DNA from: Escallonia rubra
Lineage: Eukaryota > Streptophyta > Magnoliopsida > Escalloniales > Escalloniaceae
Reading direction: 5' to 3'
Length of the DNA stretch: 64,000 nucleotides
Assembly (NCBI GenBank): GCA_033065855.1
Contig: JAVXUO010002880.1
Span: 1-64,000 of the forward strand
This document shows positions 1 through 64,000 of this stretch, piece after piece (within the stretch, counting starts at the first letter, position 1; the number at the start of each line of letters is the position of its first letter). Below the pieces are notes generated by a model, which was not told where the DNA came from, ran no database searches, and saw nothing but the letters and a program-made list of their open reading frames with translations. A program made the position numbers and the translations under genes.

Positions 1-645
1 GTAGACATACAGTTTAGGGTGATTTTTATATTATACACAAGGTAGCGACATAGCTCAGCACGTGCATGCAGAGTGCATCGGATGTTATCATCCATATAAA
101 AACTTCATAAACCTGCACGATTTGAATCCTTGAAGCACTTGAGTTGGTTACTAAAGACTCAATAATACACACAACAGTATAGTGGCTTCTATGACTTGCT
201 CGTTGAATCTGCTGCTGGTTATGGTTTGCATAATTATGTATATCGAATATTTTGGTGATTACATATGCTTTTGGTTCTCCCTATGCTTTTGACTTTTGAG
301 GTATTTATGTAAGGTATTGGTGGGTTTAGAATGTAAAAGGTTCAGAGCCATGCTAACAAATTCCTTGTTAGTTTCAAGTCATAGTCCTACTCTAAAGTTC
401 ATCGTCTATCAATTACTTGCCAGGTTGATTGCTTGTCTTATTTTCCCGTGCTGTGGCGGGCGATTCATGTCTAGTCCTTTCCATTCACGGGAGGTCAGTT
501 TTCTTTTTTAGAAAATACAAAAGAAAAAATGCCTACAGCTTTGCTCTCTTGGCATAATATGATGCATAAATAACACTAGATAAAAATGCGCTGGGATTCT
601 ACGAATGTCTAGTTGTAGTTCTAAACAAGGACGAGAATCTCTTAC
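1..645 (-). other. FLN2 intron 3 (partial)
   Basis: This stretch follows the exon 3 donor of the FLN2 gene. It is AT-rich, has no conserved coding segment, and its short open frames look random. The next FLN2 exon must lie beyond base 1. Nothing else was recognised. Confidence 0.7.
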
Positions 646-2238
646 CTCTTTTAACACATCAGTATTAATCTCAGATCTTGATAAAGAATCTTCTGCACAC
701 GGTTTAGCACAAGTCATTCTCAAGGCACCCCTCTTACCAATTTTCATCTGTGATACTGCAGTTGCTCTTTTATTATCAATACGAACTGATCGAGTTTGAA
801 CTTTGTTCTCATTTAGATAATATAGCAAGGACTGACCAAAGTCGTCATCCCCAAGTTTTCCCATGAAGGCAACTTTCCCGCCCAAGCTTGCAAGAGCCAA
901 TGCAACATTACTTGCACATCCACCTGGAGACCTAACAAACTTGTCAGGAGCCCATAATGCATCTTTCATCCTTTCATGCATTTCGTAGTCTATGAGTCTG
1001 TTGGCTGGTCTTCCGGAGGGCAAAAAAGCATACTGAGCAGCTCCAAAGCAACAAACTAGTGGAGGCCAACCATAAGTGAAGCTAATATCCTCGTCCCCAT
1101 CTTTTCCAAACTCTAGGGCTTTCTCATTATCATCATCAACACTGGCTAAAAAAGTATCGCCCTCACTGTCACTAAGTTCTGTTTCACTACCTTGGTCATC
1201 AATATCGGGAACCTTCTTTTTAGTTCTCCTCCGCCGTATCACCTTCTTTTCGGTCTCTTCTTCCTCTAGGTCACTAGCAATAGATGCTGCTGCAAGCCAT
1301 GAAAATTTATTTTTGTACAGTTCAAACTCTTAACCAAATACTATCTCCAGCATAAGCAAATTTTATGATTGATGACACAGGACGGCTATGGGCATAAATG
1401 CTTAAGAGTGTACCTTTCTTTTGAGTTCGTCTTGGAGCTTTCTTAATATCCTCACTTGACCCCAAAGGCATCGTGGTTTCTTCATGCGTAACATCACCGT
1501 CCAACACTGGTACAGAGGTTTCCTCGGGAGCCTCTAGCACTACCTTTTTCCTTCTCCCAGCTGGAGCTCGTCTAGTCGTTTTACGGGTCTTCTTTTCTAC
1601 AACAACCACTTCTTCTTGTGATGCCTCCTCAGGAATTGACTCCACAATTTTTTTCTTAGACACGGCTGTTAGAACATATCTACTCTGCAATCTAAGATCT
1701 TGAAATTGCATAAAGTTCATCGAGGGGAAAGTGGGCCAATTTGACTGCCACCTTCACATTACGAGAAAATGCAAAATTAGCTCACAAGTTCCTAGTTCTC
1801 TATCGAAGCTTAATTGGGTCAAATTACAATACAAAATTTGGGTACTTTATAGAATTGAAGGATGTACAATTGTTGCGTCTTTGTTACTGGTGCATGAGCT
1901 TAATAAGACTAAATATAATAAAACGAAAGGCTCAATTGGGCAAAAGAAAACTGAAGATAAGATGCATAAGCCTAATTACACTAGGCTGGATATAGCTCAA
2001 GTTCAATTTCTTATAAAATCAAGAAAGAAGAACAGAAATAGAGCGCAAAAGATAACTAAAGTCTTCAGTTGTGCAAATGATAGAGCTACCAAAACATGTA
2101 TAAGATGTGGAATCCCTGTATTTTCTGGTCAGCTACATACATGTTAAACATAAACAAAGATACACAAGATAGAAAGATAATGAAAAGGAAAGAGAACCTG
2201 GGTAGTTTGTAAAACTGGGTAAAGGATAGACTGGCCAT
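646..2238 (-). CDS. FLN2: Fructokinase-like 2 (FLN2-type pfkB protein), 5' part, exons 1-3
   Basis: Exons: 2198-2238, 1414-1691, 646-1289. All junctions are GT..AG and in phase (41+278+644 nt = 321 codons). The start is ATG at 2238, whose first residues MASLSFTQF are those of Arabidopsis FLN2. Exon 2 codes for a basic, low-complexity region with KKTRKTTRR and RRKK clusters. Exon 3 opens with a basic/acidic linker (about residues 107-155) and then the pfkB domain (GWPPLVCCFGAAQYAF, SPGGCASNVALALASLGG, KPCAEDSLS). FLN proteins are catalytically weak pfkB relatives that join the plastid-encoded RNA polymerase complex; the N-terminus should be a transit peptide. Exon 3 ends at VLKE followed by a good donor (GTAAGAG at 645-639), so bases 1-645 are intron and the remaining pfkB exons lie outside the window. 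The exon 2 acceptor has two in-phase options (1691 or five bases downstream), and the exon 3 acceptor is a CAG-CAG pair. The assignment is firm; the transit peptide is inferred. Confidence 0.9.
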
Positions 2239-3431
2239 TGACACAGAGCTAGGTTTAAGCAAACCCCAAATGGGTTTAAGGGTCACTGAAGTACACTCGT
2301 ACAGATGAGAGCTTCTGGCCTTTTTGTTGAAATTAAAAATAAGTAAAAGTAAGAAGAAGCCAAAATGACGAAAAGGGCACACCTTTGGGCTTTGGGGACA
2401 GATTTGGATCGTCTGCGCAGACATGCCGTCGGATCAAAATGGACGCTCCAGATTAAGCCACGTCACCAACCCAACACAAAACACTAAACAGAGACTTAAC
2501 GCCGTATGAATGAAATCAGCTCCTCCACTTTTCCTTCCTACCTTCCGGCGACACTTCCAGCATCACCTTCCGGCGACATGGACGGGAATCAGCTCTGAAA
2601 CTCTCCCTCAGCATCACCTTCCAGTTACCCAGATCTGCCTCCCTCTCTAAAAATTCACTCCCCATATCTGAAATCAACTCCTCTACCTTCTTCGTTCCTT
2701 CCTTTCGGCGGCGACGGTTCCACCTTCCGGCGTCACTTTTCCAGCATCACCATCACCACCGCTTCTCACATCATTTCGCCATCCCCAACCACCAAAGCCT
2801 CCACTGTCACGCCACATCTACCTACATACAACCTTCCGCCAGAGAGGGATTATTAAAGAGCGAGAAGAGAGAAAGGAATACCCATGGATCGATTTTTTTT
2901 AACACAGATAGGGCAATTTTCAGCGAGAGACAGGCGTTTCAGAGAGAGAGAGAGGGTGGCGGATCTGCGTAACGGCACTGCCGTGGGTTAAGCCTCCGTT
3001 TAAGGTGCTTTTAGTGGATTGGTGACGTGGATTAATCTGGCGCGTCCGTTTTGATCCGACGGCTGTAACTAGCTTTCAGGAATTTTCGATCCAAATTCCT
3101 TTTAAAGAGGGCATAACAGGAATTTTCTTTGAAAACCTCAACCCCCTTCATCGACATCGAAAGCTTCCATCTTTCTCAGAGCTTCAAAGGCTGGGTCTTA
3201 TTTTTCAAAGTTGGGTTCTTTTTCGTTTTTCAGATTTCATCTTTCAGGGGTGATTACTGCTCCCATCTCATTATTATTTCTCGCCATGACTTATTCTGAT
3301 GTCTTTTTTAGTTGAAGTTTGCAACTTCTTGCTTATTCTTTGAACATGTACACTTGCATTGACATTAGTGCATCGTACGATTGTAGGGAAGGCTGGTTTG
3401 ATAATTGAATTGAAGTCTGGTTACTCCCGAG
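2239..3431. promoter_or_regulatory. Bidirectional promoter region between FLN2 and HPPK/DHPS
   Basis: The two start codons (2238 minus, 3432 plus) point away from each other across 1.19 kb. This interval must hold both promoters and both 5' UTRs. The HPPK/DHPS side (about 3100-3431) looks like a transcribed leader, possibly with an intron ending at the 'gattgtag' near 3387. Most of the centre is an inverted-repeat element (2425-3063), so promoter and transposon sequence overlap. No TATA box was assigned on either side. Confidence 0.55.
2425..3063. mobile_element. MULE-like inverted-repeat element in the shared promoter
   Basis: The left end begins GCCGTCGGATCAAAAT, and the right end read in reverse begins GCCGTCGGATCAAAAC. 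Similarity continues about 50 bp inward (AGATTAAGCCACGTCACCAA against AGATTAATCCACGTCACCAA). The centre is C-rich with several CTTCCGGCGAC motifs resembling a plant 5' UTR. No transposase reading frame and no clean target-site duplication were seen. A non-autonomous MULE is the best guess; a plain inverted repeat of promoter sequence is the alternative. Confidence 0.55.
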
Positions 3432-5647
3432 ATGAATTTTTTCAAGCAGCTAGTGTCCACCAAATGTGGGTACCGAAGTGCCCTCAAATCTTATAGAGGT
3501 CAGTCAGTCTATTTTCTCGTTCACCAGTTTAGGCTAATTCTGCTTGTTACCTTTGGTCGCTATTTCATCATCTTGACAAAAAGGGTTGAAAAAATAGCCA
3601 AAGAGCTTGGAAATACTGATGCTAATCCTCAAGAAAGTAAATTTTTGTTTTGAATTAGCCACTGAAGTTCACTTTTTATCGCTAAGTGGTTACCTAACAT
3701 TGCGCTATAAACATTCTATGACAAAATACAAGGCAACGAATTTTTAGTACCAGAATTTAAGCTATACTTTTGATTCTAGCCAAGAATGATTGGCCTTGTT
3801 AGTGATTGATACCTCATTATCTTCTATCAACTGAAAGGCCATTCCTCTGCAGTACAAAACTGACCATCCTATATTCATTGTCTTGTACTTCAGGCCTAGA
3901 TATATCAATTTTCAGGAATTGGTGAGATCTTCGAGTGCTTATCTGTTGACGTGTCCCAAATATCACCACGTTTAAGGGGTTTCGGATCAACAAAAATTAA
4001 TTAATTTTGCTATGCAAAACCGTCTCGGTCATGTTTTCATATGAAGAGTTGTATCACAGAACGCAATACATGGATGCTTACTTTACAGATAAAGGGGGCA
4101 AATTTTTTTTTTTGGGTCACTTTATTGTATGAAGAGGATGCAGGTGTACTGCTACTTATTTGGCACTTGTGTCTGTCTGCTATGTGGCAGGTTGCATTTC
4201 TTTTCTCCATTCATTGCCAGATACTTCAGTGGACATTCACTCTCAAGAGCATGAGATAGTAATTGCCTTGGGCAGCAATGTGGGTGATAGACTTCACAAT
4301 TTCAATGAAGCCTTGGAGCGAATGAAGAAATCAGGTATTGGGATTCAGAGGCATGGTTGTTTATACGAGACTGAGCCTGCGTATGTGACTGATCAGCCCA
4401 TGTTCCTCAATTCTGCTGTTAGAGGTGTTACAACACTCGGTCCCCATGAGTTACTAGGAGTGCTTAAAAGAATTGAGAAGGAGATGGGTCGAACGAATGG
4501 GATAAGGTATGGCCCAAGACTGATTGATTTGGATATTTTGTTCTATGGGAAGTTCAGGATTGGTTCCGAGATTCTAACAGTTCCCCATGAGAGAATATGG
4601 GAAAGACCATTTGTAATGGCCCCGCTTCTGGATTTACTGGGATCGGATATAGACAATGATACAGTTGCCTGCTGGCACTCACTTTCGTCACATTCTGGTG
4701 GACTTTTTGAATTATGGAAGAAACTTGGTGGTGAATCTCTGATCGGGAGAGATGGATTGAAAAGGGTTTTGCCCGTTGGAAATCGCCTATGGGACTGGTC
4801 AAGAAAAACTTCTGTCATGGGTGTACTAAATCTGACTCCAGATAGCTTCAGTGATGGAGGGAAGTTTCAGTCTCTGGAGGCTGCAGTCTCCCAGGTCCGT
4901 TTGATGGTTGCGGAGGGGGTAGATATAATTGATCTTGGTGCACAATCCACACGCCCGATGGCGTCTAGAATTTCGCCCGAGGAAGAACTAGATAGACTTG
5001 GCCCTGTCCTGGAAGCCGTTTTAAAGATGCCTGAAGTCGATGGAAAGCTTTTATCAATAGATACCTTTTATTCGCAGGTCGCTTCTGAAGCAGTCAGCAA
5101 GGGAGCGCATCTTATAAACGATGTATCTGGTGGACAGTTGGATCCTAACATGCTTAGCGTCGTTGCAGGCCTTAAGGTTCCTTACATTGCAATGCACATG
5201 AGAGGTGATCCATCTTCAATGCAAAACAGCGAAAATCTGCAATATGACAATGTCTGCAAACAAGTTGCATCCGAGATATACGTGCGAGCTAGAAATGCAG
5301 AGTTAGCTGGCATCCCAGCTTGGCGTATTATCACCGACCCTGGAATTGGGTTCTCAAAGACAACGGAACATAATCTAGACATTGTCACTGGTTTACAAAC
5401 CATTCGAGCAGAGATTGCAAGGAAGAGTTTAGCTGTCTCTCACGCTCCTATGCTAATTGGAACATCCAGAAAAAGATTTCTAGGTGAAATATGTGGTCGC
5501 CCCAATGCAGTTGATAGAGATCCGGCAACTGTTGCTTCAGTCACTGCTGCTGTTTTGGGTGGTGCAAACATCGTAAGAGTACATAATGTAAGAGACAATG
5601 TGGATGCCGTTAAGCTCTGTGATGCAATGCTGAACCGAAAGCAGTAG
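3432..5647 (+). CDS. Bifunctional HPPK/DHPS, folate biosynthesis, mitochondrial type
   Basis: Exons: 3432-3498 and 4191-5647, with a 692 bp intron; the junction restores codon G23, giving 507 residues. Residues 1-44 form a basic, Ser-rich leader (MNFFKQLVSTKCGYRSALKS) that fits a mitochondrial presequence. The HPPK domain (about 45-175) pyrophosphorylates 6-hydroxymethyl-dihydropterin and shows ALGSNVGDR and the signature GPRLIDLDILF (from residue 130). The DHPS domain (about 228-505) condenses the product with p-aminobenzoate to dihydropteroate and shows MGVLNLTPDSFSDGG (from 232), DIIDLGAQSTRP, and a C-terminal GTSRKRF with IVRVHNV. Plants normally carry these two activities on one mitochondrial polypeptide, so length and order are typical. 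An upstream in-frame ATG at 4160 lies in the intron and is not the start. DHPS is the classical sulfonamide target. All motifs looked for are present. Confidence 0.95.
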
Positions 5648-6544
5648 CTTGCACGATTTAGGTATGGCGAAATAGACTAAGCAATTCTTCCTTGCATTCC
5701 CTTGATGAATGAAGCACCAGAATTGTACAGTGCAAAGTTGAGCTCATTTACATGGCGTCACAAGTTTTCCGCAAGCCCTTTCTCCATCGAAACAGTTTTT
5801 GCTCGAGCAGATGAAAATTTTGTTGTGATGTAGAAACACTTTTTATTCATTGAGTAGTCTATATATACAGACTCGATCTTCTCATGGCAAATCATGTATC
5901 AAGAGAAAAGGTATCCATCATATTTGGAGTACGTGATTTCCTCTCTTTATGTGCAAATAGCGCTAATAGAACACTGCTGGCTCAACCAGAAAGTGGAGAG
6001 AATGATACGAAAAACTGCAGAAACCATCCCAGATTCCCGCTCGACACCATAGGAGTTCAGACAGAACATATTTTCTCCTTTTTGCTTTTTCTGATAAGTT
6101 AGTTCATGGCAAACTTCCGGTTGATCCAGATTCTCTATTAAAACGTTGTGTCCCATGGTTTTACTAGCTGTGGTGATCCTTAATTCGACACTTCTGAAGA
6201 TGAAGTGAGCTAAACAAAGAAGAGATGGAAACTAGAATCTCTCCACTTCTTGATTTTGAACTGTTTATGTTTTGGATGTTCAAATCAAAACTAAAATAAA
6301 ATCATCTCTCATATGTCGACCTCAGATTCAATTGGGCATAAAGACAGATTCAGTCACAGTATCCGCCATGGTCAATTGAGCAGGATTAACATCGAAACGG
6401 TCATGTATACATATGAGCAAGTACTTGTTCCAGAGCTGTCAAGCACAACAGATAGCAACAATGCCGAAAGATGAACCCCCACAACAAAAAAACCCCTCTT
6501 TTTTCCTAATAATATTAAATGTTCTTCTTGCAGACAAGGATTAA
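5648..6544. other. Convergent intergenic region
   Basis: This lies between the 3' ends of HPPK/DHPS (plus) and the RRM gene (minus). The first 200-250 bases are probably the HPPK/DHPS 3' UTR, and the last 100 or so the RRM 3' UTR. Otherwise it is AT-rich with no recognised gene or repeat. Confidence 0.6.
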
Positions 6545-8727
6545 TTATCCCGCCTTCAAAGCCTCTGCTTCAGCAATTGCCATGGGATCATTCTTGGCCT
6601 CTATTTCTTCATCCTTTTCCCCGTCTCGATCCTCGGCCATTTTCTTCCTATGCAACTCCTCTGCCGCCTCCATTGCAGCTTTGTTCTCTGCTTGCATGCG
6701 CTGCATTTCCTCTTCTTGTTGCTGTCGTTCGAACCATGTGTCCGCATCCGCCCAAACTGAAGATTGGCAAACCAAAACACGTCAGCGTCGAACAATTACA
6801 ACATAATCGTCCCCAACATAGTTTGATCCTTTTAACTGGAAGGAAAGATGGATTTAGAAGGAACTTTACGCATAACTCGTAAGGAAGTAAATTGTATCCC
6901 CATTAGGACCTTGGAATACAAATGACAGATTGTATGCAAATCAATCTTTTTTCTTGCTAGAAGAGAAAATATTCAAAAACCTAACACTAACAGCCAAAGG
7001 ACATTAGAGAAAAAGAAACAGTTACCATTAAATTTGCCTGAACTGATTTAACATGGTCAAACAAACATAAAGATCACATTTATATGAACTTGACATTTTT
7101 CTGGACAGTAGAATGAAAATTGGGTGTTTTTTTTTCCCCCCCGCCTTTAAAAAGCATAGGATTCTTAATTGCATGCAGAGATATCTGATTTACTAAACAA
7201 AGTCTATGGAGAACAAGGTTTATGATGCCTAGAGAAGTCCGCCCCAACATGTCCAAATATAGCCATAATCTACAAAACAGAAACCCTCCGTATGGGTAAT
7301 AGCACAACTAGTTTCTTTTCACTCACAGCCTCAAAAACTACCCATTAAGCTTATCCTTAGTAGCGCACTGATGTATTTGGCCAATTACCAACATCAACAT
7401 GGATCTCAGTGACTTCAAAAGGCATACCATTCCACCAATATAAAATGTGGAATTTGGTTAGCAATGAAGCAAATTTAGTTTACTGTTTCTTCCGCAGCTC
7501 TACCATTGCTATATCGAGCAACTTTGATTCATTAAAAGTAGTAATCTACAATAACAGCATCAATAACAAAGTGATAGCAGTTTTTACCCAGTCTCAGAAG
7601 TTTCACTTTCATTTTTACGACTCAAACACCATGTATACCAATTGCTCTTAGTTGGACGTTTCCTTGTGCTTTCAAGAGAACGTTAATCCAACAATAACAA
7701 CCCCATATCAATCAATCTCCAAAACCCTAAACCCTAAACACTATATCCTATTCAATGTACCCTATTAGCACGAACGAGTGTTTATAAGGTTACAAAGGGA
7801 TTAATCTGGAGCCGTAGTTAGGGTTTGAAAGGTTGCTGGTACTTAGTGGAATGAGTGGCCATCCCTGTAAGTACCAAAAATTATGGAATAGAGGTAGTAG
7901 TACATATGAAAAATTACGAGGTGCAGAAAAGCAGAATAGGGTGTGGAAACAGACAATCCCAACAGGTAATCATGAGAAATACTCCCTCTGTTCCATTTCA
8001 GTGCCCCCATTTGATTTTTTGTGAGTTTTAGGATAGATTCAGTACATGTAAATGTTGATTTCAGTTATTCTATTTTTCCTAGCTTGACTTGCCACACAAT
8101 ACACATTTGGTCTATGATTGCTCTTTGAGTTGTACCAAAGGAAAAAAATCCAACAGAACGAAGGTAGTACATTTTAGCGCCAATCCTCTTCACAGTGACA
8201 TATAATAAATGCTAAATCCTAATGAAAACGCTCAATTGTTCATAAACGCATATACTTATAAGTTAGAACCAATTAACACGAATTAGGGTTTGCAAGGCAA
8301 CAAAAAGGAGGACATCAAATTGGTACTTACTGGGCTGAGCGGCCCAACCCTGCTCACCACCCTTTATACGCTCGGGTAGGGCGTAATTCACGGTGAGCAC
8401 ACGGCCGTAGAGCTCGGCGCCGTCCATATTGTCCATGGCGGCGGCCGCATCTTCCCTCTCCAAGAACGTAACGAACCCGAAAGAGCGGTGCTTTTGAGTG
8501 GCCTGATCCAACGGCGTCTTGACGTCCTTAATGTCGCCAAAGGGTATGAACGCCGAGTGCAGTATCGACTCGTTAACGTCCTCTGCTAGGCCTCCTGGTT
8601 AAACAGTAAAGGGGATCAGTGTTTTGTGCACGCCAAGTGTTCGACTAAATGCCTTAATGCGTGGGGGAGTGATTTGGAGGGGATGCTTACCGACGTAGAG
8701 GGTGTTTTTCTGCACGGGCTGATTCAT
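6545..8727 (-). CDS. RRM RNA-binding protein (AtE1/cyclophilin-E-like RRM protein)
   Basis: Exons: 8691-8727, 8331-8594, 6545-6756, all GT..AG and in phase, giving 170 residues. One RRM fills residues about 8-86, with RNP2 LYVGGL (10-15) and RNP1 around RSFGFVTF (49-56), followed by [15 protein letters not shown]. The C-terminal part (about 102-170) is a highly charged helix ([16 protein letters not shown]) ending in an acidic stretch. The RRM is very close to that of cyclophilin 33/PPIE, but no isomerase domain follows, as in the plant single-RRM homologue (Arabidopsis At1g13690 type). An RNA-binding role in the nucleus, perhaps splicing-linked, is inferred from the family. The splice after QP recreates the conserved [14 protein letters not shown]. 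Intron 2 (6757-8330) holds a Stowaway-like MITE and a decayed copy of the exon 2 edge. Confidence 0.92.
7982..8167. mobile_element. Stowaway-like MITE (Tc1/mariner) in RRM intron 2
   Basis: The left end reads CTCCCTCTGTTCC and the right end in reverse reads CTACCTTCGTTCTGTT, the typical Stowaway terminal pattern. The element is flanked by TA on both sides (7980-7981 and 8168-8169), the expected 2 bp target duplication. At 186 bp with no coding capacity it fits a non-autonomous MITE. Confidence 0.7.
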
Positions 8728-9849
8728 TGTGGCTTGTGATTTTGGCCGTCCGGCGGCAGAGCTTGGCCGCTGAAGAAGTCTAATTTCAAGTTCGAACCTC
8801 GATGTAGTGTTATACTCCGTATATATTACCCCGCGCGTGACAAAACTCAATAGGCTGTGTACTCGAATCTGAGCTACATTATTAAGATGGATAAAGTCTT
8901 TCCTATTTGGTATGTTCGGGAAAGTTCGTTGAAACTTGACTATCCTTGTAATACCATTTTGTTTAAGTTAGTTAGCAAGTTCGTTGTATTCTTTTTGAAA
9001 AATTTATATTTCAAAAAATTTATTATTTAGTTAACAAATTTTAGTGTCACAATCGATATAGTTGTATTTGGTTGTCTATAGACTTAACTGAAAGTAGATG
9101 TAACATCATTGCTTAGTTCATATAGTTTTTTGGTAAATGTTCCAAACAACGTGTTAATCCATATAGTTTTTACTTAGTCCATGTAGTTTTTTGGTGAATG
9201 TTCCAAACAACGTGTTAATCCCTCTGTTTCGTTGAATTTTTTCCTTGCGATTTTCTACCAGTACCAAAGATAGCTTTGGAATATGTAAATGTTAACTTCA
9301 TTCCTTGTTTTTACCCTAGTTTAACTCACCAAACGATCTTTAATTATTAAATTTCGATTCAGCGTTTCACGTGATAAAAACGTGTCCTCAAATTTGTTAA
9401 AGGGATGAAAAAGTGGTGGTATTTCATGCATCCATTCAGTCCAGCCTGATCAGATGTTTCATTATTTTCCAGCCTATGGGAGACAATTTCACCGATCCTA
9501 GGGAGAAAAGTTCGACCAGGTGATGGTGGAAGCTCGCAAATATTGGAGCAAGTTTCGTCTGACGAGGGAGAATTAATCTGCTCTCAAGATTGTAAGAGAC
9601 CTAATTAAATACAAGAATCACGCAATCATAGACAGATAAATACTTTCAAGTGACGTTCATTGCATTCCCGTGTATGTATCAGCCCAGCAAAACAGTATCT
9701 ATCCTTCTCTAGTCATGGCATTCATGTAACACAAGTAAATCAGCGGCATTCGGCATCAGCCCCAAATAATAGGTGAATTCTCAAAAATGACGATTCTACC
9801 AAGTCAAAATAATCGGCAACAGTTCTTACAAGCCGAAATACAAGTTCTT
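8728..9849. other. Intergenic region between RRM and cytochrome b5 genes
   Basis: Bases 8728-8870 should be the RRM gene leader and promoter. Bases 9113-9222 contain a tandem duplication of about 58 bp (shared core GTTCCAAACAACGTGTTAAT), and 9220-9410 resembles a decayed Stowaway end (CCCTCTGTTTCGTTG). The last 200-300 bases are probably the cytochrome b5 3' UTR. No gene was seen. Confidence 0.5.
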
Positions 9850-12800
9850 TCATTTCCTGCGCAGGTACAAAAACCCCGTGACCACCGACATGCCAACGAG
9901 GGCAACTGGAACGACCCAATATTGCCTAGTCAAGTTCACGAGCTTCTGGGAAATGTCTTTCGTCTGATTCTTGGAGACTATCTCGAGTTCTGGAATGGCT
10001 GGGGAAGGCGTTTCTTCGAGCTCCCCAACGCAGAAGTTCTCCATGAGCTCCCTCGCAGTTTTGCTGTGCCCAGCATCTTCAAACTCATCTGTTGCATCCT
10101 TCCCTACAACAAGAATGAGAAACTGAGTCATATCATGGATCATTTCTTCCTAATCAAACTCTCGAAAAGATACAGTACAAAGCATTACCAGTTGTGGCAA
10201 GGAGGACATCATCTCCACCAGGGTGTTCATCCAGATAAGGTGACACGTCGTATACCTGGTAATACATCAAATAAGTACCTTCAACAGTAACTTCCACACA
10301 GCCGCTGTCAAGTCTAATGTTTGGAAAACAGTACTAGTGAGTATCTGAAACCCTTCTCTTATGCTAGCAGGCTTGGAGTTTGTACAACATAAAAAGTTCA
10401 GGAAAAACTGTGTGAAGTTTACTGTACTTATTTCGTAAATACAAAGAAAAATTCTTCAAAACTCATCAATTTTAGTCAAGTCGAAATAATAGCTTGAATT
10501 TTATACCAACTGAGAAATCCAAAGGAGGACTTCAAACTTGTCCATAATCACCTGATCAAATGCATCTTATATGCAGACCTTACAGTCTATGTTCTCAAAC
10601 TTGACATTCATGTAATCTGGATCGCATCCTTGCATATCACAATTTTTGGGGAAAAAGAACTATAGATATGTTATACTCACAATTCAATGCAAGAAAAGAT
10701 CAACGAAGACGAATAAACCCAATAACCAATAGGCCAGCCAGGAAAACCAAAAGGAGAAACTTATTTAATTAGTCAAAGGTAATAAATTAATCCATGAGAA
10801 GCCTCCTTACACAACTTATCAGATAAGCCCTCAAACCTATGTTGGGTGGAGGAAGATTTTTTTGCCGACATTACCTCACAAACCACTTCTGCCCTCGTAC
10901 TAACACTATTATGTCACAAATGTTTGTCCTTGGAATGCCACTCACTCTCACATACCAGACACTGACACCCGCCCACCAAGCCCACAGTCAGCCAATTGAT
11001 CACTGAGTCAATTTTGAGTCAATTGTACAAGGTGTTCCCTGAGTCAATTTTGAAATGCAAATCTCAAACTACAAAATAAGATGCAAAAAAAAAAAAAAGA
11101 CTATCTTCCTGATTACAACACCGCCACAAACCAACCAAGCCCCCAGCCACCATCACCACCGCCACCCTTGATTGCAGATCAATTGTAAGAAGCATGTCCT
11201 GAATCAATCTCAACATACAAATTTAAAACTAGCAAATAAGATGCAAAAAATGTATATCGACCACACTCGAATCCATCATTAAGCCCATGATCAACTGAAG
11301 GACATGAATACTACTTGCAAAGAACTATTAAACGACTCACTGAGGAGACCATACGTAGGGTCCCGTATTGCAGAGTACACGGCCATCGAAAGACCCAATG
11401 TTTACAACAGAGGCGGGATAAAAAACTGTCAAGTCCACGAGGAAGAGGTTGAATGCTTCTATGAATTGAAGGTCTCGTTTAAGATATAGAAGACTACACT
11501 TGGGATAAAGGAAATAACTCAAATAAGCGGTACGACTGTTCTACAAGGCATGCTAATATGGAAGTTCATAGTCCAAATGCCAGACCCAATATTGTAGACT
11601 GCTTTTTTGCTGTCTTGAGCACTGCCCTTGTCATAGTATAATATGTGGGTCTTATTCTTTTCGTCCTCACGATTAGGAGTTGCTAATTATTGGCATGTCC
11701 CGCCCTTCATGCTCGATCCAGCATGTCCGCATATGCTCACATGAGCCTCATCACTTATTGTTTGCCATACCTTCCACAACCAATCTGCCTCCACGATTAA
11801 TTAAGGCACAACTAAGTTAACCTAGTGCCTATCAGTACACTAGAAAATCTATGGTCTGTCCTAGATCATTCATTGATCGATGTGTCTACAGCGATCAGCT
11901 CAGCAACCCTATCAAACTTGTTCAAATTGAGAAGGTTAACTACTCCAGTACTTCAGTGATGCTGGATTAGCAGCACACCTTCTGGAGCGTTCCTCTCCCC
12001 CAGCCTCCATGATTTCTACCTTAGACATTGATCCTGGTATAATGTGATACGCATCAATGCACCGATCTTGCTACCAAAATCTAAAAGTAATCGTCATCAA
12101 CAGTTCTAACTAACGTCGAAGCTATATGTTCAAAAGTTTTATTCTAGTGAAGGATTTGCAAACCACAGCTCCACAACAATTGGTGTCAGAGTCTAACTCT
12201 TCGACCTAGACTAGAGTTTAAATTTGGTATAAGACATATGACTACAACTTCAGGATTATGTAGAAAATGTAAATGGTGATGGCTTTGGGATCATGATTAT
12301 AAGGTCTAAAATGGTCAAGGTGGAGAGAACAGTAGCCAAGAGAACGAAGAGGAAATCTTCAAGATGCTCTGCAGCAAATGCAATATTACTAAAGCAGTTT
12401 ACTCACCTGCACCCATATAAACATGGGTCAATGATCTAGAAAAAACCTCTGATGCCCTAGAGGGTATTAATAGGCTAAAGGTTAAGTTGGGGTCATGTAC
12501 AATTGATTGGAAAGGCAGATTTCAGGTGGAAGATGATCTGACAAACAATGGGTGATGACCGAAAGGCTGCCCTTACGTGGCAAGGGTTTCACGATCTGCT
12601 CTCTAAGAACGTTTTTCCCTATATGTACTAATTATAGCAAAGAAACCCCAGAGGAGAGGCAACGAATGAACAAGCACAAAGAAAGAGGTTCAAAGCACCA
12701 AGAAAGGGCTCTGGACTTGCAACAAAACGCGAAACCTCCAAAGTTAGACCTCTCGAAAACCACTCAGAGAATTACAAAGCTGGTCCTAGGTAGAGATCAT

Positions 12801-15532
12801 AAACAAAATCAATCAATGCACAAACGATCTAGGGACCTCATCCTTAAGCCAGAAAGAAAAAGAAGAGACTGGAAAGAGGAAAGCGACGATTGATTAAAAA
12901 TCTCCACACCATCGACAGCGCGCTTGTTTCTTTCCAGCCAAATGAACTACAAAAAGACAAAGCGGTGCTAACCTCCACCTTTTTCTTGATCTCTTACCCT
13001 CAGCCCTATCCAGCTCAACAAAAGATTCTTAACCGATGTCAGCATCATCCAAGCAACACCAAACAGGGAAAACAATAAGCTCAAAAGACTCCTTGCTACA
13101 TCACAATGAAGAAGCAATGATCTACACACTCCGCATCTCTAAAAAAACTTATAAAGTAATGTGAATGAGATGGAACTGGATTTTGTAAGCCATACTGTGT
13201 ATAAGTAATTATCAGGGGGATATGTGGGATAGACTCCTGATGAAGCTCGTCACGCAATTCAGGATGAAAAGGGGCTTGCTAGCTGTGAAGCATGAATGAG
13301 GCACGAGTGTGGATACGACATGGGTGTGAATATGCACATACGATCATTTCGAAAAAAAAGGAGGATGCGGGTGCCTTGAGGATGCGCCAAATGGTATGTA
13401 ACATGTATTATACCACAAATTGCGTATTTAAGAGAAGTTTGACTAAGGTGGAACTTTGCTTCTAGGGTGTTGTATGATCGTACTAGTCCTCTCAAAATGA
13501 CGGGAAAATTTTATGGGATGGCATCAGGCCCCCATATTGTATGGTTCAGAATATTGGGCAACTAAGAAACACATACATATAAGATGAGTGTAGCCGAAAT
13601 GCAAAAGCTTAGGTGGAGGTCAGCAACACGAGGAGGGGTTAAAGGGCACCACCCTAAGGAAAAGATCAGGGTACATCGTTGGTTTGGTCATATCCAATGT
13701 AGGACTTTGGATGCCCCTGTAGGTAGTACTGATTTGTGCCAAGTTGGTGGAGTTAAGACGAGGTAGGGGTAGACGGAAAAGGACTTGGGAAGGAGTAGCG
13801 GGAAAAGATTTAACTGCCAGGAATTTATTAGAGAACACGTGCTTTGCTAGGAGGAATGGGAGAAAAAAATTTATGCAGCTGACCCCAACTAGTTTGGGAC
13901 AAAGGCTAGGATGAAGATGATCATAGTCCATGGAAAAACTCATTTAAGATAGAAAGAACGATTGCATAAGCGTATCAGATAATTGGTAAGACATACTATC
14001 AAATTGAGAGTGCATTTCATTCATTGCACCACAAAATAAAGCATATTAAAAATAAGTCAGCAATGCCAAATCTAAAAGTCTAAAACAGTAAACAGTTGCC
14101 TCGTATACCAGATAAGATTAGGTTAGTTACCATAATATCATCACCTTCATCTCCATTTCAATCATCATCATCATCATCGTCTGCAAAAGTCATAGCCTCT
14201 ATATTTGATAGCACTTATATTCGAAATGGACTACGTGGATACCCTTTCTTAAACACCCAACCTACAAACTGATACGGATACTATTGCCAAAATAGAATAT
14301 TGGTGCTTTATACATCAGGAGAAAGTTGACTAGGGATCACCTCTAAACATGTGCGGAAGCGGTGGCACAAAGGGAAAAACAAACTGCAATTTAGAACCAA
14401 CACTGAGGATTTGGTGGTGAATTGAACTTGTGATTTCTTTGATTGAGAAACCAGAAACAGCCAGAAGAGAATTTTGAGAAGGATGGGAAATTATAGAAGC
14501 TCATGCCACATCAAGTATGTTTGTTTTTTAAATTAGCCCAAAATGACTATGCTAAAGAGCTCAAGAATACCTACTCGGCTAGTCATCTAAAGGAGGCATT
14601 GCCCTGGTGGAGCCGTCATTCTGGGTTTTTACATTCTCCGTATGCTTCCCAAATCACTTGGATGCATGTTGTCGGTAATTCCCCAGAAGTTCATCGGGAG
14701 CCGGCCGTGTTTCACACTTTTTCTTTTAATATTACATCTTATTATATATTATGACCCTTGCACATTTTGTCTGCTGTGTTATGATACGGGAAAGCCTTCC
14801 TTCTCTGCAACCACAGCTTCTCCATTTACTTATTTTCTCCGATACAATGGTGTGGCTGTTAAGTTTGAACTACATCTGGCTACCAAAAGATTGCCCAGCT
14901 TGAAAAGAAGAAGACAAAAAGGAGCAGAAATAAAGACCAAAAACACCCAACCTGGCTAGTTGGGGATTCTACAAGTAAACTGAAATTTTTGAGCGGTCAT
15001 TACTAGTAGCTTCAACTAGAAACTTACAGAACAACGTTTTATCAGGGTGTCCCTGTCACCAAAATGATTACAAACAGCTAAAATATGCAAAAGATACACT
15101 AAAAGTGCCATAGGAAGTCCAAAAAATACAATTACCAGTTCGAATCGAATTACCAACATAAGCACATAATGACCCCAATTATACAAACTCGTATAACAAT
15201 GTCTCATCAGGGTGTCCTCGTTACGACATGATTTAAAACACATGAAAGCCTATACTAAGAGGGCCACACCGAGTCCACAAAATGCAAGGAGATTTTAACC
15301 GAACTCTCAGCATAAACCCATTAAACCCCAAATCCGCAAACCCACGTAACAATCTTCATCGGGGTGTTTAAACAATCGGTAGATATTCAACATGAACCCA
15401 TTCAAACTCTAATTTCATAATCGTCCCACACACGCACACGCATACCTTGCCATCAATGACGACCCAGCAATCTTCCTTGGTGTTGTGCTGGGCGGCTTCT
15501 TGCATTGTGTATAGCTTCGTTAATGTTGGCAT
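9850..15532 (-). CDS. Cytochrome b5, tail-anchored ER haemoprotein
   Basis: Exons: 15446-15532, 10189-10255, 9850-10103; phases agree and give 135 residues, the usual plant length. It begins [17 protein letters not shown]. The haem-binding core has His40 in HPGG and His64 in DAGHSKTAR, the two axial ligands. Residues about 112-131 ([18 protein letters not shown]) are a single membrane span, ending in the short basic tail LYLRRK, so the protein is a C-terminally anchored ER form. Cytochrome b5 passes electrons to fatty-acid desaturases, hydroxylases and some P450s. Intron 1 is 5190 bp (10256-15445), inflated by a LINE fragment and degenerate repeats; intron 2 is 84 bp. The assignment is firm; the specific isoform is not resolved. 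Confidence 0.95.
10960..11250. repeat. Degenerate tandem duplication in cytochrome b5 intron 1
   Basis: Two units of roughly 140 bp share the order CACC/CCACCAAGC, GATCA-TTGT, TGTTCC/TGTCC, GAxTCAAT and finally AAATAAGATGCAAAAAA. The ends AAATAAGATGCAAAAAA at about 11065 and 11236 match closely while the interiors have drifted, so this is an old duplication. Confidence 0.5.
11251..13494. other. Unassigned part of cytochrome b5 intron 1
   Basis: There is no recognised gene. Bases about 12180-12560 read like decayed retroelement leader or gag sequence (a TGGTGTCAGAGTC motif near 12181 resembles a methionine-tRNA primer site), but no domain could be confirmed. The open frame at 12552-12893 is Lys/Arg-rich and matches nothing known to me. 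Confidence 0.35.
13495..13930 (+). mobile_element. LINE 3'-terminal fragment (RTE-like) in cytochrome b5 intron 1
   Basis: The plus strand codes a recognisable LINE C-terminus: [12 protein letters not shown], then [18 protein letters not shown], then a Gly/Arg-rich stretch and a tail reading close to [11 protein letters not shown], followed by GATGAAGATGAT. This combination is the usual 3' end of plant RTE-type LINEs. Several frame changes are visible, so it is an inactive, 5'-truncated relic oriented opposite to the host gene. No endonuclease domain and no clear target-site duplication were found. Confidence 0.7.
13931..15015. other. Unassigned part of cytochrome b5 intron 1
   Basis: AT-rich sequence with a short ATC/CAT triplet run near 14160-14185. 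No coding or transposon signature was recognised. Confidence 0.4.
15020..15400. repeat. Three degenerate tandem units of about 150 bp near exon 1 of cytochrome b5
   Basis: Each unit carries a version of ATCAGGGTGTCC (15039-15055, 15205-15220, 15355-15370) followed about 25 bp later by ACA or AAACA and a run of shared words. They are strongly diverged and lie just inside intron 1. Confidence 0.45.
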
Positions 15533-15815
15533 ATTTCCACTACTCAGAGTTGTCTGTAATTCAATTCAACTCTAACTAGAGGCAAAATTTTCAAGCCCCG
15601 GATTGATTTGGGGTTGAAATCAAGCCCTAAATTATTAAATAGTGTTAAACCCTGGTTGGCGTGATGAAGAGGTTTACAATTTCCTTTCGCGGACCGGGCC
15701 TAGGCACTTAGATTTTGTAAAAGGCCCATTCAAATTTTCTCTTGTGATCAGGTTTTACACCATTAATAATTAACTTCTCCACTAACGGTTAGAAAATGGT
15801 TGAATTGGTAGTTGT

Positions 15816-16940
15816 TAGGGATAATATTACTTATGTCCTTGAGTTTACGGGTAAATTATAATCAAAGATACAGTTTTTATTAGTGGACACGCGTATCTCG
15901 AATGTAAAAAATTTATATTAGATTTGCCCAACTGGGGTTTCGTAGCTTTAACTAACGCTTTTAGTCGATGTGGTAATATCGAATTTTAAAAAATGTCAGT
16001 AAATATTCTGACACAAAAATACATATTTTATACCTATCCCTCTTTTCCAATTTTCTCTCTCCTATTTCTTTCTTTATTTTCCCCTTCTTTTCTTCTTTCT
16101 CCTCTCCTTAATCTCCCCCAAACAGACCCCACCGCAGTGTTGACCACTCCCACCACCACCGTTACCAAGGCACCTATAGACCCATCTTCACACACACCCA
16201 TGCACACACACAAATTGACCTCCATCGTAAACTAACCAATTGATGAGAAAAAAGTATGAACGGGGCTACTTTGAGTACGGTGGAGCAGTGGGGGTGGTTA
16301 TGGCAGATTGGGTTGTCGTGGTATGGTGGACTTGAACGGTGGGGTGCTATGTTATGGTCGACTGCCAGAACGAGGGTCAGTAGTGGTGGGTCGTGGTGGT
16401 TGGTGATGGCGGAATGGTGTCGGTGGATTCGGCTGACGTAATGGTGTCGATACGCTGATGCGCTGCACCCATGTTTCCCCCGCCATTGGTGGCATTGGCG
16501 TGTGTGCGCGTGCGTGTGTGTGCACATATTGGTGGTGGTGGTGTCATGGTGGTTGGTGATGGTTTTTGGGGGGCGGGAATTTTTGGGACTAATTGACTGG
16601 GCTATAAAGTACAACGGTGGTGGATTAGTTGTAGAGGTGTCGTGGTGGTTAGTGGTGCTGAGGTATTGCAGCAGTGGTGGTTGATGGTGCTGCAGCAGTG
16701 GTGGTTAAAGTTAAAGGTTGCAAGGAGAGATGGTGGTGCTGATGTGAGAATGACATAACGGAAGGTAAGAAAAGGGATGGGAAGGGAGGGGGAAAGCAAT
16801 CACGTCATTTCATACAAATTTTTTACGTCATTTCCATTCCGCCTGGTTGATGGACATAAATGATAGTAACACAAAATACTATCCTCGGCTGTAAGCCTGT
16901 AACTTATCCCTAAGTGCAAGTATGTAAGTGATATTATCCT
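15816..16940. mobile_element. Non-autonomous TIR transposon with GGT-rich interior, upstream of cytochrome b5
   Basis: The left end reads TAGGGATAATATTACTTA and the right end in reverse reads AGGATAATATCACTTACAT, with similarity continuing about 38 bp. Both sides are flanked by TAGTTGT (15809-15815 and 16941-16947), a 7-8 bp target duplication. The interior (16250-16760) is a biased GGTGGT-rich tract that opens long frames on both strands without protein character. It lies about 285 bp upstream of the cytochrome b5 start codon. A hAT or MULE derivative is possible. Confidence 0.6.
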
Positions 16941-17793
16941 TAGTTGTGATTATAGATACTAGTTACCGTGTCACACACAATGCACGTACAAAAATAAAGT
17001 CAATGATAGGAAATTTGTTAGAAAACAAAGCATGACATGAATGTGTTTATTGTCAACATTCTATAGAAAAAAGTTAAATCGTGCAAACCAAACATGTCCT
17101 TATTTATAGTTACTATTTTAAGTTTTTGTCTAATGTCATTTTCTCACAATTTTCTGTAATGCCAAGTGTCATATAAGTAGGTCTATATGTATACCAGAAG
17201 TGGTTTTACACGAGAAATGTTATTCCCCTTAATAAATAGTATGCACAATTTGATTTTTCAACAATTTTTTTTAAGTGAATGTGTCATCATTATAAGTAAG
17301 TAGTTATAAAACATCAAAAGGGGTGTTACACCAAAATGACTATTCTCTTTAATAAGTAGTATATAACTTACTCTTTACTCAATATTTCTCCATCTTATAA
17401 TTTAGAAAGTAATAGTTCTTCAATAACTGTTGCAGGTCATTTTATCTACCTCCACCACTAATGCTACTACTATTACTACTTGAAGAAAGGTTAAGATTGT
17501 GAATAAGGAATGAATTAAGATGGACCGAAGAGGTATTGTACGACACTTGCGAAGATTGAAAAGGGTGATCGACGCTAAAGCAGATTGGACTGTCATTCTG
17601 ATGTTTAGCTCCGAACGTGCATGAAAAAGAGCTCCAAAAATAATAACAATGTGGAATGTCTCTCAGCGAGATGCAAAGCCTGTGTTAATCCCCAATAGAA
17701 GACGTGTCACCCCCTTGAAATTGAGATTTTGAGTGCTGACTGCACCTGACCACCATTGACCCTTTAGTGACAAATTCCCTGCTTTTAGTAGGG
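16941..17793. other. Unassigned intergenic DNA
   Basis: AT-rich, with a loose direct repeat: 17205-17255 and 17315-17365 share TTACAC, AATGTTATTC/AATGACTATTC and CTTTAATAAGTAGTAT-like words. From about 17740 the sequence is paralogous to 48090 onward (see the segmental duplication finding). Confidence 0.4.
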
Positions 17794-17801
17794 GCTGGTT
17801 C

Positions 17802-19067
17802 TAGAGATGTCAATGGGCCGGGCTTGGGCCGGCCCAGCGGGCCTCGGGGAGAACCGGGCCTAGCCCGGGCCACACAAAGAGAAAACGGGCCGGGCCGGGC
17901 CGGGCCTGTGGCCTGGGATATTTGGGCCCAGTCCAGGCCCAGGCCCTAGGCCCAATTTTTAGGGCCGGGCTTGGGCCGGGCCCGAGCCAAAATTTTTTTT
18001 TTTAAAGTCTCCGGTTATTCAAAATAAAAACTTTAATTGCGATATTTTCTTGTTATTATGTACACAAATTCTAATTTAATAATGTGTATAAGCAAGTAAA
18101 GTAACAACAAATATTCTAATTTAAACCATTTCGTTAATTTCGTTAATTACACCTAGAAGAAACATTTTGCTCCAATTACGGCAGTAGAAGAAAATTTTGT
18201 TTATTGTTAGTGACATGTAGGTCCATAAATAATTTGTTGTTACTTAATTGGCATAAGTGTAGACGGATATAACAATAATCATACAGTTGAAGCCAATCTT
18301 TCCTTGTTGGATACAAATTGCATTCAACAAAGGAAATTTATTTTCTATTTGCGAGAGACCAATATGCAAACAAATTAGCGAAGGCTTGTGTTTTGATTCT
18401 TGTCGATCTTTGGATGCTTGACAAACCTCTAACCATCTTAGTGGAAGACCTAGATAAAGATGCGCATGGTGAACGGAGGCTAAGGCAGGTTTCTAGTTTT
18501 AATTAGTTTTTTTTTTCAGTACTAATTTGTACCTAAACCAAGGGAAAATTTGTTCCAGTCGGCAGGGTTAACAGGAAATAGGAACAATTTAAACCAAGTT
18601 TGAGAGAGAATACACGCTATATAAGGCTAAACTTGCTGGGATCTTTGAACTGCTTTTATTGGCAAATTAGACCATCAAGTCAAGTCATGTCGGGTATGCT
18701 TGGTTCATGGTTTAAATCATTGCGTCACGGCAATTGGGAGTGGAAATGGGAGGGAAAAGGGGAGGGCAAGTTTTTTTTTTTTAAAAAGGTGGGGCAATCC
18801 AAAATCGGGCTGATTTTGGGCCAAAATCGGGCCAGATCCGGGCCGAAAACGGGCCAAATCCGGGCCGAAAACGGGCCGGGCCTGTTTCGGGCCAAAACCG
18901 GGCCGGGCCTGGCCCGGGCCATTTTTTTGGAAATCCAGGCCTGGTCCAAGCCCAGGCCCAAGGCCCTATGCCTGCGGGCCTGCACTGTTCACCTGCGGGC
19001 CGGGCTGGGCTTTTTTCCGGCCGGGTCGGGCTGGGCCGCGGGCCGCCCGGCCCGTTTGACACCTCTA
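17802..19067. mobile_element. Non-autonomous hAT element with GGGCC-rich ends
   Basis: Termini are TAGAGATGTCAA and, in reverse, TAGAGGTGTCAA, with dense GGGCCGGGC motifs running inward on both sides. A perfect 8 bp target duplication GCTGGTTC flanks it (17794-17801 and 19068-19075), diagnostic of hAT. The interior is AT-rich and shows no transposase. The element is 1266 bp. Confidence 0.88.
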
Positions 19068-19388
19068 GCTGGTTCTCACTGGCCAAGAAAGTAGGTCTTG
19101 AATATGTGCTATCTTTAGCCAAAGATAATATTCTTTGCACTGGTGTAGCATTACCTCTTTTTTGAATTTGTTGCATTTTAACGAGCTTTTGAATCCAAGA
19201 AATCAATTTTGATAGTTTTTGGCCAACCACATATATCGTAAAATTGGTGTGCCGTTTAATTATAATCTAATTGGAGTTTGATATATATCTTTGGCAAATG
19301 CTAACATATGCCTAGGGGCACATATCAAGAAGTAATTAAAGGATCCAATTGCATGGTATTTACCGGCCAAGTTACCTTAGTTTCTTAA

Positions 19389-20225
19389 GGGATTGTTTGA
19401 TAAAACTGAAATTTAAGTGCTGAAAAAGTTAAGTACTGAATTTGTAAAACTGAAAACTTTAAGTGACTGAATTTTTACTAAAAAATAAGTTAACCTATTT
19501 GGTAAACAAAAAACAAATGTTTAAAATTTATTTATTTACAAATTTATCCATTTTATCAAAATTATGCATTTGTTTATGTACTTTTTTTTTTTTTGGGGGG
19601 GGGGGTGTGTTTTAAATTGTGTTGGTGGTGGTGGCAGTAACGATGGAGTGGTGGCGGCGGCGGCGACGACAACCGCAAAAAGGTGTCAATGGTGACGATA
19701 ATAGAGCGTGAAGATGTGGTGTTGGTAATTGTGATGATAGCGGTAGGCGGCGACATGACGGTCAGTGGTTGTAGTGTGGTGAATCTTTAGATGATTTTGG
19801 CGAAAATGGATATAGTGACAACAACGACATATGGTGGAGGTGGCGGTGTCCTTGTGGTGGTGTCGGTGGTGGTGGTGATAGTGGTTTGACCATGGTAATT
19901 GTGATGGTGGTAGCAAAATAAATAATGGTTGTGAAGGTGGTGGTGGTTGTATTGTGGTGAAAATGGTATTCTCAGTAAATTAATTGAGGCGATATCGTTG
20001 CGGTAATTATTTTTTTATGTAAAAATATGTTAAATAATTTTTAACCATCTCACTTAGAATTAAGTGATCAACATTAAGTAAATCCACCCTGACTTAAAAT
20101 TTTAATCTATTTTTGGTAGGAATTAAATTTTAAGTGATATAAGATTTAACGTTATCAAACACACTTAATTAAAAATTATTGAAAACTTTAAGTTTTAAGT
20201 GCTTAATTGCGTTTCAAACACACCC
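19389..20225 (+). mobile_element. MITE-like element with GGGnnTGTTTGA ends, copy 1
   Basis: The left end is GGGATTGTTTGATAAAACTG and the right end in reverse is GGGTGTGTTTGAAACGCAAT. Subterminal AAGT/CTTAAGT words abound, and the interior is a degenerate GTGGTGG-rich tract. A second copy lies in opposite orientation at 59869-60708, sharing interior words such as GATTTTTGG-CGAAAATGGA and CATGACGGTCAGTGG. No transposase is present. Confidence 0.6.
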
Positions 20226-20659
20226 AGTAAATCCTATATGAGTCATAAATGAGTATAAAACAATACTATGGCTAGTCCTCTCCAGCACCAAACATAAATT
20301 ATCATATAGTTTATGATATCATATCTTTTTTTATCTCATGTAAACATGTTTATCTCAGGTTAGAGTAGAAAAATAGATCAACTGTTTGTCTTGTCTAGAT
20401 AGTTCCTAAAACTATATTTAATCCTTGAATAAAGTGTTTTGTACATTTGGAGTGTTTCCATTCGACAATATCGCTCAATTGCAATTTCTATGGTGGTAAA
20501 CTACCTTTATTTATTGTATTGTCTACACTTGCTCTTGCTAGGAGTAGGACTCAATTAGGTAAGAGTAGCAATAAGTTAAAATAGCACTAAAAAGTCCTAA
20601 AGCATTAGGAAAAAGGAACCCTGAGGATGTTCCCAAGTCTTCATTGATTGTTTGAAGAA

Positions 20660-22190
20660 ATCAAATTAAACACTTAGGATGTTCCCAAGCATTGGGAAAA
20701 AAGAACCCTGTGTGTGACCCACCCGATGACAAAAAGTGCACCAGGGCCGTCCCGTAGGTGTGCGGTTTGGGTCCCCTACAGTGGCCGAAACAAGGCCGAA
20801 AGACCGTGCAGTAGGCGGCCCATTTTGGGCATGAAAACCAACCGCTGGGGTAATTTCACGGCTACCAGTGATGCCCCGGTGAGGCTCTTCCTGCATGACC
20901 ATGGTGTAGACTCTCTCTATGTTGGGAAACAGGTCCATGTTTATAATCTGAGTACGCAAAGTAGTGTACTTGTCATCGAGGCCCATGAGAAATTGGTAGG
21001 TCTGTAAGTCTTGATACTAATTCATTTTTTCATTACCTTTGGGACACCCACACGACTCCAAAGGCGATAAAGTCAACAATTCATCCCACATTCCAAGCAA
21101 TATTGTGTAATAGGTCATGATAGAGGCCCTTTCCTCTGTAGTCATAGACACATCAGACCATAATATATAGATCCTAGATCTATTGGGTACTGAGTATCGG
21201 GTTTTCAAGGAATCCCAGATTAATTTGGCCTCATTAAGTCATGACATAGTGGCACGGATAGGGGGTCCAGTGAGTTACAGATCCAAGAACATAACGTGGA
21301 GTTAACAATGTCCCAGGCTAGAAAATCTTCAGATTTAGGGTCCGGTTTTGTAATTCGTCCATCAATAAAAGCAAGATTATTATGTGATTTTAGCGTCAAA
21401 ATAGCTGATTGTTCCAGGCAACATAATTGTCCTCTTTCAAGGTATCCTTAGTAAGAGAATTACCTAAGTTTGCTTGACTGAACAAGTAGTATTATGAAGT
21501 TGGATCAATGTGCTTAGGCTTGGAGGTTTCTGCGTCCTTAGCCATGTCGATGAAGATGGGAACACACCGTTCTGATTGCGGGTCTGATTGAATGCGTCGC
21601 AGTGATTGCCGAGAGAGAAGAGGAGTTGTCCGATTGCTTGCACACCGGCAGAGAAGGATACGGGACCTGAGAGTCCGATGAAGTGAAGGCCGGTTACTAT
21701 GCGGCTGAGAAAAAAAAAATAGGCTAGAATTTGACGCAGTCGAGTGACAATGGTCCGGGAAAGATGAATGCCGGACGAGGAGAAAAAAAAGAGAGGGCGA
21801 AGCGGAACTATTATGCTCTTGATACCATATTAATTTTGCGATGAAAGGATTGAGAGAATAGTTTTATGTGTATTCTCATTGGGCAAAGCAAGGTATAAAT
21901 AATTACAACCTAGTAATCTAAATTCTATATTTTAGGAAACCATACAAAAGAATAGGGAAAAGATATACAAGGAATTAGTCAAACAATTATCTCCTAATTT
22001 TGTACAGCGGAATTTCGGCCAAGAGTAAATTTCGGCTGATAGGTTGGACGCCTACTTTCCAAATTTGAGCATTAAGACTCTCAGGTTTTAAGGCTTCAAC
22101 CCTCTTTCTCTTCAGCCATAGTCTATTCAAAGTTCCCTCGCTCATCGAGTTGTTTGACGAGGTCTTCATTTTTTTTCACCGATCAGTCTA
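20660..22190 (-). mobile_element. Ty1/Copia fossil: gag region, primer site and LTR part
   Basis: The minus strand carries Copia-type gag pieces, including a zinc-knuckle-like segment (CTFCHRVGHTQG), at about 20666-21210. A methionine-tRNA primer-binding site (TGGTATCAAGAGCATAA in minus orientation) lies near 21812-21828. Sequence to its right should be the adjoining LTR, extending to about 22190, though the outer end was not resolved. No polymerase region was recognised. It is a broken, old element with several breaks. Confidence 0.7.
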
Positions 22191-22337
22191 AGAGGATGGT
22201 AGCCTAGTTTGCACCATTCCCGTTTACTAAGGGCCATAGTGGTTTGTAATAAGATGTGTGCCGCGGACATTACTCATCATCTGGACAAACATCAATCAAT
22301 CTGCACAAGTTGCCTTGTTTTCAATGACCTTTCTTTT

Positions 22338-22690
22338 CACTACAAGAAAAAATACTTTTTAGCGACGGGTTTAGCAACATATTATCTTTCGTCGTTAAGT
22401 CACTTTTAGTGACAAATATATTCATCGGTAAAAATCCGTTACTTAAATCTTTATCGACGGAATATTCTGTTGGTAAAGATATTTAGCGACGGACTTCTAC
22501 CACATGTTGGGATTGGATAGAGCCTCGTTTTACCTCTTGTATAACGATAATTAATGGTTATTAAATATTTTTAGTGACTTTTTTACTAACAATTTAAGTG
22601 AAAATTCTTAACAGCAGTTTTTTTACTGTCACTAAATAAAAGTCACTAAAAGTACCTAATAATAATTAATTGTCGCTATATGCGGGTGGA
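22338..22690 (+). mobile_element. Terminal fragment of a CACTA (En/Spm) transposon
   Basis: It begins CACTACAAGAAAAAATACTT, the canonical plant CACTA terminal repeat, followed by subterminal repeats built on TTTAGCGACGG and TTAGTGAC. No matching CTTGTAGTG end was found downstream, so only one end survives. Confidence 0.75.
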
Positions 22691-22732
22691 TATCAGCCAT
22701 AATTTTTTTAATTTGTAAGCCAAGATAGAGAT

Positions 22733-23212
22733 TGTTGATATTACACTTATATAATTAATTTTCGTTATATGATTGTAATATGCCTTCAGTACTTTCTTCA
22801 AGGTGGAGTACCTGAAGAAGGTATTGAAGGCATATTACACTTTTCTTATAGAGTGGTTTGTTAATAAAAGCCAAGATAGAGATTGTTGATATATATCTTA
22901 TATTTATGTTCCACGTCGGTTCTTGAAAAAATATTGCAACTTGGTCCTAAGTATATAAGACATCTTGTCTCACATTGGTTGTCTAGAGAAGATCACTATT
23001 TATCTCTGAGTATATATGTAAGTTGTCTTGTATTGTGTTTCAGGTCAAGAGAGAAGATTCATTCTTTGAGTAGACAAACAATTGAGAGATACACGTGAGG
23101 GAGCGTTGTAAATCTGACTTGTGCAAAATAAATTTGAGTTCTCTCTCAAATTTTTGTGTTCTCTTGTTTACTTATCGTGTTCTATATATTTATTTAGAGC
23201 GATTTCGTAACA
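22733..23212. mobile_element. Possible solo LTR (Copia-like) with an internal hairpin
   Basis: It starts TGTTGATATTACAC and ends in a CGTAACA, the TG..CA form of an LTR. The 3' half has leader-like features: a GTATATAAGTTG-like core and CACGTGAGGGAGCGTTGTAA, followed by a CT-rich tail. A near-identical 25 bp start (GCCAAGATAGAGATTGTTGA) occurs twice, at about 22719 and 22869. No 5 bp target duplication could be matched, so the outer boundary is uncertain. Confidence 0.45.
22774..22839. repeat. Near-perfect hairpin, 30 bp stem
   Basis: The arm TGTAATATGCCTTCA.. (22774-22803) pairs with ..TGAAGGCATATTACA (ending 22839). The two non-Watson-Crick positions on the 5' arm would be G:U pairs in RNA, plus one bulge. 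The loop is about 5 nt. Confidence 0.75.
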
Positions 23213-23574
23213 GACCCATTCTTAGAACCGTTGAATTGGGTGGTGATAGATTCATGATGTAAACCCCAAGTAAGAACAAAAACGGAACAAAAAGACCGAA
23301 GGGCTTGGTTTGGCTGAGATGGGTAAATTACCCAATCCCCGCAAGAGACCACTTCTCACTAGCTTGCCCATTGCAGTAGTAGAAACAAAATAAAGTCTTC
23401 GGTACTATATATGCAAGCCTATAAAGATTTAGCATAAGAAAAAACACGCTTAATTTCTTCAAAAAAAGAGTAGATGCAACAGCAAGTCTCAAGCGCCTCA
23501 TTGCCACCGGCAAAAAGCTGGCATCAAGGCATCTATGCTTAGTTAGGATTCTAAGCTTCATACCACATACGTAG
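23213..23574. other. Unassigned spacer before block A1
   Basis: No gene or element was recognised; short frames look random. Confidence 0.4.
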
Positions 23575-25425
23575 TTCATATGTTCATATGGGTGTTCATT
23601 TTGTAAACGCTGAAGTACATGCACTTGTGTAAAAATGAATATTTTGTGGTACACGGGCGTCCCATGCATGCCCTAATGATTGCCACGTTTAAAACGTACT
23701 TTCTAAATAATCGACGCCCTGGAGTTTGGAGAACTGTTCCAAATGTAACTTCTTTCACATGATCTATGAGAAATTACGAATATCTTCATAATTCTTTTAG
23801 CCTAAAAATTTAGGATTTTTCCAGTATTAATATTATTTACTTTTAAGTTTGACAAGTTACTTTAAGTTAGGCTAAATGTAAAATATGTTCTCCTTTCGTG
23901 AAATTGTAATATGCACATGACCTATTAGGTTGTTAAGTAGCTCGTTATTTAGTATTAAATTTTTTTGCATATGCAGCATATCACTGAGATTGTAGCTTAT
24001 TACCTACAAAATGAAAGGTAAAACAAGTGAAGGTGATTAATAAGAAACACACTTCTCTTTATTCTCTCTCTTAAATTACCTCTTCTCTCTCATAGTTAAG
24101 GTCCTCTTGGTTAGAAAATTCAGAAGTTAAATTCTAATCAAATATGGTTGAACCAAATTGGCATCCTTTAGAGATAAAATTCAATTGCCAGGGAAAAATC
24201 AGTGTTAGCATAGAATATGTTATGTATTTTTTCTTCAAGGAAAAACTTTGGTTACAAGCTAAATTGTAGGAAGAGCTTTACAATCCCATACAATGACGAA
24301 TGATGGATAGGTACTAAGTACTACCACAGCCCCCAACGCTTAACTCACGTTCCTTGCAAATGGGTATTCTCTAAAAATTGATTTCGATTGTTGCAACATT
24401 TCGTTACAGAATTACGATACAAGCTAACGCTGGTAGGCAAACGCGGGGATAGAGAAAGCATGGTTTGCCTCTCTTTGTTAACAATAGATTCGTAATACGA
24501 TGAAGCCAATTTTGGGTCTCACTGTATCATCGATTGCCCATCGAGACGATGGACATTCTAATTTCTGAAGCTATATATGTTAGTTAAACAAAACTGCAAA
24601 AAACACGTACATTGCATTCTCCATTAGCACAATTCGCTAAATTTAAGAGAAAATAAACAAATTCTCTCTGGATTGAACACCTAAACTAGAGAAAACAATT
24701 GCAATATTTCAATGGCTTTTTTTTTAATTTCATTAACAATTGTAAACCTAAACCAGGATATAGTACTTAGTAGTGTCATTTGCAGATGTGGAGGAACTAA
24801 TGGTGGCTCCTTTGCATAATCCTCGGCCCCAAGTTGCAAGTTGTTGTAGCTCGAGTCCGGGGATTGGGGAGGTTCGAAGCCAGAAATGCTTTTGACATCT
24901 TCTGGAACATATTCCTGCAGCATTGGTGCAACAATTAGAGATTGTGACCATCAAGTGGTTATTTTTCAAGATTATACATTCTCAAATGGACTTCGTCCCC
25001 GTCCTCCGCACCCCCCCCAAAAACCAAAAAAAAAAAAAAAAAATCCATAAAGAAAACACCAAAAAAAAAAAAAAAAAAAAAAAACCAAAAACGGACAACC
25101 ACATAATAAAACAATAGTTACTTACGTCGATGAAATATACAAGAGGTGTGAAGGGGCGGCGCGGGCGATGAGCATTTTTTTTATCTTTCACCTAAAAAAA
25201 TCTGAGTTGAAATATACAGCAAAAAATAACAAAGATATTTAGTACGACGAAACTAATTCAGCTGTGAATTCAGAAGTGTGCTGATAGAACCAAATGTGAA
25301 ATGTGCATAAACTAATTTCTTGACCTTTATGGCCTTTTCACTTTCCTTATTGATTAAAGCGAGAGCCTGTCCAGCGGCCTTCAACGGGCTCAAGAGAAGG
25401 AGATGCACCAACCTTTACCCATGTT
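23575..25425. repeat. Block A, copy A1 (segmental duplication unit)
   Basis: It is homologous across most of its length to 60893-63125 (A3), and in part to 29015-30512 plus 43835-44100 (A2) and, inverted, 54060-54345 (A4). Shared landmarks are GGGTGTTCATTTTGTAAACG, TTTGACAAGTTACTTTAAGT, GGTAAAACAAGTGAAGGTGA and CTAACGCTGGTAGGCAAACG. It contains a SnRK1 beta exon fragment and long A/T homopolymers near 25020-25085. Confidence 0.85.
24764..24914 (-). pseudogene. SnRK1 beta-subunit exon fragment (A1 copy)
   Basis: After an acceptor-like TGCTGCAG the minus strand reads [20 protein letters not shown], then [20 protein letters not shown] and PPHLQMTLL, the start of the ASC domain of plant SnRK1/AMPK beta subunits (GAL83/AKIN-beta type). 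Homology stops abruptly after MTLL, where A3 continues, so the rest of the exon is deleted here. The upstream kinase-interacting and glycogen-binding parts are absent. It is a non-functional duplicate of part of one exon. Confidence 0.85.
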
Positions 25426-27736
25426 CTGGATGGACCTTTGAAAATCTTTTTCCTGTCCAATCCATATTTTTTACGGGTTCAAAATTTTTTGCCCATGTTC
25501 ACCACGGGCTCTATAAAAGTAAGTTAATATCCATATTTTTCAGGCTGGCACGGGTTGCTCAATCTAAATTACATATACCGTTCTGATCCACAATGGTTAT
25601 CTTTTGCTAGACGTGCGAAGGTTTGGGCCTTAAAAGTTGCACGCTGCTTTAAAAGGTGTCTGTTTCTCTACTTTTTCATAATTATTATCTTTTTAAAAGG
25701 ACTATAACCACAATTTCGGTTGTCTCTTTGGTTATCATCTATAAAGTTGAATTCATGGGTGTCTCTACTTCGTATAGGTTTATTCCTACATGTTAATGTA
25801 CTTCCGTTGAATTTAAATTGCAAGTACATAGTATGACGACATTGAAATCCGTTTTGAAACATTAATTGACATGTTTCTATTTGCAGCATAGTATGTTTAA
25901 GAACAAATTTTCTTGCATGGATCTTTGACGACGGAGTGACTTTTGGATGGTTTTTGTTGGAGTATTTTAATAAAAAAAGAGATTAATAGTTAATCATAGT
26001 TTATTATTGACTAATAATTTTGTTTATATCCCTTCATAATTTGGCAGTTACATATTTGAAAAAAAAATAATATTTTACTTATTTATCTTTATTAGTCAAT
26101 AAGTGTAAATGATTACATGTGTTTTGGAATTGAAAGTTTATTTTGTACCATAATGTCTCATCATTATAATTTAAATGTGCCACACTTTGGCACCTTTATT
26201 GGGTTGAAATGATGTCTAAAACCTTCTTTAAACTCTATCGATCAATGGCACATCAGTTACATTTTCCATTGCACTACTTATGTTGACAAAGGCTTGGTTG
26301 AGTTTCCAATCATATTTTTTCAAACAAGATGAGAAGCCTTGCTTGGATTATCCGGGCTACAAAGGAAAATGGTTATTTTGTTAAGCTTGGCCTTTGTTTT
26401 GAGCCTTCCTCACCACACACCATTCAGATGGTTTTATACTATTATACACTAGTATGATGATTCTCAGAAATAGATATATTTTCCTATAATATGATGGTCA
26501 AGCTGGTGCCTTTGATTTTGGTCATATACTTCTAGTAATGTTTTAGACAAAGAAAGGTGTTGTGTGAAGCTTCCGCTTCTCTAGTTGTGCAAGCTAAAAG
26601 AAGCTACAATAAGTGTAGAAAAGCTGGGCTGTTGTATTCTGGAGGCGGCGTGCCGATGCCTATTGTACCTGTTATATACCATAGAGGTGCGAACCGTCTT
26701 AAAGGGAGCGACCTAATCCGCGCCTCAACCTAGCTAGCTGAAAAAATACTTCTTTTTGTATGGCTGAAGCGGGACGTTTCATACTATGGTATTTCGTTTG
26801 GTCGGCAAGAATATCATCGCAATATCAAAGAGACCTCGAGGTAAATATACTCTTCACACCTCTTGGTAAGGGAAGCAATGGTACACATAAATTTTGAAGT
26901 TTCATTGTTTATGAGCTTACTAACAAGAAAAGTTGAATTATTTCCAACAGTTTTAGTTATATTGTTGGACTGTCGTACAACTTTATCTTTCCTTTGTCAA
27001 TTTGATATTATTATATTTTTCTCTTCTTTTTGGATCGAATAACTTCAGCAATTTTCTTTTTGAGGTTTAATAATTTTGCATTCCAATTTTGTAGGTTGTT
27101 TTATTGGTTGCACTAATGATACTATTTGGCAATCTTTAGCAAAAATATAAGTTGCCGACAAGTATAACTAAGGTGTAAAAGTAAAACAGACTTATAATGA
27201 AAATTTTCATCGTTATTGATGTTGGTTTACGTTATGATTATATATAAGAAGTAACTTAATGAGTATTTTTATACTTAGCAGATGTTGGGTTAACACTAGT
27301 TAATGTTGTAAAATTCAAGCAGAGAGGGAGTTAACTTAAATTGAAGAGGCATGTATGCATTGTACTTGAGCGTTATTAATTCCCGATCCTTGAAAATAAT
27401 GTCTTTTTTGCAGGTCATTGGCTTGAGTAAATTTTTTTTTTTTGGGGTAAATTTTAAGAGCTTCATTAAAAAATATTTCTAACATAATACATATTTGATC
27501 GCCAATGACTATAAGTACTTAGAAAACCGCAACCCTATTCGACTCAAAGTTGGATAAATAGACAAGTCAAAGCGACAAAAACTCTGAGGAGCTTATATGA
27601 TTTGCGACCTTATTGGCTCCCAGTAACCTCCATATGTTGACCAGCTACAAACATGGAAGCCTTTAAGTCTGGTTCCTAAATAAGCATACATCTGGTTGGA
27701 GGCCTTTAAGCATATAGGGCTTCAATGGGTTGCTAA
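25426..27736. other. Unassigned DNA upstream of the sulfotransferase gene
   Basis: AT-rich sequence without a recognised gene. A GC-richer stretch at 26630-26730 (GGAGGCGGCGTGCCG, AAAGGGAGCGACC) stands out from its surroundings but was not identified. The last few hundred bases should hold the sulfotransferase promoter. Confidence 0.35.
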
Positions 27737-27754
27737 ATGCCTGGATCATTAAGC

Positions 27755-27762
27755 TATAAATA
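27755..27762 (+). promoter_or_regulatory. TATA box of the sulfotransferase gene
   Basis: TATAAATA lies 65 bp before the ATG at 27827, which puts transcription start near 27785-27790. The same position in the inverted pseudogene reads CTATAATACCCC, so the promoter was duplicated along with the gene. Confidence 0.75.
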
Positions 27763-27826
27763 CCCCCATGAAGACATCTTGAACATCATAAAGCAAACTT
27801 TAGGCTTCAAAACCTTTCCGACCTCC

Positions 27827-28819
27827 ATGTCTACATCTCAACCTCCTCATTCTAATCTTCCTAAGATTTTAAGAGATGATGAAGCGACCCAAGAATGTCA
27901 AGCCTTGCTGTCCACCCTCCCGAAAGAAAAAACAAAGCTTATCACTCTGTGCAAGTACCAAGGTTTCTGGCATGGTGCTCCGCTGTTAGGGGGAGTCCTT
28001 GCGTGTCAGCAACACTTTCAAGCTCAAGATACAGATATCCTCCTTGCCACCAATCCCAAGTCAGGCACCACCTGGTTGAAGGCACTCATGTTCACCTTAC
28101 TTAACAGGAAGGATTGTCCCATCACCAAAGACCACCCGTTAGTCACAACTAATCCTCATGATCTCGTACCTTTCTTGGAATTTGATCTCTATGCGAATAA
28201 TCAGGTCCCCGATCTTGCTTCCTTCGCGTCTCCAAGGCTCTTTTCAATTCATTTACCTTTCACATCGCTGCCAAAATCCGTACACGAGTCTGCATGCAAA
28301 CTTGTTTATCTGTGTAGGGATCCTAAGGATGTATTTGTTTCCTTTTGGCACTTCGCAAACAAGTTAAGCCCACAAAACGTCGAAATTATCTCATTCGAAG
28401 AGACCTTCCACAAGTATTGTAAGGGAGTGAGCATATGTGGACCCTTTTGGGATCATATTCTGGGTTACTGGAATGAAAGCTTGAGAAATCCTGAAAAGAT
28501 ATTGTTCTTAAAGTACGAGGATATGAAAGAGCAGCCTCGGCTTCACTTAAGGAGACTGGCTGAGTTCATGCGTTGCCCATTTTCAGCGAAGGAAGAGACA
28601 GAAGGGGTGGTGGATGAAATCTTGGAGTTGTGCAGCTTTGGTAATCTGAGGAACTTGGAAGTGAACAAGGATGGAAAAGTGTCGACTGGCGCGGAAAGTA
28701 GTGCATTCTTCCGACGAGGTGAGGTTGGAGACTGGAAGAATTATCTGACAGCTGAGATGGGAGATCAACTAGACGAGATCATTGAAGAAAAGTTCTCTGA
28801 GTCTGGATTAAGTTTTTAA
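27827..28819 (+). CDS. Cytosolic sulfotransferase (plant SOT family), intact
   Basis: A single exon of 330 residues starting MSTSQPPHSNLPKILRDD; the family is usually 320-350 residues and often intronless. It transfers sulfate from PAPS to hydroxyl groups of small molecules; family substrates include flavonols, brassinosteroids, jasmonates and desulfo-glucosinolates. The PAPS 5'-phosphosulfate loop is NPKSGTTWLKAL (P77-W83). The likely catalytic base is His142 in IHLPF. The 3'-phosphate site is YLCRDPKDVFVSFWHF (R164, S172), and the C-terminal motif RRGEVGDWKNYL carries G298, G301 and K304 of GxxGxxK. The frame is open 30 codons further upstream, but that stretch includes the TATA box, so ATG 27827 is the start. 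It is the only complete copy of three in the window; the substrate cannot be told from sequence. Confidence 0.93.
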   Translation: MSTSQPPHSNLPKILRDDEATQECQALLSTLPKEKTKLITLCKYQGFWHGAPLLGGVLACQQHFQAQDTDILLATNPKSGTTWLKALMFTLLNRKDCPITKDHPLVTTNPHDLVPFLEFDLYANNQVPDLASFASPRLFSIHLPFTSLPKSVHESACKLVYLCRDPKDVFVSFWHFANKLSPQNVEIISFEETFHKYCKGVSICGPFWDHILGYWNESLRNPEKILFLKYEDMKEQPRLHLRRLAEFMRCPFSAKEETEGVVDEILELCSFGNLRNLEVNKDGKVSTGAESSAFFRRGEVGDWKNYLTAEMGDQLDEIIEEKFSESGLSF

Positions 28820-29014
28820 CTAAGCATCATAGGCGTGCGTGCGTTTCATTGTTTAATTCAGCATTCTTGTCTGTTTGTTTTCTACGTTGTTTGAAGTCAT
28901 TAGCTGGTCGGAATGGTCTTGTCAAATGATCTTGTTGTCCGATTTTCAAGCGCTGTATAAGTTGGTGTTGTTTCTCTTTTATTTCGCCATTTTGTTTTCC
29001 TAATGCCTATGACC

Positions 29015-30512
29015 AAATAACTGGTTTATATGAGTGCTCGCTTTGTAGACGCTCAGGCATGTGCCCTAGACTGAAAATTGATAGAGAGATATCAAAAGCA
29101 AAGTGATTTTAGCGTTTACCCAAACAATATACATCTATATAAGCATACGCTATATAAGAGAAGCTAGCACAAGTATTACAAAAGTCGAAAATACTTGGAT
29201 CAAACAGGAGGAACTTAATTAAGTTGTCTGTGTAGCGATGAAGACCCCTTATTTGGCTGTGATTCCGTAGGTGCTCAGGCTCAATATTGATTCGTATAGT
29301 AGTCTAGGGGTCTCTAGGTTGTCTCCTCTAATTGTAATAAGGAAAAAATTTGGATGCTACCCCAGTTGGAGAAATCTTCCTCCTACCCCCTATATAGTGA
29401 CAATCAATTGTCTCTAAATATCTCTAGTGACATTTATTTAGTGATACTAAAAAAGTGTTGTTAATAATTGTCGCTGAAAGTATCAGAAGAAAAACCACTA
29501 AAAATATTTAGTGACAATTATTGTCACTATAATACGGGGTTTGAGGAAGATTCCTATAACTCGAGTAGGAGCCAAAGTTTGTTCTTGTAATAATGTCTAA
29601 TAGTTATGGTTTCTCATGACTATGTTGTTATTATTTCTGCTCTTTTTTTGGATCCACCGAATTTCTGTTGTTACTTGTAAATCTTTAGAGCTTAACAAGT
29701 TATTTTAAGCTAAGTTACAGTGTAAGATATGCGTTACTTTGGTTTAATTGTAATATGTATGAGATTTATTTAGGCTATCATGTAGCTCGTTATCATTATG
29801 ACCTTAGCAGTCATGTTTACATAGAGTCATGAGAATGTTATGACCTTCTGTTAGTTAGCCAGAAAATTCTGTAATTTTTATTAACAACGCAATTCTCCTA
29901 TTTAAAAAAATTTGCTTGTGCAGCATATCACTGAGATTGTAGCTCATGACCTAACAAAATGAAACGTAAAACAAGCGAAGATGATTAAGAAATTCAATTC
30001 TCTTTATTGCATCTCTTACAGAGTTAATGTCCTCTTGGTTAGAAATCCATGAATTTTTTTTTTTACTAAATGTGGTTGAACAAAATTAGCATCCTTCGGA
30101 GTTACTAAGGTACCTTTAGAGATAAGATAAAATTCAATTGCCAATGAAAAATCAGTGTTAGAATGTTATGTTCATTTTTTTCATGTAAAAACTTTGGTTG
30201 CAATCGAAATTGGAAGAAGAGCCTTACAACCCCATACAACGACAAATGTTGGAGATGTACGAAGTACTAACACAGCCCCAAGGCTTAACTCACATCCCTC
30301 GAAAACTTGATTTTGATCGTTGCATCAGTTCGTTACAGCATTACAAATACCAACTAACGCTGGTAGGCCAATGCGGGGATAGAGGATGCAAGGTATGCCC
30401 CTCTCTTTGCTAACGATAGATTCATATTAGGATGAAAATCCAATTCTGGCTCTCACTGTATCATTGATTCCCCTTCGAGATATTCCATATTCTAATTTCT
30501 GAAGCTACATAT
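29015..30512. repeat. Block A, copy A2, left part
   Basis: It begins just after the sulfotransferase 3' region with TGAGTGCTCGCTTTGTAGACG and resumes at about 29690 with ACAAGTTATTTTAAGC, following A1 and A3 up to CTAATTTCTGAAGCTACATAT. There it is cut by the nested LTR structure; the continuation is at 43835. Bases 29060-29690 are specific to this copy. Confidence 0.8.
29349..29576. mobile_element. Fold-back MITE inside block A2
   Basis: The two halves are inverted repeats of about 75 bp: TTTGGATGCTACCCCAGTTG against TTTGGCTCCTACTCGAGTTA, continuing with TATAGTGACAAT and AAATATTTTTAGTG. The total is 228 bp with no coding capacity. The superfamily was not determined. Confidence 0.65.
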
Positions 30513-33321
30513 TGATGCCAAAGAAAGTGGGTTCGCAATAGACGTGGAGGTGCCACAAGGAATGCAGTCCGAATCAGATGTCAAGTGCGCTGATTTGGGA
30601 CACAACAAGGGTGGAGCAAGGGCAGAGACCAATGGCTTCTCAGACAGAGCCTAAGGGTGGCAGTACTGCGAGGGCGATGGCGTGGGATGAATATACGATG
30701 ACAGTCACAGTTCGATGCTTAGGTCCAGAGTCAAGGTCCTGTATGTTTCTCTCTATAGGATTCTAGAGTGAAAAATTGAAAATGTTCTGAAAATGTCCAA
30801 ACGACCCAAATGAATTCTCAAGACCTCTATTTATAGAGATTGAGATGATGATGTCATTAACCGACACGTGGCGTTCCCTGGGAATGACACATCACTGAGG
30901 GGGTCCACGGGTGCCGGTGCTCCACGGACTGTCGGATTGCATATTCACCCGGCCTGCCCCGCACAGCGTCGCTCCGTCTGTCTGGAAAGACTGGCTCCCA
31001 CAGCGTCAGTGTGGCTAGAGAACCCCCTTGATCTAGCCTTCAATCCAAGCCCTTGCAGAGTCCTACATGCCTGGCAGCGGTGGGGAAGACCTGACGCCCA
31101 ACTGCCAGGTGAACTAGGCGCGATGCCCTTTGAAGACCTGCTCCCGTCTCGGAGTGACCCGGGGGTCATAGTCTTTAGGGGTACCGACGCAAGCCCCCAG
31201 TGTCGGAGCACGTAGGCCAGTCACGTAGGCACCATGGCGGAGATAGTGTCCCGGAGGAGTCGCCTATTCCGCGGGCCGAGGTAGCATCCCAGAGGAGCTG
31301 TTTACCTGGTGAAAGGGGAGTCTTCATGCCGGAGCACTTAGAGCTCCTTGACAGAGATAGTGTCCCGGATTAGTCGCCTATCCCCGCGGGTGAGTTCTTG
31401 TGCCGGAGCACTCGGAGCGCGTCAAGGTAGCATCCCGGAGGAGCCGTCTACCTGGCAGAAGGCGAGTTGAAGAGCTCCCTGGCGAAGATAGTGTCCTGGA
31501 GGAGTCGCCTATCTCCGCGGGTGAGTCCTTGTGCAGGAGCACTCGGAGGGCATCAAGGTAGCATCCCGAAGGAGCCGTCTGCTTGGCGGAAGGGGAGTTG
31601 AAGAGCTCTCTGGCGGAGATAGTGTCCCGGAGGAGTTGTCTATCCCTACGGGTGAGTCCTTTTGCCGGAGCACTCAGAGCGCGTCAAGGTAGCATCCCGA
31701 AGGAGCCGTCTACCCGACTGGCCGAGGTAGCATCCCAGAGGACCGTCTATCTGGCGAAAGAGGAGTTGAAGAGCTCCCTGGCGGAGATAGTGTCCCGGAG
31801 GAGTCGCCTATCCCCGCAGGATGTTGCACACTTCGGAGAGTGGGTCGAAGCATGTTCCATAACCAAGGCAAGGTGCGCATGGTGTGGTGAATGAGTGTGG
31901 TGCCCGGGGGGCATGTAACATGATTGTGATGCATGGGGGCGATGAAGTGAGTAAGGTCGGGGGCACGGTAGTGTGACAAAGAGCCTGAGGGCACGGCTGT
32001 ATTAGCGGCGCAGCGCACGGACGCGGCGGAGTGAATATGGTGCCGGGGGCACAGCTGTATCAGCGGCGTGGCGGAGTGAATATGGTGACGTCTGGACGAC
32101 ATGCGACGAGGTCGCGGAGTGACGTCCTGGTGACTGGGGTCGCGGAGTGACCTCCGGGCGACGGGGTTGCGGAGTGATGTATTGTCCCTTGAAGAGTAGT
32201 GAAAATGCTAAGTATGGAAGCCAAAGGCCAACCATTGGGGGAAGGCTAAGGCCAACCTCAAGGGGAGGCCGAGGTCGAGGCCGACCCCAAGGGGGAGGCC
32301 AATGCCAACCTCCTTGGGCAAGTGCCATGGTTCGCCAACGGGCGATGTGCGATGGTAGGAGCGTGATGAGCAGTCGCGCAAGGATGAGTTTCTTGGTGAC
32401 GAAGTCACGTAGAAGAAGTAAGAAGTGCACGTGACTTGAGCGTGCACGCTTTGGTCGGTTGTGAGCGTTGAATATTGAATGTTGCTTGTGCGGACGTGTG
32501 ATGCCAAGGAAAGTGGGTTCGTACTTACGTGGAGGTGCCACAAAGGCTACAGGCCGTGTCGGCTTCCAAGTATGCAAAGTGAGAGACAGTAAGGACGGAG
32601 TAAGGGCTGAGAGCAAGGCTTCCCAGACAGGCCGTGAGGAATGGCAGTGCTGCGAAGGCAAAGCTAAGACGAACGGGGCCGGCAGTCGATAGTCCAATTC
32701 AGGGTCCGAGCCGAGGTCCAAGTCAGGGTCCAATGTTACGATCTTAAGTTATGTCCAATTTTGTGTTTCTCTCTCTAGAATCTAAGAGCTCACCAATTCT
32801 AGAGTGAGAAAGTGATTTTTGTGAGAATGAAGAAGAAGTCATTTTTGAGTTGTAAAGTTCACTATTTATAGAAAATAATGTGCTTATGTCATAAAGTGCC
32901 ACATGTCGTCCCCCGGGAGTGACACGTCACTAGGGGATCCCAAAATACCGGTTCTCCGTTGGACTGCCGGTTCCCAAATATGCGTTGCCAACCTCGCACA
33001 GCGTCGCTCTGCCTGTCTGAGAAGACTGACCATACCATGACGGCATGGTCAGAGTAAACCCGTTGCCCCAGCCACCAATCCAAGCCCTTACTGAATCCCA
33101 TGAGGTGCGTCAAGAGACGCGCAGATAACCTGACAGTGGTGAGGGTTACCCCTGTAGCCAACTGCTAGGCGGACTAGGCGCGATGCCCTCCAAGGACCTG
33201 CTCCCGTCCTAGAGTGACCCGGGGGTCATTGCCCTGGTGGTGTCGAAGATCGATAGTAACATGAGCGGACACGGTCGCAGCTCAGTGCTCCGAGTCTGTG
33301 GCGAGGGGTCCTTGTGTCGAA

Positions 33322-34515
33322 GCCCCCTGTGACTGTGACGGCGATGGCTATGCGGTTGTGAGCTCATCCCGGTACGAGGGACGAAGCCCCATTGTGATCG
33401 AGACGGCGATGGCTATGAGGTTGTGAGCCCATCCCGGTACGAGGGACGAAGCCCCCTTGTGATTGAAACGGCGATGGCTATGAGGTTGTGAGCCCATCCC
33501 GGTACGAGGGACGAAGCCCCCTTGTGATTGAGACGGCGATGGCTATAAGGTTGTGAGCCCATCCCGGTACGAGGCCGAAGCCCCATTGTGATTGAGACGG
33601 CGATGGCTATAAGGTTGTGAGCCCATCCCGGTACGAGGCTGAAGCCCCCTTGTGATTGAGACGGCGATGGCTATAAGGTTGTGAGCCCATCCCGGTACGA
33701 GGCCGAAGCCCCCCTTTTGATTGAGACGGCGATGGCTATAAGGTTGTGAGCCCATCCCGGTACGACGCCGAAGCCCCCATTTTGATTGAGACGGCGATGG
33801 CTATAAGGTTGTGAGCCCATCCCGGTATGAGGCCGAAGCCCCCCTTGTGATTGAGACGGTGATGGCTATAAGGTTGTGAACCCATCCCGGTAGTATGCAA
33901 CATGATTGTGGCGCTTGAGCGCGGTGCCTATAGCACGAGACAATACCTGGTGCCTGGGGCACGTGTTGTGAAAGTGGTGTGGCGACGAACGTCGCGGAGC
34001 AATATTTGGTGCCGGGGCACGTATTATGAGACTGGCGCACGGGCGCGGCGACGAACGTCGCGGAGCAATTCTTGGTGTCGGGGCATGTATCATGGTAATG
34101 CACGTAGGCACGGCGACGATCGTCGCGGAGACAATACTTGGTGCCGGGGCACGTATCATGAGAATGCATGCAAGCGCGGCGACGAACGTCGCGGAGCAAC
34201 AGTTGGTGCCGCGGGCACGTATCATGACGATGGCGCAAGGGCGCGGCGACGAACGTCGCGGAGCAACAGTTGGTGCCACGGGCACGTATCATGACGATGG
34301 CGCAAGGGCGCGGCGACGAACGTCGCGGAGCAACAGTTGGTGCAGGGGGCACGTATCATGACGATGGCGCAAGGGCGCGACGACGAAAGTCGCGGAGCAA
34401 CAGTTGGTGCGGGGGGCACGTATCATGACGATGGCGCGAGGGCGCGGTGACGAACGTCGCGGAGCAACAGTTGGTGCCGGGGGCACGTATCATGACGATG
34501 GCGCTCGGGCGCGCA
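33322..34515. repeat. Two tandem arrays in the left LTR
   Basis: Array 1 (33322-33895) is about nine units of roughly 64 bp carrying GGTTGTGAGCCCATCCCGGT. Array 2 (33896-34515) is about nine units of roughly 67 bp carrying GCGACGAACGTCGCGGAGCA and GGGGCACGTATCATGA. Each array 2 unit contains the small inverted repeat GCGACG-AA-CGTCGC. Long open frames through them are an artefact of repeat periodicity. Confidence 0.9.
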
Positions 34516-36719
34516 TCGGGTGTCCCGAAGACGAGATGTGAGCTGAGTGTGCCTGTCATAACAAGATAATGAATGCAACATATAGTAATGACAAAGTTGG
34601 TAGTTATGGTATGCGGTGGTCGGCGAAGGGTCATTCGGTGATAGTGCGCGACTTTGGGCGATGGGCATCGCGGGAGCAGTGTGCGGTCATGGATGACGGA
34701 CGTCCCGAGGTTGATGCACGACGGACGTCGTGAGGTTGATGCACGACGAACGTCGCGAGGTTGATGTACGAACGTCCGTGAACATCGCGGAGGTGCAAAG
34801 ACTCGAGAAAAGAAGTGCGCGCGAGAGGGGAGACCATTGGCCAAAATGGGGGGAAGGCCAAGGCTAACCCCTCGTGGAGGCCGAGGCCGACCCCCTGGGG
34901 TTGGCCAAGGCCAAATGGGCAACTCCCATGAAGGAGCCCAAGGCCACTCCCCCCCCCTTGGTGAACTTCGGGCGCGCCGACGGTAGATGGTTTGATGAGC
35001 AAAGACAAATCTGAAAGTTGCATTATGACAAGCGTGTCGACGTGAATCGTACCTACATGACGAACGAGATTTCAAAGGCACGTGCAAAGCGTACGAAGTG
35101 AAAAAAGTGCGAAAAGGGGTTTGCGCAGAGGGGTGAACCACCGGGGGAAAATGGCCGAGGCCAAGCCCTCCAGGAGGCCGAGGCCGACCCCCATGGCCTG
35201 GGGAAGGCCGAGGCCGACCCCCATGGCATGGGAAAGGCCGAGGCCGACCCCCTGGGGTTGGCCAAGGTCCTTTGGCCATCTTCCATTTTTCGGAGCCCAA
35301 GGCCACTTCTCCTTTTCCGAACTTCGGGCGCGCCGTCGGTAGGTGTTTTGATAAGCAATGACGAGTCTGGCAGTTGTGTTATGACGAGCATGTTGCCAAA
35401 AATCATACCCACGTAGCGATCAAAGTGTCTAGGTTACGTACGAAGCGTACGAGGGGAAAGAAGTACGAAAAAGGGGTATGCGGGAAAAGGGTGAACCACC
35501 GGGGGAAAGTGGCCAAGGCCAAGCCCCCCAGGAGGCCGAGGCCGACCCCTATGGCCTGGGGAAGGTCGAGGCCGACCCCCTGGGGTTGGCCAAGGTCATT
35601 TTCCCCTTTGACCCCATTTCTCCAAATGCGCCGCCGGCCGATATTTTTGATGAAAAGGTGCCTGGATGGTCTCGGCGTGACGATCGCGTTAGCGTTAGTG
35701 ACGTCGACGCGAAAATAAGATGTCTAAGTCGTGCACGAAGCGCGCGGAACGAGAAAAAATATGTGTCTCGGGCGCACGGGCACTGACCGGTTTGATGTGT
35801 TGGAAAATTAACCGTTGACAATGTTGACGTGTTCGCGTGAAATGGGACCCCTATTGGGCCCTTGGGTACGACCAGAATAGGTTGGGAACATAAGCCCCCT
35901 GCGTGTGGTGTGCGCGGAGGGGCAACCCGAGCGGGCGCCGCACGCATAAACGCTTGGAAGAAAAGAATATTTTTTTTATGTTCTTTGGCCGGAGAGTAGC
36001 TGACGTCGTCTCTGAATGAGGGAAGGTGAAGAGTAGGTGGCTCGAGCCACCTCGTGCACCACCTATTGAGACCTTGGAATGCTTGGGCGTTGACATAGGG
36101 GCACGACGATGGGGCGCATGAGCGTGGTCGTGGAGTCAGTGCACGAGCGACGGGGGTCGCGGAAATGACGTCCAGGCGATGGACGATGAGCATTGAGGAG
36201 TTGGCGCGCGGGCGTGAGCGACGTCCGGACGACGGGTAACGGGGGTCACGGAGAAGACGTCCAGGCTATGAGCGACGGGGTCGCGGAGTTGGCGCGCGGG
36301 CACGGGCGACGTTCGGACGACGAGCGGCGGGGGTCGCGAAGATGACGTCCGGGCGACGCGGTGCCTGGGTATGGCGACATGCATTTGAACAATGAGTAGG
36401 AGTAAGTGGTTCGAGCTACCTCGCGCACCACCTACCAAAGACGTTGATGTCGAGGTTGTCACAACACGGGGCGTGGTAAAAGAATGCAAAAAAGTTCTAA
36501 GTGTAGAAGAGTAAGAGATGGGTAGGGGCGCGATGTGCGCGATCGGGCGTCGCGATGGGGGCAGTCCACGACGGGCGCAGGGGCGCGGGCAATGCAAGGC
36601 GGTCAATGTTGCAAAAAAATCTAAGTGTGGAAAAGTGAGAAAATGGGTAACGGAGGGAGTCAAGAAGTGCTACACCAAAGCATATGAAGTTTTAGTTGAA
36701 GTAAATTGGTATTTTAGTT

Positions 36720-37174
36720 TTTGGTTTGGTTAGATTGAAAAAAAAAAGCTAAGTGTTTTGTAGGGTGAGTATAATGGAATATGAGAAAGAAAATATGTTG
36801 ATCATGAGGGGTGTTGTATTTATGAAGTAGTGTAAATAAAGTATGTGGTTATGTGAGAGAGGGAGAGAGAAGACAAATAAAACTAAGTATGAAATTGTGG
36901 TAGTAGTAAATGGGGGAGTTAATGGGGGTGAGGTAGAAGAAGAGAAAGAGGGAGGGGGGTCGGCCGTGGGGAGGGGGTTGGGGAGGCCGAGGCCGAGGGG
37001 TGTGAGGAAAGCGGGAGGGTGAGATGAGGGAATTGATGGGGGCATGTAGTATGAGAGAGAGAGTGTGTGTGTGTGTGTGGGTTTAATGATGAGTGGAAAG
37101 GAAGAAAGAAAAACCAATGAGAAGAATGAGAGAGCAACCCACGTGTGGAGGGGGTGAGTTAATAAGAGAGAATG

Positions 37175-37224
<50 letters not shown>

Positions 37225-38110
37225 ATGAGAGTCTGATTGGAGAGAGGAGAGAGAATGGTGAGTGAATGAAGAGGGGAGAGGGGGTCGGCCTAAGGGAAGG
37301 CGTGGGGAGGCCGAGGCCGAAGGGTGTGGTTGTGGGAAAGGGGGGCATTGGAAATGATGGGAGAAGAGAAATATGAAGAAAGAGTGATGTGAAAGGTGAG
37401 AATTAAATGTGTGTGTGAGAGAGAGAGAGAATGTGGGTAATGATGAGTGAAAATGAAGAGAAGTAAGGGGGAGGGTGGGAGAAACCCACATGAAGGTGAA
37501 AGAGAAGAGAGTGTTGGGTGAGTTAATGAGTATAAGAGAGAGTGTGTAAGAGAGTGTAAGAGAATGTGTAAGAAAGAGAGAGAGGCATTTAATGTGACAA
37601 GAGAGAGAGAGTGTGTGAAGTGGAGAAATTGGAGGATGTTGTCTCGGATAGTGAGGGAAGAGAAGGAAATGTGTGAAATGGGTGATGTGAAGGAAGAAAG
37701 AGAAAAAGTAAAAAGTGATGGGAGGGAGAGAAAAAGGAAAAGAGAGAAATGGAGAGAGGGAATTAAAATTGGGAAGAGAGAGTGGGGAAGACCCACATGG
37801 AGGGGTGGGATGGAGGCTGCCCGAATTTGGGGCTGCCCAGGCGCCTGGGTGGTGGGTGGGGCGGGGGGGGTGCAAAAAAAATTTTTTTTTTTGTTGGCCT
37901 CCCTAAGGAGGGAACCCGCAATGGAATTCTTCATAATGTACAAGAAGAGAATGAGAGAAGTGGGATGGTGGGAGTATGAAAAAAATAACATCAAAAGGAG
38001 AAAGAAGTTATGTATGAAGCGGGAAGAAGTATGGTGAGGGAAGAGAGGAAAGAGTGAGGGGGAGAGTGATAAGAGCATGAGGGGAAGATGAAAAACTTGA
38101 AAATTTTTCT
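36720..38110. repeat. GA-rich low-complexity tract in the Gypsy-type element
   Basis: The plus strand is strongly purine-rich, with GAGA and GT microsatellites (for example 37175-37222 and 37052-37080), so the transcribed minus strand is CT-rich. It lies between the gag region and the 3' LTR. The long Leu/Ser/Pro frames on the minus strand come from the composition. Confidence 0.8.
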
Positions 38111-38654
38111 AAGTGTAGAATTTTTTTTAGCTCGGGCAAAGATGCTAAGGGAGGCCGCTGAGGATGATCATCGATGATTGGTTGCGAAAAAAGTGAAATT
38201 TTTTCTAAGTGTTGGGCTGAGACAAGGATGCCGAGGGAGACCACTAAGGATGATCATCGATGATCGGTTGCGAAAAAAATGAATTTTTTTTAAGTGTCAA
38301 GAAAAGTAGATGGAGGATGATGATGCGACCGTAGTAACGGGCTCGAGCCACCCCGCGCACCACGTACCAAGTCGTTGCAATGTGAGGCCGAAGGGATTGG
38401 GAAGGGGTGAAGCCCCCAAGGGAGTGGGTGATGGCATGAAGGGTGATATCAATAGACTTGTGCAAGAGCAATGTAGCTTGAAAATTTTCTAAGTCTGGAA
38501 AATGTAACTTCATTGATAACGAAGGATAGGCAGCATGCCTTGATACATGGGTATGATGTACATGGAAACTTGCAAAATGAACGAAAAAATTACAAGTGTG
38601 GAAAATGCACTAAGGCATGCCAAGGCTTGGTCGGGTAGGTCATATGTCCCGTAC

Positions 38655-40420
38655 TTAGAGTTTGAGCTCTCCGGACGCAATCTTGTCGGCGAAGACAAAC
38701 TTGAGGCCCCTGCACCACTTGAGGCCATGACCGACCTTTCGATGATAGGGACAGTAATTGTGATGGGCTAAGTCTTCCGGGGTAGGTTCATTGTCGACAT
38801 TGGGCAGGGTTATGGCATTGTCGTCGATCCATGTCTCGAGGAGAGTTCTAACAATCTTCAAGTCGCACGGGTAGTCCGGGGTAGGCATCGGCTGCCCTCT
38901 CTTGTCAGGACGCCCGTCCCTTCCTTGGGACTGACGCTTGCGGCTGTTGTCGTCGTTACTAGCTGCTTCCATCGTCGCGGCCAAGGCAATATGAGGTTGG
39001 GGCTTTGGGGTCTTTGACGGACCGACCGAATCATAGGTGCGTCGTGCAGCTTCCTTGAGATGTCCCCAAGATCGAAGCTGAAGGTTTTCAAGGTAGACCT
39101 TGTAGATGTCATTCATGTTCTTGATGCAAATGGGCACAAGGGTTTCATCCTTGCTGAAGTCAGTGCACTCCAAGCACTTGTGATGAAATCGCGTAACATA
39201 GGTGTTGAGGTCTTCCCCGGGATTCTGGCGGATCCCGGCAATGTCAACGATGGTCACACGTTCTGTCTCACAGTGAAACTTGTCAACGAAGAGCTGGACC
39301 ATGTCGGACCATGAGTGGATAGTACTATCAGGAATCTGATGATACCAAGAGTATGTGAGACCAGTCAGGGACTTGTGAAATTTCCGAAGCTTCAAAGTGT
39401 CGTCCTCCCCGTAGTGCTCCAGGGAGCCAGCAAAACAGGTGAGGTGCTCGCGGGCGTTGCCCTCTTTGCCATTGAACAAAGTGAAGGATGGTTGCTTGTA
39501 CTTGACGGGGTAAGGCTTGGTAGCGAGGCTGCCAGAGTAGGGAGCATGGCCTGACAGCTTAGAGGGGGAGTGGGGTAAGGATGACTGCTTGAGACGGTGA
39601 AGGAAGGCATCAAGGTCATGCTTGGTGACGTACGACGCATGTGAGGGTTTGTGCCCTGTCGTGATGATCCGAGCACCAGAGCCCCCAGACGGTACAACCT
39701 GAGGCATTGAGGGGATGACGATGGTAGAGAGGGGTTGGTGGTGGTGAGCAACTTGTTGGGGCATGGTTTGTACATGGGTAGTGTCAGCTGCTGGAGGCCG
39801 GTCGTCAGGAAAGGTCGACTGGAGTAAGCCGGGGGAATGACTTGTGTTTAGGTTTCGACTAGTTATGTTCGGGTTAGGCTCCATCTCAATTGATTCGTGA
39901 GTCTCCGAAGTGCTTCGAGCAAGGGCAATGCGTGGCGCCGGGGGCTGAGGTGCCGCGAGTCCTACTGTCGAGGGCCCAGAGGACCAAGGTAGCGGTGGTC
40001 GCGACATTGGGGCCTGAGCAGTGTCCAAAACTAGTCCAGGCCTTGAAGGCTGGATATGAGCAGGAGGGGCCAAACCTGGATCTTGGGATAACACGGGGTG
40101 AGTAATGGGCACAGGGTGCAGAGCTCTAAGGCTTTGGGAAATTGGTGATTGTGAAGTCAAGACTTGGATTGATTTTTACATTTCTACCATGGTTGTCATA
40201 AGAGTGGCTATAGTGGGCGAAAACTGCTGGATGGCCACAACGACTGCAACTTGTATGTCAGGTGCGGTAATTTGTGGCTGGTCTTGGGGACGCACAGTAC
40301 TGGTCCCCTCTTGTTCACCCGAGTGGTCATCTTCTTGCACGGCATGGATAAGGCCCTGGCTGGCAGCCCTTGTAACTTTTCGTTGTCTAGGCATGGAGAC
40401 TGAGTGCGGAAGATAGACAG
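38655..40420 (-). mobile_element. gag region of the Gypsy-type element
   Basis: The largest open stretch (38655-40160, about 500 residues) reads as a Gypsy gag. It has a Pro/Ser-rich N-terminal part, then the retrotransposon gag domain with FNGKEGNAREHLTCFAGS, WYHQIPDSTIHSWSDM and FHHKCLECTDFSKDE. A C-terminal CPYHRKVGHGLKWC is of the kind seen in Tat/Ogre-like and related gags. Related sequence continues towards the primer-binding site. No polymerase domains follow downstream. Confidence 0.8.
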
Positions 40421-41282
40421 ACTGCAATACGATGCTCACCTCCCCAGCGGAGTCGCCAAAATGATGCCAAGGAAAGTGGGTTCGTACTTACGTGGAGGTG
40501 CCACAAAGGCTGCAGTCCGTGTCAGCTTCCAAGTATGCAAAGTGAGAGACAGCAAGGACGGAGTAAGGGCTGAGAGCAAGGCTTCCTAGACAGGCCGTGA
40601 GGAATGGCAGTGCTGCGAAGGCAAAGCTAAGACGAACGGGGCTGGCAGTCGATAGTCCAAGTCAGGGTCCGAGCCGAGGTCCAAGTCAGGGTCCAATGTT
40701 ACGATCTTAAGTTATGTCCAATTTTGTGTTTCTCTCTCTAGAATCTAAGAGCTCACCAATTCTAGAGTGAGAAAGTGATTTTTGTGAGAATGAAGAAGAA
40801 GTCATTTTTGAGTTGTAAAGTTCACTATTTATAGAAAATAATGTGCTTATGTCATAAAGTGCCACATGTCGTCCCTCGGGAGTGACACGTCACCAGGGGG
40901 TCCCAAAATACCGGTTCTCCGTTGGACTGCCGGTTCCCAAATTCGCGTTGCCTGCCTCGCACAGCGTCGCTCTGCCTGTCTGAGAAGACTGACCATACCA
41001 TGACGGCATGGTCAGAGTAAACCCGTTGCCCCAGCCATCAATCCAAGCCCTTACTGAATCCCATGAGGTGCGTCAAGAGACGCGCAGATAACCTGACAGT
41101 GGTGAGGGTTACCCCTGTAGCCAACTGCTAGGCGGACTAGGCGCGATGCCCTCCAAGGACATGCTCCCGTCCCGGAGTGACCCGGGGGTCATTGCCCTGG
41201 TGGTGTCGAAGATCGATAGTAACATGAGCGGACATGGTCGCAGCTCAGTGCTCCGAGTCTGTGGCGATGGGTCCTTGTTTCG

Positions 41283-42380
41283 GAGCCCCCTGTGATTGTG
41301 ACGGCGATGGCTATGAGGTTGTGAGCCCATCCCGGTACGAGGGACGAAGCCCCCTTGTGATTGAGACGGTGATGGCAATGAGGTTGTGAGCCCATCCCGG
41401 TACGAGGGACGAAGCCCCCTTGTGATTGAGACGGCGATGGCTATGAGGTTGTGATCCCATCCCGGTACGAGGGACGAAGCCCCCTTGTGATTGAGACGGC
41501 AATGGCTATAAGGTTGTGAGCCCATCCCGGTACGAGGCCGAAGCCCCCTTGTGATTGAGACGGCGATGGCTATAAGGTTGTGAGCCCATCGCGGTACGAG
41601 GCCAAAGCCCCATTGTGATTGAGACGGTGATGGCTATAAGGTTGTGAGCCCATCCCGGTACGAGGCCGAAGCCCCCCTTTTGATTGAGACGGCGATGGCT
41701 ATAAGGTTGTGAGCCCATCCCGGTACGAGGCCGAAGCCCTCATTTTGATTGAGACGGCGATGGCTATAAGGTTGTGAGCCCATCCCGGTATGAGGCCGAA
41801 GCCCCCTTGTGATTGAGACGACGATGGCTATAAGGTTGTGAGCCCATCCCTGTAGTATGCAACATGATTGTGGCGCATGAGCGCGATGCCTATAGCACGA
41901 GACAATACCTGGTGCCTGGGGCACGTGTTGTGAAAGTGGTGTGGCGACGAACGTCGCGGAGCAATATTTGGTGCCGGGGCACGTATGATGAGACTGGCGC
42001 ACGGGCGCGGCGACGAACGTCGCGGAGCAATTCTTGGTGTCGGGGCACGTAGGCACGGCGACGAATGTCGCAGAGACAATACTTGGTGCCGGGGCACGTA
42101 TCATGAGAATGCATGCAAGCGCGGCGACGAATGTCGCGGAGCAATAGTTGGTGCCGTGGGCACGTATCATGACGATGGCGCAAGGGCGCGGCGACGAACT
42201 TCGCGGAGCAACAGTTGGTGCCGTTGGCACGTATCATGACGATGGCGCAAGGGCGCGGCGACGAACGTCGCGGAGCAACAGTTGGTGTCGGGGGCACGTA
42301 TCATGACGATGGCGCAAGGGCGCGGCGACGAACGTCGCGGAGCAACAGTTGGTGCCGGGGGCACGTATCATGACGATGGC
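41283..42380. repeat. Two tandem arrays in the right LTR
   Basis: These are the same two arrays as in the left LTR: about nine 64 bp units (41283-41860) followed by about eight 67 bp units (41861-42380). The unit number differs from the left LTR in the second array, which contributes to the LTR length difference of about 86 bp. Confidence 0.88.
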
Positions 42381-43834
42381 GCTCGGGCGCGCATCGGGTG
42401 TCCCGAAGACGAGATGTGAGCTGAGTGTGCATGTCATAACAAGATAATGAATGCAACATATAGTAATGACAAAGTTGGTAGTTATGGTATGCGGTCGTCG
42501 GCGACGGGTCATTCGGTGATAGTGCGCGACTTTGGGCGATGGGCATCGCGGGAGCGGTGTGCGGTCATGGACGACGGACGTCCCGAGGTTGATGCACGAC
42601 GGACGTCGTGAGGTTGATGCACGACAAACGCCGTGAGGTTGATGTACGAACGTCCGTGAACATCGCGGAGGTGCAAAGACTCGAGAAAACAAGTGCGCGC
42701 GAGAGGGGAGACCATTGGCCAAAATGGGGGGAAGGCCATGGCTAACCCCTCGTGGAGGCCGAGGCCGACCCCCTGGGGTTGGCTAAGGCCAAATGGGCAA
42801 CTCCCATGAAGGAGCCCAAGGCCACTCCCCCCTCTTGGTAAACTTCGGGCGCGCCGACGGTAGGTGGTTTGATGAGCAAAGACAAATCTGAAAGTTGCAT
42901 TATGACAAGCGTGTCGACGTGAATCGTACCTACATGACGAACGAGATGTCAAAGTCACGTGCAAAGCGTACGAAGTGAAAAAAGTGCGAAAAGGGGTTTG
43001 CGCAGAGGGGTGAACCACCGGGGGAAAATGGCCGAGGCCAAGCCCTCCAGGAGGCCGAGGCCGACCCCCATGGCCTGGGGAAGGCCGAGGCCGACCCCCA
43101 TGGCATGGGAAAGGCCGAGGCCGACCCCCTGGGGTTGGCCAAGGTCCTTTGGCCATCTTCCATTTTTCGGAGCCCAAGGCCACTTCTCCTTTTGCGAACT
43201 TCGGGCGCGCCGACGGTAGGTGTTTTGATAAGCAATGACGAATCTGGAAGTTGTGTTATGACGAGCGTGTTGCCAAGAATCATACCCACGTAGCGATCAA
43301 AGTGTCTAGGTTACGTACGAAGCGTACGAGGGGAAAGAAGTACGAAAAAGGGGTATGCGGGAAAGGGGTGAACCACCGGGGGAAAGTGGCCAAGGCCAAG
43401 CCCCCCAGGAGGCCGAGGCCGACCCCTATGGCCTGGGGAAGGCCGAGGCCGACCCCCTGGGGTTGGCCAAGGTCATTTTCCCCCTTGACCCCATTTCTCC
43501 AAATGCGCCGCCGGCCGATATTTTTGATGAAAAGGTGCTTGGATGGTCTCGGTGTGACGATCGCGTTAGCGTTAGTGACGTCGACGCGAAAATAAGATGT
43601 CTAAGTCGCGCACGAAGCGCGCGGAATGAGAAAAAATATGTGTCTCGGGCGCACGGGCGCTGACCGGTTTGATGTGTTGGAAAATTGACCGTTGACAATG
43701 TTGACTTGTTCGCGTGAAATGGGACCCCTATTGGGCCCTTGGGTACGACCATAATAGGTTGGGAACAACGTGTTATGCAAAATGGGACCACAGTGGGCCT
43801 TTGGGTGCGACCAGAATAGGTTGGGAACACATAT

Positions 43835-44100
43835 GTTAGTCAACCAAAACTTGAAAAAACATACTTTTGGGAACACATACCAGGCATTCTCCCTAAGCAC
43901 AATTCGCTAAATTTACGAGGAGATACACGGATTCTCTCTGAAAATTAGAACGAAACTTGGAGAACACAATTGCAATATCTTCAATGGTTTTTTTGTGATT
44001 TCATTAGAGCCATCGGCATGCCAATTACTAGTCATTCATAATTATTCATATCGATCACATGGTTACGGGAAGGAAAGTAAAAGTTAGTCATTCATTACAA
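43835..44100. repeat. Block A, copy A2, right part
   Basis: It resumes exactly where the left part stopped, with GTTAGTCAACCAAAACTTG against GTTAGTTAAACAAAACTGG in A3. It continues through ATTCTCCCTAAGCACAATTC and GCCAATTACTAGTCATTCAT to about 44100, where homology ends before the SnRK1 beta exon. Confidence 0.85.
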
Positions 44101-45229
44101 GGATGAGATCCCAAGGAGCCTTTGAGCAAGAAGCTATATTGGTGTTAATCTTTAGCGAATACCAAATGAAAGTAAGGCTAGCCTTGATGCCAAAACACTT
44201 ACGGCTTTAATCAAAGCAATGTACCGTTTCTGCAGCAGGTGGTAAAATCTCTATGAAGCAACCATTGTTTTGATAAAAGTCAAAACTGCTTTGACAATGG
44301 AGCTAGCAAAAAATAAAACAATAAATTTGATAGTTTAACTTGGAGCAATCATGAATATATTGTCAAATTGGTTTTGATTGTTTGATGTGAAACTAGCTCA
44401 CCTCGACTATCGAAGCCAAGGCATGCTCTCTCTATGATATTCAACTCAACTAAGATTTTTTACCCAAAATTAAGCCATTTGTATCATACTTGTTGGGCTT
44501 GCTACAATAATCCTTATTTCCACTCTCTCCTATCAAAAGATTTTTCTTATACATATGCTAGCAATCAAACCCTTTCTCAATGCTCACAGTTTGATGTAAA
44601 ATGTTCGTACGTTTTCTTCCTCAGTTTCTTGTCTCCTTCTTATTGTCATACATTTTCAAGCTAATATGAGACGTGCCAACGAGTATGAGGTACCTGCATA
44701 TAACTACTTGTTGCATAGTATGATGGTATGGAAACCTTACTTAATATAGGGTGTTAATTGTTAAAGACAAGATTATCATCGGAGGATCTCACCATAGATA
44801 TTCGGTCTGTAGGTAGCTTACTCTATAACCTTTAACTATAGCCCACCAATTCCCAAGACATTCACACACAGATTGCTTCAGGTAAATAGGATGTATTAGA
44901 TGCTGATATGCCGAAATAATTTATATTTTGGAAAACACTAACAATTCCCGCCATTTTACAAAATATAAGACAAAAGCAGATACAAAAGCCAGATCTTATT
45001 ATCTAGTGAAGTACATACATAAGTGAAGATGTCTTACGACTCGAATCTTCACTTAGTGATTACATAATAAGGCTAATCTAATAGTGTGGTAGATAAACTT
45101 TGAACCACTGATCCTTACTGACTAGCCGGTCACACATCACACATGGAACTCCTATCCATATACAAATCCAGAAAACATCTTATACAATAAAGGCCTTGTA
45201 AATTTTATCTTGTTTTTCATAAGCGCTCT
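44101..45229. other. Unassigned DNA before the Copia fragment
   Basis: AT-rich with no gene recognised. The right part (from about 44850) may belong to the 3' end or LTR of the adjoining Copia fossil, but no LTR boundary was found. Confidence 0.35.
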
Positions 45230-46980
45230 AGAGTTAAGCCTTTAAACTTGACAGAAGCGACCCCACTTCACACTCACTAGTCAGGTCTATCAAAAGTGTA
45301 CCGTAACGAACACTGTAAGAAAATAATCTTTTTATAGACCTATTAAGAGCATAATGCTCATATATTCTTTTCATTACGTTTACCAAGCACATACCGTTAG
45401 GACGACTGAAAATTTTAAGTGCTTGCAATCACCATAATAATGTACTTTTGACTCATCGAACCTCAAGACTTGGTGTTAGCAAGCGTTGAGCCGAGATTTC
45501 CATTAATGGTGATCAATGAAATGGACTTGAGACCCATCCCTTGTAAAGTCCTAACAACTATTTGTCCTGCAAGCCCTTCGGTTAAAAGATCCGTCAAATT
45601 TTTCGATAACTTCACATATTCCAATGTGATTACTCCTTCCGTAATCAACTGCCTCACATAGCTATGTCTAAGACCAATATGTCTAGACTTTCCATTATAT
45701 ACTTTGCTACCTGCTCGTAATAGAGTTGATTGACTATCACAACTTTTAGATATTAGAGCCATAGGCTTAGGCTACAAAGGAATTTCCAAAAGTAAGTTTC
45801 TTAGCCATTATGCCTCCTTGCCCCTACAGCTAAAGCGATAAACTCTGCTGCCATGGTAGAATCAATAATGCAAAGTCTGCTTCTTCAAACCACAGGATAT
45901 TGCGCCCCCACTAAGTGTAAAAATCCATCCACTTGCGAAAGCATAGTCCTCCTGATTTGTAATTCAACTGGCATTTGTAATCCTTCCAAAATTGAAAGAT
46001 ATCCATTGTAACATATGTCAAAATTCATAGTTCGTTTGAGGTACTTAGAGACCCTATATACTGCATTACAATGCATATTACTAGGACAACTAGTATATCT
46101 ACTAAGTTTTCCTATTGCATAAGTAATATCTGGTCTAGTATAAGTCATGGCATACATTAAACAACCTATTGTACTCGCATATTCTAGTTGTCTCACAGTT
46201 GTACTATCATTGGAAGACAACTTGATACTCTCATCAAAGGGTGTGCCAAATAGGGTGCTGTCCAAATAGTCAAACCTTTTTAACACCTTCTGTAATATTA
46301 AGAAATAATGGTTCCATAACCTTGTCATATGACAAGGTTATGGAACCATTATTTCTTATGATTTTAATTCCTAAAATTACATCAGCAACACTTATGTCAT
46401 TCATGTCAAAATCATCAGATAAGAATTTCTTTGTTTTTTACAACTTGTCTAAGCCAGACAAAAAATGCTCATACCATCTACGTAGAAGCAAATGATAACT
46501 CTTGTACTGCCATTGAACTTGCTGAACACACTCTTATCCGATTCATAAATTTTGAAACCATTAGATAGCATAATTTGATCAAACTTTGATGCCAGTGTTT
46601 TGGGACTTGCTTTAGTCCATACAGTGACTTAATCAATTTACAAACTTTATGTTCTTGCCAACGTACAACAAATCATTCCAGTTGTTGTATGTGTACCTCC
46701 TCCTCTAATTCACCATTCAAGAATACTGTTTTAACATACATTTGGTGTATTACTAACTTATGACGGATGCCAGTGACTGTCCTTGTAACTAGTGCATAAG
46801 TGTCAAAGTAATCGACACCTTCTTTTGGAAAAATCTCTTAGCCACTATCCTTGTCTTAAAATTTTCAATCGATCCATCAACTCTAAATCTTTTACACATG
46901 TTAGTATTTTTGAAGTACCAATGATTCAAAAAAGTGATCGTGCAAAAGATTGCCGCCTTTATGAGATTGTGGATTATCTC
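45230..46980 (-). mobile_element. Ty1/Copia fossil: reverse transcriptase and RNase H region
   Basis: The minus strand carries Copia polymerase sequence: YASTIGCLMYAMTYTRPDIT and KSRHIGLRHSYVRQLI are typical of the RT/RNase H end, and upstream RT pieces extend to about 46980. Gag and integrase are missing and flanking LTRs were not defined. It is old and broken in several places. It contains a 60 bp perfect palindrome at 46299-46358. Confidence 0.8.
46299..46358. repeat. 60 bp perfect palindrome
   Basis: The two 30 bp halves meet at CTTGTCAT|ATGACAAG and are exact reverse complements with no spacer. It lies within the Copia fossil. Confidence 0.95.
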
Positions 46981-47013
46981 TTATGAGTGCGAAAATTGGC
47001 ATATCAGCATTAG

Positions 47014-48022
47014 GGATTCCGATCCACTGTTGTGGCTAGGGTTACAGCAATGGTGCTGTGACCCTGTCACAGCCGTCCGATCCTTATGGTTTGGAGGGAA
47101 GGGTTTAGATCATGCCATGTCACCCACATTTAATTCCCCTCATTTACTCTGCCGGCACCAACCACCATTCACTCTCTCTCTCTCTCTCCCTCTCCAGTTC
47201 CTTCGCCCGGGATCTCCTCACGCCGTCCACTTCCCGGCGAAGAAACAGCGACATCACCGTCACCCATAAGGATCTTCCGGTGACGCATCTACCAACACCG
47301 GCGTGCCTTCCTTCGACCAGCGGCTCCTCACGCCGTCCACGGCGACGCCACATCCACCGGTGAATATTCCGGCGACGCATCTACCAAGCATCTTCAAGCT
47401 TATTGTTGTATGGCGACGAGCCAAAAGATCTTCTATAAGAATTAGTTCTTAAGGAAACAAATAAATAAGATCGAAAGGATCTTCCTTTTAATCTTTCTTG
47501 TATGGAGTGATTCTTGTAGCTCTTTTCCTATTTCTCCTTTTGTTCTTAGTAATAATCTTTGAAATAAGTTGGTCATCTTTACTTTCTAATGGTTAGTTCA
47601 TGCCTCTTGTTTCTTACTCAAAAGTTACTTGGAGAAAAGCAATCAATTCTGGAAGCGGAGGACAGGGGAGCTAGTTAGCTTCACGCCTGTGACTATTCGT
47701 ATATCAAATCAACCACCATGGCTACTGGAACAGCCACTAATGTGAGTAGTGCTCACTGTCGTGACAATCATCATAGCCGATAAGCGCTGGTTACACATCT
47801 GTGGCCATTTACCAGCTAGAACCGCGCATGGAAATACTCAGGCCCGTTGAACGGTCCCTTGCCCGTTGAACGGTCCTTTGCCGGCAGAGTAAATGAGGGG
47901 AATTAAAGGTGGGTGATGTGGCGTGATCTAAACCCTTCCCTCCCACCCATAAGGATTGGACAGCTGTGACAGGGTCACAACACCAATGCTGTAACCCTAG
48001 CCACAGCAGTGGATCGGGATCC
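47014..48022. mobile_element. MULE with about 150 bp TIRs, possible Pack-MULE
   Basis: Terminal inverted repeats begin GGATTCCGATCCACTG and, in reverse, GGATCCCGATCCACTG, and stay similar for about 150 bp to CATTTACTCTGCCGGCA. A perfect 9 bp target duplication CAGCATTAG (47005-47013, 48023-48031) is diagnostic of Mutator-like elements. The interior has no transposase but looks like host leader sequence: a CTCTCTCTCTCC run, then GC-rich repeats (CTCCTCACGCCGTCCAC twice, GGCGACGCATCTACCA twice), then an AT-rich intron-like part. Gene capture is inferred. Confidence 0.85.
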
Positions 48023-48031
48023 CAGCATTAG

Positions 48032-48356
48032 GACAAATTAGGGAAGGGGTCTAGGACAAGGTCAAATGTTTTCGCATCGAGCTTTTGACCGCTGACCGCA
48101 TTTGACCATCGCTGACCCTCTTGGTGACAAATGTCATGCTTTTCAGCAGGGGTGATTTTCACGGGCCAAGGAAGTAAACCTTTAAGCCGTGTTGCCTTTA
48201 GCCAAAAATATATTTTTTTGCATTAATGTAGGAAATATTATAATTTCTCGAATTTTTTTTCTAATTTTTATTAGCTTTCAAGTCCAAGAAATATATTTGT
48301 GTAGTTTTTTGCCTACCAAACACAACGTAAAACTTCTTGTGCTCGTTAGTTGTAGT
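48032..48356. other. Segment paralogous to 17740-17801 and 19076-19320
   Basis: Shared landmarks are GACCxTxxGTGACAAAT, TTTAGCCAAA and TCCAAGAAAT. The hAT element is absent here. No coding potential was recognised. Confidence 0.55.
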
Positions 48357-49321
48357 GATAGTTGTAGTTAGACATCTGGAATTGGTTATGGAAGCAAACA
48401 TTCCCACCAAAAATTATATTTTTCATATGGTTAATCCTGAAAGATAGGATTCCTCAAATGAGCTGAGAATGATAAGAGGCTTGATGGATATTAATACTTG
48501 TCAAAGATGCAAAGAAGCTGTGGAAACCACTGCACACATCATCAAAGAGTGCCGCAAAGCTATAACCATGTGGAGGAAACTCACGTCACCTAAACAAATC
48601 AGAATTGCAACCACACAGAATACCTTACGATGGTTAAAGTAAAACATCAAGTGGGAATGAAGATTTTGGAGGGATACATTGGAAATTTTTGTTCATAGCT
48701 AACTTATGGAAAATATGGAAAGACAGGAATAAAGAAAGCATAGAAGGCCTCGCATAGAAGGCGTCTCTGCTGTGGAAAAGGTTTCCTGGAGATATGCTTT
48801 GGATTTTGCCAAAGAAGTGAAGGAGGCCTTCTCCAAAGCAACACAGGAAACTCCCAAAACTACTGAACTTACTACTTGGTGTCCTCCTCTTGATGGTATC
48901 ACAAAAATAAACACTGATGGAAGCAGCATACAAGGAGAATCTGAAGGATTTGGAAGCCTAGTCAGGGACGAAAAAAGAAACTGGATGGGAGGATTTATCG
49001 GCCAGCTACCAATCTGCAATGCCTTTGAAGCCGAACTACATGGAATCCTCAAAGGACTACAAATGATCAAGGACAAAGGACTCCATGCATGATGCAATGT
49101 TGGAGAGAGATTTTGAGGTAGCTAAATATTTGCTGATAGGGGAGAACAACGCTTGGCACCCATTTAATTTTCTAGTTCTACATTGCCGCTTCTTCACGAG
49201 AGCCACCAACACAAAAACACTACATGTTAGAAGAAAAGGGAACAGAAGTGCTGACACGTTGGCACACCTTAGAGCAAATCAAGAGAAGGCTTTTGTTTAT
49301 CTAGAACAACCCCCTGAAGAC

Positions 49322-50267
49322 TAGACCTGGCAAACGGGTCTACCCGAGCGGGTACGGGTAATATCCGGCCGGATCCGGGTAAAACCGGGTCGGGTAATTT
49401 ATACCCGGATTTTTCCGGGTACGAATATATGAGATCCGTACCCTACCCTGGCGGGTAGGGTATTACCCGCGGGTCTTGACAATTATTTATTTATTATTTT
49501 TTTTAATTCAAAACAGATTTTCCTCATCCAGGCCAACCTTCCAAGTTCCAGCAGGTGGAGTTCAGTCAAGCCACGACCAACCAATCCAGGCCAATCAAAT
49601 CCCAAGACATGCGATTATAACTTGAACTTATAAGTTATAACTAATGGAGGTCAGTCAAGCCACCCAAACAATCCCAGCCGAAATTCCCTTGAAACTTGAA
49701 AGGTTGAAGATCTGAGGGCTCTGTCGCCGGAGTGCTCTGTCGCCGGAGTGCTATGTCGCCGGAGGGCTCCGTCGCAGACTCGCAGGAGTGCTATGTCGCC
49801 GGAGGGCTCCGTCGCAGACACGCAGCAGTGTTATGTCGCCGGAGGGCTCCGTCGCAGGAGTGCTATGTCGCCGGAGGGCTCGTCGCAGGAGTGCTATGTC
49901 GCCGGAGGGCTCCGTCGCAGGAGTGCTATGTCGCCGGAGGGCTCCATCGCCGGAGGGCTCCATCGCCGGAGGGATCCGTACCGTCTTGGCTTGCGACGGC
50001 GTGAGAAGTGAGAAGTGGGTCTCTTGTCTACGTGAGTGTGAGAGAAATGACTAATGAGAAACGAATGTGGAGAAATTAGGGCACATTCCAATTTATAGTT
50101 CAAAAAACCGGGTAAATTCACCCGAACAACCGAACCGACCCGAATTTTACGGGTCGGTTCGGGTCCGGGTCTAATTTCGGCGGGTAGTAAAAATGGCTAC
50201 CCGTACCCGGGATTTTGGACCGGGTACGGGTCGGGTAACGGGTACGGTTCCCTTTTTGCCAGGTCTA
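49322..50267. mobile_element. Non-autonomous hAT element with CGGGT-rich ends inside the LINE
   Basis: Termini are TAGACCTGGCAAACGGGT and, in reverse, TAGACCTGGCAAAAAGGG. Both ends are filled with short ACCCG/CGGGT motifs. A perfect 8 bp target duplication CTGAAGAC (49314-49321, 50268-50275) lies inside the LINE RNase H region. The element is 946 bp without transposase. Confidence 0.9.
49715..49985. repeat. Minisatellite inside the hAT element
   Basis: Units of about 30-40 bp are built from GTGCTATGTCGCCGGAGGGC followed by TCCGTCGCAGGA or a variant with CAGACTCGCAG. At least six irregular units are present, with shorter GCCGGAGGGCTCC units at the right end. The period leaves most frames open, producing spurious Arg/Pro-rich frames. 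Confidence 0.85.
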
Positions 50268-50375
50268 CTGAAGACCCTGATCCCTATGTTACGGCAGGAT
50301 GGGACAAAGCTTTATGTAATATTTTATTTAATATATTTTCTTTACACAAAAAAAAATAAAAAGATAGTTGTAGTT

Positions 50376-50691
50376 TGATATACTCCGTATAACTTTTGCC
50401 ATGATATGCCCTAGGGGCACATTTCAATGAGTAATTAAATAGTTCAACTACATAGTAGTTATGAGTCAAGTTACCTTAATATTTAGTGCATCTTATATTA
50501 CCCTAAATGAGTAACAAACAAAACTTTACTTTGGCTAATCCTTATAAGGACTTTTATAGCCTTACTTGATCACTTCATCAACCCTTTTTTCCTGTGTTTC
50601 TTACTACACTTTTTGTTCTTATAAAAAGTCATAATCCTGTTTTAGTTCGAGAGTGACATATTACTATAACAGCTTAAACACTGAGGCGAGT
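50376..50691. other. Continuation of the segment paralogous to 19300-20420
   Basis: It shares CCTAGGGGCACAT, AGTAATTAAA and AAGTTACCTTA with 19312-19380, and looser words with 20226-20290. Nothing else was recognised. Confidence 0.5.
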
Positions 50692-50714
50692 TATATATAT
50701 ATATATATATATAT

Positions 50715-52701
50715 GGGAGCCGATCCCTATCTATCGGTGGAGAAATAACAAATTCTCTACCGAAAATCTGGCCGTCCAAGTATACTCGTGGATGGCCCAG
50801 ATCTGTTTTTTTTTTTTAAAGTAGCAACCGCCACTCTTTCAAGCGATTGTAAAATGGACAAAAATGCCCCGGGAAGCAGAAAAAACCCTAACCGCCGGAA
50901 AGACTAGCGGTTGGGGGCCCACGAATTTCCTCCCAACAGCTACAAAGTGTAGCAATTGGGAGACACCCAACCGTTACACTTTGTAGCGGTTGACATCATT
51001 GCATTTTTTTTAAGCCTTCTTTCGTGACACCAGAGAACTTTGTCACATCCTTTGGCCCCACCACCCAACCTCTACAAAATAGTGGGGGTTGGAATCATGA
51101 CACATTTTTTTTTCTTTTGCTGCGCACCACCCAACCGCTACACTTAGTAGCGGTTGGAATCCGTAAAAAAAAATTCATTAAAAAAACCCTAAGTGACCCC
51201 ACTTTTTCATTAAAAAAAGTATTGATTAGTAAATGTGCCTCTAGTATAAACCGAAGGTGCTGCAGAGATGCTGATAGCCATCTCTAACCGCTATTTTTTG
51301 TAGTGTTTGACAACATTTTTTTTTTATTTTGTAATTTTTTTCCACCTTTTTTTTTTTTGGGTCTTATTGCACCTTAGGCACGTTAGTCAGCCCATTTCTA
51401 TAAATTTCGGGTTTTCCTATGACACCCCTATTTGGACACACTTTAGGGCCTGTTTCATAGCTTCCGAAAAATTTTGTTATTTTTTTTTCATTTTTTTTGC
51501 TCATTGCAGCTTAAGCACGCTAGTTAGACCATTTCTATAAATTTCGGCAAAAATTGAGACAAATTATGAATTTCGATTTTCCTATGACACGCCTATTCGC
51601 GCACACTTTAGTGCCAAATTCATAGCTTCCGAAAAATTTTGTTATTTTTTTTCACTGTTTTTTGCTCATTGCAACTTAGGCACGCTAATTGGGTCATTTC
51701 TATGAATTTCGGAGAAAATCAAGACAAATTATGAATTTCGATTTTTCTATGACGCGCATATTCGCCTACACTTTAGCGCCTAATTCATAGCTTTCAAAAA
51801 ATTTTGTTTATTTTTTTTCAGTGTTTTTGCTCATTGCAACTTAGGCACGCTAGTTAGGCTATTTCTATGCATTTCAGTAAAAATCGAGACAAATTATTTT
51901 TTTCGTTTCCCTATGACGCGCCTATTCGCGCACACTTTAACGCCTAATTCATAGCTTCCGAAAAATTTTGTTATTTTTTTTTCACTTTTTTTTGCTCATT
52001 GCAACTTAGGCACGCTAGTTAGGCCATTTCTATGAATTTCGACAAAAATCGAGACAAATTATTTCTTCTATTTTCCTATGACGCGCTTATTCGTGCACAC
52101 TTTAGCACCTAAAAAAAAGCTTGCAAAAAAAAAAAAAAATTGTGTCCATTTTTATGTTTCTTTAATGCACTTTAGGATTTTTTTTTTTTTAATGAAAAGT
52201 CTCCCAACCGCCACTAAGTGTAGCGGTTGCTTTGTACTTTTTTTAGGACTTTTTTAATGAAAAAGTGGGGCCACTTAGGATTTTTTTAATGAAATTTTTT
52301 TTTACGGATTCCTACCACTACAAGTGTAGCGGTTGGGTGGTGCGGCCAAAGGATGTGACAAAGTCCTTTGGTGTCACAAAAGAAGGCTTAAAAAAAAATT
52401 TTGCAATGATGCCAACCGCTGCAAAGTGTAGCGATTGGGTGTCTCCCAATTGCTACACTTTGTAGCGGTTGGGAGGAAATTCGTAGGCCCCCAACCGCTA
52501 GTTTTTCCAGTGGCTGGGGTTTTTTCTGCTTCTCGGGGCATTTTTGTCTATTTTTGTAACCGCTTGAAAGAGTGGCAGTTGCTACTTTTTCAAAAAAAAA
52601 AAAAAAAAAACAGATCTGGGCCATTCACGAGTACACGTGGACGGCCAGATTTTCGGTGGAGAAATTGTTATTTCTTCACCGATAGATAGTGATCGGCTCC
52701 C
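50715..52701. mobile_element. Long-TIR fold-back transposon inserted in a TA microsatellite
   Basis: Inverted arms of roughly 460-505 bp (50715-51221 and about 52243-52701) both begin GGGAGCCGATC. They share CTATCTATCGGTG, AAAATCTGGCCGTCCA and repeated AACCGCTACA(AAG)TGTAG motifs. The middle is tandem repeat (51340-52130) and no transposase was seen. Both ends abut (TA)n tracts, so the target duplication length cannot be read. A MULE or Foldback-type element is likely. It sits at the broken 5' edge of a sulfotransferase pseudogene. Confidence 0.8.
51340..52130. repeat. Five tandem units of about 155 bp inside the fold-back element
   Basis: Each unit contains TTGCTCATTGCAACTTAGGC, then ATTTCTATGAATTTCG, TTCCTATGACGCGCxTATTC, GCACACTTTAG and ATAGCTTCCGAAAAATTTTG. 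Units start near 51340, 51490, 51650, 51825 and 51970 and differ by scattered substitutions. Confidence 0.85.
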
Positions 52702-52734
52702 TATATATATATATATATATATACACTGTAAGAG

Positions 52735-53127
52735 AGTGAGCGCGTATGGACCCTTTGGGATCATATTATGGGTTACCGGAACGAAAGCTTGAGAAATCCT
52801 GAAAAGATATTGTTCTTGAAGTACGAGGATATGAAAGAACAGCCTCGGCTTCACTTAAGGAGACTAGCTGACTTCATGCGTTGCCCATTTTCAGCGAAGG
52901 AAGAGACAGAAGGGGTGGTGGATGAAATCTTGGCCTTGTGCAGTTTTGATAATCTGATAAACTTGGAAGAGAACAAGGATGGAAAACTTTCGTCTGGCAT
53001 TGAAAATAGTGCATTCTTTCGACGAGGTGAGGTTGGAGACTGGAAGAATTATCTGACAGCTGATATGGGAGATCCACTAGACAAGATAATTGAGGAAAAT
53101 TTATATGGGTCTGGATTAAGTTTTTGA
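52735..53127 (+). pseudogene. Sulfotransferase pseudogene, 3' part only
   Basis: It matches the intact gene from the codons for YCKGVSICGPFWDHILG to the stop; the larger open part is 52768-53127. The GxxGxxK region RRGEVGDWKNYLT is intact, but the PAPS loop, His and 3'-phosphate site are missing because homology starts immediately to the right of the TA tract and fold-back element. A 1-base difference near the beginning shifts the frame relative to the intact gene. The 3' flank to about 53240 (TTTAATTCAGCAT, CTTGTCTGTTTGTTTTCT) is also homologous to the intact gene's 3' region. Confidence 0.9.
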
Positions 53128-53249
53128 TTGATTAAGCATAGTATGTGTGTGTTCCACGTAATGTTTAATTCAGCATATTATGCATTGCTTCTTGTCTGTT
53201 TGTTTTCTATGTTGTTTGAAGTCTTTAGTAGGTCGGAATGGTCATCTTA

Positions 53250-53960
53250 CGTTCTTCTTACTGTTGTTGTTCCTATTCAAACCATGATTCTTAAAATTAG
53301 TCGAGCTAGGTTTACGAAGACTTTCAAGAAAGTGAGCCTTCGCCCTAAAATCAGAATTTAAAATTTCTTTTTGTTTTTCACGACGTTTTTCTTCAATCGT
53401 TAGAGACACTAACAATTCATCCAAAGAAAAAACATCCGGTTTCTGTCTCAACACTTTTTAATCAGGGAAGCAACTACAAAAGAATTACTCAACTCCATTC
53501 CTTTTCCTTTTAGATGATAAAGAATGTTTTCTAAAACATGATCCTGGTCTTGCACAGATTTTCTATCAACCATTTGAAAAATCTAAAAACTGCTCGACAT
53601 AGTATCTATTTACATCTTCAAACCAATATTTTAATTCTAATGTTTCCCATAATTCAACGGCAGATTTAGTAGTGCAAAAAACACTATAAATAACAGGAGA
53701 TAATGCATTTAAAATTCTACCATGACATAAGTAATCTCTTTTATCAAAATCATCATCAAATTTTGACACACTAGTACCATCTCTCACCACTGGAACACTT
53801 TTTTTAGAAATTTTTTATTTTCCCTTTTTAACTAAGGTATTGTGAATAATCGAGTAAAGACCTAAAGTAGTAAGCTAAAATTTCATTTGTTGTTGCCAAC
53901 ATTTGAAATTCTTGCTATTAAACTTTTCAGGTTTACAAGAACTAGAATAATCAAATGCTC
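53250..53960 (-). mobile_element. Ty1/Copia fossil: gag fragment
   Basis: The minus strand carries Copia gag pieces (FDKRDYLCHGRILNALSP, KSAVELWETLELKYW and SLDELLVSLTIEEKRR). No LTR, primer site or polymerase was identified. It joins directly to the 3' flank of the neighbouring pseudogene. It is old and broken. Confidence 0.75.
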
Positions 53961-54059
53961 AAATCTGACTGGCGAGTGGCGACGGCGAGAAGACGTGGTT
54001 TGAGCATTTGAGATTCTACTATATAGATTACAATTAAACTAAAGGAGAGCATATTCTAC

Positions 54060-54345
54060 ATTTTATCCTACCTTGAAATAACTTGTCAAACTTAAAGTAA
54101 ATAGTACTGGAAAAATCTTAAAGTTTTAGGCCAAAAGAATTATGAGGATATTCTTAATTCCACATAGATCATTTGAAAGAAGTTAGATTAGGCACAATTC
54201 TCCAAACTCCAGACCATTTAATTATTTATTTAGAAATTATGTTTTACACGTGGTAGTCGTCAGCTCAGCACCATGAAATATTCATTTTCACACAAGGGCG
54301 CGTAACTGCGCATTTACAAAGTGAACACCCATATGAACTACTTAT
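54060..54345. repeat. Block A, copy A4 (inverted, partial)
   Basis: The reverse strand matches the first 300 bp of A1 and A3: GTTCATATGGGTGTTCACTT, TGGTGCTGAGC in place of GGTGCACGGGC, and TTTGACAAGTTATTTCAAGG. It lies downstream of the inverted sulfotransferase pseudogene, the same order as in the intact locus. Confidence 0.75.
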
Positions 54346-54560
54346 TTGTAATAAGCGTAGAAAAACAAGAATGGCAAAACAAAAGATAAATTAAACAACC
54401 ACCTTATACAACGCCTGGAATCGGACTCAAACAAGAAGATTATTTGACATGACCATTTCGAGCGACTAATGACTTCAAACAAAATAGAATGCAAACAGAC
54501 TGCAAGCAATGCATGATATGCTGCATTAATTACTATGAAGCACACGCCAATGATGCTTAA

Positions 54561-55675
54561 TTAAAAACTTAATCCAGACCCATAGAACTTTTCTTCAATG
54601 ATCTTGTCTAGCCGATCTCCTATCTCAGCTGTCAGATAATTCTTCCAGTCTCCAACCTCACCTTTTCGAAAGAATGCACTATTTTCAATGCCAAATACAA
54701 TTTTCCATCCTGTTCACTGTGAACAAGGATGGAAAATTGTATTTGGCATTGAAAATAGTGCATTCTTTCGAAAAGGTGAGGTTGGAGACTGGAAGAATTA
54801 TCTGACAGCTGAGATGGAAGATCGGTTAGACAAGTTCACTTCCAAGTTCCTCAGATTACCAAAGCTGCACAACCCCAAGATTTCATCCACTACCCCTTCT
54901 GTCTCTTCCTTCGCTGAAAATGGGCAATGCATGAACTCAGCTAGTTTCCTTAAGTGAAGCTGAGGCTGTTCTTTCATATCCTCGTACTTCAAGAACAATA
55001 TATTTTCAGGATTTCTCAAGCTCTCGTTCCAGTAACCCAGAATATGATCCCAAAAGGGTCCACATGCATATGTTCACTCCCTTACAGTACTTATTGAAGG
55101 CCTCTTCAAAAGAGATTATTTCGAGGTTTTGTGGTCTTAACGTGTTTGTGAAGTGCCAAAGGGAAACAAAAGCATCCTTAGGATCCCAACACAGATAGAC
55201 AAGTTTGCAAGCAGACTCGTGTACGGATTTTGGAAGCGATACGAATGGTAAATGAGTTGAAAAGAGCCTTGGAGACACGAAGGAAGCAAGATCAGGGACC
55301 TTATTATTCGCATAGAGATTAAGTTCCAAGAAAGGTACGAGATCTTGAGGATTAGTTCCGACTAACGGGTGGTCCTTGGTGATAGGACAATGCTTCCTGT
55401 TAACTAAGGTGAACATGAGTGCCTTCAACCAGGTGATGCCTGACTTGGGAGTGGTGACAAGGAGGATATCGGTATCTTGGGCTTGAAAGTGTTGTTGACA
55501 TGCAGACTCCCCCCAACTGCCAAGCACTATGCCAGAAACCTTGGTATTTGTATATAGGGGCAAGCAATTCTTTTTCTTTGGGGAGGGTGGACAGCAACGG
55601 ATTTCCTTCTTGGGTCAGTTCATCTTCTTTTAAGAACTTATGAAGATCAGAAAGAGGTGGTTGAGATGTAGGCAT
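54561..55675 (-). pseudogene. Inverted sulfotransferase pseudogene with internal palindrome
   Basis: The minus strand starts MPTSQPPLSDLHKFLKEDEL at 55675 and ends at the conserved YGSGLSF stop (54561-54563). The PAPS loop reads PKSGITWLKAL (Thr to Ile) and the 3'-phosphate site YLCWDPKDAFVSLWHF has Trp in place of the key Arg. Frame changes occur near the WHSAWQLGGV region and near ICMWTLLGSYSG. An extra 116 bp inverted copy of its own 3' coding segment (54719-54834) interrupts the frame after LRNLEVN. The TATA-like CTATAATACC upstream at about 55736-55746 was duplicated too. It cannot encode a working enzyme. Confidence 0.92.
54603..54834. repeat. 232 bp near-perfect palindrome within the sulfotransferase pseudogene
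   Basis: The left arm 54603-54717 and right arm 54719-54834 are reverse complements with about four mismatches and one single-base indel. The centre is GTTCAC-T-GTGAAC. Both arms are coding sequence for KxxLTAE-GD-LDK and FRRGEVGDW-type residues of the sulfotransferase C-terminus. The same GTGAAC word lies at the outer breakpoint (54835-54840 region) and in the intact gene. Confidence 0.95.
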
Positions 55676-55851
55676 AGAGGTGAGAGAGGTTTTGAAGCCC
55701 AAATGTTGCTTTTGGATGTTCAAGATGTCTTGATAGGGGTATTATAGCTTAATGATCCAGGGCATTTAGCAATATAATGAAGCACTGAAACTGGACCATT
55801 TATATATATATCATGTAAATAGGTGGGTGTAATAAATCTATATATATTTGC

Positions 55852-56324
55852 AAGGCTTCGTTTGATAAAAAAATTGGTTTTCAGTTTCTAAAAAAAAAAA
55901 AAATTAAAGAGCAGTTTAAATTTTTATTTTTTTTACAAAAACAAGTGGGTGTTTGATAACCTAATTTTATTTTGAGTTTTTTTTTTTTTTTTTGGTGTTT
56001 GATAATTTAGTTTTTTTTTTTGTGGTGGTTTGCGATGGCGGTGGCCGGAGGTGGCTGTCGGCCGCCGGGCAGCCAGAGATGGTTGTCGGCCGCCAGTGGT
56101 CGCCGAAGGTGGCTGCCAGCAGTGGGAGGGTGGTGGTGGGGGTCTCAAAAAAAAAACCAAAAGTGAAAGAAAAAAAAAACTCATTTTTGGAGTTTCTTTT
56201 TTCTTTAGTTTAAAAACTGATTTTTTAAATTAGAGAAGGAAAAAAAATGGTTACCAAACTCGCTTTTTTTTTTTTTTCCAATTTCCAAAACAGAAAAAAA
56301 AAATTGAGTGTCAAACGGGGTCTT
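55852..56324. mobile_element. MITE-like element with CGTTTGATA ends (related copies at 63271 and 63872)
   Basis: The left end is AAGGCTTCGTTTGATAAAAA and the right end in reverse is AAGACCCCGTTTGACACTCA. The interior combines long A/T homopolymers with a GC-rich GGTGGC segment. No transposase and no certain target duplication were found. Confidence 0.5.
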
Positions 56325-56441
56325 AGTTGCCCGAATCGATTCCAAATAATTCAAGCTTAACCGATGAGCAAGTTGCCTAAAGATTTTGAGATTATTCATT
56401 TCTAACCATGAGATTCGTCTCTAATTGTAAACAGGTGGATG

Positions 56442-57218
56442 CGGTGGCGGAGGTAGCTCGGGTCACAAGGGGGCACCTACCAACCCACCTGTTGTCCTCC
56501 AAACTGAGTCTTTTATATATGTATTATGTGTGTAACTTTATGGACGAATGTACCAAATGAAGATGTGACTTAAGCAAGCTTAACTCTATTTGGTCGTTTC
56601 ATCGCAGGACACAAAAAAAGAGAATGACTATTAAAGTGAATACATATAGAGGGGAAGAGCATGTTATGTCCTTGTCTCTTCCGTAGAATTATGGCTTCCA
56701 ATTCTTTCTCCTCGAGTTCTCCTTCTTAGTTTTTCCATCTTCTTAATAAAGAAAAGGCCTTATTCTTGTTAACACGTCTCTTCATTGCTTCATTACCCCC
56801 AATTATATCTTGTCTCTCTCTTACAGAGTTGGCTATCTTGCACGAAAGCTTCAAGTATTAAAAAGCAAAGTTTGATGCGTAAAAACTCTCTACTGATTCA
56901 CCAAATCAATTTTTTAATACTAAGGTACTATTTTTTTTTTTCAATATTTTTGTAAATTTAAGGTTTAATTTCTAGGAGTGACAGATTTTGTGATTTCGTA
57001 AATAGACCCCTTTTTATTTTTTTGCCCACTTTACTAAATGTTTATTTGTTTTGTTTCTAGTACATAGTTCTATGCATTTTTTTTAGGAAGAAACGCATTA
57101 CTTTTACTAAATATTGTAAAACAACCGGCTTTGCTTTGTATTTTTGTAGTTAATTGATTGCTGAATTTTTTAATCCTTTTCGTGCCCACTTCAAACAATT
57201 TATCTGGCTCCACCACTG
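56442..57218. mobile_element. hAT-like non-autonomous element with CxGTGGxGGAG ends
   Basis: The left end is CGGTGGCGGAGGTAG and the right end in reverse is CAGTGGTGGAGCCAGATAA, a terminal motif common to plant non-autonomous elements. Flanks GGTGGATG (56434-56441) and GGTGTATG (57219-57226) fit an 8 bp target duplication with one mismatch. The 777 bp interior is AT-rich and non-coding. Confidence 0.6.
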
Positions 57219-57226
57219 GGTGTATG

Positions 57227-58450
57227 TTTTACATGTTTCTTTGCACGTACGTGGTTCAATTAAGCCCAAGATCATTTGCACAAGTAATTGTGAGATTGAC
57301 TTCTAATTGTCAACAACACGCATGAAGCACGTTGCAGCAAACAAAAGAAAATTGAAAAGCGGGACAGTAAAGTAAGCGTTGCATGTGAGGCTCCAGGTCT
57401 CCGATCCATACCAGATACATGCTTCTATAAAAACTAGGCTTAAAGGCTTCCATGTGTTTGTACATATAAGCTCCTTGGAGTTTATGTCGATCGCTTTGAG
57501 TTGTCCGAATACGCGTATGGGTTATGGTTTTCTTAGTGCATGGGTTATGGTTTTCTTAGTGCTTATAGTCGTAGGCGATCAAATATATATTATGTTAATG
57601 AAGTTCTTAAAGTTAAAGAAAAGTGTCATCCAAGTCCAATAATTTGGAGAAAGACATTGTCTTCGAGGGTCAGAAATAATGCTCGAGGACAATGCCATGC
57701 ACGCCTCTTCCAATTCAACAACTCCGTCTCTGCTTGAATTTTACAACATGAACTAGTTCTAATCTCGCGTGTCGCCTAAGGTACCGATGTGTGCTAAGTA
57801 TGAAAATACTCATTAAGTTACATCTAATCAATTCTAACAAAGTAAATAACAGCAATAACAATTAAAATCTCCATAATAAGTTTATTTCTACCTCTCCACC
57901 ATAATTATTCTTGTCTACTGCTTATATTTTTGTTAAAGTTTAGTAAATAGTATCATTAGTGGAATAATGTAAGCAAAAAGGATATCCAAAGAATTCCAAA
58001 GTTGGTCAAAACATTACCTAATTCTTTTTATAACAAATAGCGACCAATAAAAAATCCTAAAAAAATTGGAGTGTAGAACTATTCAACTCAAAAAGAAAAT
58101 CGCTGAAGTTCTTGGATTCAAAAAGAAGGGGAAAACATGATAATATCACATGAACAAAGGGAAGAAAGAATTATACTACAATCCGATAACATAAGTGAAA
58201 CCATCCAAAAGTCAGGAAATTATCAAAGATCCATGTATCAAAATTTGGTGTGTTTGAAACAGATTTTAGATTTTAGATTTCAATTTTTGTTTTTGTTTTC
58301 AGAAAAACCAAAACCTCTTTCAATTTTCTATTTTTACAAAACTTATGGGTTATTTGATAATAGTTTTGTATAACTGCTTTTTACTTTTGTTTTTCTTTTC
58401 AATTTTTCCTCTCTTCTCTCTTCTATTTTCCTCTTTTCTTTCTTTCACTT
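57227..58450. other. Unassigned AT-rich DNA
   Basis: No gene was recognised. A 27 bp direct duplication (ATGGGTTATGGTTTTCTTAG.. at 57517 and 57540) is present. Bases 58250-58370 resemble the GTTTGAAAC/TTTGATAAT MITE ends but were not delimited. Confidence 0.4.
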
Positions 58451-58454
58451 TCAG

Positions 58455-58580
58455 ATTGTTACATTGAGTATTTGAGATTGCTGATTGAGATATGTGACCT
58501 AATTGGATTGTTGATGGAGATATGTGATCAACTTAGATTGTTGATCGAGATATGTGACCTAATTGGATTGAGATTGTCTT
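58455..58580. repeat. Three tandem units of about 36 bp
   Basis: Units carry GATTGTTGATxGAGATATGTGA followed by CCTAATTG or TCAACTTA. They open a short frame without known protein similarity. Confidence 0.7.
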
Positions 58581-59138
58581 GTGAACCAATCAATTTGAGA
58601 GTAAATTCATTTTTGATTGCTGAACAATATCCAAAAACTTTGCAATTTAAAATCTACAACAAAAACAAGGTAACCACCTTGGAGCACGTACACTAAGAAG
58701 ACAAAATTCATTCGGTCCAAATGAGGATAACCAGATTAAGTGGTTTTTAAGAAACTCGTCTGAAATACAAGTGTCTATATCACTGGTCTAGCTTACATCT
58801 AGATACTGAAAATAAACTCTTGCTATAGTAAGTATAATGTAGGGCTTTGTTAGTGTTTTGGGGTGAATTTTAGATACTAGCGAGTACAGATTCAACTCCT
58901 AATATTGTTGGGTTACATAGGGTATCTCTGTTTAAAAGCAAGAGTCACAAAGCAAGGTACACCAAAAGAACCAAATGGTACAGCTCCTTAAAACATGAGA
59001 TTACTTTGACAGAAGCCGCCCCTAGACTTTATCTTTAACACGAAATGCAATTGAACATGTAGTAAGATAAAAAAAAAAAACATTGATAATTTTACTTTAG
59101 ATCTGAACTAAAAAACTTTATTGAAACAATCAAATTTA
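58581..59138. other. Unassigned AT-rich DNA
   Basis: Nothing recognisable was found. Confidence 0.4.
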
Positions 59139-59567
59139 CAGTGCGTTTGGATGAAGAATTTCAAATTATTTTGTATTTCAAAATCTATTCATTTTGAAAT
59201 TCGTTGATTTACAAATTTATGGAATTACAAATATTGTGTTTAGGTAATTTTGTAGATTGAATATTTTATATGTGGATTTATATTTGAAAATTTGAAACTA
59301 GATAATTTAATAGTGTATAGGTACAAATTAGTGAGAGAGAGCATCTCTTTTTTTTATATGGAAGAAATTACCTAAAATAATGGAAACTCTTTTCATGGAA
59401 GGGATTTGACAAATAACTTTTAGCACACCAAATTTCCTTTCCAAATCCCTCCTAGAATTTGATAAATCCATCTTATCAGTATCCAAATGAAAAATTTTAA
59501 ACAATGTATTTCAAAATCCTCTATGAAAGTGAAATCTCCAGTTCAATTACCTCATCCAAACACACTG
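59139..59567. mobile_element. MITE with CAGTGNGTTTGGATGA ends
   Basis: The left end is CAGTGCGTTTGGATGAAGAA and the right end in reverse is CAGTGTGTTTGGATGAGGTA. Both are followed by ATTTCAAAAT-type subterminal repeats. The element is 429 bp and AT-rich, with no clear target duplication. A hAT-type MITE is likely. Confidence 0.65.
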
Positions 59568-59868
59568 CTCTTAGTGTAAATTTCTTTTTCAATTACAAAG
59601 AAAAAAAAGAAGGCGCATTAGGTCTTTACTAATAAGAAAAGTAACTATGTCTTACAAATATTACCCGCTCAGAATAAAAGAAAACAGTTCAAATAAACAG
59701 TAACTTTAAACATCAATATGTCACGTAATGTGTATCTTTCTCAAGTAAACCTAAATTAACTAATTGCACATCACATTAGGTAATTAAAAATTTGATATAG
59801 TTGTTTACGAGTTAGGTAACCGTTCAAACTTGCCCATTTACTTGAGCTGGAGCTTGTTTGGTCATTTA

Positions 59869-60708
59869 GGGTGTGTTTGATAACACAATTAAGCACTTAA
59901 AACTTAAATTTTTTAATGATTTTCAATTAAGTGCGTTTGATAATGCTAAATCTTCTATCACTTTAAAAATTAATTCCTACTAAAAATAGACTAAAATTTT
60001 AAGTCAGTGTGGACTTACTTAATGCTGATCACATAATTCTAAGTGAAATAGTTAAAATTTATTTAACATATTTTTACTTAAAAAATAATTATCACCACGA
60101 TGTCACCTCAATTAATTTGCTGGCAACACCGCCTCCACCAGAATACAACCACCACCACAACCATTATTTTCTTTTGCTACCACCACCACAATTGCCACGA
60201 CCTAGCCACTATACCACTACCGACACCACCACAAGGACACCGCCACCTCTACCATACCGTCGCTGTTGTCACCACGTCCATTTCCCCAAAAATCATCTAA
60301 AGATTCATCACACTACAACCACTGACTGTCATGTTGCCACCTATCGTTATCATCACAATTACCAACACCACGTCTTCACGCTTCATTACTGCCACCATTG
60401 ACACATTTTTGCCGCCTCCGCCACCACCACCACAATTACTACTCCATCGTCACTGCCACCACCACTACCAACACATTTTAGCGCCCCCCCCCCCCCCCCC
60501 CCCAAACGTTATAAAGTATATAAACAAATGCATAATTTTGGTAAAAAAGGATAAATTTGTAAATAAATAATTTTCAGACATATGCTTTTGGTTTACCAAA
60601 CATGTTAACTTATTTTTCAGTAAAAATTTAGTCGCTTAAAGTTTTCAGTTTTATAAATTCAATGCTTAACTTTCTCATCACTTGAATTTCAGTTTTATCA
60701 AACAGCCT
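59869..60708 (-). mobile_element. MITE-like element with GGGnnTGTTTGA ends, copy 2
   Basis: This is the reverse-oriented relative of 19389-20225. It begins GGGTGTGTTTGATAACACAA and ends ATCAAACAG, with a CCACCA-rich interior and the landmark AAAAATCATCTAAAGATTCA matching copy 1 in reverse. It contains a C homopolymer at 60486-60503. No transposase is present. Confidence 0.6.
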
Positions 60709-60892
60709 CGACTTGATTGTTCAACTATGACAGTACAATAGAGTATTATCTTATTCAATAGTTTAGTTGCTCTGACTGGCTTGTGGTACAAAATTGGTTG
60801 ATTTTGAGGGCTTTATTGCCTTAGTATATATGATCGAGTGAATGTTAACGTTCCAAAAATTTCGAGATGTTTTAAAAAATTCTGGGATGTTA

Positions 60893-63125
60893 CAAGTTCA
60901 TATGGGCGTTCATTTTGTAAACGCTCAGGTGCGTGCCCTTATGTGAAAATGAATATTTTATGGTGCACGGGCGTGTCATGTTCTGACGACTACGACGTGT
61001 GAAAACATATATAGTTTCTAAATAATTAAATGGTCTAGAGTTTGGAGAATTGTGCTTAATCTAACTTCTTTCAAATGATATATATATATATGATGACTTA
61101 AGAATCTACTCATTATTCTTTTGGCCTAAAATTTTAAGATTTTTTGGGTACTGTTTACTTCAAGTTTGACAAGTTACTTTAAGTTAAGATAAAATGTAAA
61201 ATACACCCTCTTTTAGTTTAATTGTAATATGTGCGGGACCTATTAGGTTGTTAGGTAGCTCGTCATTACTTTGACCTTAGCGGTCATATATAATAAAGTT
61301 TACGGAAATTTCGTGACTTTCTGTCTGTTAGTTTTGTCCTTGGACAGCTGGAAAACTCTATAATTTTTATTATCAATGCAATTTCCCTACTTAGTAATGA
61401 AAAAATTTGCATGTGCTATCACTGGACCGTTGCTTATGACCTACGAAATGAAAGGTAAAACAAGTGAAGGTGATTAAGAAACGTACTTCTCTTTATCGTC
61501 GCGCTTACTTTATCTCTCCACTCTAAGAGTTAAGGTCCACTTGGTTAGAAAATTCGGAAGTTAAATTCTTATCAAACATGGTTGAACCAAACTGGCATCC
61601 TTTGGAGATAAAATTCAATTGCCAAGAAAAAATCAGTGTTAGCATAGAATACCTTATGTACTTTTTTTCTTCGTAGAAAAATGTTGGTTGCAACCTAAAT
61701 TGTAGGAAGAGCCTTACAACCAAGTACAACGGCGAATGATAAAGAGTTACTAAGTACTAACACAGCCCCAACGTTTAACTCACGTTCCTCGCAAATAGGT
61801 ATTCTCGAGAACTTGATTTTGACCGTTGCATCAGTTTGTTACAGAATTACGATACCAGCTAACGCTGGTAGGCAAACGCGGGGACATAGAAAGCAAGGTA
61901 TGCCCCTCTTTTCTAACGATAGATTCGTAATAGGATGAAGCCAATTTTGGGTCTCATGGTATCATCGATTGCCCGTCAAGATGATGGACATTCTAATTTC
62001 TGAAGCTATATATGTTAGTTAAACAAAACTGGAAAAAACACGTACCTTGCATTCTCCATTAGCGCAATTCGCTGATTTTAAGAGAAGATAAACAGATTCT
62101 CTTTGGATTGTAGACCTAAACCAGAGAAAACAATTGCAATATTTTCAATCGCTTTTTTGTAATTTCATTAAAGCCATTGGCATGCCAATTTCTAGTCGTT
62201 CATAATTATATATAGATTACATGGTTACGGAAAGGAAAAAAAAGTTAGGTAAAAGGGCGTAAAAGAATCAGTGTCTGAACAGATGACCTTCGTTATCACA
62301 TCTGTATCGACTTGTAGAGTAGAGTATTATACTGTCACATATTTGGCTAGGAAGCGGTGAATAGAACCAAGTGCCACCACAAACGGGCTGTTCCTCCCTT
62401 TCTGCATGTAAAGATGGTTGAGCACCACATGCTGAGGTCTTGAAGAAGGTGCGGAATCTCCATGTGGGATGCTGGAACGTTTAGTAGTGTCATTTGTAGA
62501 TGTGGAGGAACAAATGGTGGCTCCTTTGCATAGTCCTCGGCCCCAAGTTGCAAGAAGTTGTAGCTCGAGTCCGGGGACTGGGGAGGTTCGAAGCCAGAAA
62601 TGCTTTTGACATCTTCTGGAACATATTCCTGCTACATTGGTGCAACAATTAGAGACTGTGACCATCAAGTGGTTATTTGTCTAGATTATACATTCTCAGA
62701 ATGCAGTCCGATCCATCCGCATCCCCATCCCCACCCCACCCCCCTTACCCCCACGTGCATCTCGCCCCACCAAAAAAAAAAAAATCATAAAGAAAGCAGC
62801 AAAAATAACAAAAACGGACAGCCACGGAATAAGTTACATCGATGAAATATACAAGAGGGGCGAAAGGGCGCGGGCGATGAGCATTTTTTTTTTATCTTTC
62901 GCCAAATAAACTCTAAGTTGAAATATACAGCAAAAAGGAACGACGATATTTAGTACGATCAAACTAATTCAGCTGTGAATTCAGAAGTGTCCTGATAGAA
63001 CCAAATGTGCATACACTAATTTCTTGACCTGAATGGCTTTTTTTTCTTTGCTTATGGATTAAAGCAAGAGCCTGTCCAGCGGCCTTCAACGGGCTCAAGA
63101 GAAGGAAATGCACCAACCTTTACCC
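60893..63125. repeat. Block A, copy A3 (most complete)
   Basis: It parallels A1 from GTTCATATGGGCGTTCATTT through TTAGCGGTCATA, CTAACGCTGGTAGGCAAACG, the SnRK1 beta exon and finally CCTGTCCAGCGGCCTTCAAC. It is longer than A1 mainly because it retains the full SnRK1 beta last-exon segment and the 200 bp between it and the upstream spacer. Confidence 0.88.
62327..62628 (-). pseudogene. SnRK1 beta-subunit last-exon pseudogene (A3 copy)
   Basis: The minus strand opens after an acceptor-like GTAGCAG with [20 protein letters not shown], then [20 protein letters not shown] and HMEIP. It continues in another frame with [20 protein letters not shown] and [17 protein letters not shown]. This is the ASC domain of the plant SnRK1/AMPK beta subunit, which binds the kinase alpha and gamma subunits. 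The indel after HMEIP and an early stop after KYVTV, where family members continue about 9 residues, show that it is dead. Upstream exons are absent from the window. Confidence 0.9.
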
Positions 63126-63270
63126 CATTATTAGCAATTGAATACTCTTTTCCCAAGAAACCGCCAATCCTTCACCTATTTGTATCCCTGATATAGTATC
63201 ATTATTAAGACCATGTGATTAAACATCAACGGTGCCATATGAAAGGAGTAGTGTCAAATGCTGGAAAACT

Positions 63271-63745
63271 AAGGTTCTGTTTGAAAACTATTTGGTTGTC
63301 AGTTTTTTCTCAAATTTTGTAAACTAGAGAAAAAAAATGCGTTTGGCACACAGTTTTCGTTTTTTTTTTTCCTTCAGTTTTGAAAACTAATTTCTAAAAT
63401 ATGGTTGTTTTTTAAAACTCTTATTTTTGAGTTTTGGGTTTCCAGTTTTGAGACCTCCCCCCCCCCCCCCCCCCCCCAACCGCCACAGCCACGGCCCGCC
63501 ACCGGCTGCAGGCCACCGTCACAGGTCACCGCCACGCCCCACCTCCGCGATCGCAACCACCACTAAAGAAAAAACTTAAAATAAAAATTGGGTAATCAAA
63601 CACCCAAAAGAAAAAAAACTCAAAATAAAAATTAAGTTATCAAACACCTATTTATTTTTGTGAAAAGTAAAAACTAAACTAATTTTGGTTTTTATTTTTT
63701 TGAAAATAAAAAATCAAAAATAAAAATGATTTCAAAGAGATCCTC
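63271..63745. mobile_element. MITE-like element with TTTGAAAAC ends
   Basis: The left end is AAGGTTCTGTTTGAAAACTA and the right end in reverse is AGGATCTCTTTGAAATCATT. The interior has a C homopolymer (63458-63477) and a GCCACC-rich part resembling 56030-56130 in reverse. A related partial copy begins at 63872 and runs off the window. Confidence 0.5.
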
Positions 63746-63871
63746 ATTTTTTTGTCATTAATCCTATGTATACTCAAGGTGGGCAGAGGTATCAGCTTAG
63801 AAGCCAAATAAGGACCATCATCAACGCTTGTGCTCAGATTTTGGTATCTCAAGCCTGCATTTAAAACACTT

Positions 63872-64000
63872 AGGCTCTGTTTGACAGAGTTTTTTTTTTT
63901 TTGTCTTCAGTTTTTAAAGAGCAATTTTTAAAAAGCAGTTTAATTTTTTTTTTTACAAAAACAAGTAGGTGTTTGATAACCCTTTTTTTTTAGTTTTTTT
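63872..64000. mobile_element. Partial MITE-like element at the right edge
   Basis: It begins AGGCTCTGTTTGACAGAG and shares TTTACAAAAACAAGTxGGTG and TTTGATAACC with the start of the 55852 element. It is truncated by the window end. Confidence 0.5.

Follow-up and report, generated by a model that had tools for sequence, protein, structure and literature searches.

A foldback in a decaying sulfotransferase pseudogene of Escallonia rubra, probably the scar of a copying accident

A sulfotransferase pseudogene of Escallonia rubra carries part of its own coding sequence twice, head to head, which raises the question of whether this inverted duplication is a young small-RNA locus aimed at its own gene family or a scar left behind by faulty copying of DNA. 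Both readings had been put forward in an earlier note on this DNA. We analyzed the locus within the whole 64,000-nt stretch of contig JAVXUO010002880.1 (positions 1 to 64,000, assembly GCA_033065855.1), called the window below. The coordinates of the features are collected in Table 1.

Table 1. Sulfotransferase loci of the window and parts of the foldback
Feature	Position	Strand	Remarks
Intact sulfotransferase gene A, 330 aa	27827..28819	+	PF00685 profile positions 1-255 of 255, E 6.4e-78; possible silencing target
Copy B, 5'-truncated sulfotransferase, 3' part kept	52725..53245	+	lacks the palindrome; arranged tail to tail with C
Sulfotransferase pseudogene C	about 54560..55786	-	body relative to A: 2-bp deletion and 4-bp insertion, both frameshifting
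Direct arm	54603..54717	-	original copy of the C-terminal sulfotransferase segment in C; same order as in B and in A (28661-28776)
Palindrome centre, one base, T	54718
Inverted arm	54719..54834	+	backward copy of the direct arm; eight C-only changes common to the direct arm
Net insertion, 122 bp relative to A and B	54712..54833	-	115 bp inverted plus the 7-bp repeat AGTGAAC; length not divisible by three
7-bp direct repeat AGTGAAC, outer copy	54834..54840	-	inner copy 54712-54718
TATA-like box of C	55736..55748	-	one base shorter than that of A (27753-27767)
About 1.6 kb not present in A	55787..57404		separates C from its homologous region upstream; either gained by C or lost from A

A tblastn search with the intact protein revealed three sulfotransferase loci in the window, A, B and C. 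The best solved relative of the gene A protein was 1q44_A (E 1.4e-108), which we take to be an Arabidopsis protein. The body of C differed from A at 87 of 838 positions (10.4%), and these differences fell on the three codon positions 27, 24 and 36 times, with no significant preference for the third (chi-square p 0.26, n = 87). The alignment with A and B supported the view that the duplication is hosted by a pseudogene. The palindrome insertion was absent from A and B, both of which run straight through the site. Within the aligned segment B alone differed at three columns, and at seven further columns B and C agreed against A, so copy B appears to be nearer to C than A is, in a comparison made without an outgroup. 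Copies B and C (52725-53245 and 54449-55088) also make up a wider tail-to-tail inverted pair, about 1.2 kb apart, which is a possible source of a long hairpin. The truncated 5' end of B is directly adjoined by an element-like unit at 50715-52701, flanked by TA-rich stretches, with ends GGGAGCCGATC; its long inverted repeats are broken into several pieces (50715-51217 against 52250-52701). Elsewhere in the window, the open frame at 4133-5647 codes for a fusion of HPPK and dihydropteroate synthase (PF01288, PF00809).

The head-to-head duplication of 116 bp with a 1-bp centre described in the earlier note was confirmed, the direct arm being 115 bp and the inverted arm 116 bp long around the single T. 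Alignment of both arms showed three substitutions and one indel. The indel had thus been counted correctly, but the number of mismatches had been given as about four; the fourth may be the one that appears when the arms are extended by four bases, as in the ungapped repeat search (54599-54711 against 54726-54838, 113 nt, 96%), which takes in one more mismatch. The longest perfect arm with a spacer of up to 14 measured 90 bp (54622-54815, spacer 14). On the minus strand, C reads through GGAAGTGAAC into the backward copy of 115 bp, which ends in GTTCAC, and continues through AGTGAACAGG to the normal 3' end. The word GTGAAC/GTTCAC that had been noticed at the breakpoints was confirmed, and its most fitting description is a direct repeat of 7 bp, AGTGAAC on the minus strand, that flanks the inverted 115 bp. 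The counterpart in the intact gene, previously placed at about 28670-28780, was found at 28661-28776, and the inverted arm was 85% identical to A over 121 bp and 90% identical to B over 115 bp.

A chance origin of the foldback was ruled out by three comparisons. The perfect arm of 90 bp stood against arms of 9-16 bp in 10 first-order Markov sequences (spacer up to 14). The minus-strand RNA of 54560-54860 had a predicted folding energy of -211.8 kcal/mol (z -25.6), a value that none of 100 shuffles equalled, and 301-nt plus-strand segments drawn at random from the window (n = 298) gave a mean of -73.5 and a lowest value of -135.6 kcal/mol. The expectation that a transcript across the palindrome would form a long hairpin is borne out by this very stable predicted fold. 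When a transcript of 2,376 nt spanning B and C was folded in silico from either strand, the foldback kept 104 pairs, and pairing between B and C amounted to 378 pairs on the plus strand or 374 on the minus strand. The window was also compared with itself by blastn, a foldback being defined as an alignment of 40 bp or more with a spacer of up to 300 and an E of up to 1e-3. Two of the 11 matches were at least 95% identical, namely 54603-54834 and a palindrome at 46299-46358.

This second locus is a perfect 60-bp palindrome with 30-bp arms and no spacer, apparently another foldback scar, in a remnant that is presumably Copia-like; on its minus strand the reading GIKIIRNNGSITLS continues into its own backward copy. 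The open frame of the remnant (45885-46337) had no Pfam match. The occurrence of a spacerless palindrome there indicates that such scars arise in the window without a link to sulfotransferases.

The aligned segment contained 12 changes special to C, column 117 of the segment alignment being an edge effect and excluded from the counts. Eight of these changes were present in both arms, seven of them substitutions and one a frameshifting 1-bp deletion; A and B agreed with each other at six of the eight positions and differed at two. The other four were confined to a single arm: the direct arm had lost one base and turned one G into A, the inverted arm had one G to A and one C to T, and each of the four could be polarised by A, B and the other arm. 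Because the eight C-only changes occur in both arms, the copied segment came from C itself, already frameshifted and decaying, unless the arms have since converted each other, and copying of an arm from A or B was ruled out on the same grounds. Transposon terminal repeats were likewise rejected as the source, since the arms consist of the coding sequence of C around a one-base centre. One scan for 35-mers shared with viral contigs returned none. The order of events can be read as decay of C, then copying, then the single-arm changes, provided that there was no arm-to-arm conversion; the arms are 97% alike, a likeness that such conversion or selection for pairing could also give, and conversion could also have carried the frameshift into both arms. 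The arms diverge by 3/115 (2.6%, Poisson range 0.5-7.6%). At 7e-9 or 2e-9 substitutions per site and year, the foldback would be about 1.9 My (range 0.4-5.7) or about 6.6 My (1.3-20) old, respectively, and arm-to-arm conversion would make these estimates too young.

The anatomy of the foldback, its source in C and not in A or B and, if the arms have not converted each other, the order of events are observed; we infer a replication or repair mechanism and an absence of function. With a probability of about 0.8, the foldback is a neutral mutational scar in an already decaying pseudogene. During replication or break repair of the decaying C, the growing strand would have moved over to the sister strand or its own, run backwards for 115 bp and rejoined the first template a few bases ahead of the departure point, which would result in the 115-bp foldback with its one-base centre and 7-bp direct repeat. 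The insert was copied from its own locus and not from a relative, as in a short-range template switch, and it is a reverse-complement copy of adjacent sequence that is absent from the relatives, here the paralogues A and B, in which the state of the site before the event is preserved in two insertion-free copies. In the coordinates of A the switch points lie at 28666, about 28776, 28661 and 28660. Point 4 of the four-point description stands ahead of point 1, an order reported for many great ape events (PMC7954356). The resumption of the original strand and order, together with the adjacent switch points, fits that description (PMC7954356; PMC8794818), and template switching is reported to create perfect stems in one event, human microRNA loci included (PMC8794818). 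The slight microhomology seen by eye at the switch points, 0 and 1 base or the imperfect TGAAC/TGATC, counts against a template switch. As a whole, the copying from C after its decay had begun supports the template-switching origin suggested before, understood as template switching or templated repair, and the replication scar, which the earlier note had offered as its alternative, is a better reading than a small-RNA locus. If so, the foldback is a clean plant example of how a single copying accident turns a gene family member into a long foldback; two neighbours preserve the earlier state, and the changes can be put in order.

Other explanations of the same sequence were weighed against the copying accident. 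In place of a replication switch, a staggered break with 7-base overhangs could have been filled by a templated inverted insert of the polymerase theta type, and the resulting sequence would look the same. Foldback chimeras are known library artefacts, but an artefact of assembly or library is very unlikely here in view of the four arm differences, each polarised as described, and of the return to the original strand beyond the inverted 115 bp, up to the gene's own 3' end. A MIRNA gene is recognised by a precise miRNA/miRNA* duplex in the reads, and template switching has reportedly been described as a source of de novo miRNAs. Inverted duplication of target genes, pseudogenes included, yields young MIRNAs that may begin siRNA-like (PMC1790633, PMC3237417), and the similarity of the arms to the gene family does extend beyond a 21-nt site, as in MIRNAs of this origin. 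However, 115-bp arms with three mismatches and one bulge, 90 bp of them perfect, are unfavourable for DCL1 by the account in PMC1790633, without amounting to a formal bar, and no Rfam family reached the gathering score in the window, a search in which an unrecorded family would be missed. The same source describes DCL1 as having little activity on perfect dsRNA and adds that heterogeneous siRNAs may be the first products of inverted duplications that are young and large, and that a new MIRNA locus may go through a mixed-siRNA stage (PMC1790633); perfect dsRNA is described as processed by DCL4 and DCL2 (PMC4238362). The near-perfect 115-bp stem suits the production of siRNA rather than microRNA (PMC1790633, PMC4238362). 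A microRNA gene at the foldback is unlikely, and a young one giving a single dominant DCL1-dependent duplex aimed at sulfotransferases is extremely improbable.

The remaining alternative to a neutral scar is a natural hairpin-RNA locus, in which C would still be transcribed; DCL4, DCL2 or DCL3 would cut its foldback into mixed siRNAs, which would silence A and direct methylation to C and B. The predicted folds provide the long double-stranded stem of such a locus, very stable and retained in the B-C transcript from either strand. The inverted arm contains 96 21-mers, of which 24 match A exactly and 27 match B exactly; for the direct arm the figures are 22 and 27 out of 95. The longest exact run to A, 44 uninterrupted nt in the inverted arm, encodes GEVGDWKNYLTAEM, part of a conserved motif that we take to be PAPS-binding. 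As the stem is predicted to fold stably and arm 21-mers match A exactly, siRNAs from the foldback against A are possible. The layout is that of the Arabidopsis SRK pseudogene inverted repeat that suppresses intact SRK (PMC7075917), and in rice it is no rarity for a pseudogene to have at least one antisense small RNA, as 2,350 did in five further datasets (PMC2708354). On the other hand, in the same survey, whose authors note its limited sequencing depth, a stricter density threshold was passed by 145 of 11,956 rice pseudogenes, and two hairpin-forming inverted pairs were tabulated (PMC2708354). Also to be weighed against transcription of C are its TATA-like box, GCTATAATACCCC against GCTATAAATACCCCC in A, and the 1.6 kb absent from A just upstream; the change in the box may lie in A or in C, and other promoters for C are possible. 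That 1.6 kb includes a MITE-like stretch (55853-56330) with ends like CTTCGTTTGATA and TGTCAAACGGGGTC by eye. Altogether, we regard a hairpin-RNA locus as unlikely, and slightly more doubtful still is that siRNAs of the foldback now act on intact A, 26 kb away, through the 44-nt match, as a silencing locus at its first step after a single template switch. Expressed maize sequence is described as containing hairpin-like regions almost everywhere, and these regions correlate with small RNAs and CHH methylation (PMC10760457), hence a few small RNAs at the foldback alone would not prove a role. If small RNAs were found, they would link the birth of hairpins by replication error with the view that new silencing loci start from inverted duplications; if there are none, the foldback is an ordinary scar.

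Among known systems, the foldback resembles the hairpin-creating template-switch mutations (PMC8794818, PMC7954356) in that a reverse-complement copy lies beside its source, the switch points can be placed and the before state is given by relatives. The mutations treated in these papers come from mammalian and great ape genomes and rRNA genes, whereas the before state of the foldback comes from paralogues. Copies B and C, like the rice inverted pseudogene pairs with small RNAs, are arranged tail to tail less than 2 kb apart, but the rice pairs were chosen for their mapped small RNAs (PMC2708354). With the inverted-duplication genes MIR161 and MIR163 the foldback shares arms of extended similarity to a protein-coding family, and it differs from them in its long, nearly perfect stem (PMC1790633, PMC3237417). 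SRKIR-Col-0 and SRKIR-C24, inverted repeats inside Arabidopsis SRK pseudogenes, are likewise inverted part-gene duplications matching an intact relative; these repeats of 502 bp and 434 bp have mapped small RNAs, whereas the foldback measures 115 bp (PMC7075917). For SRKIR-Col-0, suppression of SRK mRNA was demonstrated experimentally, and it is the nearest working precedent for the foldback (PMC7075917).
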